Assembly (NCBI GenBank): GCA_003552585.1
Contig: PUNK01000004.1
Coordinates: 1-64,000, forward strand
Length of the DNA: 64,000 bases
Direction of reading: 5' to 3'
Origin: Thermoplasmata archaeon
Lineage (GTDB): Archaea > Thermoplasmatota > Thermoplasmata > Halarchaeoplasmatales > Halarchaeoplasmataceae
Numbering within the stretch: position 1 is the first letter of the stretch; each line of letters begins with the position of its first letter. The position numbers and the translations under genes are program-made. The notes under the pieces were generated by a model. That model saw only the letters and a program-made list of their open reading frames with translations, did no database searches and was not told the origin of the DNA. Shown in pieces: positions 1 through 64,000 of the stretch.

Positions 1-1
1 G

Positions 2-379
2 GTATATACCTTCCTCACCTTCTTCATATCCATCTATCATAAGTTCATCAGAGAACTCGGGATATCCCTCTGTTATATCGAATTGATGACCTTTCACGGA
101 TATCTCTGTCCTAGCAGGAAGAGGATTTACTTGTAGCCCTCTTTCAGAGAGGTGTCTAGATGTTACCTCGCCAGTTCGTACTAAAACGGATGTTTCATAC
201 CTGTGCAGTATATCTAAATCTTGTCTTTGTATCTCTTGCATATCTGAGATACTATCTATTCTTACCAAAATTATTTCTTCTTCTGCTCCAGCTGCAGATA
301 TAACAACACTTACAGCAAAAACAGAAATTAGCAACACGACTGTTAACATTACAGCCGCTATCTGTTCGTTTTTTTCCAT
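2..379 (-). CDS. N-terminal part of a secreted/membrane-anchored protein, runs off the left edge
   Basis: Reading the minus strand from ATG at 379 gives MEKNEQIAAVMLTVVLLISVFAVSVVISAAGAEEEIILVRIDSISDMQEIQRQDLDILHRYETSVLVRTGEVTSRHL..., an open frame to the edge with a signal-peptide-like N-terminus. The track ORF 252-449 is in a different frame and looks spurious. Confidence 0.65.
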   Translation of the reverse strand, partial: MEKNEQIAAVMLTVVLLISVFAVSVVISAAGAEEEIILVRIDSISDMQEIQRQDLDILHRYETSVLVRTGEVTSRHLSERGLQVNPLPARTEISVKGHQFDITEGYPEFSDELMIDGYEEGEEGIY

Positions 380-560
380 ATGATTTATCCTCCTCAAAGT
401 ATAGATTAATACTAACATAACAATATACACCCTTATAAATATTCCGCATACTACTACTCTATTTTCCTTTGATAGGCTTTGGCTGATTTCATCTTGATCA
501 TTTTAAAAAGGAATTTGGAGGGTAAATTTAATTACCACTACGATTGTAATCTAGTAAGCC

Positions 561-1643
561 ATGATCAAAAGATATTTCTCGAATAAATCAAAAAGAAGAT
601 TATTTGTTTTGCTCACTCTTATCATAACCATAATATTGATAGTCTTTTTTACTGCTTGCCATCTTGAAGAAGGCCAACAAAACGATTACAATAATTGGCA
701 AAATTATCCTTATATCATCCCGGGAAGTGATTTACTCTTTCCTGATATGGAAGGAAGTCCAGAAGATCCTGGTGAAGAAAAATGGATATCCCTTGCTTTT
801 AACTTAGAATTTCCTGAAAAGGATAAAGAGCCTCTCTATATAGTTCTACTTTATCACCCTGATTTCAAAAGTACATATATATTCGGTTATCAAGAACCAA
901 TATATGAAGAGAACATAAGGGGAGAAATGAATCTAGCAGATGACGAAATGGATATGCGTTTCAGTCATCAGGATATTTATGAAGATGATATAATCAGGGT
1001 TATAGAAGGAAAAGCATTCTCATATGAGCTTGAAGTCAGACTCCCGTATAAAGAAGGAGATTCAACTTCAGATATGATTACTCTATCCGTGACGTTGAAT
1101 TCAACAAAGCCCCCATCCACGATGTATGACGGAACTGTTTCTTTGAATAATCGTTATTATCAATTATTTGCATTGACAAACTGTGAAGTACAAGGGGATA
1201 TGATAATAGGCGATAATTCAATAAAGGTAGAAGGAGTTGGTTGGTTGGAACACCAGTGGGGACGTTTCGATATAGGTTTGGATTGGGATTGGTTTGCTTT
1301 TTGGAATGAAGGTGAGATAGAATTAAAGATAGTTGATTTACATTCTTCACAAGATAACCTAGGTTATATTATGTTTGTTGATTCGGAAGGAAAAATAAAA
1401 ACGATCGATGATGTATCCATTAATGTAAATTCTACTTATCAAGGATTTGGTAAAACATGGGAGATAACCTCTTCAACCTATGACTTATATCTCCAAATTT
1501 CATCTGAAGAAGACATGATAGTTTATAGTGACGGGTATTTAGTTGGCTTTGGGAGCATAGAAGGGAATATATTCGATATTGAGGTGGATACACTAACCTA
1601 TATTGAATCAACATTGCGTGACCGATATATCCCTATACCATAA
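561..1643 (+). CDS. Lipoprotein with AttH/CrtC-like (lipocalin-like hydratase) domain
   Basis: Signal peptide with lipobox-like FFTACH; motif VEGVGWLEHQWGRFDIGLDWDWFAFW resembles the G-W-x-(D/E)-x-(E/Q)-W-G motif of the CrtC/AttH family. Confidence 0.55.
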   Translation: MIKRYFSNKSKRRLFVLLTLIITIILIVFFTACHLEEGQQNDYNNWQNYPYIIPGSDLLFPDMEGSPEDPGEEKWISLAFNLEFPEKDKEPLYIVLLYHPDFKSTYIFGYQEPIYEENIRGEMNLADDEMDMRFSHQDIYEDDIIRVIEGKAFSYELEVRLPYKEGDSTSDMITLSVTLNSTKPPSTMYDGTVSLNNRYYQLFALTNCEVQGDMIIGDNSIKVEGVGWLEHQWGRFDIGLDWDWFAFWNEGEIELKIVDLHSSQDNLGYIMFVDSEGKIKTIDDVSINVNSTYQGFGKTWEITSSTYDLYLQISSEEDMIVYSDGYLVGFGSIEGNIFDIEVDTLTYIESTLRDRYIPIP

Positions 1644-1763
1644 ATCTACGGTGTATACTTGATTTCACTTATTGAAACCAGAAAGAACGACGGCAAGGAT
1701 ATGGTAAAAAATATCGGACAAAAACTTCATTGTTCTCCCTATTTTACTAGATAATCCTAACCT

Positions 1764-3167
1764 TTGCCTGCAAAAACCTTTTTACATCCATATAAATCCC
1801 CTTTTGGTGTGTCAATGGAAGAAACGAAAGAAATGCTCGATCATCTTGGGATAGCTGGAGTGGAAGAACTGTTTAAAGATATACCTGATAAAATCAGATC
1901 AGAATTAAAACTCGAAGAGGGATTGACAGAGATGGAAGTGATGAACAGGGTAAAGGATATTTTGAAAGAAAATAGATCATTGAGCGAGTTTTCAAATTTT
2001 ATGGGCGGAGGTATATATCGACACTACGTTCCGACAGCGGTCAATGAAGTCGTGAGCAGATCAGAATTTTACTCATCCTATACCCCTTACCAGCCTGAGA
2101 TAAGCCAGGGCATGCTGCAGGCTCTCTTTGAATACCAGAGTCTGATTTGTGAATTGACCGGTATGGAAGCAGCTAACACGAGCATGTATGATTATCCCAC
2201 AGCTTTGGCCGAAGCAATCCTCATGTCTGATAGGATCAATCGTAGAAAAAAACATAGATTTTTGGTACCTGAAAACATCCACTGGGAGATCGAGCCAGTT
2301 CTAAAAAACTATCTCAGAGGGACGGATATAATTCTAGAATGGGTCAAGTACGATAAAACAACAGGACAGATAGACAAGGAGGATTTAAAACGCAAGGCGG
2401 GTGACGATATGCTAGGTTTCTTCGTAAGCTCACCGAACGTTTTTGGAGTCTTGGAAGAAGATACTAAATTCTATTCTGATATCAAAGATGAAACGGGTTC
2501 CGTTATGGTGGCAGGTTGCGATCCCTTATCACTAACGCTTTTGCAGCCTCCTTCGGAATGGGGTGCTGATATCGTGGTTGGTGATAGCCAGCCCTTCGGC
2601 ATACCTCCATCATTTGGCGGTCCTACCGTCGGAATTTTTGCATGTAAAGGCAGATACATTAGAAGGATGCCTGGAAGGATGATAGGAGAAACCGTTGATA
2701 AAGACGATGAAAGAGCTTATTGTATGTTGCTCCAAACTAGAGAACAACATATAAGGAGAGATAGAGCCACATCGAACATATGTACAAACCAATCTCTTAT
2801 GGCTCTAGCCTCAGCAGTTCATATGTTCGTAAAAGGAGGAAAGGGACTAGAAAAGATCGCTAAGAAAAACTACGATAATGCTCATCGATTAGCTTCTCTG
2901 ATCGAGGATATAGATGGATACTCGTCACCTTCTTTTGATAGTGAATTTTTCAATGAATTCCTAATCGGTAATCAAAAGATGATCGATCTTAAGGAATTCA
3001 AAGAGAGGTGTAAAAATAACGATATACTCCCAGGTATACCCTTAGGTAGTTGGACTGAAAGTAAGTTCAAAGAATTGCCCCCAAGTCTTTTGATAGCTGT
3101 AACCGAGATGAACGATGCTGAGGATATGGAAGTTCTAGTGAATACTCTTCAGGAGGTGAAAGAATGA
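1764..3167 (+). CDS. gcvPA: Glycine dehydrogenase (decarboxylating) subunit 1
   Basis: Full-length 467 aa; GcvPA-type sequence (YTPYQPEISQGMLQALFEYQSLICELTGMEAANTSMYDYPTALAEA; GRMIGETVDKDDERAYCMLLQTREQHIRRDRATSNICTNQSL). TTG start. Confidence 0.95.
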   Translation: MPAKTFLHPYKSPFGVSMEETKEMLDHLGIAGVEELFKDIPDKIRSELKLEEGLTEMEVMNRVKDILKENRSLSEFSNFMGGGIYRHYVPTAVNEVVSRSEFYSSYTPYQPEISQGMLQALFEYQSLICELTGMEAANTSMYDYPTALAEAILMSDRINRRKKHRFLVPENIHWEIEPVLKNYLRGTDIILEWVKYDKTTGQIDKEDLKRKAGDDMLGFFVSSPNVFGVLEEDTKFYSDIKDETGSVMVAGCDPLSLTLLQPPSEWGADIVVGDSQPFGIPPSFGGPTVGIFACKGRYIRRMPGRMIGETVDKDDERAYCMLLQTREQHIRRDRATSNICTNQSLMALASAVHMFVKGGKGLEKIAKKNYDNAHRLASLIEDIDGYSSPSFDSEFFNEFLIGNQKMIDLKEFKERCKNNDILPGIPLGSWTESKFKELPPSLLIAVTEMNDAEDMEVLVNTLQEVKE

Positions 3168-4606
3168 ATCCTGAGTTTAGACAAGCGCTGTATGAAACCC
3201 ATCTTTTGATCGAAGAGCATGCGAAGGATAGGGAGATAGAAGACAATCCTCTTCCTGAATCTATTGCTAGAAAGGAGGCCCCCAGAATACCTGATGTTCC
3301 CGAACATGAAGTTGTTCGGCATTATCTTCGCCTGTCTCAGATGAACTACGGTGTTGATACTGGATTCTATCCTCTCGGTTCATGTACCATGAAGTACAAT
3401 CCAAAGTACAGCGAAGCTTTGTGTAGGGAAAGGGATGCTTTAGATCTGCACCCCTATCAACCTGAGGATACAGTACAGGGTACACTAAGGATCATGTATG
3501 AATTACAGGAGATGTTAGCAGAGATAGGGGGGATGGACTCCGTAAGTCTTCAACCAGCCGCCGGTGCGCAAGGAGAGTTCACGGGCTTGGCCATAGTACA
3601 TGGATACTATAAAAATAATAACGAGGAAAGAGATGAAGTGGTTTTACCAGATACGTCCCACGGAACAAACCCGGCTAGTGCAGCGATGCTAGGATATAAA
3701 ACGATAGAGATACCCAGTAAAGAGGGGTGTGTAGACCTAAAAGCACTCAGAGAGGCAGTGGGAGAAAATACTGCTGCCTTCATGCTCACAAATCCCAACA
3801 CCCTAGGTCTTTTTGAGGAAGATGTGCTAGAGATAGCAGATATAGTACATGGATCTGGTGCATTGCTATATTATGATGGAGCTAATCTTAACGCGATCAT
3901 GGGTAAAACAGATCCGGGAAAGATGAATTTCGATATAATGCACTTTAATCTTCACAAAACCTTCAGCACCCCTCATGGGGGCGGTGGACCTGGATCAGGC
4001 CCAGTTGGTGTTGTGGAAGATTTGAAGAGCTATCTCCCCGTCCCTCTTGTAAAAAAGGAGGGGGATAAATTCATCCTTGATTACTCGTTGGAAAATAGCA
4101 TAGGAAGAGTCAAGGGATTCTACGGAAATTGGATGGTACTTCTTAGAGCTTATGCCTATATCCTTGAAAGGGGTAGAGAGGGACTGACACAGGTTTCCGA
4201 GAGGGCTGTTCTCAACTCCAATTACCTCAGAAAAAAGCTAGAGGGAACCCTAGAACTTCCTTATAAGCCTTTAAGAAAGCACGAATTCGTCCTTTCTGGA
4301 CAGAAGCTAAAAAAAGAGGGGTTGAGAACTATGGATCTCGCTAAACGCTTGCTGGATTATGGGTACCATGCTCCCACCATCTACTTCCCACTGATAGTTG
4401 ATGAAGCGCTTATGGTTGAACCCACAGAAACCGAACGAAAAGAAACTTTGGATGAATTCGCAGCTATAATCGAAAAAATAATGAATGAGAATCCGGAGAC
4501 GGTGAAAAATGCACCTCATAACACCGCTGTTGGAAGGGTCGATGAAACTAGGGCGGCAAAGAAACCGATAGCTAGTTATAAGATGAGGGAAGGAGATGAA
4601 AAATAA
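3164..4606 (+). CDS. gcvPB: Glycine dehydrogenase (decarboxylating) subunit 2
   Basis: PLP-lysine motif HFNLHKTFSTPHGGGGPGSGPVGV; overlaps the gcvPA stop. Confidence 0.95.
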   Translation: MNPEFRQALYETHLLIEEHAKDREIEDNPLPESIARKEAPRIPDVPEHEVVRHYLRLSQMNYGVDTGFYPLGSCTMKYNPKYSEALCRERDALDLHPYQPEDTVQGTLRIMYELQEMLAEIGGMDSVSLQPAAGAQGEFTGLAIVHGYYKNNNEERDEVVLPDTSHGTNPASAAMLGYKTIEIPSKEGCVDLKALREAVGENTAAFMLTNPNTLGLFEEDVLEIADIVHGSGALLYYDGANLNAIMGKTDPGKMNFDIMHFNLHKTFSTPHGGGGPGSGPVGVVEDLKSYLPVPLVKKEGDKFILDYSLENSIGRVKGFYGNWMVLLRAYAYILERGREGLTQVSERAVLNSNYLRKKLEGTLELPYKPLRKHEFVLSGQKLKKEGLRTMDLAKRLLDYGYHAPTIYFPLIVDEALMVEPTETERKETLDEFAAIIEKIMNENPETVKNAPHNTAVGRVDETRAAKKPIASYKMREGDEK

Positions 4607-5282
4607 AATCCCATCGTTTGCAGTAACAGGAAAGAAAGATTCTGGAAAAACCACAGTAGTTGAGAGACTTATAAAGGAGCTCGTAGAGAAAGGATATAAA
4701 GTGGCTAGCGTGAAGCATACCCGGGGAGATCATTCGATGGACCGCTCCGATACCGACACATGGAGGCATGGACGGTCTGGAGCGGGTTTAGTTGTTTTCT
4801 CCAGCCCCATAGAAACTACGCTGAAAATAAACAAAAGGCACGACGCATCTAGTATACTAGAATTGGTCAACCGTCTGGGTGAGTACGACGTCGTGATCAT
4901 CGAGGGGATGAAAGATGAAGATCTACCGTCACTAGACACCTCCAAAATAGAGGAAAGTGATTCGGATGAGATATTAGAAAAAGTTCAAGACGATATCGAG
5001 CTCTCAATATTACTCAACAAACTTCCGAACAAAAACTGTGGAAGATGCGGATACGAAACCTGTGATGAATTCGCTAGAGATGTAATAAAAGGATTAAAAA
5101 AGGTAGAGGAGTGTGTGGAACGTGCCGATGACTCTTTGATTATTGAAATCGATGGAAAAAAAATCGAACTCAGTAGATTTCCGTCTCGGATATTGAAGGG
5201 AGGTATATCTGGTATGCTAAATTCACTCAAAGATGTCGACGATCCCAAAGATGTGCATATCCTAATGAAGTTGGAGGATTGA
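4596..5282 (+). CDS. mobB: MobB-family GTPase with C-terminal 4-Cys Fe-S domain
   Basis: Walker A TGKKDSGKTTVVERL; VVIIEGMK; C-terminal NCGRCGYETCDEFARDVIKGLKKVEEC resembles CxxCGxxxCxxFAxxxxxGxxxxxxC iron-sulfur motifs. Confidence 0.8.
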   Translation: MKNKIPSFAVTGKKDSGKTTVVERLIKELVEKGYKVASVKHTRGDHSMDRSDTDTWRHGRSGAGLVVFSSPIETTLKINKRHDASSILELVNRLGEYDVVIIEGMKDEDLPSLDTSKIEESDSDEILEKVQDDIELSILLNKLPNKNCGRCGYETCDEFARDVIKGLKKVEECVERADDSLIIEIDGKKIELSRFPSRILKGGISGMLNSLKDVDDPKDVHILMKLED

Positions 5283-5761
5283 TCATGGTCGAGGTTATAG
5301 GCGCTAAAATTCCAAAACCACTTTCCTCAGATTCGATTTTGGATGAAGTAGATAAGTACCGTAAAGAAAGAGATGTCTTTGTGCAGGTTTTTGATCATGA
5401 AAAAATTGTTGGTAAAGAACATCTGCAATGGGCTTATGATAAAGCGGTTTACTGCTTCAATGAAGGGGTGAACCGTTCAAAATCTCTTGAAATCGAAACT
5501 TTACTTTGGTCCTCGGGTAAATGGCAGATAAAGAATGCGATCAAAAAGATGGGGATCAAAGATCATTCGAAGAACGCTGTAGTTATCCTTGACAGCGATC
5601 CTAAAGATTTTCTTAATTTCATGGACTGGGAAAGAGAGGATCGTGTGCTAAAACCTTCCTTAAAAAAACTGAAAAAGATGGGGATCACCGATGTTGAGAT
5701 TGAATCAACTGACAAACCTTATGATCTGATATTTGAAAAGATGGCAACAGCTGTATTATAG
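5279..5761 (+). CDS. cgi121: KEOPS complex subunit Cgi121-like
   Basis: 160 aa; HLQWAYDKAVYCFNEGVNRSKSLEIETLLWSSGKWQIKNAIKKMGIKD matches the CGI-121/TPRKB pattern (KEOPS, t6A synthesis). Confidence 0.75.
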   Translation: MIMVEVIGAKIPKPLSSDSILDEVDKYRKERDVFVQVFDHEKIVGKEHLQWAYDKAVYCFNEGVNRSKSLEIETLLWSSGKWQIKNAIKKMGIKDHSKNAVVILDSDPKDFLNFMDWEREDRVLKPSLKKLKKMGITDVEIESTDKPYDLIFEKMATAVL

Positions 5762-5784
5762 AAAAGGAAAGGGTTGGGGTGAGT

Positions 5785-6888
5785 CTATTTTAAAGACTCG
5801 AACCTGTCTTCAAACTCTTTCATGACTCCTGGAAGTGTTGTGTATTCCATATCCTCCATAGGAAGCCTGTGAGGTTCGAAGGGGCCATGACGCCTCATAT
5901 AATCTGCTATCTTGGCAGATTCTTCCCTAACAGGGTCAAAGGCAGGATCATCAAATAAGTCAGCTGCATCCCCAAGAGAACCGTTTTTCAATTGGAATCC
6001 TAGTGCATTTACCCTGGGAGGACCATCGAAACGCGTGCAGACTGAATTCTTTATCGAAACTGGCATCATCGGTCCATTGTGACTACCTCTCATCCATCCT
6101 GAGACCAAAAAAGGATGAGCAAATGGTTCTAGGACTTCTCCCAATGCAGGTAAGCCAGATTGTGAACGGACAATGGCTACAGGATCATCTTTTCCTACGT
6201 ATTCTCCTGCTATCTGGTATAGTTTCTCAGTGCTCACTGCTGCAACTGGTTCGTCTCCAGGAAGTTTGCCCTCCTTTGGATAAACTCTTTTGATAACAAA
6301 ACGACTTTTAGCACCTATCAGTGCAAGGATATCATACATCTCCTCAGGAGAGTCCATGAATATTCTCTTGGATTCCTTGATATCCCATATCTCAAATCTA
6401 AATCCTTGATGGATTGAGGGGTCGATAACTAAACCAGCAGTATTGAACGGGTCTGCAAATATTTTGAAGATAGGTAGGTTGAATGCTCCAGGTTCGGTTT
6501 TGTCCATCAGAAATGCAACGAATGGTTCGGCCTTTCTAGGTGTAAATTCCATTTCTGCTATGCCTGGACCCATACCCCTCACGTTACCCGAGAAGGCATC
6601 TGACAAAAGGTCTTGACCAGCCCCATAAAGGCCTAGTTTCTCAGCTTTATCGGTAGCTTCTTTAAAGGTATCCCATGCTAAAGCGTGTACCTCCTCTGAA
6701 TCCTCACCTTCTTCATGGGTCATTATCAGTTCAAGATCGTCTCCACAATGGGTCACATGGTAATCCGTAAGGATGTCTTTTCCCTTCAAGTTATCCTCAG
6801 CAACTTTCATCAGTTCAGGATGAACCGTGGAGTGTCCTGGGAATCCGCCTACATCCGCCTTTATTATACTCACAGTTACTTTGCTCAT
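5785..6888 (-). CDS. fbp: Bifunctional fructose-1,6-bisphosphate aldolase/phosphatase (archaeal type V)
   Basis: MSKVTVSIIKADVGGFPGHSTVHPELM...HCGDDLELIMTHEEG...GWMRGSHNGPMMPV, characteristic of FBPA/P. Start set at MSKVTV rather than the longer ORF. Confidence 0.95.
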   Translation of the reverse strand: MSKVTVSIIKADVGGFPGHSTVHPELMKVAEDNLKGKDILTDYHVTHCGDDLELIMTHEEGEDSEEVHALAWDTFKEATDKAEKLGLYGAGQDLLSDAFSGNVRGMGPGIAEMEFTPRKAEPFVAFLMDKTEPGAFNLPIFKIFADPFNTAGLVIDPSIHQGFRFEIWDIKESKRIFMDSPEEMYDILALIGAKSRFVIKRVYPKEGKLPGDEPVAAVSTEKLYQIAGEYVGKDDPVAIVRSQSGLPALGEVLEPFAHPFLVSGWMRGSHNGPMMPVSIKNSVCTRFDGPPRVNALGFQLKNGSLGDAADLFDDPAFDPVREESAKIADYMRRHGPFEPHRLPMEDMEYTTLPGVMKEFEDRFESLK

Positions 6889-6934
6889 TATATCCCGTGG
6901 GAAGAGAATCAATGGTTGCATAAAAGTCTATCGA

Positions 6935-7408
6935 TTATTCTTTACCGAGGTTTATACCTCTCTGTCCTTGGTAATTACCTGAACGGACATCATACGTCTT
7001 TTTAGCATCTTCATCCATAAGATGAAAAACTACCTGAGCAAAGGTATCCCCAATGGGAAGCTCAACTTCTTTGTGTGTATTGAAAGCACTCAAAGTAAGA
7101 TCTCCCTCGAATCCTGCATCTATCATGCCAAACGAAGGGATTATTCCTCTTCTTGCCCATGTAGTACGGATCCATATCTGTCCGGCTATATCAGGTGGAA
7201 ATTTGAAATATTCATCCGTAGAAACTGCAAACCAAGTGCTCACTGGTATAACTGCAACGCCCTCTTTTTCCGGTTTCCTTCCTTCAACAGATACTTCTGC
7301 CACTGTTACATCATATCCATTTGGAGTAAAGTTTTCTTCTTCGAAATTTTCTATAGACAGATAACCCTGTTCAATTAAACGTTTGAGTTTACCGTCACTC
7401 AATATCAT
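6935..7408 (-). CDS. dcd: dCTP deaminase/dUTPase family
   Basis: MILSDGKLKRLIEQG...FTPNGYDVTVAEV...GMIDAGFEGDLTLSAFNTHKEVELPIGDTFAQVVFHLM. Confidence 0.9.
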   Translation of the reverse strand: MILSDGKLKRLIEQGYLSIENFEEENFTPNGYDVTVAEVSVEGRKPEKEGVAVIPVSTWFAVSTDEYFKFPPDIAGQIWIRTTWARRGIIPSFGMIDAGFEGDLTLSAFNTHKEVELPIGDTFAQVVFHLMDEDAKKTYDVRSGNYQGQRGINLGKE

Positions 7409-7485
7409 GGTACCACCATTATGTCATGTTAATAAGCTATAAAGATTTAACCGGTACATTTTTTATACAAATGTATATTTAGATA

Positions 7486-8955
7486 ATGAGTAAAACAGGT
7501 GTTAATATTAAAGATAAAAAAGATAAAAAGGAAGAAATAGAAAGACACCTTTATTTACTAAAATACGGCGATTTGGATATGAAAAAACACGCTGTAGAAT
7601 GTTTGATTAAGATAGGAGATGAAGAAACAAAAAATAATCTGTTTGATCTTCATGAAAATGTCAAGGACAGCTTAACCAGAGGCCTTGCCTTTTGGGCAAT
7701 TAGTGAATTATCAGGAAAGAACGGAATAGAAGAGCTATTTAAAATTGTAAAATCGGAAGAACAAGGTGAATTAATTAAAATAGGTGCTGTCAGGTCTATA
7801 GGGATTTTAAACAAAAAAGATACCATCACAATATTAAAGGAGATAGCTCTAAAAAACGACTCAAAGTCAATAAGAATTTGCGCAGCATATTGTTTATCTC
7901 GTTTTGCAGACGACGACATTTCAGAATACTTTATAGAAAAGCTCAACAGTAGAAACCCATTTTACAGAATCCATGCCGCTGAGGCTTTAGGAGAGATCAA
8001 AAATGCGGAATGTATAAAACAGTTGACTGACTTACTAAGAGAAGACTAGAATGAAATCGTAAGGGAAGTTGCTGCAGAAACTTTAGGCAAAATAAAAAGA
8101 CGAAAAGCGGTACCCTATTTAATTGATGCGTTGGACGACTCTAACATAGATGTTGTTAAAAAAGCTGTAGAATCTCTTGGTGAGATAGGGGATGAAAGAG
8201 CCGTCCCCCATTTACTTAATATGTTAAATTCAGAAAATGATAGGTTAAGAGGTTTGTCAATATGGGCACTTGGTTCTATAGGGGATGAAAGTGCTATAAA
8301 CGAACTTGACAGAAGACTTATGACCGAAAATAATCCTCTAATTAAAAAGACTATAATTTGGTCATTGGGCGAGATAGGACACAAGAGTGTTATTGAAGGA
8401 TTGATAGAGAATTTTTACGATCGAGACCCTAGTGTGAGAATAGTGGCTGCTAATGCTTTGGCAAAGTTAAATGATAAGAGGGCTGTACTCGAACTCTTAA
8501 GAGGATTGAATCACCCGGACCCCGATATGAGAAGATTTGTAGCCGAAGCTTTAGGTAAAATTGGGGATAAGTTGGCAACCAAATATATAATCCCGATGGT
8601 TTCTGATGATAACCCTAATGTGAAAAATGCTGCTATCAAAGCACTCGGTATGATCGGTTCAGAAAAGGGAATCCACGATCTCGTTCGTTGCCTTTACCAA
8701 AAAGATATAATAACTAAACGATGTGCGGCTTGGGCTCTTGGAGAGATAGGTACCAAAGAAGTTATACCTGACCTTGTCAAATTGCTCAGTCACGAGGATC
8801 AAACTCTAAGAGGAGAAATTGCTGCCGCATTGGGAAAGATAGGAGGCAAGAGAGCTATGAAACACTTATTAGAAGCAAAAGAGGATGAAGATCCGTGGGT
8901 GAGAAAACATGTTGAGATTGCTCTCGAAAAACTGGGTCATGAAAAAGAAATGTAG
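7486..8955 (+). pseudogene. HEAT/PBS-lyase repeat protein interrupted by a single in-frame TAG (8047-8049)
   Basis: Track ORFs 7486-8049 and 8131-8955 are in the same frame; translation across the TAG is continuous HEAT repeat (LLRED*NEIVREVAAETLGKIKRRKAVPYLIDALDDSNIDVVKKAVESLGEIGDERAVPHLL). Confidence 0.8.
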
Positions 8956-9253
8956 ATATTTGAGATGTCCATTCTCAATTAGATGAGTAAAGAAAAAGCA
9001 ACTCAAACAGCGATTCTGAGAAATTTTGTACTGCTTATTTTGTCTATCTGCCATTATCGGTTCAAAATATAGGTATGAATTTGATGAGGTCTGTATCGAC
9101 AGGATCATCGAGCCCTGTCGTTCGAGCAACTCCCCCTATATTTTCACATACTTTCCTTGGAGAGTTGATCAGGAGTCATACCATAATTTTTGGACTCGTC
9201 ATTGTGACAAGGATAAAGATAGGCCAATATGGAAAAATTTCTAGAGGATAGCA

Positions 9254-9361
9254 TCAACATCCAGATATGCCGCAATTGGGACATATCCAACATCCTTCGG
9301 ATCTATGAATTAAATTTCCACACTCAGGGCACTCGCCTTCCATAGAGTTGCATTCAATCAT
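9254..9361 (-). CDS. 35-aa zinc-ribbon microprotein (not in the ORF track)
   Basis: Minus-strand translation MIECNSMEGECPECGNLIHRSEGCWICPNCGISGC*; CPxCG...CxxC/CPxCG pattern resembling the C-terminal tail of B12-dependent ribonucleotide reductase. Confidence 0.6.
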   Translation of the reverse strand: MIECNSMEGECPECGNLIHRSEGCWICPNCGISGC

Positions 9362-9403
9362 ATGGTATATTAAGTTAAACAGAGGGGTGGTTTGAAAGTA
9401 AAA

Positions 9404-10699
9404 CTATCGAATGAGGATAACGGAGATGTCATTTACATTGGTGGTCCCGTCAAATGTTATAGACGCATCCATTTCGTCAAAAAATGTCTCTGTGTCGTGT
9501 TTCTTAAGATGTTCTTTTGCTTCAGGTTGTTTATTACGTAAAGAAGAAGGGGATATTATAGCTCCTGCCCTTCCTACTCCATCTATCCCATCGGAATCTA
9601 CGCTGCAGATAACTACATCATCCAAATTTAACAGCTCTAGGGCCGCAGAAAGCACGAACTCGCGATTAGGTCCTCCTCTGCTGCCTTGTGCGTTATCCAA
9701 CGAAACCGTCATCTCTCCCCCTAAGATCAGGGCCGCTGGGGAGGAAAGAGGATTTTTTGTATCGACAATCTCCTCAACTATGCCTGCTAGTAGCTTGGCA
9801 ACTTCCTTAGCCTCACCCCTATTACGAGAGGTCAGTATCATCGGCTTGAATTCAGTGTCTAAAGCGTATTCGTACATCGCTTGGAGTGCAACCATATTAT
9901 TTCCGATCAGTACATTCATAGAACCATTGTCATCTAGCTTATCTTCTATTTTATCAATCAAACAATGAGAAAGATAATCGCTCACGGAATTAGGTACTTT
10001 GTCCCATAAACTAAATTCCTTCAAAATATCTATGACAGCTTTGAATGAAGTATCATCTGTGACTGTAGGTCCTGAGGCAATCATACTCAAATCGTCCCTT
10101 ACCACATCTGATAGAATGAACGTCACAATATCTCCCTTTAGACCCTCAACCAAACGTCCTCCTTTAACCTTCGAGACGTGTTTTCTAACAGTGTTGATTT
10201 GGTGAATATCCATACCAGATGATACGAGTAACCTATTTAGTTCATTTAAGTCATCTATACTGATCTTGCCCGCAGGGGAACACAACAAAGAGGAACCACC
10301 CCCAGAAATCAAAAAGATAAAGAGGGTATCGCCATCGTTTTTTTCCAGCTTTCTGATCAAGGTATGTGTAGCATGTATGTTCTCTTCAGTAGGGTAAGGA
10401 TGACTGCCTCTAATAACCTTTACAGGGATTTCTTTTTCAACTATCTTTGAGCGAGAATCTGCTATTATCAAGCCATCATCTATTGGGCATTTCTTGAAGG
10501 GCTGGGCCATGAAGGGAGCTGCCTTTCCAGCACCTAAAAGGACCACTCTCTCGTAATCCTCAAAAAAAAACTGTTTCTCAGAAGGTGTTTCTATATATGT
10601 TTCTTTCACATATTGAGATGTCAATTTTTCAGCATCTGCGGCATCAAGTCCAGTTTGTATCAACTCCTTAGCCAAACTATACATGTCCTCTTCCTTCAT
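9404..10699 (-). CDS. Glycerate kinase, MOFRL/GckA family
   Basis: VVLLGAGKAAPFMAQ..., FLISGGGSSLLCSPAGKISIDDLNELNRLLVSSGMDIHQINTVRKHVSKVKGGRL, SVDSDGIDGVGRAGAII. Confidence 0.9.
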   Translation of the reverse strand: MKEEDMYSLAKELIQTGLDAADAEKLTSQYVKETYIETPSEKQFFFEDYERVVLLGAGKAAPFMAQPFKKCPIDDGLIIADSRSKIVEKEIPVKVIRGSHPYPTEENIHATHTLIRKLEKNDGDTLFIFLISGGGSSLLCSPAGKISIDDLNELNRLLVSSGMDIHQINTVRKHVSKVKGGRLVEGLKGDIVTFILSDVVRDDLSMIASGPTVTDDTSFKAVIDILKEFSLWDKVPNSVSDYLSHCLIDKIEDKLDDNGSMNVLIGNNMVALQAMYEYALDTEFKPMILTSRNRGEAKEVAKLLAGIVEEIVDTKNPLSSPAALILGGEMTVSLDNAQGSRGGPNREFVLSAALELLNLDDVVICSVDSDGIDGVGRAGAIISPSSLRNKQPEAKEHLKKHDTETFFDEMDASITFDGTTNVNDISVILIR

Positions 10700-10759
10700 T
10701 GAGAAGGCTAAGGAAGGGGTAGGAAAAAAATATTTGTGTTAAAACGATATCCCCTAATC

Positions 10760-11818
10760 ATGTTGATGACACCAGGTCCCACCGAGATACCAAAAAAGGT
10801 TAGGAAGGCGATGGGGAGAAAAATTCAGAACCCGGACATAGAAGAGGAATTTATCGATTTCTATCTGATGTTGGAAGATAAGCTGAAAAAAGTGTATGGC
10901 ACACGAAAAGATATGCTGATATTAGGGGGAGAAGGGATTCTTGGTTTGGAAGCTAGCGTTGCGTCAATGATCGAGAAAGGTGACAAAGTACTTTGTATAT
11001 CCAACGGCATTTTCGGTGATGGTTTTGCAGATTTTGTTAAAATGTATGGAGGTGAACCTCACATTTTAAGTGCACCTTATGACGAAGTATTGGACATGGA
11101 AGGTATAGAAAAAGCAGTGGAAAATGATGATTTTAAGATGGCGACGATGATACACTGCGAAACACCGACTGGAGTGCTAAACAAACTCGACGAGATATTG
11201 GAGCTTTTAAAATCACGAAATATCATAACGGTTGTGGATGCAGTTTCATCTCTCGGAGGAGTACCGGTTCCAACGAAAGATATGGATATATGTATCGGAG
11301 GAAGTCAAAAGTGCTTCAGTTCTCCACCTGGTTTAACAACCGTCTCAGTAAGTGAAGATGCATGGTCGGTCATCCTCGATGGAGAGCAGCGCTCTTTCTA
11401 TACTCATTTAGCCCCATGGAAAAAGATGTGGTTTGAAGAGAAATACTTTCCATATACACATCTTGTATCAAATCTTTATGCTTTGAATGCCGCTTTAGAA
11501 CTTTTGATCGAAGAAGGTATGGAGAATGTTTTTCAAAGACATATAGATTGTGCTGAATCGTGTAGAAGCCGGGGGCAAGAGATTGGGTTGGAACTTTATC
11601 CTTCTGAAGTAAACTTGTCATCCCCAACTGTAACTGCATTCAAATTAGAAGGGAGGGCTAAGGAAGTTCAGAAAAAGATGATGTTAGAAAACGATATAGT
11701 TTTAGCCACCGGTCTAGGTGACCTTGAAAACGATATTCTGCGGATTGGCCATATGGGTAACAATGCTAGAAGTGAAAAAGTTGAAAAAACCATGGACGCT
11801 CTGCAGAAATGTATATGA
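10760..11818 (+). CDS. Class V aminotransferase, alanine/serine-glyoxylate aminotransferase-like
   Basis: MLMTPGPTEIPKKVRKAMGRKIQNPDIEEEF; PLP-lysine context DICIGGSQKCFSSPPGLTTVSVS. Confidence 0.85.
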   Translation: MLMTPGPTEIPKKVRKAMGRKIQNPDIEEEFIDFYLMLEDKLKKVYGTRKDMLILGGEGILGLEASVASMIEKGDKVLCISNGIFGDGFADFVKMYGGEPHILSAPYDEVLDMEGIEKAVENDDFKMATMIHCETPTGVLNKLDEILELLKSRNIITVVDAVSSLGGVPVPTKDMDICIGGSQKCFSSPPGLTTVSVSEDAWSVILDGEQRSFYTHLAPWKKMWFEEKYFPYTHLVSNLYALNAALELLIEEGMENVFQRHIDCAESCRSRGQEIGLELYPSEVNLSSPTVTAFKLEGRAKEVQKKMMLENDIVLATGLGDLENDILRIGHMGNNARSEKVEKTMDALQKCI

Positions 11819-11822
11819 AAAG

Positions 11823-11896
11823 CGGACCCTGGGGGATTCGAACCCCCGTCCACGGCTCCGAAGGCCGTAAGGATATCCAGACTACCCTAAGGGCCC
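11823..11896 (-). tRNA. tRNA-Arg(TCG)
   Basis: Minus strand GGGCCCTTAGGGTAGTCTGGATATCCTTACGGCCTTCGGAGCCGTGGACGGGGGTTCGAATCCCCCAGGGTCCG folds as a cloverleaf; anticodon loop CTTCGGA; T arm GGGGGTTCGAATCCCCC; no encoded CCA. Confidence 0.93.
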
Positions 11897-12204
11897 GAAG
11901 GAAATTATAATTACTAGGAAGCCTGAACAAACCTAGATAATTGAAAGTTATAGTTGTATTTAATTTATCCTTTTCTGTTAACTCGAATATGTCTATATTC
12001 AACCTTGTATCTGATCCATATACGACCGTTCGATTTCACATGATTTGTTACGTACTTTAATTTTATTGGCCACTGATTTTTAAACCGATCTTCCTTTACG
12101 TTAGGGACGTGAAACAATTTCATCCAGTAAAAATCTCTGTAAAGATTTTATCTTTCGCCCTCAAAAGATTTCAATTGCACCTTCTTTCACCAACATGTGC
12201 TTCC

Positions 12205-12372
12205 GTCCAAGCCCCAGGTTCATAAAAAGGTCGCATCTTTTTTCTAAACTCATCTCAATCCTTTTTTGTTTCCAATACCGTGTCACTCTCATACATAACG
12301 AACAAAGTTCTCTTCGGACCTGAAGATATCCTTCCATTTACAGAGATAAAGTGTAACATAGGGTCTTTCCAT
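12205..12372 (-). pseudogene. Possible decayed RibD-C/DHFR-like reductase fragment
   Basis: Minus-strand reading MERPYVTL, a frameshift, then FISVNGRISSGPKRTLFVMYESDTVLETKKD*DEFRKKMRPFYEPGAW. The N-terminus resembles the RPYV...SxDGRI start of RibD C-terminal family reductases; frameshift and stops present. Confidence 0.3.
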
Positions 12373-12407
12373 TTTCACCACTAGTATAAAGTTTTAGATA
12401 ACTATAA

Positions 12408-12480
12408 TAGCCCCGGGCGGATTCGAACCGCCGTTACAAGGACCAGAACCTCGTATGATTGACCACTACACTACGGGGCT
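12408..12480 (-). tRNA. tRNA-Gln(CTG)
   Basis: Minus strand AGCCCCGTAGTGTAGTGGTCAATCATACGAGGTTCTGGTCCTTGTAACGGCGGTTCGAATCCGCCCGGGGCTA; anticodon loop TTCTGGT; acceptor AGCCCCG/CGGGGCT; no encoded CCA. Confidence 0.93.
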
Positions 12481-12744
12481 AATTTGTTTTTAGACAAATT
12501 CCCCGAGTATTTGGAATTTTCTAAAAATTCCGAAACATCACGGGGCTTGAACGGTTTTATAAAGACGTTTAGTTATACATAATGCCTGAGACTTTCTTTT
12601 CAGACTTTGAAGAAACGATAAATACAGGTGATTTAAAACCTTATTGGTCTTTCTTCTTCGAAAAATCTTTTTTTTAAAAAAATGCTTAAAAATCCATTTA
12701 GCCAAACTTAAATATGAGTTTACACATAAACCATTAGAAATAAT

Positions 12745-12930
12745 ATGAAGATGGTCGAAGTCATACTTATAGCATTGTTTGCAACCATAACTTCTTTGAT
12801 AGTATGGTATATACTATACCTTTTTACAGGGGGAAATACGGGTCCATTAAGAGATCCGTTAACTGCTTTGATGTTCCCTCCGGCTTTCGCTGCCCTCTTC
12901 TTGGGTGTTAGACATGTTATAAAGAAGTGA
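12745..12930 (+). CDS. Small two-TM membrane protein
   Basis: 61 aa, two hydrophobic stretches (VILIALFATITSLIVWYILYLF; TALMFPPAFAALFLGV), immediately upstream of queA. Confidence 0.5.
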   Translation: MKMVEVILIALFATITSLIVWYILYLFTGGNTGPLRDPLTALMFPPAFAALFLGVRHVIKK

Positions 12931-12968
12931 GCGGCATTCTTTTGTATGAGCTGTATTATGAATTAGCC

Positions 12969-13967
12969 ATGGACGTCTCCGATTTCGACTACGAGTTTGA
13001 CGATGGATTGATTGCCCAAAGTCCAGCCGAACCAAGGCATGATTCAAGACTTTTTTACCTTTCAAACGATAGATATCAACATCTTAGATTCAGAAACATT
13101 CCGTCTCTATTGAAAAAGGAAGATGTTCTGGTCATCAATAAGTCAAAGGTAATACCCGCCAGAGTTCAAGGGAAAAAAGAAACAGGAGGAAAGGTCGAAT
13201 TACTCTTCTACCGTGAATTAGATGGATACTGGGAGTGTCTAGTCAAGGGGAACGTCAGAGAGGGTATCAGAATTAACGTAGATGACTTTCGGATACATCT
13301 AAAAAAGCATATTTCAGGGGGAAAATATTTGGTCGAGTGTGACGAACCAAAAATAGTGATGGAAAAACATGGCACTATGCCAACCCCTCCTTACATCAAA
13401 AAGCCCTTGAAGAAAAAAGACGAGTACCAAACGATTTATGCCGATGAAGAGGGTTCTGTCGCCGCACCAACAGCAGGTTTACATTTCACCGAATCGGTTC
13501 TATCAGATATAAAAGATAAGGGTGTCGAGATATTTGAAATTACGTTGCACGTAGGACCAGGAACTTTCCTCCCTATCAGAACCTCCTCAGTGGAAGAACA
13601 TACCATGGACGAAGAGCATTACTTTATCGATGAAAAAACTGCTAGAGGTATTACCAAAGCCAACGAAGAAGGAAGAAGAGTTATAGCAGTTGGAAGCACA
13701 ACTATCAGAACATTAGAATCAGCATCTGATGAGGGGAGGATAAAACCAGGCGGAGGATGGACTGATCTATACATATACCCAGGATATAGATTCCAATCAG
13801 GAACGGACCTTTTTCTAACAAACTTCCATCTGCCCAAATCCACTCCTCTGATGATGGTTTGTGCCTTTGCAGGAAAAAAAAGGATCCTAAACGCTTATGA
13901 AGTTGCGATGGAAAAAAGATACCGTTTCTACTCTTTCGGTGACTGTATGTTGGTGGATAAAAAATGA
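12969..13967 (+). CDS. queA: S-adenosylmethionine:tRNA ribosyltransferase-isomerase
   Basis: MDVSDFDYEFDDGLIAQSPAEPRHDSRLFYL...FRNIPSLLKKEDVLVINKSKVIPARVQGKKETGGKVELLF...VAAPTAGLHFTESVL...LHVGPGTFLPIR...FLTNFHLPKSTPLMMVCAFAG. Confidence 0.95.
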   Translation: MDVSDFDYEFDDGLIAQSPAEPRHDSRLFYLSNDRYQHLRFRNIPSLLKKEDVLVINKSKVIPARVQGKKETGGKVELLFYRELDGYWECLVKGNVREGIRINVDDFRIHLKKHISGGKYLVECDEPKIVMEKHGTMPTPPYIKKPLKKKDEYQTIYADEEGSVAAPTAGLHFTESVLSDIKDKGVEIFEITLHVGPGTFLPIRTSSVEEHTMDEEHYFIDEKTARGITKANEEGRRVIAVGSTTIRTLESASDEGRIKPGGGWTDLYIYPGYRFQSGTDLFLTNFHLPKSTPLMMVCAFAGKKRILNAYEVAMEKRYRFYSFGDCMLVDKK

Positions 13968-15052
13968 CATTCGATTTTGAACTGTTGAAAGAAAACAAGA
14001 ATGCTCGTTTAGGAAAAATAAATGTCAATGGCCGTGAGGCTCTGACCCCATTATTCATGCCCGTGGCCACTTCGGCTAGTGTGAGAACTCTTCAAAGTGA
14101 AGATATTAAATCATTAGGATTTGATGCCCTGATATGTAACGCATATCATCTGATGATGAGACCTGGTGTCGAGATCATTGAATCTGCTGGTGGGTTGCAC
14201 GAGTTTATGAATTGGGATGGTATTATCTTTACAGATAGTGGGGGATTTCAGATGATAAGGAGTGGATTTAGTCAAAACGCAGATGATGAGGGTGTCACGT
14301 TCAAATCGGAGATAGATGGGAAAAGATACCGCATAACACCAATAGAAAATATTCAAATTCAAAAAAAACTGGGCAGTGACGTTTCGATGTGTCTCGATTA
14401 TTGCCCTCCTTATCCTCCCTCAGAAGAAGAGTTAGAGCTTTCTATCAAACTTACTAATAGATATGCTAAGGAATGCCGAAAGGTAGGGCATAATACTTTT
14501 GCCATATCTCAAGGAGGGATCGATCCGAAAAAAAGAAAACTTAGTTGCTATCAGTTAGTCAACATAGGTTTCGACGGATACGCTTTAGGAGGACTGTCTA
14601 TAGGGGAACCAAAAGAGGATATGTATGCAATGGTGGAGATCGCTGATGAGGTATATCCGAAGAAGTCACCTCGTTACCTTATGGGATTAGGTTCCCCTGT
14701 AGAGATGTTAGAGTGCATAGGGAAGGGGATCGATATCTTCGATAGTGCTTATCCTACAAGAGGAGCTAGACACAAGATGATCTTCACAACTAAGGGGATC
14801 ATTAGCATTGAAAAGGGACGGTATCGAAACGATCATAGGGCTCTTGATCCCACATGTACCTGTCCCACTTGTGAAAGCTATTCGCGAGCATATATAAACC
14901 ATCTTTACAAGGCAAACGAAATATCCTGGATGAGACTTACAACATGCCATAATCTTTATTTCATCTCCGAGATGATCCAAAGATCGAGAGAAGCTATAAG
15001 AAACAACGAATTTTTTGAATACAAAAAAGACTTTATCTCCAGATACAATTAA
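13964..15052 (+). CDS. tgt: tRNA-guanine transglycosylase, bacterial-type
   Basis: 362 aa without PUA extension; TDSGGFQM; ISQGG; YALGGLSIGEPKEDMY; zinc site CTCPTCESYSRAYINHLYKANE as in bacterial Tgt. Confidence 0.92.
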   Translation: MTFDFELLKENKNARLGKINVNGREALTPLFMPVATSASVRTLQSEDIKSLGFDALICNAYHLMMRPGVEIIESAGGLHEFMNWDGIIFTDSGGFQMIRSGFSQNADDEGVTFKSEIDGKRYRITPIENIQIQKKLGSDVSMCLDYCPPYPPSEEELELSIKLTNRYAKECRKVGHNTFAISQGGIDPKKRKLSCYQLVNIGFDGYALGGLSIGEPKEDMYAMVEIADEVYPKKSPRYLMGLGSPVEMLECIGKGIDIFDSAYPTRGARHKMIFTTKGIISIEKGRYRNDHRALDPTCTCPTCESYSRAYINHLYKANEISWMRLTTCHNLYFISEMIQRSREAIRNNEFFEYKKDFISRYN

Positions 15053-15085
15053 ATTTATTATCAACTAAACCTATCTGCATAGCGG

Positions 15086-16345
15086 ATGAAACGAGAGTGC
15101 GTCAGTTGCGACAAAGAGATTTCGGACATACATCTTCTGTGTGATGGGTGTGCATCAGAACTATGTTCAGAAAATATATTTTGGATAGGAACTTCAGCGA
15201 TAATAGGAGAACCTGTTATAAACAGGTGTAAAGAGGATTCTAAAACAACATTAAGGATAGGAGAGAGTCCTGATGGTAAAGTAATCCATAAAGAAGGAAA
15301 AAAGGTATTACAAGAAATACTTGATTATTACAACATGATCGATGAAGGAGAAGGAGACTATCATGAGATACTGGTTAGACTGACACAAATATTGACTGAA
15401 CTGGGTATAACTCTTGAGATAGACGAGTACAATTTGTTCCTATCCCCTCAAGTCACAAAGGTTCTCTCAGAAATATTCTATATGGTGGAGGAGGTGCGTA
15501 ATAAAACTGGAGAGGATTCTGGGCCCCCAGAACTGTACATAGTCATTGGAAACCTATTTTATTACCTATCATCGAAAGCCGATAGCTGTATATTCAGTCC
15601 AGAATTTAGAAAAAAAATCGTAGATGAGCTCAGACGGGAATCTGAGATATATTATAAAAAAGCATCATCTAAAGAGAATAATAACCATATAACCTTTAGA
15701 AATATGGGTATAAATTATTTAGAGATAAGGAAGTTAAAAAAGGCAGTGGAGTCATTCGAAAAGGCATTAAGACTTGATGAAGATGATCTCGAAAGCCGGA
15801 TAGGAGCTGTCAGAGCATATGTGGAGCTCGATGAGCTTGAAAGTGCAGAAAAATTGCTTAATAACATGCTAGAAAATAATCCCGATGATCCTAGGATATG
15901 GTATCTTAAAGCATATGAACTCAGAAAAGGTGGGCGTTGGGGAGGAGCAATTCAATTTTGTGAACAAGCTTTAGCAAGAGACGAAAATTTTGTAGATGCT
16001 ATCCTGATGAAGGGAGAAATTTTACTAGGCAATGAGATGTACAGGGAAGCGAATGAGACTTTCGATAAGGGCATTGAAAAAGACGTGGAAAACTCAAAGG
16101 CCTGGTTTTTGAAGGCAAAAGCGTTACATGGAATGAACAAGTGGGGAGGAGCATTACAATGTTTACAAAAAGTCCTTTCTTTTGACCCGCAGAACGAAAG
16201 TGCATGGGTATTGAGAGGTGATATACTAAATGAGAAGGAACTTTTTGAAGAGGCTATGGAAGCCTACGAAATGTCTATTAAAATAGTACCTGACCTAGAA
16301 AGGGCAAAGCAAAAAATCAGGGTATGTAAAAGCAGACTTTCATGA
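15086..16345 (+). CDS. TPR-repeat protein with N-terminal Cys-rich zinc-binding segment
   Basis: N-terminus CVSCDKEISDIHLLCDGCASELC; C-terminal TPRs (AVESFEKALRLDEDDLESRIGAVRAYVEL...). Confidence 0.75.
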   Translation: MKRECVSCDKEISDIHLLCDGCASELCSENIFWIGTSAIIGEPVINRCKEDSKTTLRIGESPDGKVIHKEGKKVLQEILDYYNMIDEGEGDYHEILVRLTQILTELGITLEIDEYNLFLSPQVTKVLSEIFYMVEEVRNKTGEDSGPPELYIVIGNLFYYLSSKADSCIFSPEFRKKIVDELRRESEIYYKKASSKENNNHITFRNMGINYLEIRKLKKAVESFEKALRLDEDDLESRIGAVRAYVELDELESAEKLLNNMLENNPDDPRIWYLKAYELRKGGRWGGAIQFCEQALARDENFVDAILMKGEILLGNEMYREANETFDKGIEKDVENSKAWFLKAKALHGMNKWGGALQCLQKVLSFDPQNESAWVLRGDILNEKELFEEAMEAYEMSIKIVPDLERAKQKIRVCKSRLS

Positions 16346-16510
16346 TACTGGCCATCGCCACTTAGCTAGCTCTATTATGACCATTGCTGCGATACCTAAT
16401 CCGATGACAAGACGATGATCTAGTTTAGGTCCTTTCGATTCTTCCTCGTCAAAATAACGCATCAATCCCGCGGATGAGTGGAAGCCGCCTCCTTTTTGTT
16501 TTTGTGCCAT
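16340..16510 (-). CDS. secG: Preprotein translocase subunit Sec61-beta (SecG homologue), not in the ORF track
   Basis: Minus strand translates to MAQKQKGGGFHSSAGLMRYFDEEESKGPKLDHRLVIGLGIAAMVIIELAKWRWPVS*, with the archaeal Sec61-beta SSAGLxRYFxEE motif and one C-terminal TM helix. Confidence 0.92.
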   Translation of the reverse strand: MAQKQKGGGFHSSAGLMRYFDEEESKGPKLDHRLVIGLGIAAMVIIELAKWRWPVS

Positions 16511-16591
16511 AGATGTTGCTATCCCACCTCAAGTTATTTAAAAATTGTGGAAGGAATCGTATATATTTTATAAGTTAAGTCAATTGATATA

Positions 16592-16837
16592 TTGATCATG
16601 CAAACTGCAAAGGAGGTCCTCAACGAATTAAAGTGGAGAGATGACAGATATCTAGACGAAGCTGAGATATATTATGTTCACAGAGGCGCGCCCGGTGACT
16701 ATAAAATAATCAGAGGGTTCGAAATCATAGACCTAGGTCGATCATTCATCACTCTCGAGCATGGCAAAATACCGTATCATCGGGTCTTTAAAATAATCTA
16801 TGAAGGGAAAGCAATATTATCTCGTAAAAGATCATAA
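16592..16837 (+). CDS. DUF504/UPF0248 family protein
   Basis: HRGAPGDYKIIRGFEIIDLGRSFITLEHGKIPYHRVFKIIYEGKAI. Confidence 0.8.
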   Translation: MIMQTAKEVLNELKWRDDRYLDEAEIYYVHRGAPGDYKIIRGFEIIDLGRSFITLEHGKIPYHRVFKIIYEGKAILSRKRS

Positions 16838-17461
16838 CTTGTTCATCAATTCATCGATCTTTTCCTGGGTTTTAGCATTGGCTATGTAATTAGCAATATC
16901 TCCTCGGGTTTTTTCAACCAGATCTCTAGCAACATCTTGTTTGTGTTTTATAGGTACGATTGCCTTCGGATAATCGAAGCGCATCAACAGGTTCTTGATC
17001 ATCTCCATCTTCGATAATAGAGTTTTGGCATGATCAAATTCTCCATCCATCAGTGCATCAAGAATCATCCTTCTAATCTCACCGACAACATCCCCTAACC
17101 CGATAAGATAGGAGCTGGAAGTTATATCCAAATCGTTCGGCGACTTTGGTTCCTCCCCTTTTTTTAAAGCCCAGAGGATATGTGCCTCAGCCAATTCCTG
17201 AAAACCGTTCCTCAAAAATCCCGAATTATATAACTCGGGATAGTCTTCCACTATACTTTTAACTTTTGATATCTCCTGGAGGGCTTCGCTAAAGGTCTCT
17301 ATAGGATCTCGGTCATTGTGTATTTGCTGTATCATCTGACGGGACAACCTTTCTATAGCCCGAGAAGATTTCAATGCAAGCTCCCTTACTGTGTCTTTAT
17401 CATCAAGTTTTGATTCGATATCGTTAACTATATCAACCAAAGAATCCATATCGGACATCAA
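16832..17461 (-). CDS. Translin family protein
   Basis: 209 aa helical protein; FQELAEAHILWALKKGE...YLIGLGDVVGEIRRMILDALMDGEFDHAKTLLSKME matches translin. Confidence 0.85.
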   Translation of the reverse strand: MMSDMDSLVDIVNDIESKLDDKDTVRELALKSSRAIERLSRQMIQQIHNDRDPIETFSEALQEISKVKSIVEDYPELYNSGFLRNGFQELAEAHILWALKKGEEPKSPNDLDITSSSYLIGLGDVVGEIRRMILDALMDGEFDHAKTLLSKMEMIKNLLMRFDYPKAIVPIKHKQDVARDLVEKTRGDIANYIANAKTQEKIDELMNKL

Positions 17462-18789
17462 TTTTCACCCCTAATTTCCTGCATCCGTTCAACCTTTTTA
17501 CGGATGCTCTCCGGTTTTCCAATATCATGTCGCATGTGGATGTTCTTACCTCGTATATGAGATAAAGCTCTCTCACTTGCTTGTTCGGCATCTTCCATTG
17601 TTTTGGCGAACCCCACTACAGCCAAGGACCGGGAAGTGGTGGTGAATATCTTATCGTTCTTCTTATCAACAGAAGCATAGAAAAGCTCAGCTCCAGCTTT
17701 TTCAATCTTTATTTCATCGACTTTGATCTCATTTCCCGGAACTGGATCGATCCCATATCCTTCGGGAACTACATATTTACACACACTGGCTTTCGTGTCA
17801 AATTTTGCCTCCATGTCTGATATGTCGCCCATAGCCATGGCCTCACATAGAGCTAAGTAGTCTGACTTCAATAGTGGAAGAATGTTCATCGCTTCTGGGT
17901 CGCCCCATCTACAGTTGAACTCTACCACTCGAGGACCTTTAGGTGTGAGCATGAACTGACCATATAGAACACCTTTGTATGGTCTGCCAATCTTTTTCAT
18001 GGCCAACAGAGTTTCCTTGATTATCTCTATACTCTCTTTGTAAACAGCTTCGTTCACGAAGGGTAGCAAACCATCAGCTTGAGAATACGAGCCCATGCCT
18101 CCTGTATTGGGTCCTTTATCACCTTCAAACAGCCTTTTGTGGTCTTGGACAAGAGGGGTAGGTATTACATTTTCTCCATCAGTGAAAACTTGGAGTGTGT
18201 ATTCCTCGCCGATCAATTTCTCTTCGAGTATCACCTTGGATTTGCCCCCTATTTCCTCTTTCAGAACCTTCTTACAGTAATTGATCACCTCTTTTTTGTC
18301 ATCAAGATGCTCTCCCATCACCTTGACACCTTTTCCTCCAGTTAAACCAACTGGTTTGACTGCTAGTTCTCCATTATAATGTGAAAGGAAATCTTCAACA
18401 TTAACTATATCGTCGAAAACCTGATAATCCACTCTACCAGGCAAATCATTTTTCTTCATCAGGTTGCGCATAAATTCCTTAGAGATCTCTACCTGTGCAG
18501 CATCTTCATCTGGACTAGCACAAAGAATTCCTGCTTTCTCAAGTTCGTCGACGATCCCTTCCCCCAGAGGGGCTTCAGGGCCGATAACAGCCAGTTCAAT
18601 ACTCTCTTTCTGAGCAAAATCTACGATCGTGCCTACATCTGTATCTTTACATATTATATATTTCTCTGCAAGATCTGCAATCCCTGGGTTCCTGTTTCCC
18701 ATGGACGAATAAATTTCCGCATCGCTCTTTACAAGGGCTTTTACTATGGCATGTTCTCTCGCGCCTCCGCCTACAACGAGTACTTTCAT
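17458..18789 (-). CDS. purD: Phosphoribosylamine-glycine ligase
   Basis: MKVLVVGGGAREHAIVKAL...AVKPVGLTGGKGVKV...DHKRLFEGDKGPNTGGMGSYS...VVEFNCRWGDPEAMNILPLL. Confidence 0.95.
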   Translation of the reverse strand: MKVLVVGGGAREHAIVKALVKSDAEIYSSMGNRNPGIADLAEKYIICKDTDVGTIVDFAQKESIELAVIGPEAPLGEGIVDELEKAGILCASPDEDAAQVEISKEFMRNLMKKNDLPGRVDYQVFDDIVNVEDFLSHYNGELAVKPVGLTGGKGVKVMGEHLDDKKEVINYCKKVLKEEIGGKSKVILEEKLIGEEYTLQVFTDGENVIPTPLVQDHKRLFEGDKGPNTGGMGSYSQADGLLPFVNEAVYKESIEIIKETLLAMKKIGRPYKGVLYGQFMLTPKGPRVVEFNCRWGDPEAMNILPLLKSDYLALCEAMAMGDISDMEAKFDTKASVCKYVVPEGYGIDPVPGNEIKVDEIKIEKAGAELFYASVDKKNDKIFTTTSRSLAVVGFAKTMEDAEQASERALSHIRGKNIHMRHDIGKPESIRKKVERMQEIRGEN

Positions 18790-18826
18790 GATATCGGGTA
18801 GTGTATCGAGAGGGGGAATATAAGGT

Positions 18827-19432
18827 TTATTTGGTATCCTCCCTTAACTCTTGGAGATATTCTTCTTTGCTTCGAGCTAAAACGATCCTATCTTTATGAA
18901 CACTTTCGATATCATCGGGCATCACGGTTATCTCACCAGTTCGTAAATCGTAATAAAGGGAAATACTACTGTCCCCCATGGCTGAAGGCAGAGTCAAACT
19001 TATATCCTCAAAGGGCATCATTGGAACGATGAATCTGTCCACTTCCCTATCTTCTTTGCGCTTACGTATAATTCGTGCTTCGACTATCAGGTACTCGAGC
19101 TTCCCCTCTTGATTTTTTACAGCATGTTTAACGGTCCCAATATCATTCCCTTTAGAGTCTGTTACTATAGTCCCCATTAGGGTCTTGATGGGGCTTATCC
19201 ATAAAATAATCTTATCAGATACCACACGGTCTATGTACTTCATGTTTATCCTAAAGTGTTCCCCAAAAAACCCCTTATGAATCAACAGGTGAGTAGGGGT
19301 TAAAGTAGTCTTGTTCATCTCGATATCATCTACATGGCCGAATCTGTTCCCTTCTGCATCTATCACATCGATCCCTTTGAAACGTGAAAAGAATATCCTA
19401 CCTTCTTTGGATTCCATATTATTACTTGTCAC
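18827..19432 (-). CDS. PRC-barrel domain protein
   Basis: GIDVIDAEGNRFGHVDDIEMNKTTLTPTHLLIHKGFFGEHFRI; second repeat GTIVTDSKGNDIGTVKHAVKNQEGKLEYLIVEAR. Confidence 0.7.
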   Translation of the reverse strand: MTSNNMESKEGRIFFSRFKGIDVIDAEGNRFGHVDDIEMNKTTLTPTHLLIHKGFFGEHFRINMKYIDRVVSDKIILWISPIKTLMGTIVTDSKGNDIGTVKHAVKNQEGKLEYLIVEARIIRKRKEDREVDRFIVPMMPFEDISLTLPSAMGDSSISLYYDLRTGEITVMPDDIESVHKDRIVLARSKEEYLQELREDTK

Positions 19433-19459
19433 ACTAAGATATATGCATACAAGTATACT

Positions 19460-19984
19460 TTATTTTTTTTCCTCTCCCGAGGTAGTCCAAAATCTTGCAA
19501 AACGGTCGACTAAATCATCTAAGTAAGTGGACCTGTATTGAATAAGGAGATCTGCCATAGATCCTTTGTCCCTCACATTATATTTTTTATCATTGCAAAC
19601 TAATATCCCTTTATCAAGCATCTTCTTTAGGTGATATGAGAGAGTGGAGGGAGCAACATCCATCATCTCAGATATCTCCTTATGAGTAGAGTCGGGAAAT
19701 TCTAGAAGTAACAGTATGATCGTTCTAGGTAATTCTTTCCGAAGGACCGCAAGACGTTTTTTATCTTCCCGATTAATCTTACCCTTGACATAAAAGCGTT
19801 TGTACTTTCCTTCTTTCTTGGCCACGATAAGAGAGCGTTTAATCAAAACCTTAACATGGTATCGGATAGTCCCAAAGGGGATGTCAAGTATACGATCCAA
19901 TTCCCTCAGGTGAGAACCGGGATTGGCTTTTATCGCTTCAAATACCTTTTTTCTTGGTTCCAGCTCAATTCTATCCGAAGACAA
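19460..19984 (-). CDS. Winged-helix transcription regulator with two HTH units
   Basis: NPGSHLRELDRILDIPFGTIRYHVKVLIKRSLI and FPDSTHKEISEMMDVAPSTLSYHLKKMLDKGIL. Confidence 0.75.
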   Translation of the reverse strand: MSSDRIELEPRKKVFEAIKANPGSHLRELDRILDIPFGTIRYHVKVLIKRSLIVAKKEGKYKRFYVKGKINREDKKRLAVLRKELPRTIILLLLEFPDSTHKEISEMMDVAPSTLSYHLKKMLDKGILVCNDKKYNVRDKGSMADLLIQYRSTYLDDLVDRFARFWTTSGEEKK

Positions 19985-19990
19985 GAGGTA

Positions 19991-20260
19991 TCACTCCAAA
20001 AATCCAGAAATTATCAGTATTCCGATCAGAAGAATATCGATGACAAGAATAGAATAAGGCGGATTCGTAAACATCAGTATTTCGCTCCAGTTCGATATGG
20101 CAAAGAGAAAGCCTTTGATAAGAAATAATGAAAAGACACTTAAAAGAATGATCAATCTTTTTGACCGGGAATTGAGGAAGGCCAGGAACGAAAGAAGCAG
20201 ACCGGTAACTGCCATAACCATCATTATGCCAAGTAGTAACGAATCCAGCGCTAATTTCAT
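19991..20260 (-). CDS. Small multi-TM membrane protein
   Basis: 89 aa, three hydrophobic segments; directly upstream of the HTH gene on the same strand. Confidence 0.5.
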   Translation of the reverse strand: MKLALDSLLLGIMMVMAVTGLLLSFLAFLNSRSKRLIILLSVFSLFLIKGFLFAISNWSEILMFTNPPYSILVIDILLIGILIISGFLE

Positions 20261-20453
20261 GTTATCGTAGTAAGTTGTATAGGGAACAACCTAAATAAAC
20301 TTTAAACTCCATTTTGAGATGATCGTTTATGGGATTCTTCAGTATTACTTACCAGAATTGTTGCTTATGCTTAAGACGATTTGATTGAACATATTTAATC
20401 GAAAGACCAGCCAATAAAAACATTAATAACGGAGTGGTAGTAATCGATTAACG

Positions 20454-21788
20454 ATGGCTCTTGATAAGCTAAAAGATGGATTACAGAACGCTCTTAAAAG
20501 AGTTGCAAATGCTAGTCATGTGGATAAAGGATTGATCAAAGAGGTAGTTAAAGATGTTCAAAGGGCCATGATAGAATCCGATATCCAGATCGAACTAGCT
20601 CTAGAGTTGAGTAAAAAACTCGAAGAGCGAGCCTTAACGGAGAAACCACCTGCAGGCATGACTTCTAAAGAGCATGTGATCAGGATAATCTATGAAGAGT
20701 TCGTTAATATACTGGGAGATGGTGTTGATATACCTCTGGTACCACAGAGAATCATGATGGTGGGACTTTATGGGATGGGAAAGACTACCACCTGTGGTAA
20801 GCTCGCAGCCTATTTCCAGAAAAGAGGATTAAGCACAGCATTGATCGCGGGAGATACACACAGGCCCGCAGCCTATCAACAGCTGGAGCAGGTGGCTGAA
20901 GATGCAGGTGTTCCGGTTTACGGCTCTCCTGATGAGACTAAAGCTCCAAAAGTAGTACGTGAAGGACTGAAAAAGTTCGAAGAGTATGACATTGTCATTA
21001 TAGATACAGCAGGTAGACATTCACTCGAAAAAGAATTGATAGAGGAGATCAAAAGGATAAAGAACATCGCTAACCCAGATGAAGTGATCCTCACTATCGA
21101 TGCATCTGTAGGGCAGCAAGCAGGCCCTCAAGCCAAGGCTTTCCACGATGCTGTAGGAGTTACAAAAACTATCATAACTAAACTGGATGGGAGCGCAAAA
21201 GGTGGCGGAGCTCTTAGTGCAGTCGCTGCAACCGATGCACCTGTTGTATTCATTGGAACCGGAGAACGGATAAGGGATATGGACAAATTCGATCCTAAAA
21301 GGTTCATATCAAAACTGTTAGGCATGGGTGATATAGAGGGGCTCCTGGAGAAGGCGGAAGAGGTTATGGACGAAGAAAAGGCTGAAAGAACTGCCAAGAG
21401 AATGCTATCCGGTGAATTCAACCTCAAGGACATGTACGAACAGATGGAGATGTTAGCAGGTGTAGGGCCCCTTCAAAAAATAATGGAGATGTTACCCATA
21501 GGAGCTGGAAAACTATCTGACGAAGACATGTTGGATACTCAGCATAAGTTAAAAATGTTCAGGATAATCATGGATAGTATGACTGAAGAGGAGATGGAAA
21601 ATCCGAACTTGATCAAAAAGAGTAGAATTAAAAGAATAGCGAAGGGAAGTGGAAACACTACGAAAGAAGTTAGAGACCTGATGGCTCACTATAAAAAAGC
21701 GAAAAAGGCGATAAAAGGGTTCAGTGGCAACCGGCGCATAAAAAAACAATTGATGAAGCAACTGGAATCTGGCGATATAAAATTTTAG
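20454..21788 (+). CDS. srp54: Signal recognition particle GTPase SRP54
   Basis: GLYGMGKTTTCGKLAAYFQKRG, DTAGRHSLEKELIEEI, TKLDGSAKGGGALS, M-domain at the C-terminus. Confidence 0.97.
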   Translation: MALDKLKDGLQNALKRVANASHVDKGLIKEVVKDVQRAMIESDIQIELALELSKKLEERALTEKPPAGMTSKEHVIRIIYEEFVNILGDGVDIPLVPQRIMMVGLYGMGKTTTCGKLAAYFQKRGLSTALIAGDTHRPAAYQQLEQVAEDAGVPVYGSPDETKAPKVVREGLKKFEEYDIVIIDTAGRHSLEKELIEEIKRIKNIANPDEVILTIDASVGQQAGPQAKAFHDAVGVTKTIITKLDGSAKGGGALSAVAATDAPVVFIGTGERIRDMDKFDPKRFISKLLGMGDIEGLLEKAEEVMDEEKAERTAKRMLSGEFNLKDMYEQMEMLAGVGPLQKIMEMLPIGAGKLSDEDMLDTQHKLKMFRIIMDSMTEEEMENPNLIKKSRIKRIAKGSGNTTKEVRDLMAHYKKAKKAIKGFSGNRRIKKQLMKQLESGDIKF

Positions 21789-23050
21789 ATCTCTATTTTT
21801 GAAAGGGTGGTCGAGATTCTTTTCTTTTCATCATACTTCTTTAATAAATGTTGCTTTTTTTTGTGCTCCTCGATTCTTTCTCTGTGTTCGGAGATATCCA
21901 TATCTTCACAAAGGTTTTTCTGCTCAAAAGGGTCCTTTTTGAGGTCATAAAACTCTTCTCGCCCTCGTTTCTCGTCAAGGATATACTTTTTATCTTCATA
22001 TCTCAAGGAAGTCACCCACTTATTACCAGTACCCGGTGATTCACTGATGACTGCATCTCTTTCAAAGGAGGAGAGAAAACTCTTCCCCTGATAAAAATCG
22101 GGAATATCAAGTCCAAGTAGTTCATACACGGTAGGGACTATATCTAGGTGGGACACAGGGTTTCTTTCAATCCCTCCACCGGGGTAAACCAGTAAAGGGA
22201 TGTGTATACTCTCTTCATAAAGGTACCCCTTATGTCCTAAAAAACCGTGTTCCCTAAAGCCTTCTCCATGATCAGAGGTCAATATGACAGCCACATCTTC
22301 TGGAAGAGACGATATAAATTCCTGGAAAATGCAATCAAAGTGTCTTATACAGCAGTCATAAAGTATTTCCAAGGTTCTGACATCATCATCAGTGAGTTTT
22401 TCGTGTTCACCTCTGTCCAAATGTTTGTTTAGTAGCAGCTTTTTAAAATGATTAACTCTAGGAACGGACAATATTTTGAAAAATCTATTTGGTGGTAAGT
22501 AAGGCATATGTGGTTCCATGTAATGGTTCCATAGGAAAAAAGGCCCTTTTGTTTCTTCAATCCACCTAAACGACCGCTTATTTATGTGTTCACCAGGGGT
22601 AAATGGAGGATTTCCATACAATATGTCAATAATACGTTTGATCTTTCTCACAATCGTAGAATTTATGGTCGAGTCAGTGATAAAAAAATCTTCAAATTCG
22701 TCGAACCCCCTATGATATCCAAAGTAGCTAGAAATATAAGGATTGGAGTGGAATGCTGCGGATTTTACGTTACCTTTAAAATTCTCAGTTAACAATTTTC
22801 TATTTTCATGTAAACGCGATTCCCGAGTTCTAGCAAATGGATGTCTTGAAAGATAAGTTGAAGATAATAAGGGGGGAAAGGTTGTGGCAGTAGTGGGTCC
22901 AGATGACACAGCGTTGACATAAACAGTGCTCTTTTTTGAAAATTCGTCTATGAAGTGAGTTGTATCTCTATTATAACCCATAAAGTGCGTATGGTCCGCC
23001 CTTAAAGAATCAACGGTGACCAACACAACACCCCTGAAAGGTGGGTCCAT
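21785..23050 (-). CDS. Sulfatase/alkaline phosphatase superfamily protein
   Basis: GVVLVTVDSLRADHTHFMGYNRDTT; AVILTSDHGEGFREHGFLGHKGYLYEESIHIPLLVY. Confidence 0.85.
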   Translation of the reverse strand: MDPPFRGVVLVTVDSLRADHTHFMGYNRDTTHFIDEFSKKSTVYVNAVSSGPTTATTFPPLLSSTYLSRHPFARTRESRLHENRKLLTENFKGNVKSAAFHSNPYISSYFGYHRGFDEFEDFFITDSTINSTIVRKIKRIIDILYGNPPFTPGEHINKRSFRWIEETKGPFFLWNHYMEPHMPYLPPNRFFKILSVPRVNHFKKLLLNKHLDRGEHEKLTDDDVRTLEILYDCCIRHFDCIFQEFISSLPEDVAVILTSDHGEGFREHGFLGHKGYLYEESIHIPLLVYPGGGIERNPVSHLDIVPTVYELLGLDIPDFYQGKSFLSSFERDAVISESPGTGNKWVTSLRYEDKKYILDEKRGREEFYDLKKDPFEQKNLCEDMDISEHRERIEEHKKKQHLLKKYDEKKRISTTLSKIEI

Positions 23051-23137
23051 AGTTTCAAGTTAAATGATCACTTTGGATAAGTTTTTCGCATTTATTATGG
23101 ATAAAATTTATTATAGAGAAAAACAAAGAGAGAAGTC

Positions 23138-23995
23138 ATGTCTCTAAGACTGGAAAAAGTGAAAAGGTCAGATAAGAGAGAGGTCGAAAAATTATGTGAG
23201 GGTATATGGGATGGAAACGATTATCTGTCAAAGGTATTCGATGCATGGGTAAACGACGGTGGGTTCTACAAAGGTATGCTTAATGATAAGATCATAGCCC
23301 TCGATAAGTATACTAAAATCGAAGATAATGTTATATGGTTGGAGGGACTCAGGGTGCATCCAGAATATCAAGGACAGGGCTACGGCAAGGAGATGGTGGA
23401 AAAATTTCTTCAACTGATAGAGGACAATGAATATTATACAAACCTGCGATTTATGACATCTAGTGGAAATGAAAAAACTATCAAGATGGCAGAAGATTTT
23501 GGGTTTGAAAAACACCTTGAACTTTACTCGTTGATAATCTCTAGAAACGAGTTGAAAAGGAAACCTGAAGCCACGTTTCAAAGCAATATTCACACACAAC
23601 AATCTGTTACCGATGTATTTAGTCTTATAAAGAATTCCAAAGAATACCACGATAATAGAGGACTTTTTATAAAGAATTGGACCGCCTACAAGATCACAAA
23701 AGACCTGCTAAAAAAGGAGGTGAAGGATGGGAATTGTATTGGTATAGGAGGCGAAAGATTGGAAAGCGTTGTTTTTTTCTATGATTATGAGCCTTACAAT
23801 CTGCTAAACATACCTTTTATAGCAGGGAGGAAATGGATGGTAAAAAATTTGATAGATCATGGTCTTGAACGAATTATAAGAGAAAAAAAAGATTATTTGA
23901 GCATAAAGACCGGTTCTGAGAAAATTAAAAAAATTGTGCAGAAACAAAGCCTTGAATCGACTAAAAATAAAAAGGCCCTGATATTTCAAAAATAA
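23138..23995 (+). CDS. GNAT family N-acetyltransferase
   Basis: GLRVHPEYQGQGYGKEMVEKFLQ...GNEKTIKMAEDFGFEKH. Confidence 0.8.
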   Translation: MSLRLEKVKRSDKREVEKLCEGIWDGNDYLSKVFDAWVNDGGFYKGMLNDKIIALDKYTKIEDNVIWLEGLRVHPEYQGQGYGKEMVEKFLQLIEDNEYYTNLRFMTSSGNEKTIKMAEDFGFEKHLELYSLIISRNELKRKPEATFQSNIHTQQSVTDVFSLIKNSKEYHDNRGLFIKNWTAYKITKDLLKKEVKDGNCIGIGGERLESVVFFYDYEPYNLLNIPFIAGRKWMVKNLIDHGLERIIREKKDYLSIKTGSEKIKKIVQKQSLESTKNKKALIFQK

Positions 23996-24077
23996 AGTTT
24001 TATTTTTTTATATATCATAAGAAATGGTTGATATGAATGCGTAAAATATATTGTATTCCATATCATGTGTTTTTAAC

Positions 24078-25082
24078 ATGACATTGAAAGAGGGGTGCAA
24101 AACAACTATTGAAACATGCCTTGGACTCACTGAAGACGATAGAGTAGTTATTGTAGCAGACGAACAAAGTGAGGACATAGGTCTAGCACTCCGAAAAGCT
24201 TCTCTTGAAATCACACCTCAAACAAGGTATTATAAACTTGAATTATACGAAAATAGACCAGTTTCTAAACTCCCCGAACCGATCAAAAAATCAACTGAAA
24301 AGGCAACTGCATCCATATGGACCGCAGGAGTGATCAAAGGTGAGCTAGAAACCGTAAGAAGGCCATTTATCAAAGCTGCTCTGATGAATGGAAGATTAGC
24401 CCACATGGTTGGAATTACCAAGGAGTCCATGGAAAGTGCAGTGGCTGTGGATTACAACAGTGTCGAAAAATTTACAAAAAAAATTCTAGGCATGGCCAAG
24501 AGATGTGATACATTCAAAGTGAAAACTGAAAAAGGTACTGACTTTGAAGCAGAAGTAGGAGTTTATAAATGGGTTGCTTCAACTGGGATCATCAGAGGAG
24601 TGGGAAGTTGGTACAATATTCCTGCAGGCATGATATACACCACCCCTTCATCTATGAAAGGAACAGTAGTTATCGACGGAACCTTGGGAGAACATTTTGA
24701 AAGAAAATACAACCTCTCAGATATTGAAGAAGCTCCGATAGAGATTAAGATCAAAGATAACCCAAAACCAGAGGCTGTCAAAGTCTCCTGTGAAAACAAG
24801 GAATTGGAAGAGGACTTAAAAAAGTATATCGGGCAGCATAAATGCTCATCGTATATAGGTGAAATAGGATTGGGAACAAACATATTTATCGAGGCGTTGT
24901 CCGGAAAGATAGTCCAAGATGAAAAATACCCTGCACTGCATATAGCCTGTGGAGACCCTGAAGGGGATATGACATTTGCAGGATGGAGTTGTCCAGAACA
25001 TTTAGATATGATAGTCCAAAAGCCAGACATTTGGTTTGATTATAAGAAAATTATGGAGAAAGGATCTTATCTGGTGGAATAA
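24078..25082 (+). CDS. M29 aminopeptidase-like / NicX-like family protein
   Basis: Overall similar to the 50476-51522 product: GTDFEAEVGVYKW, GTVVIDGTLG, IGEIGLGTNI, HIACGDP. Confidence 0.6.
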   Translation: MTLKEGCKTTIETCLGLTEDDRVVIVADEQSEDIGLALRKASLEITPQTRYYKLELYENRPVSKLPEPIKKSTEKATASIWTAGVIKGELETVRRPFIKAALMNGRLAHMVGITKESMESAVAVDYNSVEKFTKKILGMAKRCDTFKVKTEKGTDFEAEVGVYKWVASTGIIRGVGSWYNIPAGMIYTTPSSMKGTVVIDGTLGEHFERKYNLSDIEEAPIEIKIKDNPKPEAVKVSCENKELEEDLKKYIGQHKCSSYIGEIGLGTNIFIEALSGKIVQDEKYPALHIACGDPEGDMTFAGWSCPEHLDMIVQKPDIWFDYKKIMEKGSYLVE

Positions 25083-25103
25083 CCTTAAAGAGTAACTACT
25101 ATC

Positions 25104-25736
25104 TCAAGGACCTTCACCAAAAAATTTGTTTACCTTGGTAAGAAATAATGGAGAATCAGTTTCATTTTGATCCTTCTTATCAAGAGCATTTAAAACTGAA
25201 TGAATGTCTCGTTGAGCTTTTTCTATAGGTTGATTAGTATTGATTATATACCAATCGTCTAAAAGGCGTAGGGCCTTTTCTCTTACTCTTCTAAGCGAAG
25301 AAATATTCTCAAACATCTCAACTTCTTTCCTCTTTTGTATTCGTTTTATCGATTCCTCTGGTCTGACATCCAAAAAAAACTTGTATTCAGTATCTGGAAG
25401 TATGCTGTGGAAAAAAGAATAAAGGCTTTTGGCCATAGGATAGGGTAAGTATGCTGCGCCACATATATATCTCACGAAAATCAAGGTATCCGTTTGGTCA
25501 TAATACTTTCTTATTGAATTCATAACATCCATAGCATAGTGAAATGATGCTTTTGTCCGGTCCTTTTTGCCCTGGCCTAAAAGAGCAAGCTTTGCCTTCC
25601 GCCCAAAAATGCAATCCGTCGTGGGATGTGAACGAATTATGACCCTTTCACCAATGGATTCGTACCTCTCCTTTATCATCCGTGCGTGGGTGTCTTTACC
25701 TGCGGCATCCAAACCATCCAGCACGATGAATCTCAT
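25104..25736 (-). CDS. Thymidylate kinase-like P-loop kinase
   Basis: MRFIVLDGLDAAGKDTHARMIKERYESIGERVIIRSHPT...FFLDVRPEESIKRIQKRKEVEMFE. Confidence 0.75.
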   Translation of the reverse strand: MRFIVLDGLDAAGKDTHARMIKERYESIGERVIIRSHPTTDCIFGRKAKLALLGQGKKDRTKASFHYAMDVMNSIRKYYDQTDTLIFVRYICGAAYLPYPMAKSLYSFFHSILPDTEYKFFLDVRPEESIKRIQKRKEVEMFENISSLRRVREKALRLLDDWYIINTNQPIEKAQRDIHSVLNALDKKDQNETDSPLFLTKVNKFFGEGP

Positions 25737-25741
25737 TATAA

Positions 25742-26401
25742 CTAAACTCCATACACAAAGATGTAATAAAAGATTGCGGCTATTAAAGAACAGGATAAAT
25801 TGTCTAAACCTTTAGGAACAAATGCTTCAGCCACGGTGGCGATAAGAGCTACGAGAGGTATTATAATTAAGTTGTTAGGGATTCTGTTGAAAAAAATTAA
25901 AGCTACAATCATCATTAGAAATGTAGCTAAAAACATGCTGAGAGAACCTTCGATACTTTTAGTATCACCCCATATAACAAAACAGGTTTTTCCAAATTTT
26001 TTGCCTATAAGGGATGCAAAACCATCTCCATAAGACATGGCTACGATACCTATAGCGATTACTTCAAGGTTATTAAAAAATACAAAGGCCAAAACCGTCC
26101 AAGAGATAGAGTAATAAACCAAACCAAGACTATGACCTTTAGCAGAAGTTTTGCTCATTAAATCTATGGGAGAGTAAGGAGAAATGAGGAAGGTTAAAAC
26201 AATAAAAGGGGCTGCGGCTAAGAATACGATCACCATCCGAGTTTCAAATAGCGGTAGGATGAAAATTATGTTTCCAACCATGATATGAAGAAATTTTCGA
26301 CCGTGTAAACTGTTGTTTTTAAAAATATTCTCGGATGCTAATAATACCAGGAATACATATATATATACTACAAATAGGCCCAAAAGATCTCCTGAGGTCA
26401 T
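25742..26401 (-). CDS. Phytol/dolichol kinase (SEC59/VTE5-like) membrane protein
   Basis: GRKFLHIMVGNIIF, AMSYGDGFASLIGKKFGKTCFVIWGDTKSIEGSLSMF. Confidence 0.65.
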   Translation of the reverse strand: MTSGDLLGLFVVYIYVFLVLLASENIFKNNSLHGRKFLHIMVGNIIFILPLFETRMVIVFLAAAPFIVLTFLISPYSPIDLMSKTSAKGHSLGLVYYSISWTVLAFVFFNNLEVIAIGIVAMSYGDGFASLIGKKFGKTCFVIWGDTKSIEGSLSMFLATFLMMIVALIFFNRIPNNLIIIPLVALIATVAEAFVPKGLDNLSCSLIAAIFYYIFVYGV

Positions 26402-26457
26402 CGGATTCGTTAATAATTCAAAGTATTTAAATTTGAGTAAGCTTTATCCTTATAATC

Positions 26458-27015
26458 ATGTCTTGGATAAAAGAGATTAACGAGGAAAATGCTGAGGGAA
26501 AATTAAAAGAACTATACGAGGCTATAGGTAGTAAAAGAGGAAAATTGTCTAACATAATGAAAGTTCATAGTTTGAACCCAGAAGCTATGGAAGGGCACCT
26601 TGATCTTTACATGACGTTGATGTATAACTCTACTTCTCTAACTAGAGAAGAATCTGAACTGATAGGAGTTGTTGTATCTAGAACTAATAACTGTGACTAT
26701 TGTGTGAACCATCACGCTATTGCCTTAAATCATTACTGGAGAAATGATGATAAAATAGAGAAATTGATAACCGTGCCTCGTAAAGTAAGCTTCGGCGATA
26801 AACAAAGGGCTTTGATCGATTACTGCATCAAACTGACCGAAGAGCCGTCGAAGATAGAAAAAGGAGATATTGTATCCGTCAGGGAAGCAGGTTATACCGA
26901 TGAAGATATCCTAAACATCAACCTTACTGCCTGTTATTACAATTTCGTCAACAGGATAGCACTTGGACTGGGTGTATCTTACTCGTCAAAAGAGATGAGT
27001 GGCTATAAATATTAA
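26458..27015 (+). CDS. Carboxymuconolactone decarboxylase/AhpD-like peroxidase-related protein
   Basis: SLTREESELIGVVVSRTNNCDYCVNHHAIALNHY (CxxC...H motif). Confidence 0.85.
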   Translation: MSWIKEINEENAEGKLKELYEAIGSKRGKLSNIMKVHSLNPEAMEGHLDLYMTLMYNSTSLTREESELIGVVVSRTNNCDYCVNHHAIALNHYWRNDDKIEKLITVPRKVSFGDKQRALIDYCIKLTEEPSKIEKGDIVSVREAGYTDEDILNINLTACYYNFVNRIALGLGVSYSSKEMSGYKY

Positions 27016-27079
27016 ACCATATGATATTTATTTGCGGAAGTATAAATAAGAACGGCCTCCTTGTTAAAGTGGTGATCTT

Positions 27080-28234
27080 ATGGAATATAGAAAAATTGGA
27101 GAGGACTCTGTTTCTGAAATAGGGATGGGTTGTTATGCACTGAGTGGAGCATACGGTTATGTGTCCGTTAAAGATTACATGAAAGTTATCCAAAGAGCTC
27201 ATGAATTAGGGGTGACCATTTTTGATACTGCTGATACCTATGGAGATGAAGCTGAGAGAGCTTTGGGCATGGCTCTAGCTCCTATGAGGAACGATGTTTT
27301 TATATCGACTAAAGTGGGGGTGAGGGGAAATAAACAACCTGATCTTTCTTATGAGGGAGTAAAATCAGCTTGCGAATCCAGTCTAAAACGCATGGAGTTA
27401 GATTATCTAGATCTTTATCTCATACATTTCGATGATCCCTATACACCTGTTCAAGAAACAATCACGGCTCTTGAAGATTTGAAATGTGAAGGAAAGATAA
27501 GATACTATGGAGTATCGCATCTTCCTGAAAAACGGATCGAAGAATACCTAGAAAAAGGGAATGTTTCCGTTGTAATGATGGAGTTCAGCGCAGTGGCAAG
27601 AGAGGCAAAAGAGACTCTTTTTCCTCTCTGCAAAAAACATGGGGCAGGTATCCTAGCTTTCAGCGTGACCGGGCGTGGGATACTTACAGGGAAATACGAC
27701 CAAGAAACAAAATTTGAGGAGGGGGATATACGTAATTTCGACCCTTTATTCAAGCACGCCAAATTCCAATCAGCTTTGAGAACCACAAAGAAATTAAAAG
27801 ATATCGGAGACCGATATGCTAAAACTCCGATCCAAGTGGGAATATCTTGGGTGCTCTCCCATCAAGAAGTGACTTCTGCATTAACAGGTCCGTCTTCTAT
27901 AACACACCTTGAAGAGAATCTGGAATCATCAGGTTGGAAGATCCCTAATTCAGAACTCGAAGAATTAGAAAAATTTTTTGAAAAAGAAGAAAGGAGATTG
28001 GCCAATGAAGAGGAAGAACTGGTTAAAGAAATATTGATAACACCTTTAAATAGATTCCAAGATAATATAGGTAACCTGGTATATGCTATGGAAAATGCGG
28101 TGAAGAGAGAAAAGATCAGTGAAGAAGAGTTGATGCCGTATTTTAAGAGATTGTGGAAATTGAAAGATAAACCTGATATAAAAGAGTTAGAACTCATAAG
28201 GAAGGAGTTAGAAAGGGAGATCTGCAGAGGATAA
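27080..28234 (+). CDS. Aldo/keto reductase
   Basis: GVTIFDTADTYGDEAERALGMAL, STKVGV, LDYLDLYLIHFDDPYTPVQETITALEDLKCEGKIRYYGVSH. Confidence 0.92.
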   Translation: MEYRKIGEDSVSEIGMGCYALSGAYGYVSVKDYMKVIQRAHELGVTIFDTADTYGDEAERALGMALAPMRNDVFISTKVGVRGNKQPDLSYEGVKSACESSLKRMELDYLDLYLIHFDDPYTPVQETITALEDLKCEGKIRYYGVSHLPEKRIEEYLEKGNVSVVMMEFSAVAREAKETLFPLCKKHGAGILAFSVTGRGILTGKYDQETKFEEGDIRNFDPLFKHAKFQSALRTTKKLKDIGDRYAKTPIQVGISWVLSHQEVTSALTGPSSITHLEENLESSGWKIPNSELEELEKFFEKEERRLANEEEELVKEILITPLNRFQDNIGNLVYAMENAVKREKISEEELMPYFKRLWKLKDKPDIKELELIRKELEREICRG

Positions 28235-28242
28235 TTTCCATC

Positions 28243-31200
28243 TCAGTCCAAAATCTTGACTTTGATCGCAACTGCAATTATTAAAGCAAATACTCCAATG
28301 CCTCCAATCATAAGCCACCAATGATGAAAAATTTCCGAGTCTTCATCAATTGTAGTCAATTTTTCTTGAGATGCTTCACTTTCGCCTATTTCATTCACAG
28401 AAACTATATAATATTTGTAAGTAGTTCCTTCTTCAACGTTCTCATCTAAGAATGAGGTAGATGTTGATATACCTATAAGATAATCATCTCTGTACACATG
28501 ATAACGTTGGATAGGAGAACCTTGATCATCAGGTGCTTCCCACTCAAGTTCTACCGAATCTATATTACTGATTACTTTTATCGCCCTGATCCTCCTTGGG
28601 GGGCCGACGGGAGTTTCATTAACTTCCTCTGATTTGTTTCCTTCACCAGCATTATTAACAGCAGATATGGTATAATTATAGCTCACATTATTTTTCAATC
28701 CTTCGTCTATAAAAACAGGGAAAGATGTGTTATCTATCAAGGTGTCATTACGATAGACATTATAATATGTTATATCAGATCCGCCATCATCCGGTACTGT
28801 CCAGAGCAGTTCAATTGAACCATCGTAAGACTTAGTTTCAACCCACTCTATTATCCTGGGTGTTCCTATGGGTTTTGCAATAACCACCTCAGATAATTTG
28901 CCATCGCCTTCTTGATTAAAAGCTCGGACCTGATAGGTATATTTCACTCCATTTTTTACATCTATATCATTAAAAGTTGTGTTCTCTGTTTCTGATATTT
29001 TAACCCCCTGGCGATAAATATAATAGCCTTCTATAGGAAATCCTCCATCAGAGGGTGTGTCCCAATTTAACTCAACGCTAGAATCATATGCATTAGCTTT
29101 TAATTCTGTAACTTGGTCGGGAGCGCCTTGAGGTAAAGCAAATAAATCAACGGAAGGTTCCCCTTCCCCGATCCTATTGACTGCAGATATTTTATACCAG
29201 TATCCTACCCCATTATCGACATCGGTGTCCTCAAACCATCGCTCCTCAGTACTGGTGATAACTTCGCCATCTCTATAAATATTATAACATTCTATGGATG
29301 ATTTTCCATCTTCTGGTTCTTCCCAGATTAACTCGACATAACCATCTCCAGAGTCGACGTTTGAAGGGATTACTTTCCCAGGGATGGTTTGTGTTACATA
29401 GGCCTCAACGGTCCAGTTTTCATCCTCATACTGATCACGATATAATGCAGTTATTTTCTCACCTAATGATACTTTTAAAGAATTATCATTCATTTCCGGA
29501 GATAATAATATTTCCCCTTTGAATACACCCTCTTTCATCTCTTGTAAGGTTAATTCCTCACAGTCTGATTCACTCTCGATATCTATACTAAGTGAATCAT
29601 CACCTGCCCGGTTCAAATCTTGAACGGTTATTTCCATTTCATCCTTTTCACCGTACTCATATCTGTCAAGACTAATGTATGTCTCATCACTATATACTGC
29701 ATTTTGCATAACTATTGAGTAATCCTGGCTTGCTTCACCATCGTTGTTCGCATCAGCAGGGACATTTCTTCCAAATACCCTTACTTCATATTTTCCTGAA
29801 ACAGGGTCCTCGATATAAATATTCTGAACGTTGTTTACGTCATCGAAACCGTTCCCGTTAATATCAAAAGATGCCATCGTGTCCGTATCAGAGAATGTGA
29901 AACCAGTATCGCTAACACCATCACCTGTAGAATCGAATGCATTACCGATATAGGATCTGCCATCAGGAGAAATGATTTCTATATCTAAATTATTTTTAAG
30001 AGCTGGTGAATCCCAAACCTCTGCACTTTCGTCAGTCCATGCCAGAGTTATCTTGAGAGGTTCAGAGGGATCTTCTGCTTCGATCGTATAGGTGTCCTTT
30101 TCTCCTGTATTAAGGGATGATCGTTGATCATATAATAAAAAGTTATGCGGTGGATCGATCATAGGAACAAGATTTACCATTCCCCAGCCCTCTTTCTGGT
30201 TGGGGATTGAACCGGTATTACCTTCGCTGTCACAAAGATCATATGCTGTATTGATAAGAAGAGCTTTTACCATTGCAGGACTAGGTTTATAACCATAATT
30301 TCCTTCATACCATTCAACGACGACTGCTGCAGCTCCTGAAACTGCGGGGGTAGACATAGATGTACCGGACATATCTACGTAACCACCTTCAGGGGTGGTC
30401 GATATTACGCCTGAACCTGGTGCGACAACATCAGGTTTTACACGGTTGTCTTCAGTCCATCCTTGGGAGCTAAAGAACGCTACGTTTTCGGGATTTTCAG
30501 CATCTACTTCCCCAAATTCGCTCTCTAAATCAGGTATAAAGTTCTCGGTAGCCCCAACAGAAATCACATTCTTTCCCGTGGCCGGAGGGCCAATGGTATT
30601 CTCTCCATCCATGCCTGAATTACCTGCAGCTACAGTAATAATCATGGGTCGATTATGACCTGTATCCCTATCTGAATCTCTAACTGCTTCATCGAAAGAA
30701 GCTGAAAGAGAGGTATATTCGTTAAGATTGGCTGTATCACCCCAGGAATTCGAATGGACGTATGCATCGGCATTCTGTTTGGCTTCTTCCATCAATTCGA
30801 AAACATCGGCCGGACCAGCATATTCCGCAGCTGGCCAGCCGAGCTCAAAGATCTTTTGAGCATGAAGTTCTGCACCAGGTGCAAGACCCTGGCCAGCATA
30901 GTATGGACCCATTTCATCAGTGGATGTTGAATCCTCCAGTGTGAATGCCCTTCCTTGGTGTGTATCACCTGCAATAGAACCAGCACAATGGGTACCGTGT
31001 CCATGTTCATCCTCCCAAGAATGCAAATCTTCCCAGTACTTTCCACTGATGACTCTGTCGGTGAAATCAGGATGACCGGCGTTTCCAACACTACCATCCC
31101 CTATACCTGTGTCTGCAACTGCAACTACTACATCCTTACCAGTGTATCCTAGTTGATTTGCGTAAGCTCCAAAATCACCTTCACCGCGGTAGGGGTTATA

Positions 31201-32070
31201 TGGATCTTCATCAGGGTCCCAGACCCATGTACCACCACCTATGATTTGTGTTGCAACCTCATCCCTAAGTTCTAATTTGGGTTGAGGGGAAATATGATAA
31301 ACAAGTTCCATATGTGCTATTGATCTCAAAGAATCGGTATCTTGGACATTAGCTTGTATCCTCGTGCCAGAGGGAGTAGTTACAATACGTTCAATAGATG
31401 CCAATGATTCTAACTTTTGAAGTAAAGAACCGTCTAAGTCAGTAAGCAATTTGATCTCAACTTGACCTGGTGTGGTATCCTCGAGAATCTTGAAGTCAGG
31501 ATGATACATCTCAACCCAATCCACATAATGAAGATCCTCCACCCTCTCAGCTTTTTCGGGAGTCATCACAACCTCATAAGCGTAGTTAGGTACATAGTTA
31601 ATCACGTCCACACCCATCTCGTTGAGTTCAAGCTTCCATTGAGAGCTTACAGGTCCGATCATCTGTAATATGTATAGGCCTTCATCACCTGGTTCGTATT
31701 TTTGTAAACTAAGATTTGAATTAAGGTCAGATAATGCTGTCGTCTCCAGATCAATTGTTCTCCCTTTAATATGCAGTTTGTTTCTGTAATCCATTGTACA
31801 AAAATTGTAATCAAGTTGTTCTAACTCTTCAACTTGGTCCTCTGTTGTACTCAAAAGAGCGTAATTGCCATATTGGTCCACGATCTCATAATTTCGATTT
31901 TTTAAGTCTTCTACATCTTCGTCAACATCATCTAATCTGAGTTTGACAATTGTATCTTCCATATCATGTTCTAACCGACCCTTTACCATTGTGTCAGTAG
32001 GTATGAACAAGAGGGATATCAAAAGTACAAGAACGGTAAAAAGCATTGCGATTTTGTGTTCAAATTGCAT
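28243..32070 (-). CDS. Large secreted S8 subtilisin-like protease with four FN3 domains and C-terminal TM anchor
   Basis: Catalytic motifs VVAVADTGIGDG, HGHGTHCAGSIAG, SGTSMSTPAVSGAAA; four FN3-like repeats (ELIWEEPEDG..YNIYRDG, ELNWDTPSDGG..YYIYRQG, ELLWTVPDDGG..YNVYRND, ELEWEAPDDQG..YHVYRDD); C-terminal hydrophobic helix. Confidence 0.93.
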   Translation of the reverse strand: MQFEHKIAMLFTVLVLLISLLFIPTDTMVKGRLEHDMEDTIVKLRLDDVDEDVEDLKNRNYEIVDQYGNYALLSTTEDQVEELEQLDYNFCTMDYRNKLHIKGRTIDLETTALSDLNSNLSLQKYEPGDEGLYILQMIGPVSSQWKLELNEMGVDVINYVPNYAYEVVMTPEKAERVEDLHYVDWVEMYHPDFKILEDTTPGQVEIKLLTDLDGSLLQKLESLASIERIVTTPSGTRIQANVQDTDSLRSIAHMELVYHISPQPKLELRDEVATQIIGGGTWVWDPDEDPYNPYRGEGDFGAYANQLGYTGKDVVVAVADTGIGDGSVGNAGHPDFTDRVISGKYWEDLHSWEDEHGHGTHCAGSIAGDTHQGRAFTLEDSTSTDEMGPYYAGQGLAPGAELHAQKIFELGWPAAEYAGPADVFELMEEAKQNADAYVHSNSWGDTANLNEYTSLSASFDEAVRDSDRDTGHNRPMIITVAAGNSGMDGENTIGPPATGKNVISVGATENFIPDLESEFGEVDAENPENVAFFSSQGWTEDNRVKPDVVAPGSGVISTTPEGGYVDMSGTSMSTPAVSGAAAVVVEWYEGNYGYKPSPAMVKALLINTAYDLCDSEGNTGSIPNQKEGWGMVNLVPMIDPPHNFLLYDQRSSLNTGEKDTYTIEAEDPSEPLKITLAWTDESAEVWDSPALKNNLDIEIISPDGRSYIGNAFDSTGDGVSDTGFTFSDTDTMASFDINGNGFDDVNNVQNIYIEDPVSGKYEVRVFGRNVPADANNDGEASQDYSIVMQNAVYSDETYISLDRYEYGEKDEMEITVQDLNRAGDDSLSIDIESESDCEELTLQEMKEGVFKGEILLSPEMNDNSLKVSLGEKITALYRDQYEDENWTVEAYVTQTIPGKVIPSNVDSGDGYVELIWEEPEDGKSSIECYNIYRDGEVITSTEERWFEDTDVDNGVGYWYKISAVNRIGEGEPSVDLFALPQGAPDQVTELKANAYDSSVELNWDTPSDGGFPIEGYYIYRQGVKISETENTTFNDIDVKNGVKYTYQVRAFNQEGDGKLSEVVIAKPIGTPRIIEWVETKSYDGSIELLWTVPDDGGSDITYYNVYRNDTLIDNTSFPVFIDEGLKNNVSYNYTISAVNNAGEGNKSEEVNETPVGPPRRIRAIKVISNIDSVELEWEAPDDQGSPIQRYHVYRDDYLIGISTSTSFLDENVEEGTTYKYYIVSVNEIGESEASQEKLTTIDEDSEIFHHWWLMIGGIGVFALIIAVAIKVKILD

Positions 32071-32162
32071 ATTATGGCCTCATATACGTGTTGAAAATAT
32101 GTTTTTATATAAAAAACCTAGGACCTAATCTATTAGAATACTCTTTGATCTAATTGGTGATA

Positions 32163-33656
32163 TCATCCATTGCGATTCCAAATACCCAACAACCTTCTAG
32201 ATCCCCATAAGCTATTTACCTCGTAAACAGCTAATGCATCCTCATAGATATCGATTAAGTTAAAAGAATTCCCCATTACACTTCTCTGATATACACTGCT
32301 GGTAGAATTGGCATTGACAATAACCGTTTTACCTACCTTTGCAGCATACGGATGAGAAGATGTTCCAGTTAAAACAAGATCTATCTCAGCATCAACAACT
32401 TCCCTGAGCAAATCGCCGCTGTCTTCTAGAAGCCCTTTCTCCCTGCTGTGGGGTATCGGTATAAGATTATGATGTAAAAAGATAGCTTTGATGCCTTCTG
32501 AGCTCTCATGAAGCTTTTTGAATAATGCTTTCCTCTGTGTATCGCCTACAATCCCAACAGGTGAGTCGTATTGAGATGAGGATACCCCCTGAAATACAAC
32601 ATCCTCGGTCTTATATTTTTGATCAAACGAGTCCATATATTTAGGAAAAAGATGGTAACCGAGATAATTTAAGTCTCTGCCCGCAGGAGTAAATAAGATA
32701 GGACCATCAACTGTAGAAAACAAACGGACCGCCAGCTCATAATCTTGAGTGATCCCCTCTCTTACTATCCCGCCACAGTGCACTATCAGGTCTGGTTCTA
32801 ATCTGTTTATAGTCATAATAGCATTTTTAAAATGCTTTCTCAAGAATGATCGGTCATTAGAAATGAAAGTGTTTGATAAATGAGCAACTCTAAAAATTTT
32901 CGACCCAAAATCATAGAAAACTCGATTTCTTTTTCTCGAATATTTTCTTTCTGATTTTCTACCATCGACTCTTACAGTTGTGAAGCTCTGTTCTCTATCT
33001 CCAATCTCAATAACGTTATAGGAGTTAACATCTCCATAGCGAGTTTTTACAGAAGAAGTTGTTCCAGCATTGACAAACAAAGTATTCTCTACTTTATGTA
33101 CATTAGGATAATGTCTGTGTCCAGATAAAACAAGGTCCACATCTCCTTTAATTAATAGGTCCAGGATATCTCCAGCATTTGATAATACATTACGCTCTCT
33201 TCCTGCCATAGGTATTGGTATGATATGATGATGAATTAAAACAACTTTCAAACCAGCATCGGTGTACTTTTGAAGAATATCTTTGATTAGATCAAATTTT
33301 ACCATACCTACTCGGCCCTCATCACTATCAGCTATCGCACTGTTCACATAGATAATTATTCCATCGTCTATCTCTTTATAACCATTTACCGGCCCTATAT
33401 GATCTTCAAATAATTTTAAGCCTCCATTTCGTGCATCATGGTTGCCAGGTATGACGATATGGGGGATCTTGATTTTCTTAAAGAACCTCCTAGCCTCTAT
33501 ATATTCATCCTTCCTTCCTGATTGTGTTACATCTCCACTATGTATAAGAAGGGAAAACCCACTATTATTTATCCTGTCTAGTAAAGAATACAGGAGCTTT
33601 CTATTGAAATCGCTCTCACTTCCGAAGTGGGTGTCCGAAATTTGACATATTTTCAT
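32163..33656 (-). CDS. Tandem metallophosphoesterase; second domain catalytically degenerate
   Basis: N-half ISDTHFG, HSGDVTQ, PGNHDA, IHHHIIPIP, LSGHRHYP; C-half aligns (LSNTFIS, HCGGIVR, PAGRDLN, LHHNLIPIP, LTGTSSHP). Confidence 0.85.
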   Translation of the reverse strand: MKICQISDTHFGSESDFNRKLLYSLLDRINNSGFSLLIHSGDVTQSGRKDEYIEARRFFKKIKIPHIVIPGNHDARNGGLKLFEDHIGPVNGYKEIDDGIIIYVNSAIADSDEGRVGMVKFDLIKDILQKYTDAGLKVVLIHHHIIPIPMAGRERNVLSNAGDILDLLIKGDVDLVLSGHRHYPNVHKVENTLFVNAGTTSSVKTRYGDVNSYNVIEIGDREQSFTTVRVDGRKSERKYSRKRNRVFYDFGSKIFRVAHLSNTFISNDRSFLRKHFKNAIMTINRLEPDLIVHCGGIVREGITQDYELAVRLFSTVDGPILFTPAGRDLNYLGYHLFPKYMDSFDQKYKTEDVVFQGVSSSQYDSPVGIVGDTQRKALFKKLHESSEGIKAIFLHHNLIPIPHSREKGLLEDSGDLLREVVDAEIDLVLTGTSSHPYAAKVGKTVIVNANSTSSVYQRSVMGNSFNLIDIYEDALAVYEVNSLWGSRRLLGIWNRNG

Positions 33657-33657
33657 T

Positions 33658-34092
33658 TCACTCCCTCGAAATGTAGGTGTCGAGTGAATGTCTCTTTATA
33701 TCCAAAAGATCAGTCAGGGTAACTATACCAACAACATCCGTTCCCTCTGTTACAAGGAGATGTTTTATATTTTTCTTGGTCATCGTGTCTAAAGCCTCTT
33801 GTACAGTAATATCGATATCCTCAGTTATCAATTCCTCAATCATTATTTCCTCCACACTAATTCCAGGGTCCAAGCCTTCTGCAACCACCTTACGCTTTAT
33901 ATCACCATCGGTTATAAACCCGATGATACTTCCTTCTTCAACAACTGCAAGAGAACTAATATTGAACTCTACCATCTTCTTTGCTGCCTCCTGCACAGTC
34001 CTATAAGATTCTATCTCTATCAAACGTTTGCTCACAAAATTTCTTATAGGTTGGTCGAGGTCGTACATTTTAGGGAGCTCCCCGTTCAACAT
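33658..34092 (-). CDS. CBS-domain pair protein
   Basis: Two CBS units: VQEAAKKMVEFNISSLAVVEEGSIIGFITDGDI and VQEALDTMTKKNIKHLLVTEGTDVVGIVTLTDL. Confidence 0.88.
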   Translation of the reverse strand: MLNGELPKMYDLDQPIRNFVSKRLIEIESYRTVQEAAKKMVEFNISSLAVVEEGSIIGFITDGDIKRKVVAEGLDPGISVEEIMIEELITEDIDITVQEALDTMTKKNIKHLLVTEGTDVVGIVTLTDLLDIKRHSLDTYISRE

Positions 34093-34967
34093 CTTGTTTC
34101 CTCCTCTATCCCAGTGATTACATCATCTAAAATTGTATCAAGAGTTTTCTCGAAAGATACATTTTCTAATATCTTAACGTCGTTTTTGTCCGCCATATCC
34201 AATATATAATCTTGTAATCCTCGTATACGGTCGATATTGTTTATGTATCTGTGAGGACTTCTCATACTTCCTTCCTCCCTTGAATAAAAATGGCTGATAT
34301 GTTGTTCCATATCTGGAACATCTAGTACATATTGATACAGATGGTGACATTCGTTCTCATCGATATCAATGAATCCAGGTACTATGTGTACACCATTTAT
34401 CACCATGTTCAGACCTTCTTTCATACCTCGTTTCATAACTGAATTAATACCTCCACTCACAAGATTTACTTGCTGTTCAAATGCATAAATCAACTTGTTG
34501 TTTACGAAAGGAGTTTTAAGTTTATCGCATGCCATAAATGTTGAAGTGTGGAGAGTAGGTATCAATTCCTGTGATATTATGCTTCGTATTATCTCTCTGA
34601 TGGTATCAGAACCAATTACTCTGTTTATCCCTAGTCTGTGGCCCACTTCGGAAGAGAGAGTCGATTTTCCTACGCCTGGACCCCCACCGATGAGTATGAA
34701 TATAGGGGTTTCAAAATATTTTATTTCACTCCTGACACGGTAATGGCGTTCAACGGTTTTATGCCCTCTATTTAAAAGCACTTCTGATATCATCCTTTTA
34801 AGTTCACTCGAAGGGATCTCCTTTATAACCCCTTCTTCTAGTCTATCCATGATATTCTGGACGATCTCATATGCTTCCTCTACTGATAAACCCGAACTAA
34901 ATATTGATCGGGCCATTATCCCTTTTGAAAAAGGAAAATGTTTGTTTCCCTTCGTTACATGTATCAT
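34086..34967 (-). CDS. 2-phosphoglycerate kinase
   Basis: FPFSKGIMARSIFSSGLSVEEAYEIVQNI...IFILIGGGPGVGKSTLSSEVGHRLGINRVIGSDTIREIIRSII; matches archaeal 2-phosphoglycerate kinase. Confidence 0.88.
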   Translation of the reverse strand: MIHVTKGNKHFPFSKGIMARSIFSSGLSVEEAYEIVQNIMDRLEEGVIKEIPSSELKRMISEVLLNRGHKTVERHYRVRSEIKYFETPIFILIGGGPGVGKSTLSSEVGHRLGINRVIGSDTIREIIRSIISQELIPTLHTSTFMACDKLKTPFVNNKLIYAFEQQVNLVSGGINSVMKRGMKEGLNMVINGVHIVPGFIDIDENECHHLYQYVLDVPDMEQHISHFYSREEGSMRSPHRYINNIDRIRGLQDYILDMADKNDVKILENVSFEKTLDTILDDVITGIEEETRC

Positions 34968-34971
34968 ATCA

Positions 34972-36378
34972 TCACCTTTTTTTCATATCTTTACACAAAT
35001 CAATGATATATCTATCTATATTTTCAACGTTCCCACCGACAGTTTCTAGCCGGTTATGAAGAAACACTATGTCGCAGCCCTGGTTTTTGGCAGTGGATGC
35101 GGCCACATCTATAGATGCAGCTTTAATTTCGGTGAGTAAAATGTCACAATTGGTTAGACCTTTTGATAAGTCTTCCTTCAATCTTTTTCTATCAGATAAG
35201 TGAGGTGAATACCCGACCACTTCACAATCATGCTCCTTTTCCAAATATTTTACTGTCTGTGATCTTACCTCTTTCGGTGCAGTGGTTGTCAAGAAGACTT
35301 TCTTACCTTTGATGTCACCCAGGGGTTCTGGTCTAAAAACGGTCAATGCGATTTTAGCATCATCTTTCCTTTCTAAAATACCCTCGTATATTCTTTGGAT
35401 TTTTCTTGAATTGCTCATCGGCTCCTCGCACATAGTTACAATCACTAGGTTCGATATAAGTAGCCTGTACTCACCCATGAAATCGAGGATATGCTGTATA
35501 GGTTGTCCTGCACTAGTAAGTAGGACCTTTTTGTCAGTGTGAATAGGTGGAAATGTGGCCCCCGAGCCCTCCATGATGACTAAATCTTGTGAAAGCTCAT
35601 TTGTGAGTTCAGCACCTGCGATCACGTTTGAGGCAAAGGGGTTTCCAGAGAAACCACCACCACACCTTCTACAGCCAACAGTCACCACACCCCCTAAAAG
35701 AGCGTCTTCCCAGTAATCCGAAGCTGCATGACCACCAGCATCCGCTACTTCAAGAAGTGTTTCAGGGCTCATGTCTAAGACAGATGGATCGATAAAATCT
35801 GGTTCAGGTGGTCCGCCGCGTCCCATGCATACTACCACCGGATCGAAATCTTCACTTTTAAGAAGTCGTGAGATATGCACACCAACTGCAGTCTTTCCAA
35901 TTCTCTTACCGGTACCTATGATAGCGATGCTTGGCTTTTTTAGGATCATCTTCTCTTGCGGAGGGGTAAAATAAAAGTCCGCACCGATATATGATAATCC
36001 CTTTGACATTATATTTGATGCCAATCTGAAACGCTTCTCATAATCTACTATAGGTTCATCCGACAGATCTACCACCATATCAGGGGAGGTTTCGTCAATA
36101 GCTTTCATCAGTGTGGATATTAGTGACTTATCTTTAGGGGTATATATCTTATAGCTCCCACTCTCAGGCTGCAATTGTTCCACGGCATCGCTAACTTTTT
36201 CGGTACCCCCCATAAAAACAAGTGATGTTATCCCTTGAGAAAATTGTTCTAACAAATTAACTGTCCATTTAGTAACCGGAGGATAGTGTTCCCCATCCAC
36301 TAGGCATAAAAGTGCCTTGGAGTTTATCCTTACTAATATAGTTTTGTCTAAATGTAAAGATCCTTTCAATGTGTTCAC
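34972..36378 (-). CDS. Cyclic 2,3-diphosphoglycerate synthetase
   Basis: ALLCLVDGEHYPPVTKWTVNLL..., AIIGTGKRIGKTAVGVHISRLL, VVCMGRGGPPEPDFI; adjacent to 2-phosphoglycerate kinase. Confidence 0.88.
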   Translation of the reverse strand: MNTLKGSLHLDKTILVRINSKALLCLVDGEHYPPVTKWTVNLLEQFSQGITSLVFMGGTEKVSDAVEQLQPESGSYKIYTPKDKSLISTLMKAIDETSPDMVVDLSDEPIVDYEKRFRLASNIMSKGLSYIGADFYFTPPQEKMILKKPSIAIIGTGKRIGKTAVGVHISRLLKSEDFDPVVVCMGRGGPPEPDFIDPSVLDMSPETLLEVADAGGHAASDYWEDALLGGVVTVGCRRCGGGFSGNPFASNVIAGAELTNELSQDLVIMEGSGATFPPIHTDKKVLLTSAGQPIQHILDFMGEYRLLISNLVIVTMCEEPMSNSRKIQRIYEGILERKDDAKIALTVFRPEPLGDIKGKKVFLTTTAPKEVRSQTVKYLEKEHDCEVVGYSPHLSDRKRLKEDLSKGLTNCDILLTEIKAASIDVAASTAKNQGCDIVFLHNRLETVGGNVENIDRYIIDLCKDMKKR

Positions 36379-36454
36379 ATTTATCCTTATACTTTCGAGG
36401 TATTTCTTATTATCGTTAAAAAAGGGGAAAACTTAATTTTAAGAAAACATTGAA

Positions 36455-36975
36455 ATGTTGATCAATATTAAAGGAAAGGTTATGTTACTCATAGAAAACG
36501 ATTTTCAGGATACAGAATTCATTTACCCATACAATCAACTAAAGGAGGATGGTTTCGAAGTAGATCTATTGGGGGCAAAGAAAGCCAAGACCTACTCCAG
36601 TGGCTATGGATTAAAAATATGAGCAAACATATCTGCTGAAGATGTCGAGGTCTCAGACTATAAAGCTCTAATCATTCCAGGAGGAACTGCTCCTGACAAA
36701 ATGAGGTTGAACCAAGAGATAGTAACATCGGTTGAGCAGGCTGTTAAAAGTGGTCTGATCGTATCAGCGATCTGCCATGATCTGCACAGGTTCTCATAGA
36801 AGCGGGAGTCGTTAATGGAAGGAAAGTCACCTCTTATAGATTTATTTCGATGGATTTGAAGAATGCTGGCCCCGATTTCAAGGACAAAATGGTTGTTGTT
36901 GATGATAAAATGGTGACTTCAAGGACACCTGCGGATTTGCCTGTCTTCATGAGAGAAACCCTCAAACTGCTCTAA
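36455..36975 (+). pseudogene. DJ-1/PfpI family protein, interrupted by TGA (36620-36622) and a frameshift near 36780
   Basis: MLINIKGKVMLLIENDFQDTEFIYPYNQLKEDGFEVDLLGAKKAKTYSSGYGLKI*ANISAEDVEVSDYKALIIPGGTAPDKMR...VSAICH / frameshift / AQVLIEAGVVNGRKVTSYRFISMDLKNAGPDFKDKMVVVDDKMVTSRTPADLPVFMRETLKLL*. Confidence 0.85.
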
Positions 36976-37004
36976 GATGTGTCGATTCATCGATCTATCC
37001 CTAT

Positions 37005-37628
37005 CTAAACAAAGTAGAGGCGAGCACCCCATACAAGTGAAAATAACATTATCGGGGTCGTGGCAATGAATTCAGGGATGGCATAGCCCAGATCATAAGG
37101 GATAGAAAATACAAGCCAAATAGCTGCAATGGTCAGTAAAACTGACGAGATGAGGAAAATACCCCATACCGGTTCAGCGACATCCATCAACTGGTCCAGG
37201 CCGATTACCCACATCCCTGCAGCAGCTAAGGCAAAAAAAGCGACCGATACGAAAAAATGTGGAGCCCTTCCCGTTGGAAATAATCCAGTTAAGATGAGAA
37301 AAACTGTGCTAGCTGAAAAAAGGGATACTCCTAAAAAGCCTATGTTTTCTTCCACCATCCTGTAGATAGATAAAGCAAATATCAGTCCTAATACCCCGGT
37401 AACAATTAAACCCACATTGAATATATTTGGATAGGATGCTGCAGGGCCTCCAAGATCACTTAATGCATGATCAGCCCATGTGAACCACTCCCGGTTAGCT
37501 ATTATTGAAATGCCTATTAAAAGATAGCCGACTATGGGGGTGATCATACCGCATAACCCTCCTATTTCCTCAGGTATTAAATCCTCTATATCCGTCACTT
37601 CCATATTTTCGACCTCCGGGTTGGTCAT
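37005..37628 (-). CDS. DUF998-like membrane protein
   Basis: ADHALSDLGGPAASYPNIFNVGLIVTGVLGLIFALSIY...GLFPTGRAPHFFVSVAFFALAAAGMWVIG. Confidence 0.75.
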   Translation of the reverse strand: MTNPEVENMEVTDIEDLIPEEIGGLCGMITPIVGYLLIGISIIANREWFTWADHALSDLGGPAASYPNIFNVGLIVTGVLGLIFALSIYRMVEENIGFLGVSLFSASTVFLILTGLFPTGRAPHFFVSVAFFALAAAGMWVIGLDQLMDVAEPVWGIFLISSVLLTIAAIWLVFSIPYDLGYAIPEFIATTPIMLFSLVWGARLYFV

Positions 37629-37921
37629 TTAAAGGAATAAATTAGAGGGTTATATATTTTGTCTTGTTTCCAAAGGGAGTGTTAAAATGCATCAGTTTCA
37701 TCGTAAAGAACTTATGAGCTTGTGTTCAATTATTTGAAAAAATTTTTTGTTATATTGCCATAGACACGATTATTATTATTATTATGTTGGCCAATTCATT
37801 GTTTTTTTACGACAGAACATTTAAATACCTTCATTCGCATATACATGACTGGTGCAAGAAAGGTGTGATATCGAACACCCTCAAAGTTTATGTAAACTCC
37901 GTAAAAAAGGAGAGTATAAAG

Positions 37922-39526
37922 ATGACTACTGGAAAAAAATATAGAATTGGGATCGATGTCGGTGGAACCTTCACCGACGGTGTTTTGGTGATAGATGATG
38001 AAGTTATCGCTAAAACTAAGGAAAAAACAACCAGTGATGTGACAACTGGCACTATTAAGACGATAGATACACTCTTATCAAAAAGTGGTATCGATCCAAA
38101 CTCGATTGGACTCATCACTTTGAGTACGACTCATACAACGAACGCAATAATAGAGAGAAAGGGATTAGACAGAGTAGGCATAATCAGATTAGCTTTGCCC
38201 ACGGGTTCAGCAATACCCCCTTTGACTGGCTGGCCCTCCGATCTTAAAGAAGCTCTTGGTGGTTCAGAAAATGTGGCTATGATTCCAGGGGGCTATAATT
38301 ACGACGGGGAGCCGATCGCGGATATAGACGAAGAACTTGTAAGAGAAAAGGTCAGAGAGATGGCTGTTAATGTCGACACTTTCGCAGTCACGGGCGTATT
38401 TTCACCTATCAGGTCGGATCAAGAAGAAACTGTTGAAAGGATAATCAAAGAAGAACTAGGAGATGATGTTCCTGTAACACTATCCTGTGAGATATCAACG
38501 ATATCCTTGCTGGAACGTGAAAATTCAGCAATATTGAATGCTTCTGTCATATCCGTTATGAACAGGGCTATCGATGCCATTAAAGATGCAATGGCTAGTA
38601 GGGATATCAAGGCAGAACTCTTCATCATGCAGAACGATGGTAGCGTAATTCAAGCAGAGTATGCAACGGATTATCCTATTTTTCCTCTAGCAAGCGGTCC
38701 AGCAGCCAGTATTAGAGGTGCTGTGTTCCTAACCAACATTAAAAATGGTGCTCTAGTGGATGTGGGTGGTACCTCTACCGATGTTGGTTACATGGTGGAT
38801 GGCTTTCCTAGAGAATCCATGATGACTGTAGAGATAGGAGGGGTGAAGACCAATATAAGAGCTCCTGACCTCACATCTGTTCCTTTAGGCGGAGGAACCA
38901 TAGTAGAAATTGAGGGAAATTCCGTTAAAAGACTCGGGCCGGAAAGTGTTGCTTTGGATCTCCAGACATTAGCCCTTTCATATGGCGGACCCATGACCAC
39001 AGTTCATGATATAGCTGTGGCAAAAGGAAGGCTGACAGAAGATCTGGCCATTTTCAAAACCCCGCATGCTACCCACCCAGAGAATGCAAAAGAACTAGAT
39101 CCAGAAATAATAGATAAAGCGTGGGATATGGTCAAAAAACGGGTGGAAAAAACCATAGACGAGATAAAAACGGATCCAGAAGATATACCCGTCATACTTG
39201 TCGGCGGGGGTTCGATGGTAGTACCTACCGAATTTGCTGGTGCAACTAAAACGTATGAATCCGAACATTCAGAAGTAGCAGGTGCCCTTGGGGCAACGCT
39301 GGCAGAGGTAGCAGCTTATGCCGAAAACGTTGTTGACTTAGAGGTCCGTGACAGGCAAGAAGCTATAGACGAAACCGTTCAGATGGCGATCGACAATGTT
39401 GTAAGAAATGGTGGTGATGGAGACTCTGCAAATGTACTAGATATCCAGGAAGTCCCGTTTTCTTACATGCCCGGTGAGAGAGAAAAAATACGAGTTAAAG
39501 TCAAATCGAAATTTAAAGGAATTTAG
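37922..39526 (+). CDS. Hydantoinase/oxoprolinase family protein (HyuA-like, short form)
   Basis: YRIGIDVGGTFTDGVLVIDDEVIAKTKEKTTSDV; GALVDVGGTSTDVGYM. Start placed at ATG after ggagagtataaag rather than the long ORF. Confidence 0.9.
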   Translation: MTTGKKYRIGIDVGGTFTDGVLVIDDEVIAKTKEKTTSDVTTGTIKTIDTLLSKSGIDPNSIGLITLSTTHTTNAIIERKGLDRVGIIRLALPTGSAIPPLTGWPSDLKEALGGSENVAMIPGGYNYDGEPIADIDEELVREKVREMAVNVDTFAVTGVFSPIRSDQEETVERIIKEELGDDVPVTLSCEISTISLLERENSAILNASVISVMNRAIDAIKDAMASRDIKAELFIMQNDGSVIQAEYATDYPIFPLASGPAASIRGAVFLTNIKNGALVDVGGTSTDVGYMVDGFPRESMMTVEIGGVKTNIRAPDLTSVPLGGGTIVEIEGNSVKRLGPESVALDLQTLALSYGGPMTTVHDIAVAKGRLTEDLAIFKTPHATHPENAKELDPEIIDKAWDMVKKRVEKTIDEIKTDPEDIPVILVGGGSMVVPTEFAGATKTYESEHSEVAGALGATLAEVAAYAENVVDLEVRDRQEAIDETVQMAIDNVVRNGGDGDSANVLDIQEVPFSYMPGEREKIRVKVKSKFKGI

Positions 39527-39538
39527 AGGTGGATATAG

Positions 39539-40735
39539 ATGACAGATAAGAAGGTTAAAAAAGACCCATACAAGTTTATAGATGAGTGGGGAGTTTCGGA
39601 ATCAGATTATCAGAAAATTGATGAAAAGGCGATCGAAGAGATCACTTTAGGTGCAAATATACTAGCTACTGGAGGAGGAGGGGATCCTGAAATCGGTTTG
39701 AAGTGGGCTAAAAATGTTCTAGAAGAAGGCAATGAAATAGTTATGGTTCAACCGGAAGCAATCCCGGACGATATACAGCTAGCCGCGGCGGCCACTTTAG
39801 GTGCACCCCTTGTTCTAACTGAAAAACCTCCTGCTAAAGGGAACACAAGGTTGATATTCGAGAAGCTAGAAGAGTATTTGAAAAGACCTATAGAAGCAAC
39901 ATATCCCATCGAATGCGGTGGTGTTAATTCTCCTATTGGATATGCAGTTGGTGGAGAGCTAGGCCTTCCTGTAGTTGACGTTGATGGTATGAATAGAGCT
40001 TTTCCTGAGTTACAGATGACAACCTTCGCAACCCAAGGAATACCAGCCACTCCTGTTGTGACCGTAGATGACCACGGGCATTGCTGTATTGTAGACATGG
40101 GCAAAAAAAATAAAGTCGCTGAGGACATAGTGAGAAATATCGCCATGAAATATGGCGGAATATCTTGGATCGGCTGTTACCCTATGAATGGAAAGCAATT
40201 AAAAGAAACAGGTGTTCTAAGATCTCAAAGCCTAGCATGGGAACTGGGCAAAACTGTCAGAGAAGCTAGAAGAAAGCATGCAGATCCTATAAAAGAAATA
40301 CTAGAATTCTTGAAAAAGGACAGAGGGATACCTGGCACCCACCTATTCACCGGGAAGGTCGTTGATATCGATAGACAGTTTGGTTCGGAAACAACGCATG
40401 GATTCTCAATGGGAAAGGTAATCCTCGAAGGGATAGAAAAGTACGAGGGGAAAGAAGCTAGCCTAGAATTCCAGAACGAATGGTTGGTAGCAAAGGTCGA
40501 TGGAAATATCAAGTGCCTCCCACCGGATATGGTTGCTCTCCTAGATCCCGAGACCGGAGAGCCGATAAGAACTGACCTTATACGCTATGGTTACAGAGGT
40601 AAGTTGATCGCAATGCCAGCCCATAAAAACATGAGGACACCAGAAGGGATAAAAACCTTCGGCCCAAGATATTTTGGATTCGATGTGGATTACACTCCGA
40701 TAGAAAATCTAATCGAGGTCGATATGGATGAATGA
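39539..40735 (+). CDS. DUF917 family protein
   Basis: GANILATGGGGDPEIGLKWAKNVL...ECGGVNSPIGYAVGGELGLPVVDVDGMNRAFPELQMTTF; typical HyuA neighbour. Confidence 0.88.
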   Translation: MTDKKVKKDPYKFIDEWGVSESDYQKIDEKAIEEITLGANILATGGGGDPEIGLKWAKNVLEEGNEIVMVQPEAIPDDIQLAAAATLGAPLVLTEKPPAKGNTRLIFEKLEEYLKRPIEATYPIECGGVNSPIGYAVGGELGLPVVDVDGMNRAFPELQMTTFATQGIPATPVVTVDDHGHCCIVDMGKKNKVAEDIVRNIAMKYGGISWIGCYPMNGKQLKETGVLRSQSLAWELGKTVREARRKHADPIKEILEFLKKDRGIPGTHLFTGKVVDIDRQFGSETTHGFSMGKVILEGIEKYEGKEASLEFQNEWLVAKVDGNIKCLPPDMVALLDPETGEPIRTDLIRYGYRGKLIAMPAHKNMRTPEGIKTFGPRYFGFDVDYTPIENLIEVDMDE

Positions 40736-40997
40736 AGAAGAAATTAAAGAGATGGGTGAAGAGGCAATCGATATTATAAAAACGATAAAGGAGAAACCGA
40801 GGATCAACGAAGATGATATCAAAAAGGATGTCGGTTTATCTCGAAGTGTCATGAATGATACTTTGGAAGATCTCGTAGAAAAGAAAGTAATAATCAGGAT
40901 GACCACCTCTTCAGCTTCATCTATGGAATCTCGCGTACCTACAAAAATTTATATGCTCAATCCTCAGATAGACTTTAGCTTCTTGGAGAAATTGTGA
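40728..40997 (+). CDS. Small winged-HTH protein
   Basis: 89 aa; EKPRINEDDIKKDVGLSRSVMNDTLEDLVEKKVIIRM HTH-like. Confidence 0.55.
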   Translation: MNEEEIKEMGEEAIDIIKTIKEKPRINEDDIKKDVGLSRSVMNDTLEDLVEKKVIIRMTTSSASSMESRVPTKIYMLNPQIDFSFLEKL

Positions 40998-42094
40998 TGT
41001 TAGAGTACGATCTTCGATTTGATGAGCGCTTAGCCAGGCTTAAAAAGCATATGGAGAAGGACGGTTTAGATCTTGTTATACTTTACAATAGAGGAAACGT
41101 CAGATATCTAACAGGATGGCGACAAAATACCACCAGTTATTCAATACTCTTTATAACACGAGATGATATAACATACATGGTACCTGACCTTGATCTTAAA
41201 GCTGCCAAAAAAGAATGTTGGATAGACTACGAAAATATCTATGAGATACCAGAGGATCCAGTAAAAAAATTCAGGGAACTAAACAAAGATTCTAAGATCG
41301 AAAGGGTTGGTGTGGAGTCGGAAACCATTCTGCATTCAAGGGTAAAGAGAATAAAACAGCACCTTGGAAAAGGCATTTCGGACATACAACCAACTATGAA
41401 TGATTTGAGGGTGATAAAGACTCCGGAGGAACAAAAAATACTGAAAGATGGTGGAAACATATTGTCTAAGGTTATGCAAAAGGTTTTTGAAGAAGTTCAC
41501 GAAGCGAAAACAGAAAAAGAACTCACTGCCAGAGCTAAACATCTTATGGATTTCTACGGTGGTGAAACTTATTCATTTGAACCGTTTGCCATGTCAGGTG
41601 AAAACTCGTGGCTACCACATAGAACCTCGACTGATAAGAAACTCAGAAAAAAAGAATTGATCGTCGTAGATATGGGTTTAATATGGCATGGCTATTCTAC
41701 AGATATGACAAGGACTTTTTCTGTAGATTCTTCACTTGGAACTGAACAAAAAGATTTCTTTGAAGCAGCGCTCGAAGCCCATATAGCTGCAAAAGAGATG
41801 GTTAAACCAGGGATCAAAGCAGAAAAGATTCATGAACGGGCAATAGAGGTCTTTGAAGAGTATGGGTATGCAGAACATTTTCCGCACTTGACAGGACACG
41901 GAGTCGGCTGTGATATACATGAAGCCCCAATAATATATGAAGGGGGAGATATTAAACTACTACCGGGGATGGTTGTAACTATTGAGCCAGGCATATACAA
42001 AGAAGGTATAGGCGGTGCTAGAGTAGAAGATATGGTGCTAGTGACAAAAAAGGGTCACGAAGTACTCACAGAGATGGATAGAAGGTTGATATAA
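40994..42094 (+). CDS. M24 family Xaa-Pro peptidase
   Basis: Metal ligands VVDMGLIWHGYSTDMTRTF, HLTGHGVGCDIHEAP, TIEPGIY, GARVEDMVLV. Confidence 0.92.
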   Translation: MMLEYDLRFDERLARLKKHMEKDGLDLVILYNRGNVRYLTGWRQNTTSYSILFITRDDITYMVPDLDLKAAKKECWIDYENIYEIPEDPVKKFRELNKDSKIERVGVESETILHSRVKRIKQHLGKGISDIQPTMNDLRVIKTPEEQKILKDGGNILSKVMQKVFEEVHEAKTEKELTARAKHLMDFYGGETYSFEPFAMSGENSWLPHRTSTDKKLRKKELIVVDMGLIWHGYSTDMTRTFSVDSSLGTEQKDFFEAALEAHIAAKEMVKPGIKAEKIHERAIEVFEEYGYAEHFPHLTGHGVGCDIHEAPIIYEGGDIKLLPGMVVTIEPGIYKEGIGGARVEDMVLVTKKGHEVLTEMDRRLI

Positions 42095-42114
42095 TACATT
42101 GGAGTTGATATCAC

Positions 42115-42636
42115 ATGGAAGTTACAGATGCTATCAAAAAAAGAAGAAGTATAAGGGATTATAAAGAACAAGAGGTTCCCAAAGAAAAAATTGAAAAGTT
42201 GATCGAAGCTGCAAGATGGGCGCCTAGCGGAAGTAACATACAACCCTGGCGGATAAAGGTTGTGAAAGGAGAGAAGTTGAATGCCATAAAAAAGTTCTCA
42301 CCAGGGCTACTATCAAAACCCCCAGTTATCCTCGTGATGTGTGCGGATAAAAAGGAGGCAGAAAATAAAGGTGGAAAATTGGGGAGAGATGTCTTAAGTG
42401 TGATGGACATCGCAATAGCTTCACAAAATATCTGTATACAAGCTACGGACATGGAATTGGGAACTTGTTATATCGGTTCTTTCAACAAAGATGCCGTTCG
42501 CAAGTTATTGAATATCCCAGAACACATCGTCCCCGAGTTGATGTTAACAGTAGGGGTACCAAAACACGAGCCAAAGCCACCTTCAAAAAAGGACTTTAAA
42601 GAGATAGTAGAATGGGTTGGGTGGGATAATGAGTGA
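42115..42636 (+). CDS. Nitroreductase family protein
   Basis: IKKRRSIRDYKEQEVPKEKIEKLIEAARWAPSGSNIQPWRIKVV. Confidence 0.92.
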   Translation: MEVTDAIKKRRSIRDYKEQEVPKEKIEKLIEAARWAPSGSNIQPWRIKVVKGEKLNAIKKFSPGLLSKPPVILVMCADKKEAENKGGKLGRDVLSVMDIAIASQNICIQATDMELGTCYIGSFNKDAVRKLLNIPEHIVPELMLTVGVPKHEPKPPSKKDFKEIVEWVGWDNE

Positions 42637-42913
42637 CGAGATGGATGCATTCTTTGATCTGTTTTGCTACATGGCAGCCTCAGCAAGGGGACTAGTGGAT
42701 GAGCCAAAAATGTATGGTCCACTTAGATTGATAGAATCGATTGAAAGGATGATCGGTATACTGGAAGACGAAGGTAGAACCGATGAATTCTATCTTAAAT
42801 TAAAAGATAAGATACACGAAAACAAATATGTTCTTATGTCGGATGAGGATGAATTCATCGAACTTTTAGACGATGTCGTTGTTATGCTGGCTTCTAAAGA
42901 AAGTGAATCTTAG
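42629..42913 (+). CDS. Small helical protein, DUF6092-like
   Basis: FFDLFCYMAASARGLVDEPKMYGPLRLIESIERMI; start at second Met of the ORF; family name is from memory. Confidence 0.5.
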   Translation: MSDEMDAFFDLFCYMAASARGLVDEPKMYGPLRLIESIERMIGILEDEGRTDEFYLKLKDKIHENKYVLMSDEDEFIELLDDVVVMLASKESES

Positions 42914-42916
42914 TCT

Positions 42917-43876
42917 CTATTCAACGAAGTGACAGGCTACATAGTGGTTCTTTCTGACCTCTCTCAAAACTGGTTCTTCTTCGACACATATCTCTTCCTT
43001 AAATGGACACCTGGTATGGAATCTGCAGCCTGAAGGGGGATTGATCGCGCTAGGTATCTCTCCCTTTGCCTTGATTTTGGGTTTTAATTTTTCCTCTTCC
43101 TCAGTTGTTGTTGGGAAGGAGGCTAGCAGCACTTTAGTATACGGATGAAGAGGCTCCTCAAAGAACCTAAATGATTTTGCCACCTCGAAGAATTTTCCTA
43201 GGTACATTATCGCAACTCTTGTGGCTATGTTCCTCATAAGACCAAGATCGTGGGTTATAAAGAGGTAGGTCATATCATACTGTTCCTGTAAATCGATCAA
43301 GATGTTCATTATCTTTGCTTGTATAGAAACATCGAGCGCAGAAGTGGGCTCATCCAAAACAACAAAGGAGGGATCACTGGCTATAGCTCTCGCAATAGCT
43401 ACTGCTTGTTTTTCTCCTTGTCCCAGATCAGCTGGCCTTCTGTACATGAATCTTTCTGGTTCAAGATCGACTGTGTTTAAAAGCTCGTATACCTTTCCAA
43501 CAGCATCCTTTTTACCATCGACCATGTCATGTATGTGTAATGGTAGGCTTACGATGTCAAAAACTGTTTTCGTGGGATTTAAAGACCCGCCCGGGTCCTG
43601 AAAAACCATGTTCATCTGTTTCTTTATAGCCATAGATCTTTTTGATGAGGGTAAAGCGATATCTCTTCCCTTAAAATATACATCACCTTCAGTGGGATTA
43701 TGAATACCTATCAGAGTTTTACCGGTGGTACTTTTACCGGATCCTGATTCACCTACCAGGCCAAAGACCTCTTTAGACTTTATATTAAAAGTGATATCAT
43801 CAATCGCCTTAACAGTTCCTGTGGACGTATCGAAATATTTTTTTAGGTTTTTAACTTCGATCAAATTTTTTGTCAT
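42917..43876 (-). CDS. Oligopeptide/dipeptide ABC transporter ATPase, OppF/DppF-type
   Basis: LVGESGSGKSTTGK, VFQDPGGSLNP, VLDEPTSALDVS, FITHDLG, C-terminal oligo_HPY-like GCRFHTRCPFKEEIC. Signature region is ADLGQGEKQ. Confidence 0.93.
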   Translation of the reverse strand: MTKNLIEVKNLKKYFDTSTGTVKAIDDITFNIKSKEVFGLVGESGSGKSTTGKTLIGIHNPTEGDVYFKGRDIALPSSKRSMAIKKQMNMVFQDPGGSLNPTKTVFDIVSLPLHIHDMVDGKKDAVGKVYELLNTVDLEPERFMYRRPADLGQGEKQAVAIARAIASDPSFVVLDEPTSALDVSIQAKIMNILIDLQEQYDMTYLFITHDLGLMRNIATRVAIMYLGKFFEVAKSFRFFEEPLHPYTKVLLASFPTTTEEEEKLKPKIKAKGEIPSAINPPSGCRFHTRCPFKEEICVEEEPVLREVRKNHYVACHFVE

Positions 43877-43877
43877 A

Positions 43878-45275
43878 TTAGTCTCTCCAACAAGCCACAT
43901 AATGATCTTTCCCAATCTTCACAAGCATCGGTTCTTCCTGTTTACACATGGTAGATGCCTCTTCACAGCGGGGATGAAACCTACATCCTGAAGGTGGATC
44001 GACATAGTCGGGTGTCTGTCCAGCGATACCCACCGAGAAGCCGCCACCAGTAAGTTTGGGTGTCGATTCTATCAGACCGATCGTGTAAGGATGCTCAGGT
44101 TTCTTGAATATGTCATCAGCATTCGCCACTTCGACCACAGTTCCACCATACATAACGTATATTCTATCAACAAATTTCTTGAGTGCACCTAAAGCTTGAG
44201 AAACGAAGATCGCTGAAAAATCTCTCTCAGCGAGGATATCTCCAATCAAACGTAGGACCTGAGCTTGTATGGTAACATCAAGGTTTGTAGTCGGTTCATC
44301 TGCAATAAGTAGATCTTTGGGCGTAGCAAGGCTCATCGCTATACAAACCCTCTGTCTCATCCCTCCACTTAACTGGAAGGGATAGCTGTCAAGAACTCTT
44401 TCGGGATCGGATAAGGATACTTCGTTGAAAAGTTCTATAGCTCTCTTTTTATATCCCTCAATGTCCCCATACACATCCAATCCAGAGTCACCAGATTCTA
44501 TAACATACTTATTTTTATTTTTAACTTTGATTATCGCTCGTTTCTCCTTTGTTTCTATCCTTGCATTAGTAGGGAGCGGGTAATCCTTTTTTTCAAAAAC
44601 TTCACTCAACTTCTCATGAGGATAGCCAGTTTTGAAGGATTTAGCATACTCTTGTTTTATAGAGAACAGATACATTTTGCCACCGCCCCCTCCAGAATAC
44701 TTAAGAATATCTTTCATCTGGGTCTTGATTTTGAATAGAGGGTTCAAAGAGGCGGTGGGATCCTGTGGGATCATGCTTACATGTTTCCTTCTAAGATTTA
44801 AAAGTTCCTTTTTATTCATGGTCAGAACATTTGTTCCAGTATGAATATTAAGGCCATTACTGGTTTGGTCTATGTTATATTGTTCACTACCATTTGCTTT
44901 AATTACCCATCTCTTGCCTATTTTTGACATTGTAGCATTATCCGGCAGCAAATTACCTTTTTCCTCAAAAGTAGCCTTTAATTTAGAAGCCACTGGCCCT
45001 TTTTTCAAGTACCTTTTGTAGAAGGGGTCCAATTCAAAAAGGTGTCTTCCTTTAAAATATATGCTGCCACTTTTCATGACTGCATTGCTCGCCAATATCT
45101 GATGAATCGACTTCATGGTTGTTGTTTTTCCACAACCTGATTCACCTATAACACCGATTTTCTCGCCTTTTTCAAGTGTCAAGTTCAGGTCTTTCAAAAC
45201 GTGCGAAAATCCCCTGTACGTTTCATAGCCAACGTTCAAATTTTCTATCTCTAGAACCGGTTCAGATGATTTCAT
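43878..45275 (-). CDS. Oligopeptide/dipeptide ABC transporter ATPase, OppD/DppD-type, with two related internal insertions
   Basis: VIGESGCGKTTTMKS, MIPQDPTASLNPLFKI, QLSGGMRQRVCIAMSL, LLIADEPTTNLDVT, SGCRFHPRCEEASTMC. Two ~65-80-aa insertions; H-loop position reads FVSQALG. Confidence 0.92.
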   Translation of the reverse strand: MKSSEPVLEIENLNVGYETYRGFSHVLKDLNLTLEKGEKIGVIGESGCGKTTTMKSIHQILASNAVMKSGSIYFKGRHLFELDPFYKRYLKKGPVASKLKATFEEKGNLLPDNATMSKIGKRWVIKANGSEQYNIDQTSNGLNIHTGTNVLTMNKKELLNLRRKHVSMIPQDPTASLNPLFKIKTQMKDILKYSGGGGGKMYLFSIKQEYAKSFKTGYPHEKLSEVFEKKDYPLPTNARIETKEKRAIIKVKNKNKYVIESGDSGLDVYGDIEGYKKRAIELFNEVSLSDPERVLDSYPFQLSGGMRQRVCIAMSLATPKDLLIADEPTTNLDVTIQAQVLRLIGDILAERDFSAIFVSQALGALKKFVDRIYVMYGGTVVEVANADDIFKKPEHPYTIGLIESTPKLTGGGFSVGIAGQTPDYVDPPSGCRFHPRCEEASTMCKQEEPMLVKIGKDHYVACWRD

Positions 45276-46219
45276 TGTGAGCCCTCCTCAAATGCATCTT
45301 GTATACCATCGCCCAGGAGATTGAAACCCAGGATTATGAAAGAGATTGCTATGGCTGGGAAAATTGAAGGCCACCAGTAATCGGGCAACCAAGCTGCACC
45401 ATCTGCTACCATCGTGCCTAGATCTGGTGTTGGTGCCTGGGCACCCAATCCAAGGAAACTCAAGGATGCACCTATGATTATAACCCATCCTACATCTAAA
45501 GTTGCTTTAGTAAGTATGGCACCCGTACAGTTTGGAAGAATTTCAGAGAACATGATGTGCAGTTTACTGTCTCCCATTATCTCTGCACTACGGACGAACT
45601 CTTCATTTATCAATGATGATACATTGTTGTAAGCAATCCTAGCATACCAAGGCCACCACATCAAAGATATAGCCAACATAGCATAGAGAGGATCAGGTTC
45701 TAACATAGCTGTGATGCTTAAAGCAAGAACCAATGGAGGTACTGCGATAAATATATCAGAGAACCTCATCAAAAGTGTATCTACCCATGTATCTTTATGG
45801 TAACCTGCAACGAGGCCGACAACCACGCCAGATGGTACTACTAAAGTTAAAACAACAACGACCATTGTCATCGCATATCTAAATCCCAATATGGTCCTTG
45901 TCAGTACATCTCTACCGTATTCGTCGGTTCCAAAGATATAAGAAGCATCTCTAAAAGGTTCGATGAAAGCGTCAGGATAATTGCTAAAGTATCCCCCATG
46001 CTCCGGATAAGGGACGACTAACCAACCAAAAATGGCCAAAAATATCGTGATTATGGCTATACCTAAGCCAACTAGTGAAAGAGGGTTTCGGGAAAATCTA
46101 TACCATCTCCTCTTAAGAGAATCCTTCCACGGAGACTGTTCCTTTTCTTCCCCGATTAATTTCTCAATTTTTTCCTCACTAATTTCTCCTTCAGTATCAT
46201 GTTCTGCCATAATCTTCAC
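45272..46219 (-). CDS. ABC transporter permease, OppC/DppC-type
   Basis: FGTDEYGRDVLTRTILGFRYAM; EFVRSAEIMGDSKLHIMFSEILPN; LSFLGLGAQAPTPDLGTMVADG. Confidence 0.95.
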   Translation of the reverse strand: MKIMAEHDTEGEISEEKIEKLIGEEKEQSPWKDSLKRRWYRFSRNPLSLVGLGIAIITIFLAIFGWLVVPYPEHGGYFSNYPDAFIEPFRDASYIFGTDEYGRDVLTRTILGFRYAMTMVVVVLTLVVPSGVVVGLVAGYHKDTWVDTLLMRFSDIFIAVPPLVLALSITAMLEPDPLYAMLAISLMWWPWYARIAYNNVSSLINEEFVRSAEIMGDSKLHIMFSEILPNCTGAILTKATLDVGWVIIIGASLSFLGLGAQAPTPDLGTMVADGAAWLPDYWWPSIFPAIAISFIILGFNLLGDGIQDAFEEGSQ

Positions 46220-47235
46220 CTCCTAGAGAATCTTATCCTTGGATCTATGTAGGCCACCAATACATCGATTACAATGTTTATCACAGCAAACATCAGACCG
46301 ATTATCAGTACGGTCGCCACTATGGTATTGAGATCGCTCCTCAACATCGCATTCACAGCGAATCTCGAAAATCCCGGCCATCTGAATACGATCTCCACTA
46401 GAAATGCATTGCCTAGCATCATTGCTATCTGCATGCCTAAAACGGTAACTGCAGGTATTATTGAAGGTCTTAATAGGTATTTGAATCTGACATCTTTTTC
46501 AGGAAGACCAAAACCCCTTGACATAGCTATATATTCTTTTTGATTTATGGTGATCATGCCCGAACGTATCATCCTTGTGACCTGTGCCATACCTGGTATC
46601 GCTAAGGCTATAGCTGGAAGTGTCGCATGTTGTATGAAATTCAGTAGTGTTCCAAATCTACCGTGGATAATCGAATCAAGTGCTATGAAACCGGTGGGTC
46701 CACCAGGTGCAGAAAAACCTTCGCTCAATGCTCCACCTGTAGGAAATACACCCAATTGATATGCAAAAACCAGTTGGAAGATTATTGCAAAAACAAAAGC
46801 AGGGATTGAAACACCGATATAAGAGAATATCCTTGTTACATGATCCTGCCATTTATTTATGTTTGAGCCAGCAGCAACACCTAATAGAAATGATCCAACG
46901 ATTTGTACAGAACCAGCATAAAAAATCAGTTCTAAAGACCTTGGCAGATACTCTCTCACATCTAAGGTTAAGCTTCTCCTACTGTGTATAGAGAAGCCCA
47001 ATTCTCCTCGGAAAACATTGCTCAGCCATATAAAGTACTGGGTATATAATGGTCTATCCAAGGCTAAACTTCTTCTCAACTCTTCCACCACTGATTCTGG
47101 TGTGCGAGGATCAACCATCATTCGGATAGGATCTCCAGGTATTATTCGTCCGAAATAAAAAATGAAAATAGATAGTCCAAAAAGCGATATTATCGCCCAA
47201 AACATTCTCTTGCCGATATACCTCTTCATGTCCAT
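46216..47235 (-). CDS. ABC transporter permease, OppB/DppB-type
   Basis: GKRMFWAIISLFGLSIFIFYFGRIIPGDPIRMM; MTRMIRSGM-type EAA region ITINQKEYIAMSRGFGLPEKDVRFKYLLRPSIIP. Confidence 0.95.
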   Translation of the reverse strand: MDMKRYIGKRMFWAIISLFGLSIFIFYFGRIIPGDPIRMMVDPRTPESVVEELRRSLALDRPLYTQYFIWLSNVFRGELGFSIHSRRSLTLDVREYLPRSLELIFYAGSVQIVGSFLLGVAAGSNINKWQDHVTRIFSYIGVSIPAFVFAIIFQLVFAYQLGVFPTGGALSEGFSAPGGPTGFIALDSIIHGRFGTLLNFIQHATLPAIALAIPGMAQVTRMIRSGMITINQKEYIAMSRGFGLPEKDVRFKYLLRPSIIPAVTVLGMQIAMMLGNAFLVEIVFRWPGFSRFAVNAMLRSDLNTIVATVLIIGLMFAVINIVIDVLVAYIDPRIRFSRR

Positions 47236-47326
47236 GATTTTTTGGCTCCTTTTTCCTTTCTATATAAAAAAATAAAGAACGAAGACCAAAGGGTTATTTG
47301 CCCAAAGGTCTCTTTTGGTTTTATAA

Positions 47327-48985
47327 TCAGCGTTCTCCAGGAGGAGTGACGCCGATACGTCTCAAATCTATATTGAATCCTATGCCTGCTAACGCCTCTT
47401 CCTCAGGATTTTCAACGTGAGGCCATTCTATGTACGGCTGCATAACGTGCATAGAGTACTGGGTATGTAAGAACAAGCTTGGCATCAGTTCAAACAATTT
47501 TTCTTGTATATCTGCATAGAGTTGGTATCTCGTCTCTAAGTCAGGTTCAGACAATGCCTCGTCTATCAGACTATCTATTTCATCGTCCTGCAACCATTCG
47601 TTCTGTTCCCAAGATCGTGCATTCCTTGAGTGATATCTTGCTTCTAGTAGTGAACCAGCCTCGGGATAGTGGGCTGTAACCCATACCATAGCAACATGTG
47701 GGGATTCATCCTCATCATACATGGCATCTATCAAAGAACCCCATGCATATCTTGCGATCCTCACGTTAAGTCCTAAAGCATCACCAGCTTCTCCAAGCAA
47801 GCTAGCGGCCCTCTCGGTTGCAGCTACCTCTCCAGTCCAGCTAGCCTCGATCTCGTAATCATCAGGGTTATCGATTATTTCCGGATAGTATTGAGACTGC
47901 TCGAGTTCTGCCATCGCTGCTTCCCGGTCCATCCGTGGCATCTCTAGATCTAATGCACCACCTAATTGAACAGGTACGATACCCTGCATCAATTCACTTT
48001 CAGGGAATATGTCGTCTATCTGTGAATCATAGTCGTATGCATAGGCTAGAGCTCTCCTCACATGCACACAATCCAGAGGAGGTTTCCTAGTGTGCATCAT
48101 CCCAAAGAAAGCTCCTCCTTCAGGATAAGCCCCTTTTACACCGCCTTCCTGCTCAGCTATTAGTTCTACCTGTTCGTAAGGAAGCCACTCGGAAGTTATC
48201 TCTAACTCTCCCCTACGGAACATCGTCCTTTCGGTTGCAGCTTCACCAAGAGCCAACATCCTGAATTCATCAGGTGCATTTTCATGCATCTCGCCCCAAT
48301 AATCGTCGAACCTTCGCATGTAAACGTGGTCTTCTACAACCACTTCGTATGCTTGGTATGGTCCTGAACCTGCGTCATTGGTTATGAGGTAATCTCTTCC
48401 TAGGTCGTTCCCCCATGGTTCGTATTCAAAGGTTCCTCCTTCAACTGCATTCTCTAGTATCTCTTCTTTGTCGACAATATAAAGTCTCACCAAAGAGGGT
48501 AAAAACACACCTCTTGGTTCGTGTATAACGAATTCAACGGTATGATCATCCACCACCTGGGATGCGTCCAGATCTATGTAATCAGCAAAGAGATGAGCAA
48601 ACCCTTCCCCCATGGTAACTAACCTTTCCATAGAGAAGTAAACATCCTCTGCAGTCAAATCTCGACCACTGTGGAAGGTCACATCCTCCCTTATGTTGAA
48701 TGTGTATACAGTTCCGTCTTCAGATATATCCCAATCCTCCGCTATCCATGGTTTTACACCTTCTTGTGTCGGGAACACTAGAGGGTCATATAAGTTCGTA
48801 AAGGCCGTTGTACTCGACTTATCAGTCCCTGTTGCTGGGTCTATTTCGGTTGGCCAAGCAAAACCCATTCTTAGCAATGTATCCTCCGTTTCCTCGGGAT
48901 CGTCAAGGCACCCGGTCAGTGCCATAGAACCCATCACTAGCAGACCAAGTAAAAATATAGATAGGATTTTCATTACTTTTCTCAT
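47327..48985 (-). CDS. ABC transporter substrate-binding lipoprotein (SBP_bac_5 / family 5)
   Basis: Lipobox MALTGC; AEDWDISEDGTVYTFNIREDVTFHSGRDLTAEDVYFSMERL. Confidence 0.93.
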   Translation of the reverse strand: MRKVMKILSIFLLGLLVMGSMALTGCLDDPEETEDTLLRMGFAWPTEIDPATGTDKSSTTAFTNLYDPLVFPTQEGVKPWIAEDWDISEDGTVYTFNIREDVTFHSGRDLTAEDVYFSMERLVTMGEGFAHLFADYIDLDASQVVDDHTVEFVIHEPRGVFLPSLVRLYIVDKEEILENAVEGGTFEYEPWGNDLGRDYLITNDAGSGPYQAYEVVVEDHVYMRRFDDYWGEMHENAPDEFRMLALGEAATERTMFRRGELEITSEWLPYEQVELIAEQEGGVKGAYPEGGAFFGMMHTRKPPLDCVHVRRALAYAYDYDSQIDDIFPESELMQGIVPVQLGGALDLEMPRMDREAAMAELEQSQYYPEIIDNPDDYEIEASWTGEVAATERAASLLGEAGDALGLNVRIARYAWGSLIDAMYDEDESPHVAMVWVTAHYPEAGSLLEARYHSRNARSWEQNEWLQDDEIDSLIDEALSEPDLETRYQLYADIQEKLFELMPSLFLHTQYSMHVMQPYIEWPHVENPEEEALAGIGFNIDLRRIGVTPPGER

Positions 48986-49604
48986 TTTATCACTTTGTGA
49001 TTTGTACATAGGAATCTTATTCTATTTAATATTTGTGCAGACTGGTGAACGATTTTAATGGAGCTAGTGACAAATTTACAGAGACATAAAAATCATAGAA
49101 GTAATCAATTTTTCAACCATCTTAAGACCCTGCGCTAGTCCTATGCTAAATGGGCGATGCCTTATGCGAACTTATTTAAACACTCTCCGCATAAATTAGT
49201 GGATAACTTATTAATAATAAGTAATCATTGATGCTTTAATTTAAAAAAACCAATATGGCACCAAGTAAGTTGTTTTGTCAAAACTTTATTATCGATATGG
49301 ATCCTCTTTTTTAAATATCTTTTAAATTTTTTTACAGTGTGAAATATATCTGTATTTAATTGGCTAATCTACCTATATCGTTCATTTTCATGAATAATTT
49401 GTTTATCTTCTATTAAATGGCCCCCGAAAGAAGTGTCACAAAATCAATAAAAATGCATTTAATCAGGATTTGAAAAATAATAATTCCTACATAATTGTGA
49501 TTCGAGAAATGTGTTTAGTTTTATTAAAAATATATTGCTATTAAAGCTAGAGACAATGTTCGTCGTTTCAATAACTCAGACTGATAGGATCACGCCAATA
49601 TGTT

Positions 49605-50390
49605 CTATAACTGATAAAGCGAGGGTATTCTGTAAGACAACCATGGGATCTCATTCCGTCTCGAATTTACCATCTCTATATAGATATCGGCAGTTAAAAG
49701 CCCTTCTTCTTTTCCCAATCTTTTGATATATCTACCAGTAGGATCAACGATCATAGAATCCCCGCAAAAATCGTCTTTGGTTCCCATTGCATTGCATCCC
49801 AAAACATAAACTAAATTCTCAGCTGCTCTCGACTTCAATAATAGACGCCATAATTCATCATATGGTTCCATCCAGGCACTGGTATATATTAAAAGTTCTG
49901 CACCTTTAAGAACGTGTTTTCTACTGACTTCTGGAAAACCAAGGTCCGCACATATGGCCAAGCCCACAGACCAACCTTCTATATCCACCACTTCCAAAGA
50001 TGTGCCTGGTGTGAAAAAATCTCTTTCCTTTGCCCATAGATGTGTCTTTTGATAGCTGAATGCTTTCCTCCCTTCTTTATCAAAAAGTGCTGCGGAATCG
50101 AAATAATCTCCTTTTTCTTTTTCAACCACGCCCGCAATCAAATAAACTCGATTGGCCGCTGCAAGTTCACTAAAAAATTTATTTTGTTCAAGTATATCTT
50201 CTGAGGATAGTTCAGAGATCAGTTCGTAATCAAATCCATAGATCGGGAGTTCTGGTAAACATACTAAATCCACATCCTCGCTCGTCGCCTCTGAAACATA
50301 TTTTTTAATCTTATCTTTATTCCTTCGAGGATCTTTTTCAATTTCAGTCTGAATTGCACAAATCTTTAAATGTTCCTTTTTTTCAGTCAT
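49605..50390 (-). CDS. Carbon-nitrogen hydrolase (nitrilase superfamily)
   Basis: Glu-Lys-Cys triad in CLPELPIYGF, YQKTHLWAKERDFFTPG, GLAICADLGFPEVSR. Confidence 0.92.
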   Translation of the reverse strand: MTEKKEHLKICAIQTEIEKDPRRNKDKIKKYVSEATSEDVDLVCLPELPIYGFDYELISELSSEDILEQNKFFSELAAANRVYLIAGVVEKEKGDYFDSAALFDKEGRKAFSYQKTHLWAKERDFFTPGTSLEVVDIEGWSVGLAICADLGFPEVSRKHVLKGAELLIYTSAWMEPYDELWRLLLKSRAAENLVYVLGCNAMGTKDDFCGDSMIVDPTGRYIKRLGKEEGLLTADIYIEMVNSRRNEIPWLSYRIPSLYQL

Positions 50391-50475
50391 GATGATATCA
50401 TCCCTTCATTAGTTATGATAATAACTACGCTTGTTTAATAGATTTCTAAAAAAGAAGAGAAGAAAGGTGTTAGAG

Positions 50476-51522
50476 CTATATTAGCTCTTTTTCTAGCTTT
50501 TCTAACTCCTCGTGATTAACTATTTTGCCTTTATCCATAATCTGTTTACCATCAAGCCAAACTGAGGAGTTGGAGCATATACCATCGCAGTGTGATGCCG
50601 CTTCGATACCGCCTTCCTGTTCCGGTACGAGCTTGGAACCCACGTTACCTAGACCCCACTCTGTACCACCCCATATCCTTTCGTCTTCTACGATGTTACC
50701 AGTCAATTTAGCACCAGGGTTAAAGCCATAACTGATATGGGCCAAATAGTACATCCTTTCGTCATCGAAGCTAGCTAACCACTTCTCGAATTGCTGAGCC
50801 TCTCGACCGCCTTCTATCTTAATCACTTTACCCTTCTCAACCGTGAGTTTGATCGGGTTGTCTAGCAGACCTATAGGAGGTACTAAAGAACCATCGAACA
50901 CCAAAGTCCCGTTTATGGATTCGAATTTAGGACTCCAGCTGATCTGTCCCGGCAGCATGGAGGCTTTTCCTCTCATTATATCCCCCGAATGTACGATCAT
51001 ATGCCTTTCAGGATGGTTTTCAAATTCAAGATCTGTTCCTGCAGGAGTCGTCACTTTTACCTTCTTTGCATCCCCCGTTTCTTCTGCCATAATCTTCAGA
51101 AACTTTGCCAGTTTAGGCATATCTACCCTTCCTATAGTCCTTACCATCATATCAGGATTCATCTCGACGAGACAGATATACCTGATATCATCGCTCGATT
51201 CGATAACTCTATCGTAAACGGTAGAATACAAAAGCCACTGCTCATTATATTCAATCCATACATCGGCATCTTTCAACGCACCGGTTAGAGTTTTCAGTGG
51301 AAGCATGTCGTCGGCAGCTTTACCCACGCCTAAGGGAGTAGCGTTCCAAACAACCATAGGTTTCCCGCCAGCACTGAAAACCTCTGCAGCCGTTGCTTTA
51401 ACAACGGCTTCATTTGATTTCGTATCTGCAGTGATAACTACGTTATCACCTTCTTTTACTTCTAAAATATCCTCCACCAAGGTCTTTGCCGATTTTCCTA
51501 GCTCGAAGTCGTATTCCATCAT
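50476..51522 (-). CDS. M29 aminopeptidase-like / NicX-like family protein
   Basis: GDNVVITADTKSNEAVVKATAAEV...GTDLEFENHPERHMIVHSGDIMRGKASMLPGQISWSP...GTLVFDGSLVP...HISYGFNPGAKLTG. Confidence 0.65.
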   Translation of the reverse strand: MMEYDFELGKSAKTLVEDILEVKEGDNVVITADTKSNEAVVKATAAEVFSAGGKPMVVWNATPLGVGKAADDMLPLKTLTGALKDADVWIEYNEQWLLYSTVYDRVIESSDDIRYICLVEMNPDMMVRTIGRVDMPKLAKFLKIMAEETGDAKKVKVTTPAGTDLEFENHPERHMIVHSGDIMRGKASMLPGQISWSPKFESINGTLVFDGSLVPPIGLLDNPIKLTVEKGKVIKIEGGREAQQFEKWLASFDDERMYYLAHISYGFNPGAKLTGNIVEDERIWGGTEWGLGNVGSKLVPEQEGGIEAASHCDGICSNSSVWLDGKQIMDKGKIVNHEELEKLEKELI

Positions 51523-51607
51523 ATCTACCTCATTTTTGGGAAAGAGGATGGATGTATTATATATAGCTTATCAAGGTTTATCTAAACACACAAATATTAG
51601 CAGGGTA

Positions 51608-53083
51608 TCATCCAGATGCTACGGTTTCTAAAAGTTTAACGATAAAATCATATAGTTTATTTACGGAATCAATGTGTACCCTTTCACTTGTCGAATGAGG
51701 ATTTTTCAAGTCAGCACCGAGAGATATCATATCCATGTCCTCGAATTTTTTGCCTATAATGCCTGTTTCTAATCCGGCATGTAGGGCTTCTACTTTTGGT
51801 TCCTTATCATAGAGTTTTTTATATACTCTCGTACAAAGTTTTAGAACTTCAGAATCTGTATCCGGTTCCCAACCAGGATAAGCTTCGTCTTCTTCCACCA
51901 TAGCATTAAAATTTTCAGATATCACTCTGATCCGATCCCTTATAAGTTGCAACTCCGATTGCAAACTGCTTCTGGTCTTCAGGGCCATGTCAAGATGCTC
52001 TTGATCTATAGAAACCGTTGCCAGATTTGTCGATGTCCTAACCAGACCAGGAACATCTGGACTCATTACCAGCACACCGTCAGGAAGTGAGTGGATAAGA
52101 TCTATTATATGATTTGTGCTTTCCTCAGTTAACAGCTTTTTATCTTCTTCATCTATCTCTTTCACTTCACATTCCATGCCCTCTTCCGTAGAGCTGTATT
52201 CATCAAGTATATCATTAAAGCAATCTTTCAATATCTCGCTTACTTTTTTTAGTGACAAAGAGGTCTGGAGCATGGCTTTGGACTCACTTGGTATTGCATT
52301 CCGTCTATTCCCACCTTTTATATCCTGCAGATAAATCTTCCCGTTACCTTTGGTCTTTAAGGTCCATATAAGTCTACCCAGAACTTTGATCGCATTAGCT
52401 CTGCCCTTGTGTATGTCGACACCCGAGTGACCACCTTTCAACCCTTTTACATATATCTCTATCGACTTACCTTCGACATCATCAGTGAATTCCAATGGAA
52501 GCTTTATCTCACTATCGCCAGAACCTGCACACCCGATTATAAATGTGCCAAACTCTTCACTGTCTAGATTGATCAGAGTTCTCCCTTCCACGTGTGAAGG
52601 ATCGAGTGCAAGTGCACCATCTAATCCCGTTTCCTCACTAACTGTGAAAAGGAATTCTAGATCGCCATGATCTATGTCTTTATCGGATATCAAAGCTAGA
52701 GAGAGCGCGATCCCTATTCCATTGTCTGCACCCAAGGTGGTGCCTTCAGCTGTTATCCAACCCTTCTCTTTTCTGATTCTTAAAGGGTCTTTAGAAAAGT
52801 CATGTTCAACATCACCCCTTTTCTCACATACCATGTCCATGTGGGACTGAAATATGATGGGGTATGCTTCCGAACCCGTCTTGGCCTTTTTTTTCACTAT
52901 TAGATTCCCAGCTTTGTCGACCTTTGTCTCACATCCTTCATCTTCTACTTTCGATCGGATGTACTCTCTGATTTTACCCTCGTTGCCAGAACACCTTGGT
53001 ATCTCGGTTATATCTTTAAAATAATCCCACAAAGGCACTGGTTCTAGTTTTCTTATTTCATTCCCGGTCATCTTATCACTCAT
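51608..53083 (-). CDS. pepD: Aminoacyl-histidine dipeptidase (PepD-like, M20)
   Basis: PLWDYFKDITEIPRCSGNEGKIREYI...QSHMDMVCEK...TTLGADNGIGIALSLALI...FTVSEETGLDGALALD...LETGIIGKKFEDMDMISLGADLKNPHSTSERVHIDSV. Confidence 0.95.
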   Translation of the reverse strand: MSDKMTGNEIRKLEPVPLWDYFKDITEIPRCSGNEGKIREYIRSKVEDEGCETKVDKAGNLIVKKKAKTGSEAYPIIFQSHMDMVCEKRGDVEHDFSKDPLRIRKEKGWITAEGTTLGADNGIGIALSLALISDKDIDHGDLEFLFTVSEETGLDGALALDPSHVEGRTLINLDSEEFGTFIIGCAGSGDSEIKLPLEFTDDVEGKSIEIYVKGLKGGHSGVDIHKGRANAIKVLGRLIWTLKTKGNGKIYLQDIKGGNRRNAIPSESKAMLQTSLSLKKVSEILKDCFNDILDEYSSTEEGMECEVKEIDEEDKKLLTEESTNHIIDLIHSLPDGVLVMSPDVPGLVRTSTNLATVSIDQEHLDMALKTRSSLQSELQLIRDRIRVISENFNAMVEEDEAYPGWEPDTDSEVLKLCTRVYKKLYDKEPKVEALHAGLETGIIGKKFEDMDMISLGADLKNPHSTSERVHIDSVNKLYDFIVKLLETVASG

Positions 53084-53334
53084 CTTTAAGTTTATATGAT
53101 AGAGATTTTTTAGATTATTTCAACTCTTCGGTTAAAATCAAAGGATACACGAAAATAGTATTAAATGACATCAAGCAAATATATCATGATTAAAACAATT
53201 TGATTTAATAAATACATTTAATATTGTCTAAGGAAGGAGATATTCTGCAAATATACGATAGTGATGCCGTAAAATTCCACACGAAAAGCATATATATGTT
53301 TATTTTTTTACTATATGTAAAAAGAGGTGTAAAC

Positions 53335-55119
53335 TTGACTCAAGATCCTGTTACCCTGAGAATTGTGAAAAATGCATTGGATTACATATCAGAAGAGATG
53401 TTTTGGACGGCTATAAGAACAGCGAAAAGCAGTATTTTATATGAAACATATGATTTCGCTCCTGCCCTGACCGATAGAAAGGGCGATTTGATTTCCATAG
53501 GCCTTGGTGTACCAGCTTTTCTTGGAGTTATGCCCTATGTAGCTAAGAATATGATGGCGGACATAGATGAGTTTGAACTGGAATTAAAGCCTAGAGATAT
53601 ATTCGTGTCTAATGATCCATATAAAGTCGGAACCCACATGAACGATATAGCTTTGTCTATGCCCATTTTCATAGGGGACGAGATCGTATCGATCGCCTCT
53701 ATCAAAGCTCATGTTAATGATATTGGCGGTATGAATCCTGGAAGTTGGGGGCCAGATGCTGAAGAGGTGTTCCAAGAGGGTGTGATGATTCCAACCTCTC
53801 ACTTCTACAGGGGAGAGAAGCTTAACAAGGAAGTGGCAAATATAATAAAGCACAACTCAAGGGTTCCAGATTATGTGTATGGAGATCTTGAAGCGTTGGC
53901 TGCAGCTCTAAGATATGCTTACAACAGGATAAACGAGCTTTGTGATAAGTATGGAGTCGAAAGTGTAAAAAATGCCATGAAAGACAGGATAGATGATGGA
54001 AGGATAATGGCTAAAGAAAGAATGAAAGACCTGCCTAAAGGAAAATTCCATTCTGAGCAGAAGATATTGAAGTATAAAAATATGGAAGAAGATATCACAT
54101 TGAAAGCCGACCTTGAGATAACGGACGATAAATTCAAGGTCGATCTCACAGATAATCCAGACCAGGTTAAAGCTCCCATCAATACTTCTTTCCCGGGAAC
54201 ATATGCAGCTATAGCCACCATCTTTACCGCTTGTACAGACCCACACATCAATTTGAACCAGGGTTACCTTGAACCAATAGAGATCATCGCTCCCGAAGGA
54301 TCGATATGGAATGCTTTACCTCCTGCTCCCATCAGCTGTTACTGGGAGACCATGATATATGGTTTTGATCTGATATGGATGGCTTTGGCTTCAGAGCTCC
54401 CAGATAAACTGACTGCAGGTCACTTCGTGTCAGTAGTTGCCGAGAATATAGGCATGATCGATCCTCGAGATAGCAAATACAAGATATTAGTCGAGCCAAA
54501 CCCAGGTGGTTGGGGTGCAGGTATAGACAAAGACGGAGAATCATGTCTTGTATCTGCAGGAGATGGGGAAACTTATGCACACCCTGTTGAAGTCCTTGAG
54601 AGAGAGTATCCCATAAGAGTTGAATCCATGCGGTTAAACTATGAGGACGGAGTTGGACATGGAAAATACCGAGGGGGATTCGGTATGTGGAAGGATTACA
54701 GGATATTGGCAGAAGAAGGGAGCTTCACGACCTCTATAAATAGAATAAAGTATCCCCCTTGGGGTATAGATGGAGGAGAATACGGCTCATGCAACCATAT
54801 GGTTATCCTAAGAGATGGTGAAGAGATCTGGGATGGAGGTAGAAAGTTGAATTTTCCTCTCCAGAAAGGAGATGTCATTAGTATAAGAAGTGGTGGTGGA
54901 GGGGGTTGGGGAGATCCCCTTGAACGGGACCCTGAGCTAGTTTTGAACGACTTTAAAAGAGGATTAGTCGATCTAGAAACTGCAGAAAGGAAGTACGGTG
55001 TTTTGATCGACCAAGATGAGCTGATCATTGATATAGAAGGGACTAAATCTCTTAGAAAACAGATAAGGAACGAGAGAGGACCGGCTAAGACTATCCCAAA
55101 AGTGAAGGAGGTCGCATAG
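53335..55119 (+). CDS. Hydantoinase B/oxoprolinase family protein (HyuB)
   Basis: SNDPYKVGTHMNDIALSMPIFI, AHVNDIGGMNPGSWGPDA, YRGGFGMWKDYRIL, RSGGGGGWGDPLERDPE. Start at TTG after agaggtg. Confidence 0.93.
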   Translation: MTQDPVTLRIVKNALDYISEEMFWTAIRTAKSSILYETYDFAPALTDRKGDLISIGLGVPAFLGVMPYVAKNMMADIDEFELELKPRDIFVSNDPYKVGTHMNDIALSMPIFIGDEIVSIASIKAHVNDIGGMNPGSWGPDAEEVFQEGVMIPTSHFYRGEKLNKEVANIIKHNSRVPDYVYGDLEALAAALRYAYNRINELCDKYGVESVKNAMKDRIDDGRIMAKERMKDLPKGKFHSEQKILKYKNMEEDITLKADLEITDDKFKVDLTDNPDQVKAPINTSFPGTYAAIATIFTACTDPHINLNQGYLEPIEIIAPEGSIWNALPPAPISCYWETMIYGFDLIWMALASELPDKLTAGHFVSVVAENIGMIDPRDSKYKILVEPNPGGWGAGIDKDGESCLVSAGDGETYAHPVEVLEREYPIRVESMRLNYEDGVGHGKYRGGFGMWKDYRILAEEGSFTTSINRIKYPPWGIDGGEYGSCNHMVILRDGEEIWDGGRKLNFPLQKGDVISIRSGGGGGWGDPLERDPELVLNDFKRGLVDLETAERKYGVLIDQDELIIDIEGTKSLRKQIRNERGPAKTIPKVKEVA

Positions 55120-56220
55120 GTGAATACATTGAATCACCAAAAAAACTACAAGAGATTCAAAAATGTGATCGATGAAGATTACGACGGTGCTTTATTATAT
55201 CCGGGTGCAAACCTCTATTACCTCACAGGACTGGATCCTAAAAGTGTACTAGAGAGACCTTTCCTGTTGATCATGTACTCTCATAAAGAGTCGGTCCTTA
55301 TAGCACCAAAGATGTATGAAAAAGATGTGAGTGACACCTTCATAAAAGAGGTGTGCTTGTGGAAAGATACTGAAAATCCTTACGAAATACTTAGATCATT
55401 TCTTCATGATATGAAAAACGAGCACGAAAGAATACTTATAGAAGATAAGATGCCTGCCTTTATTTACACTAAGTTACAGGACCATCTGAAAGAATATGAT
55501 TTAGAATTGCTCAATGATCAAACTGCTCATTTTCGGATCAAAAAATCTAAAAAAGAAATTGACCTTATGCAAAAGGCCGCTGAGATAGCTGATGAAACTT
55601 TTTACAGGATCCTCCAAGAGGACCTTAAAGGGATGACTGAAAAAGAAGTTGTTTCCTTGATCGATTATTACATAATAGATTTGGGTGGTGAAAAAACAGC
55701 CTTCCAGACTATCGTTGCCTCAGGACCTAACGGAGCGAACCCGCATCATTATCCTTCTGAAAGGGAATTAGAAGAGGGTGATCTTGTTATAATAGATTAC
55801 GGTGCGGTGTACAAAGGATATTGTTCAGATATATCTAGAACTATCGCGATAGGGGATGTATCTCCCAAGAAAAAAGAGGTATACGACTTAGTAAGAAAAG
55901 CTTTAAAAACTGCAAGTGATGCTGTCGAAGTGGGTATAGAACTCAAAGAAATCGATATAGCCGCTAGAGATGTGATCAAAAGAGGTGGTTATGGGGAGAA
56001 CTTCATACACAGAGTAGGTCATGGATTGGGTTTGGCGGCACATGAAGAGCCCTATCTAACCTCCACAACAACAAAAAAGATTAAAAATAGGATGACATTT
56101 ACTATCGAACCCGGAATATACCTCAAAGATGAATTTGGCGTGAGGATAGAAGATGATATCATGGTAGATAAAAAGGGAAAAAGTTTGACCAAAGCCGATA
56201 GGGATTTAAAGATAATATGA
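55120..56220 (+). CDS. M24 family Xaa-Pro peptidase (second paralogue)
   Basis: IDYGAVYKGYCSDISRTIA, HRVGHGLGLAAHEEP, TIEPGIY, GVRIEDDIMV. Confidence 0.92.
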   Translation: MNTLNHQKNYKRFKNVIDEDYDGALLYPGANLYYLTGLDPKSVLERPFLLIMYSHKESVLIAPKMYEKDVSDTFIKEVCLWKDTENPYEILRSFLHDMKNEHERILIEDKMPAFIYTKLQDHLKEYDLELLNDQTAHFRIKKSKKEIDLMQKAAEIADETFYRILQEDLKGMTEKEVVSLIDYYIIDLGGEKTAFQTIVASGPNGANPHHYPSERELEEGDLVIIDYGAVYKGYCSDISRTIAIGDVSPKKKEVYDLVRKALKTASDAVEVGIELKEIDIAARDVIKRGGYGENFIHRVGHGLGLAAHEEPYLTSTTTKKIKNRMTFTIEPGIYLKDEFGVRIEDDIMVDKKGKSLTKADRDLKII

Positions 56221-56224
56221 TGAG

Positions 56225-56794
56225 GTGTTCAATTTGAAGAGGACAATTGATGAGGAAGAAGAACGTAAATTGTTGCAATCGATACTCGAAGATGATTGGG
56301 ATGATAAGGACATAAAAATCTACCAACTTCTTAGAAATAATGGAAGGATGACAGATACAGAGATCGCGGAAAAGTTAGATATGTCTATAACCACAGCAAG
56401 GCGTAGAAGAACCAAACTGGAAGAAGAGGGGTATATCTATCTTATGGCTTTGCTGGTTCTACAAGCAGTAGGTGTAGCATACGCAGATACAATCGTGAAA
56501 ATCAACCCCAAGGCTTCCTTACAAGAACTAAACAAATTCATAGCAGAAGCTGTAGCAAATCCAAGGATATATGAAGTTACCCAGTATATCGGTAAAAGAG
56601 CTTTGCTTTTCAGATTTTATGAAAAAAATATGGAAAGGGTTAGCAAACACATAAACGAATTTTTGTTAGGCAACAGATTAGTACAAGACTACGAGATTTA
56701 CCCTGCTGTATCATCTCCTAAAGCTTGGAATAGCATCACTGAGAAGTATTACGAGGAAAAATTTAATAAATATAGGGATGAGGAAAAGGGATAG
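56225..56794 (+). CDS. Lrp/AsnC-like transcription regulator
   Basis: DIKIYQLLRNNGRMTDTEIAEKLDMSITTARRRRTKLEEEGYI; C-terminal ligand-type domain. Confidence 0.75.
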   Translation: MFNLKRTIDEEEERKLLQSILEDDWDDKDIKIYQLLRNNGRMTDTEIAEKLDMSITTARRRRTKLEEEGYIYLMALLVLQAVGVAYADTIVKINPKASLQELNKFIAEAVANPRIYEVTQYIGKRALLFRFYEKNMERVSKHINEFLLGNRLVQDYEIYPAVSSPKAWNSITEKYYEEKFNKYRDEEKG

Positions 56795-56798
56795 GGTT

Positions 56799-57137
56799 TT
56801 AGTCCTGGTTCATCGGTGGTGCTAAGATCCAAAGTGCTTTAGCCGGTGTTGAAGAGGGATTATAGGTATAGTGTGAAGTGCCGGGCTCGTTATAAAGGAG
56901 AGATCCTTTTTTGACCCTAATTTCACCTTCCTCGGTAACTACCACTATCTCACCTTCGATCACGTAAGAGAATTCGTGGGATCGTTCATGGATGCTGAAT
57001 CCATCTTCTGGTAACCTTACTTTTGGTTCGAGTTCCAATATGCCCATCTGTACCTCTTCTTGGATCTTTATAAGGGATAAAGCTTCGTTCAGGGCTTCGC
57101 TCCATTTTTCCTCGATCGATATTATCTTTGATCCCAT
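56799..57137 (-). CDS. Cupin-domain protein
   Basis: SIHERSHEFSYVIEGEIVVVTEEGEIRVKKGSLLYNEPGTSHYTYN. Confidence 0.88.
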   Translation of the reverse strand: MGSKIISIEEKWSEALNEALSLIKIQEEVQMGILELEPKVRLPEDGFSIHERSHEFSYVIEGEIVVVTEEGEIRVKKGSLLYNEPGTSHYTYNPSSTPAKALWILAPPMNQD

Positions 57138-57153
57138 AATGTATCATCTCCTT

Positions 57154-59232
57154 TTAATACGTCATCCTCAGATTTCCGTATATATCATGCTTGATTTTGA
57201 AACCTTCGGGCACAATGGTCGTAGCTGTGCCTCCTTCGATTATGCATGGTCCCTCTGTTTCAACACCAGTTGGGAAATTTTCTTTTCTATAGATAGGGGT
57301 TTCGACTTTTTTCTCCCCATCGAAGATATTTCTGTAGCCCATGAAAGCATCAGAAAGTGTATATTCGTTTTTATCTTCCTCTATGCTCGGTGGTTCAATC
57401 TTTACAAGACCGATCGTATGGAAGTTAACGATCTTTATTTCGCTATCTTCAAGTTTAAACCCGTACTCTCTATCATGAGCTTCGTGGAACTTTTTCTTCA
57501 AACCTTTAATATGCTTTACATCTAAAGTACCGTTTGGACATGGTATCTTCAAAGTGTGTGCCTGACCTTCATACTTCATGTCAGCTCTACGATTGATTAC
57601 GGTTTCAGAAGGACCTATACCCTCGACTTTGAAATCTTCCTCTATTTCTTTCTCCAGAATTTCAAAAGTTGAATTGACATCTTCTATAGATTCTTTATCC
57701 TCGCCCATGATCATGTCTCTAGTCCGTACGAGCTCGTGTCTAATATCAAGACCGATCATACCCCATGGATTGAATACTCCGCTGGGGATAGCTGGAACTA
57801 TTATCTCGGGGATCTCTAGTTCTTCAGCTATGAACGGAGCAAACATTGGCCCCGAGCCACCATGCGCGATGAGGGTGAAATCCCTTGGGTCTAAACCCTT
57901 TCTGATCGATATAAGCCGGATCAGCCTTGAGGAGTTGTCATTGGCGACCCTTATAGCGCCATAAGCAGCCTCGATTGGGTCCAAGTCCAGCTTCTCTGAA
58001 ACCTTTTTCAAGGATTTTACAGCAAGGTCCCTATCCATCTTAAGATCCCCGCCCAAAAGATATTTGGGATTTAGATGTCCGGTCACTACGTAGGCATCCG
58101 TCAATGTTGGCTCCTCACCGCCCATGCCATAACAGGCCGGTCCAGGTCTAGCACCAGCCGCCTTAGGTCCGACTTGTAAATTTCCTGCCTCATCAGCCCA
58201 TACTATGCTGGTACCTCCGTTACCTATCTCTTGAATATCTACAACCGGTACTTTTGTAGGATATCCTGGATTGTATTTACTCTGTTCTATCCAGTACTCT
58301 GTTTTTGTCTTTGGAGTGAGGTTCTCCGCTAGCCCGGCTTTGGTAGTCGTGCTACCGCCATCGATTACGATAATATCTCTTTTATCAAGAAGTTCGCCTA
58401 TCGATGTGCCACCTATAATTCCGGATATAGGCCCTCCTTCTACAGTGGTTATAGGGAATTTTTTTGCATACTTTGCTGTCGCCATACCTCCGGAAGCCAA
58501 TGTAAGGTAAAATGTCCCATCGAACCCTTCTTCTTTTAGAGCCTTTTCAAGTTTATTTATATACTTAACAAAGGTTGGTTGTACATAAGAGTTTAATATG
58601 GCTGTGTTGAACCGCTCGTATTCTCTCCACTCTTGAGTCAAATCACTAGATATAGTGATCAATGGATCTTCGATCCCATGGTCCTTACAGACTTCCTCCA
58701 CTATTTCTTTCGCTCTTCTTTCGTGTTCGGTGTTTATATAGCTGTTTATGAATCCTATACTGATAGATTCTGCACCCTTTTCAATCAAAGATTTTGCAGC
58801 TTCTTTTACCGCTACCTCATCCAGTGGATTATGGATACTGCCGTCTTCATCTATTCTTTCTTTAACCCACTCAGTCATGTATCTATCCACAAATTGTTCA
58901 GGTTTTTTAAATTTAAAATTGAAGATATCCCTTCTATTGGCCCTTTGTATATCCATTATGTCGTATCCATCAGTGGTTATAAAGCCAACATTAGAACCAC
59001 TTCTGGTGATGATGGTATTGATAACGACTGTCTGCCCGTGTATTATCTGGTTAGCGTCCTCCAAGGATATGCTCTCTTGATCTTCCAATTTCTTTATGCC
59101 TTCTATTACACCTTTTTCGAACTCCGGTGGAGTAGATTCAACTTTGATCCAAGCAGTCTCTTCAGTTTCCGATTCAACCACATACAAATCAGTGAAAGCT
59201 CCACCGATGTCTATTCCTATCCTAAAGGCCAT
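57154..59232 (-). CDS. Hydantoinase A/oxoprolinase family protein (HyuA, long form)
   Basis: RIGIDIGGAFTDLYVVESETEETAWIKVESTPPEFEKGVIEGI, VEGGPISGIIGGTSIGELLDKRDIIVIDGGSTTTKAGL, AHGGSGPMFAPFIAEELEIPEIIVP. Confidence 0.93.
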   Translation of the reverse strand: MAFRIGIDIGGAFTDLYVVESETEETAWIKVESTPPEFEKGVIEGIKKLEDQESISLEDANQIIHGQTVVINTIITRSGSNVGFITTDGYDIMDIQRANRRDIFNFKFKKPEQFVDRYMTEWVKERIDEDGSIHNPLDEVAVKEAAKSLIEKGAESISIGFINSYINTEHERRAKEIVEEVCKDHGIEDPLITISSDLTQEWREYERFNTAILNSYVQPTFVKYINKLEKALKEEGFDGTFYLTLASGGMATAKYAKKFPITTVEGGPISGIIGGTSIGELLDKRDIIVIDGGSTTTKAGLAENLTPKTKTEYWIEQSKYNPGYPTKVPVVDIQEIGNGGTSIVWADEAGNLQVGPKAAGARPGPACYGMGGEEPTLTDAYVVTGHLNPKYLLGGDLKMDRDLAVKSLKKVSEKLDLDPIEAAYGAIRVANDNSSRLIRLISIRKGLDPRDFTLIAHGGSGPMFAPFIAEELEIPEIIVPAIPSGVFNPWGMIGLDIRHELVRTRDMIMGEDKESIEDVNSTFEILEKEIEEDFKVEGIGPSETVINRRADMKYEGQAHTLKIPCPNGTLDVKHIKGLKKKFHEAHDREYGFKLEDSEIKIVNFHTIGLVKIEPPSIEEDKNEYTLSDAFMGYRNIFDGEKKVETPIYRKENFPTGVETEGPCIIEGGTATTIVPEGFKIKHDIYGNLRMTY

Positions 59233-59471
59233 GTAATTATACCTCCGTTTTGTTCTTTAAACAGTTAATAGTGTAATTATTGTTCACTATAAAAGACTTA
59301 TGCATTAAAATTTTCCATCAACTTGTTAAATTTGATTTTGTTATTTTAAAAGAGGTCTAAGCCATAATTTATACATCCTGCATACATCCAGTTTAGGTAT
59401 TTCGGCACAAATTTAAAATATTTTCTAAACTATGTCTTTTAGAATAATTAATTATGGCCTGGTGAAATAAA

Positions 59472-60467
59472 ATGAAATCCAAATACCTAATAGACACGAT
59501 CGATACCCATACTGCAGGGGAACCTACGAGGATTGTGATCGGCGGGTTAGATCTTTATTCTTTTTTTGGCAGAAGTATTGGCGAACAGAGAGATATATTT
59601 TCGGAGAGATATGACGATATCAGGGTGCTTTTGATGAAAGAGCCCAGAGGTCATGATGATATGTTTGGTGCCGTGCCCGTAAAACCAATGAAAGAAGAAG
59701 CAGATATAGGCGTAATATTCATGCACACGACAGGATATTTGGACATGTGCGGTCATGGGACTATAGGTGTTGTCACCGCCCTTCTTGAAACTGGTGTTCT
59801 TCAGGTAAAGGATAAGATCATCATTGAGACGCCTGCTGGTCTGGTTGAGACCTTGCCGAAAATGAAGGGGGATAAAGTTGAAAAGGTGAGCATGAAAAAT
59901 GTTGATTCCTTCATATTAGGCAGAAAAAGAGTGAGGTTAGAAAAATTAAAAAAGAATATATTCGTAGACATTGCATATTCCGGTAATTTAGTAGGTTTAG
60001 TGGATGTGAAATCGGTGGGTCATTCGATTAAAAAGGAGGAACTAGGTATTTTAAAACAGCTCGGTACAGAATTGATGAACAGATTGAACGACGAAAATAA
60101 ATTTTTACATCCTATTGAGAATTATGAGAAAAGGGTGGATCTTATCGAATTTTACGAATCTAGAGAGGATGTTGATAGAAATATCGTCGTTTTTGCTGAT
60201 GGCTCTATCGATAGATCTCCCTGCGGAACTGGAACTTGTGCAAAAATGACTTTTCTGCACGATAAGGGGGAACTAGCCGTTAACGAAGAATACAGATATC
60301 AGAGTGTCCTTGGAACCGAGTTCAGCGGAAGGATACTCAGTGCGGAGGAAAAAGAGGGAGTTATCGTGATCAAACCAGAGATATCTGGTTCTGCATATAT
60401 AACCGGAAAGAACACTTTTATCTTAGATCCTGAGGACCCTTTGACTGGGTTTAGTCTGTATAAATGA
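59472..60467 (+). CDS. Proline racemase family (racemase/epimerase with two catalytic Cys)
   Basis: DTHTAGEPTRIV, YLDMCGHGTIGVVTALLETG, DRSPCGTGTCAKM; both catalytic Cys positions retained. Confidence 0.92.
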   Translation: MKSKYLIDTIDTHTAGEPTRIVIGGLDLYSFFGRSIGEQRDIFSERYDDIRVLLMKEPRGHDDMFGAVPVKPMKEEADIGVIFMHTTGYLDMCGHGTIGVVTALLETGVLQVKDKIIIETPAGLVETLPKMKGDKVEKVSMKNVDSFILGRKRVRLEKLKKNIFVDIAYSGNLVGLVDVKSVGHSIKKEELGILKQLGTELMNRLNDENKFLHPIENYEKRVDLIEFYESREDVDRNIVVFADGSIDRSPCGTGTCAKMTFLHDKGELAVNEEYRYQSVLGTEFSGRILSAEEKEGVIVIKPEISGSAYITGKNTFILDPEDPLTGFSLYK

Positions 60468-60497
60468 TCTATATCTAAAGTCGAAAGTGTCGATGGT

Positions 60498-61268
60498 CTA
60501 AAAATATTCTTTTTCTAAGTCCCATTTAAAGATCTCTTCCCGAGGAGGTGAGCCATAGCCATTGACTTCGCTGTGCTTCCAGCCGAATCTGTTCTTCAGT
60601 TCGGCAAGGAATTCTGCGTATTTGAAAGGAGCGATAACAGTATCTATTACAGGCACTCCAAGCTCTTCTTGCAGTGTCCTGTAAAAACCGAACTGCCTTG
60701 TACAGCCAAGTATGATGACCTCGGCACTGTCATAATCCACTGCACTTCTAGCTTCGTTGGTTATAATCTCCGCAGTTCTCTCCTCATCCTGATGAAAATC
60801 TAAGACCCCTAGGTCGACTTTTCTAAAAGATGCTAAGCGTTCTTTATAGCCGTATTTGACAACGTTGTTCTCCATCTGTGGTATCCATTTCTTTCTCCCG
60901 ACTAATATTGAAAATCTATGTCCATAGGTGCATGCTATATTCATGCTTGATTCAGCAGGACCAATCACCACCATGTCTTCAGATACATCACGGGCTGACT
61001 TCAGGCCTAAATCGTAAAAACAGCCTATTATGGATGCATTGTACCCTTCTTTATCCGCATCCTTGATCTTATTTAACATAGCAGGAAGGACGAGATCCTC
61101 GTAGAAGTGATATTCTAAGTGTTGGGGACCCTTTTTATCATCCCCTACATAGGCCATATCGAACTGTGTATCAGCATGCTTACAACCGTTCAAGATATTT
61201 AATAACTGCCTATCTGATTCTTCATCGGCAGGTGGATGAGGGACTATCCAAAGTATTTTTTTGTTCAT
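60498..61268 (-). CDS. Asp/Glu/hydantoin racemase family, copy 1
   Basis: Cys motifs IGCFYDLGLKSARD and ILGCTRQFGF; start set at MNKKILW. Confidence 0.88.
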   Translation of the reverse strand: MNKKILWIVPHPPADEESDRQLLNILNGCKHADTQFDMAYVGDDKKGPQHLEYHFYEDLVLPAMLNKIKDADKEGYNASIIGCFYDLGLKSARDVSEDMVVIGPAESSMNIACTYGHRFSILVGRKKWIPQMENNVVKYGYKERLASFRKVDLGVLDFHQDEERTAEIITNEARSAVDYDSAEVIILGCTRQFGFYRTLQEELGVPVIDTVIAPFKYAEFLAELKNRFGWKHSEVNGYGSPPREEIFKWDLEKEYF

Positions 61269-61385
61269 ATTATTCAGCTCTTTTGCCCTGCTGCATTCAA
61301 CTTGTTGAGCATATGGAATGTCTAAAAATAAAAAACTTAAGAGGATTTCCGATGGCGGTACCCTCCCACCTTTAGACACCAGGGT

Positions 61386-62147
61386 TTATAAATACTCCTC
61401 TTCAAGTTTCCAAGTATCCATCTCTTTTCGTGGTGGCGATTCATATCCGCCTATCTTGCTCTGTTTCCAGCCGAACCTGCTCTTCAGTTCAGCAAGGAAT
61501 TCGGCATATTTGAAAGGAGCAACCACCGAGTCTATTACCGGAACTCCTAGTTCCTTTTGCAATTCCTTATAAAATCCAAACTGGATGGTACAACCCAATA
61601 TAATTACTTCAGCATTATCCTCTTCTATGGCTTTACGTGCTTCATCGGTTATCATCTTTGCCGTTTTATCCTCGTCCTCATGGAATTCCAGAACACCTAG
61701 GCCAACACTCCTGAAAGACGCTAATCTATCTTTATAACCGTATGTTATAACGTTGTTCTCCATCTGTGGTATCCACTTTTTCCTTCCGACGATTATGGAG
61801 AACTTGTGTCCCAATGTCACTGCGATATTCATCCCTGATTCTGCAGGAGCAGCGACCACAAGATCGTCGGTTACCTCTCTAGCGGTATGTAGTCCTGGAT
61901 CATAGAAACATCCTATTACGGCTGCATCAAAACCGTTTTTTTCGGCATCCCTAATTTTTTTAAGAGTGGGTATAAGTGTTAGGTCCTCATAAAAGTGGTA
62001 CTCCACATGTCTTGGGCCTGTCTTATCTGCGATCGAGGTCACTTCTATCTGTGTGTCTTCTTGTTTACATTCTTCTAAAACTTCCCTGATCGGTTCATTA
62101 TAATCCGTCCCTCCGACCGGATTTATCCATAATATCTTTTTTTGCAT
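61386..62147 (-). CDS. Asp/Glu/hydantoin racemase family, copy 2
   Basis: Cys motifs IGCFYDPGLHTARE and ILGCTIQFGF; closely related to copy 1. Confidence 0.9.
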   Translation of the reverse strand: MQKKILWINPVGGTDYNEPIREVLEECKQEDTQIEVTSIADKTGPRHVEYHFYEDLTLIPTLKKIRDAEKNGFDAAVIGCFYDPGLHTAREVTDDLVVAAPAESGMNIAVTLGHKFSIIVGRKKWIPQMENNVITYGYKDRLASFRSVGLGVLEFHEDEDKTAKMITDEARKAIEEDNAEVIILGCTIQFGFYKELQKELGVPVIDSVVAPFKYAEFLAELKSRFGWKQSKIGGYESPPRKEMDTWKLEEEYL

Positions 62148-62286
62148 TTTAATTCCTCCTAATAAACGTTTTTTTATTACGTAACTTATGAATCGTAGAT
62201 TTATTTATATGTTTTGTAGTTCTGATTCTGAGAATATCGGCAAAGAATTGGGTTAATCTATTAAAGAATAATTCGTTATTGATTTC

Positions 62287-62988
62287 ATGTACTATCTAGA
62301 ATGCAAATGTATGCTGAAAAAAGATGGTAGGTTTATTCTGGGTAAAGGGAGAGCTGACTTGCTTAAAACAATCGAGAGAACTGGCTCTATGAGTGAAGCT
62401 GCAAAAGAGAAGGGGATGTCCTACAGACATGCCTGGGGAAGGGTAAAGAGGATCGAAGAATCACTTGGGGAAAAGGTGATTATAACACACAGAGGTGGTA
62501 AGGATAAGGGGGGATCAGAGCTCACCGAAACCGGTAAAAAACTTCTAGAGGATTACGAGGAATTAAAGAAACAGCATAAGGAGAAGGTATTCAAAAAACC
62601 CTCATTAACAGTCGATGGGATCATAAGTAAAGAGGATAAAATCCTCTTAATCAGAAGGAAAAACGATCCTTTCAAAGGACGATATGCACTCCCCGGAGGG
62701 TTTGTAGAATATGGCGAAACTGTTGAAGATGCGGTATTAAGAGAGATAAAGGAAGAGACCGGTCTATCAACAGAAATAAATAATTTGATAGGTGTTTATT
62801 CGGATCCCGATCGGGATCCGAGGGGGCATACGGTTTCTGTGGTATTTGATCTGAAAATCAAAAAAGGGAAATTGGAAAGCAGCAGCGATGCTCTTTCAGC
62901 CGATTTTTTCCCAATGGAGGATTTGCCCGAGTTGTCTTTTGATCACAAAAAAATAATCCAGGATGGTTTACTTTCTTCGAGTGATTAA
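62287..62988 (+). CDS. ModE-type HTH fused to a Nudix hydrolase
   Basis: N-terminal LGKGRADLLKTIERTGSMSEAAKEKGMSYRHAWGRVKRIEESLGEKVIITHRGGKDKGGSELTETGKKLLEDY; C-terminal Nudix box GGFVEYGETVEDAVLREIKEETGL. Confidence 0.92.
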   Translation: MYYLECKCMLKKDGRFILGKGRADLLKTIERTGSMSEAAKEKGMSYRHAWGRVKRIEESLGEKVIITHRGGKDKGGSELTETGKKLLEDYEELKKQHKEKVFKKPSLTVDGIISKEDKILLIRRKNDPFKGRYALPGGFVEYGETVEDAVLREIKEETGLSTEINNLIGVYSDPDRDPRGHTVSVVFDLKIKKGKLESSSDALSADFFPMEDLPELSFDHKKIIQDGLLSSSD

Positions 62989-63186
62989 TCTGTAACTTAC
63001 ACTAGTTCCTTTGAGAGCATGGGAAAGGTCTTCAACTATCTTTCCATACTCTTCGGGTGTTTCATAATCCTTTGCAAAATCATATTCGCCAACAACCGGA
63101 TCAAAACCTAACTCCTTCATCTTCTTTATGGTGACCAGAGGATCGGCACCATTACTATCGAAGTACAACTCAATGTATAATTTCAT
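62968..63186 (-). CDS. Small conserved hypothetical protein
   Basis: 72 aa, overlaps the Nudix gene 3' end; MKLYIELYFDSNGADPLVTIKKMKELGFDPVVGEYDFAKDYETPEEY. Confidence 0.55.
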   Translation of the reverse strand: MKLYIELYFDSNGADPLVTIKKMKELGFDPVVGEYDFAKDYETPEEYGKIVEDLSHALKGTSVSYRLITRRK

Positions 63187-63304
63187 ACAAAATATAACTG
63201 CAGGATAACATATAAATTTATCGAATATTTGTTTCGTATAAAATTGTAAATCATATAAAAATTGAGGGAGTGTGTAATTATAATTTTTAAATTTATATTA
63301 ATAT

Positions 63305-63325
63305 TTTCTCACACAGCGTGAGAAA
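63305..63325. promoter_or_regulatory. Perfect inverted repeat tttctcac-n5-gtgagaaa upstream of the DtxR-family gene
   Basis: 8-bp arms with 5-nt spacer; immediately 5' of an AT-rich TATA-like tract tttatatat. Confidence 0.55.
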
Positions 63326-63338
63326 GATTTATATATTT

Positions 63339-63355
63339 GTTAAGCATCACTTAAC
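63339..63355. promoter_or_regulatory. Inverted repeat GTTAAG-CATCA-CTTAAC immediately upstream of the DtxR-family start codon
   Basis: 6-bp arms, 5-nt spacer, ends 3 nt before ATG 63359. Confidence 0.5.
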
Positions 63356-63358
63356 AGC

Positions 63359-63829
63359 ATGGGGAACGAAAATACCACAACGAGAGATAAAGAATATCTC
63401 CGTGCGTTGTTCGTACTTAAAGCACATGAAGAACCGGTAGGACCAACTGAACTTGCAAGATGCATAGATGTGAGTAGAGTTGGAGCACTTCAGAAAATGA
63501 GGAAATTGGAATTTTTGGGATACGGGAAATACATCCCAAAAAAAGGGCTCCGACTGAATGAAAAGGCGTTAGCTCTAGTCCAGAAGGATGTGAAAAGACA
63601 TCACATGGTAGAGAAGTTTTTGGAAGATACGTTAGACATGAACTCCGATGAGGCATGTGATGAGTCGTCTGCTTTAGACCCGCACATTAGTGAGAAATTC
63701 ATAAAACAGTTGGATAAGAAGCTGGGAGATGATTTGGAATGTCAGTGTGGATGTTGTATTGAGCCTTATTATGACCCAGAAGACCTCTACAACTGTCACT
63801 GGTACCGGAAAAAATTTACTTTGCCTTAA
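63359..63829 (+). CDS. DtxR/MntR-family metal-dependent transcription regulator
   Basis: YLRALFVLKAHEEPVGPTELARCIDVSRVGALQKMRKLEFLGYGKYIPKKGLRLNEKALALVQKDVKRHHMVEKFLEDTLDM...ACDESSALDPHISEKFIKQL, then a Cys cluster CQCGCC. Confidence 0.85.
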   Translation: MGNENTTTRDKEYLRALFVLKAHEEPVGPTELARCIDVSRVGALQKMRKLEFLGYGKYIPKKGLRLNEKALALVQKDVKRHHMVEKFLEDTLDMNSDEACDESSALDPHISEKFIKQLDKKLGDDLECQCGCCIEPYYDPEDLYNCHWYRKKFTLP

Positions 63830-63900
63830 GAGGTAGCTATCATGAAGAATATTAGGAAGAACAGACTAAGTTTCGATGTTATTGAATGTAAGAGGGAGGA

Positions 63901-64000
63901 ATGCGGATGAGTGAACTATTATGGATATTGGGAGTCACGCTATTGATCGCAGTGCTCGCACTGATAGGGATCATAACATTCAGTTTAAAGGAAAACGTCT
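63901..64000 (+). CDS. Membrane protein N-terminus, possibly ZIP-family metal transporter, truncated at the window edge
   Basis: MRMSELLWILGVTLLIAVLALIGIITFSLKENV..., reminiscent of ZIP TM1 (SLIGIxTLSL); follows the DtxR-family gene and a gggagga RBS. Confidence 0.5.
   Translation, partial: MRMSELLWILGVTLLIAVLALIGIITFSLKENV

Follow-up and report, generated by a model that had tools for sequence, protein, structure and literature searches.

Two extra segments of an archaeal OppD-type ATPase are probable copies of an undescribed 205-base DNA element found in frame in many unrelated genes

The OppD-type ATPase encoded in the window (the whole stretch of 64,000 nucleotides analysed here) carries two extra segments. 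The analysis largely supports the view that these segments are copies of an undescribed DNA element of about 205 bases, which inserts in frame in many unrelated archaeal genes. We put at about 80% the probability that a MITE-like element coding for a protein domain inserted twice, independently and long ago, to give the two OppD inserts. The case for an element rests on the dispersal of the unit in unrelated genes, the empty sites in relatives, the copies with terminal inverted repeats (TIR) and target duplications (TSD) in the genome G358, the multiple-of-three length, the coding substitutions and the predicted fold.

The OppD protein and its two insertions

The gene and the two element copies are located as follows.

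43878–45275, minus strand: OppD/DppD-type ABC ATPase, 465 aa, with both insertions inside, assigned by Pfam, NCBIfam and orthologues
44841–45045, minus strand: element copy 1, 205 bp, HLFE codons plus 64 codons, aa 78–145, in the gap between Walker A and the Q-loop
44469–44673, minus strand: element copy 2, 205 bp, YLFS codons plus 64 codons, aa 202–269, in the helical domain before LSGGM

The open reading frame matched ABC_tran (1.9e-25) and oligo_HPY (2.6e-18) in Pfam and OppD PRK09473 (1.5e-72) in NCBIfam. Walker A, the Q-loop, the LSGG signature, Walker B and the oligo_HPY C-terminus are all present. The surrounding operon is a conventional opp operon, in which OppA, OppB, OppC, OppD and OppF were assigned from position and sequence. 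The window protein is a member of the OppD/DppD ABC ATPases and differs from the compared orthologues by two insertions of about 71 aa, which none of them has. Orthologues from the same family are 320–321 aa long and 71–73% identical to it. The surplus of the window protein over them is 144–145 aa, about two times 71. Both inserts were missing from three same-family orthologues and from two more distant ones (L008 and L009 are among the relatives without inserts). Measured against the three same-family orthologues, insert 1 is exactly 71 aa, from G76 to G147.

The sequence-only reading had put one insert between Walker A and the Q-loop, the other in the helical domain upstream of LSGGM, and both positions proved correct. 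The alignment of OppD homologues from relatives, which it had suggested, showed both inserts absent. The OppF partner gave zero matches to the unit profile, in agreement with the earlier statement that it is free of the module.

The same reading had described a 49-aa unit with 17 of 49 residues identical between the inserts. A hand count gave the same number, and the gap-free shared unit is real, but the true unit is longer, occupying 205 bp in each copy. Ungapped over 64 aa, 20 of 64 residues were identical and the score was 84, compared with a maximum of 21 among 20,000 shuffles (z 8.2). With insert 1 as the query, the sole match in the window's whole genome was insert 2 (E 0.0014). Against the unit profile, in which both copies are themselves rows, copy 1 scored 125.6 bits (E 1.2e-36) and copy 2 scored 120.6 bits. 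Chance resemblance between two unrelated loop expansions would be in keeping with the observed identity of only about 35% over those 49 aa. Such an origin has a negligible probability given the z value, the equal length and gap-free alignment of the inserts, the orthologues without both of them, and the many further copies with the same pattern found by the profile that includes both.

Dispersal across genomes and host proteins

The insert region, used as a query, matched an unrelated MMPL/RND membrane protein in the same-family genome G004 (E 6.6e-11, 42% identity). The matching block of 70 aa was absent from five same-family proteins, of which the nearest were 58–67% identical. The first unit profile consisted of three rows and was later iterated. 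Of the 16 genomes in the window's family, 15 had matches at E ≤ 1e-3 (14 of 15 besides the window genome), with up to 17 matches in one family genome by the three-row profile. The window genome has two copies only, both in OppD. The iterated profile gave 124 domain matches on the examined loci, and for 115 of these the open frame was 150 aa or longer. Outside the family, 14 of 392 genomes sampled from the phylum were positive, several of them far outside the class. No match was found in 250 sampled genomes from the phylum of L008, and 1 of 249 genomes from the phylum of L010 (the bacterial sample) had a match. These two samples point to a specific profile and to a scarcity of copies in bacteria. 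The single bacterial match (L158 in G522, E 3.9e-8) lies at the C-terminal end of a long frame, and a Pfam search of the part of this protein that was analysed gave no match. A plasmid search returned one weak match (Azospirillum, E 0.04) in a protein annotated as enterotoxin-family, and a phage search with the unit returned no match.

The profile search for further hosts that the sequence-only reading had proposed thus revealed many. Hosts identified by Pfam in transport and membrane functions were an MMPL transporter, ABC-2 permeases, OppC-like permeases, CcmF and an FtsX permease. Enzyme hosts included a signal peptidase, transglutaminases, subtilases, an M6 peptidase, an Mrr-type nuclease and ApbE. 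Other hosts were a PQQ propeller, HEAT-repeat proteins, a VWA protein, a PAS/histidine kinase, a KaiC-like protein and ribosomal protein uL3. The uL3 of G358, a genome of the window's class but of another family, is encoded at L125:1434-2828 and carries a module copy in the loop before ITPKGGF, which is unusual for this universally conserved ribosomal protein. Its residues 28–307 and 404–464 align with solved archaeal uL3 structures, and the protein is archaeal in type, which marks the window of this same class as archaeal too. Between the aligned parts lie 96 residues, where archaeal uL3 has about 7–11. The family of G358 was represented by G358 only, so the solved archaeal uL3 served as the reference for an empty site.

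Several arrangements of the module were observed. The OppC-like permeases L083, L085, L087 and L090 (genera g2 and g4; 1050–1063 aa) hold about eight tandem degenerate copies, located between the N-terminal and permease domains according to a Pfam search of L085 only. One 1035-aa frame in G014 (L047:3048-6152) contains three copies head to tail. In G039, copies occur between calcium-binding TSP3-like repeats (DSDGDG) of large proteins (L069, L074, L078), one of which has a KaiC-like domain. ApbE-type proteins of several families (L142, L151, L152, L154 and L157) carry the module apparently at the same site; this shared insertion seems to be either ancient or site-favoured. L050, L063 and L070 are orthologues with a copy at the same site. 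Part of the module's spread is due to descent or duplication, as shown by the shared sites in ApbE and in L050/L063/L070 and by the arrays of about eight tandem copies.

Duplication within the OppD gene, with insert 2 derived from insert 1, would agree with the fact that one gene holds the genome's only two copies. The relationships among copies point elsewhere. Paired with the G004 MMPL copy, insert 1 scored 119.5, and paired with insert 2 it scored 84; L045/L046, L049 and further copies were likewise closer to insert 1 than insert 2 was. Insert 2 was as near to L045/L046 (86) as to insert 1. These scores come from 64-aa sequences and have limited resolution. Since insert 1 is nearer to copies in other hosts than to insert 2, two separate insertions are more likely than duplication, which we consider quite improbable. 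Of the two options in the sequence-only reading, the protein-coding insertion element is strongly supported by the dispersal, the empty sites and the G358 copies with TIR and TSD, and the within-gene duplication is disfavoured.

Repeat ends, target duplications and the encoded domain

In G358, the unit is also an intergenic DNA repeat, present at about 16 dispersed places with 75–97% identity. Just one of these copies falls within an open frame of at least 100 aa, and stop codons are present. Three copies (L159, L160 and L161) have perfect 13-bp TIRs, GTATCTGTTTAGC...GCTAAACAGATAC. Perfect and mutually different 8-bp TSDs, AAAATATG, CAAATTTT and AAGTTTTG, flank these three copies, and a fourth copy has 7 of 8 positions matching. 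The G358 copies measure 178 or 202 bp between the TIR ends, which with 8 bp added gives 186 or 210, each divisible by 3. Coding copies are typically 205 bp long, or 213 bp (71 codons) with the 8-bp duplication. By structure, the G358 intergenic repeat is a MITE, being short, transposase-free and dispersed, with TIR and TSD; the exception is the autonomous partner. The TIR search of G358 found no TIR pair around a transposase, and a partner may be located elsewhere. On one G358 contig, two TIR-like sequences 3.9 kb from each other have ordinary genes and no transposase between them, and this pair was rejected as the partner. G358 contig 11 also contains a short frame resembling TnpB/IS605 OrfB, including a zinc-finger motif (L182:1359-1979), with no link to the element seen.

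Clean TIRs and TSDs were found in G358 and in a few other copies only. The coding copy in an FtsX-type gene of G097 (L139) has near-intact ends, with 11 of 13 TIR and 6 of 8 TSD positions matching. In 66 non-redundant coding copies, the pooled TSD test gave a weak excess (mean 2.61 vs 2.30, P 0.037); copies with at least 5 TSD matches numbered 6, compared with 3.9 expected (P 0.18). TIR pairing in the same 66 copies was on average at the cross-copy background. The slight TSD excess, together with TIR pairing no better within than between copies, indicates that most coding copies are presumably old. Copies between genes were present in G358 and hardly seen in the window's own family.

The ends of the window copies were examined in the same way. 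The left end of copy 2, GTATCTGTT, agrees with the G358 TIR, and its 5′ end reads GTATCTGTTCTCT where G358 has GTATCTGTTTAGC. Only 4 and 5 of 13 TIR positions pair in the two window copies. The flanks contain four candidate target duplications.

45046–45053, minus strand: left flank of copy 1, candidate for an eroded 8-bp target duplication, AAAGGAAG, 5/8 against the right flank, not significant alone
44833–44840, minus strand: right flank of copy 1, candidate for an eroded 8-bp target duplication, ACTGGAAC, weak
44674–44681, minus strand: left flank of copy 2, candidate for an eroded 8-bp target duplication, GGCAAAAT, 5/8, weak
44461–44468, minus strand: right flank of copy 2, candidate for an eroded 8-bp target duplication, GGGGACAT, weak

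The 5/8 flank matches at each OppD copy are compatible with eroded TSDs and prove nothing alone. The repeat ends of the OppD copies are too eroded to prove transposition. We infer that these copies arrived by transposition from their family membership, exact length and empty sites. The window element showed no palindromic folding (z +1.1), and a G358 copy gave z −2.5 (−2.45) with a stem at its ends.

AlphaFold predicted OppD insert 1, with a 36-copy alignment, as a compact domain with a mean pLDDT of 95.7 and the order E-H-H-E-E-E-E. The whole-OppD model from a 6-row alignment was poor (pLDDT 42) and was used only for the order of elements in the inserts. The structure prediction proposed earlier as a check of a common fold showed that the module folds confidently and that both inserts have the same order of strands and helices, the latter from the poor whole-protein model. 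The conserved columns follow a hydrophobic pattern (L9, L18, F22, L29, A33, W42/43, Y52, I54 and L61). Both the starting YLFS of the module and its LNIY-like end are encoded by the inverted repeats, and this accounts for the conservation of the module ends. The module had no match in the Pfam, NCBIfam, PHROG or PDB families, and the fold search of the PDB and viral libraries gave nothing at E ≤ 0.001. Side matches of single members in Pfam (Tox-REase-9, DrrA1-3_C and others; E 0.004–0.1) were attributed to chance because they differed between members.

Pairwise differences at codon positions 1, 2 and 3 were 0.54, 0.45 and 0.69 in 88 coding copies, compared with 0.30, 0.30 and 0.36 in the intergenic G358 copies. 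Among four informative resident pairs, dN was lower than dS in three and equal to it in the fourth. These substitutions show that the coding copies are under protein-level selection.

These properties also bear on another explanation, namely an ordinary mobile protein domain (such as Ig-like or PKD) spread by recombination or shuffling, lying in loops by chance and captured secondarily by the G358 MITE. Such a domain would be expected to be conserved as protein and to fold confidently, and it would fit the tandem arrays in OppC-like and other proteins, the undetectable TIR and TSD of most coding copies, and the C-terminal position of the single sampled bacterial copy. However, the insertions are concentrated at a length of 205 bp plus 8, and their boundaries coincide with the TIR positions; OppD insert 1 has exactly 71 aa, and the gap in the MMPL comparison has 70 aa. 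Domain shuffling also does not readily account for the stop-bearing intergenic G358 copies with TIR and TSD, the near-intact TIRs within a gene (L139), or single domains interrupted by copies, including the uL3 and ABC ATPase cores. We consider it unlikely and favour insertion of a MITE-like element.

Proposed mechanism and relation to known elements

The insertion of a MITE-like element may be pictured as follows. An element with TIRs of about 13 bp (GTATCTGTTTAGC in G358) would duplicate 8 bp of its target on insertion, and the full coding insertion of about 213 bp, or 71 codons, would leave the host frame unshifted. The mover would most likely be a transposase acting in trans on the TIRs. 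One reading frame would yield a compact domain of about 69 aa, the first and last strands of which come from the inverted repeats. The termini of this domain would probably lie side by side, and hosts would carry the domain as a loop-borne bead. In-frame copies may survive owing to the multiple-of-three length and the compact bead, and copies in other orientations or frames would be lost or remain intergenic. The fold may be kept by selection on resident copies, either because misfolding harms the host or because some copies have gained a use. For OppD, the simplest reading would be a tolerated passenger, probably of no benefit, in two surface loops.

A broader idea is offered tentatively. The unit may be a transposable protein domain, that is, a miniature element selected to code a self-folding, insertion-tolerant bead, with its inverted-repeat ends serving as first and last strands. 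Even proteins of the ribosome and ABC ATPases could receive it and stay intact, and it could steadily supply an archaeal phylum with new domains, while relatives in bacteria would be rare. Many inserts of archaeal proteins that are restricted to single lineages are explained by this undescribed domain family. A long-standing question, namely whether ready-folded domains can be brought into conserved proteins by mobile DNA, also becomes testable.

The literature search, in which most subscription journals were outside the scope, found no paper describing the element. Coding palindromic elements were previously known mainly from Rickettsia, Wolbachia and a few M. jannaschii genes, as peptides in non-structured segments. 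What is new is an archaeal element family that combines clear transposition marks in one genome, a conserved and confidently predicted fold and more than 100 in-frame matches, among them one in ribosomal protein uL3 and two in a single ABC ATPase.

Several prokaryotic MITEs contain ORFs, such as ERIC/RU-1, RU-2, RU-3, the 107-bp form of Correia and QMITE1 (PMC10969869, PMC2229807). They share with this element a size of 100–200 bp, TIR, TSD, intergenic copies and in-frame fusions. MITEs with ORFs are mostly intergenic with occasional fusions, whereas the copies of this element detected in the window's family are nearly all genic and in frame, with a conserved fold. PARCEL palindromic coding repeats are a mobile unit common to distant microbes and occur as amphipathic tandem repeats in surface proteins (PMC2996958). 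PARCEL is likewise a mobile coding unit but, unlike this element, is not described as inserting with TIR and TSD in housekeeping genes.

The Rickettsia palindromic elements (RPEs) and Wolbachia palindromic elements are described in the accounts cited as short repeats found between genes and in frame in unrelated genes, with a single conserved peptide in each family (Ogata et al. 2000, 2002, 2005; for reviews see PMC10969869 and PMC2229807). The reviews give RPEs a length of about 105–150 bp and long palindromes (PMC10969869, PMC2229807). Their TSD is unproven and entered as "?" (PMC2229807), and their insertions are in non-structured segments (PMC2996958). The window-type element resembles RPEs in occurring in frame within unrelated protein genes and, in G358, between genes. 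By description, it differs from RPEs in its 205-bp length, 13-bp TIR, 8-bp TSD in G358 and compact predicted alpha/beta domain, as well as in its archaeal hosts across a phylum and several copies per protein. The MJRE of Methanocaldococcus jannaschii are, as cited in two later papers, archaeal palindromic repeats with coding potential, some of them inside genes (Suyama, Lathe and Bork 2005, via PMC2229807 and PMC2996958). MJRE are thus also archaeal, repetitive and coding, but are described in these accounts from one species. Just a few coding MJRE insertions are said to have been found in the original study. From these comparisons, RPEs and the M. jannaschii MJRE appear to be the closest known kinds, and the element would work like them.
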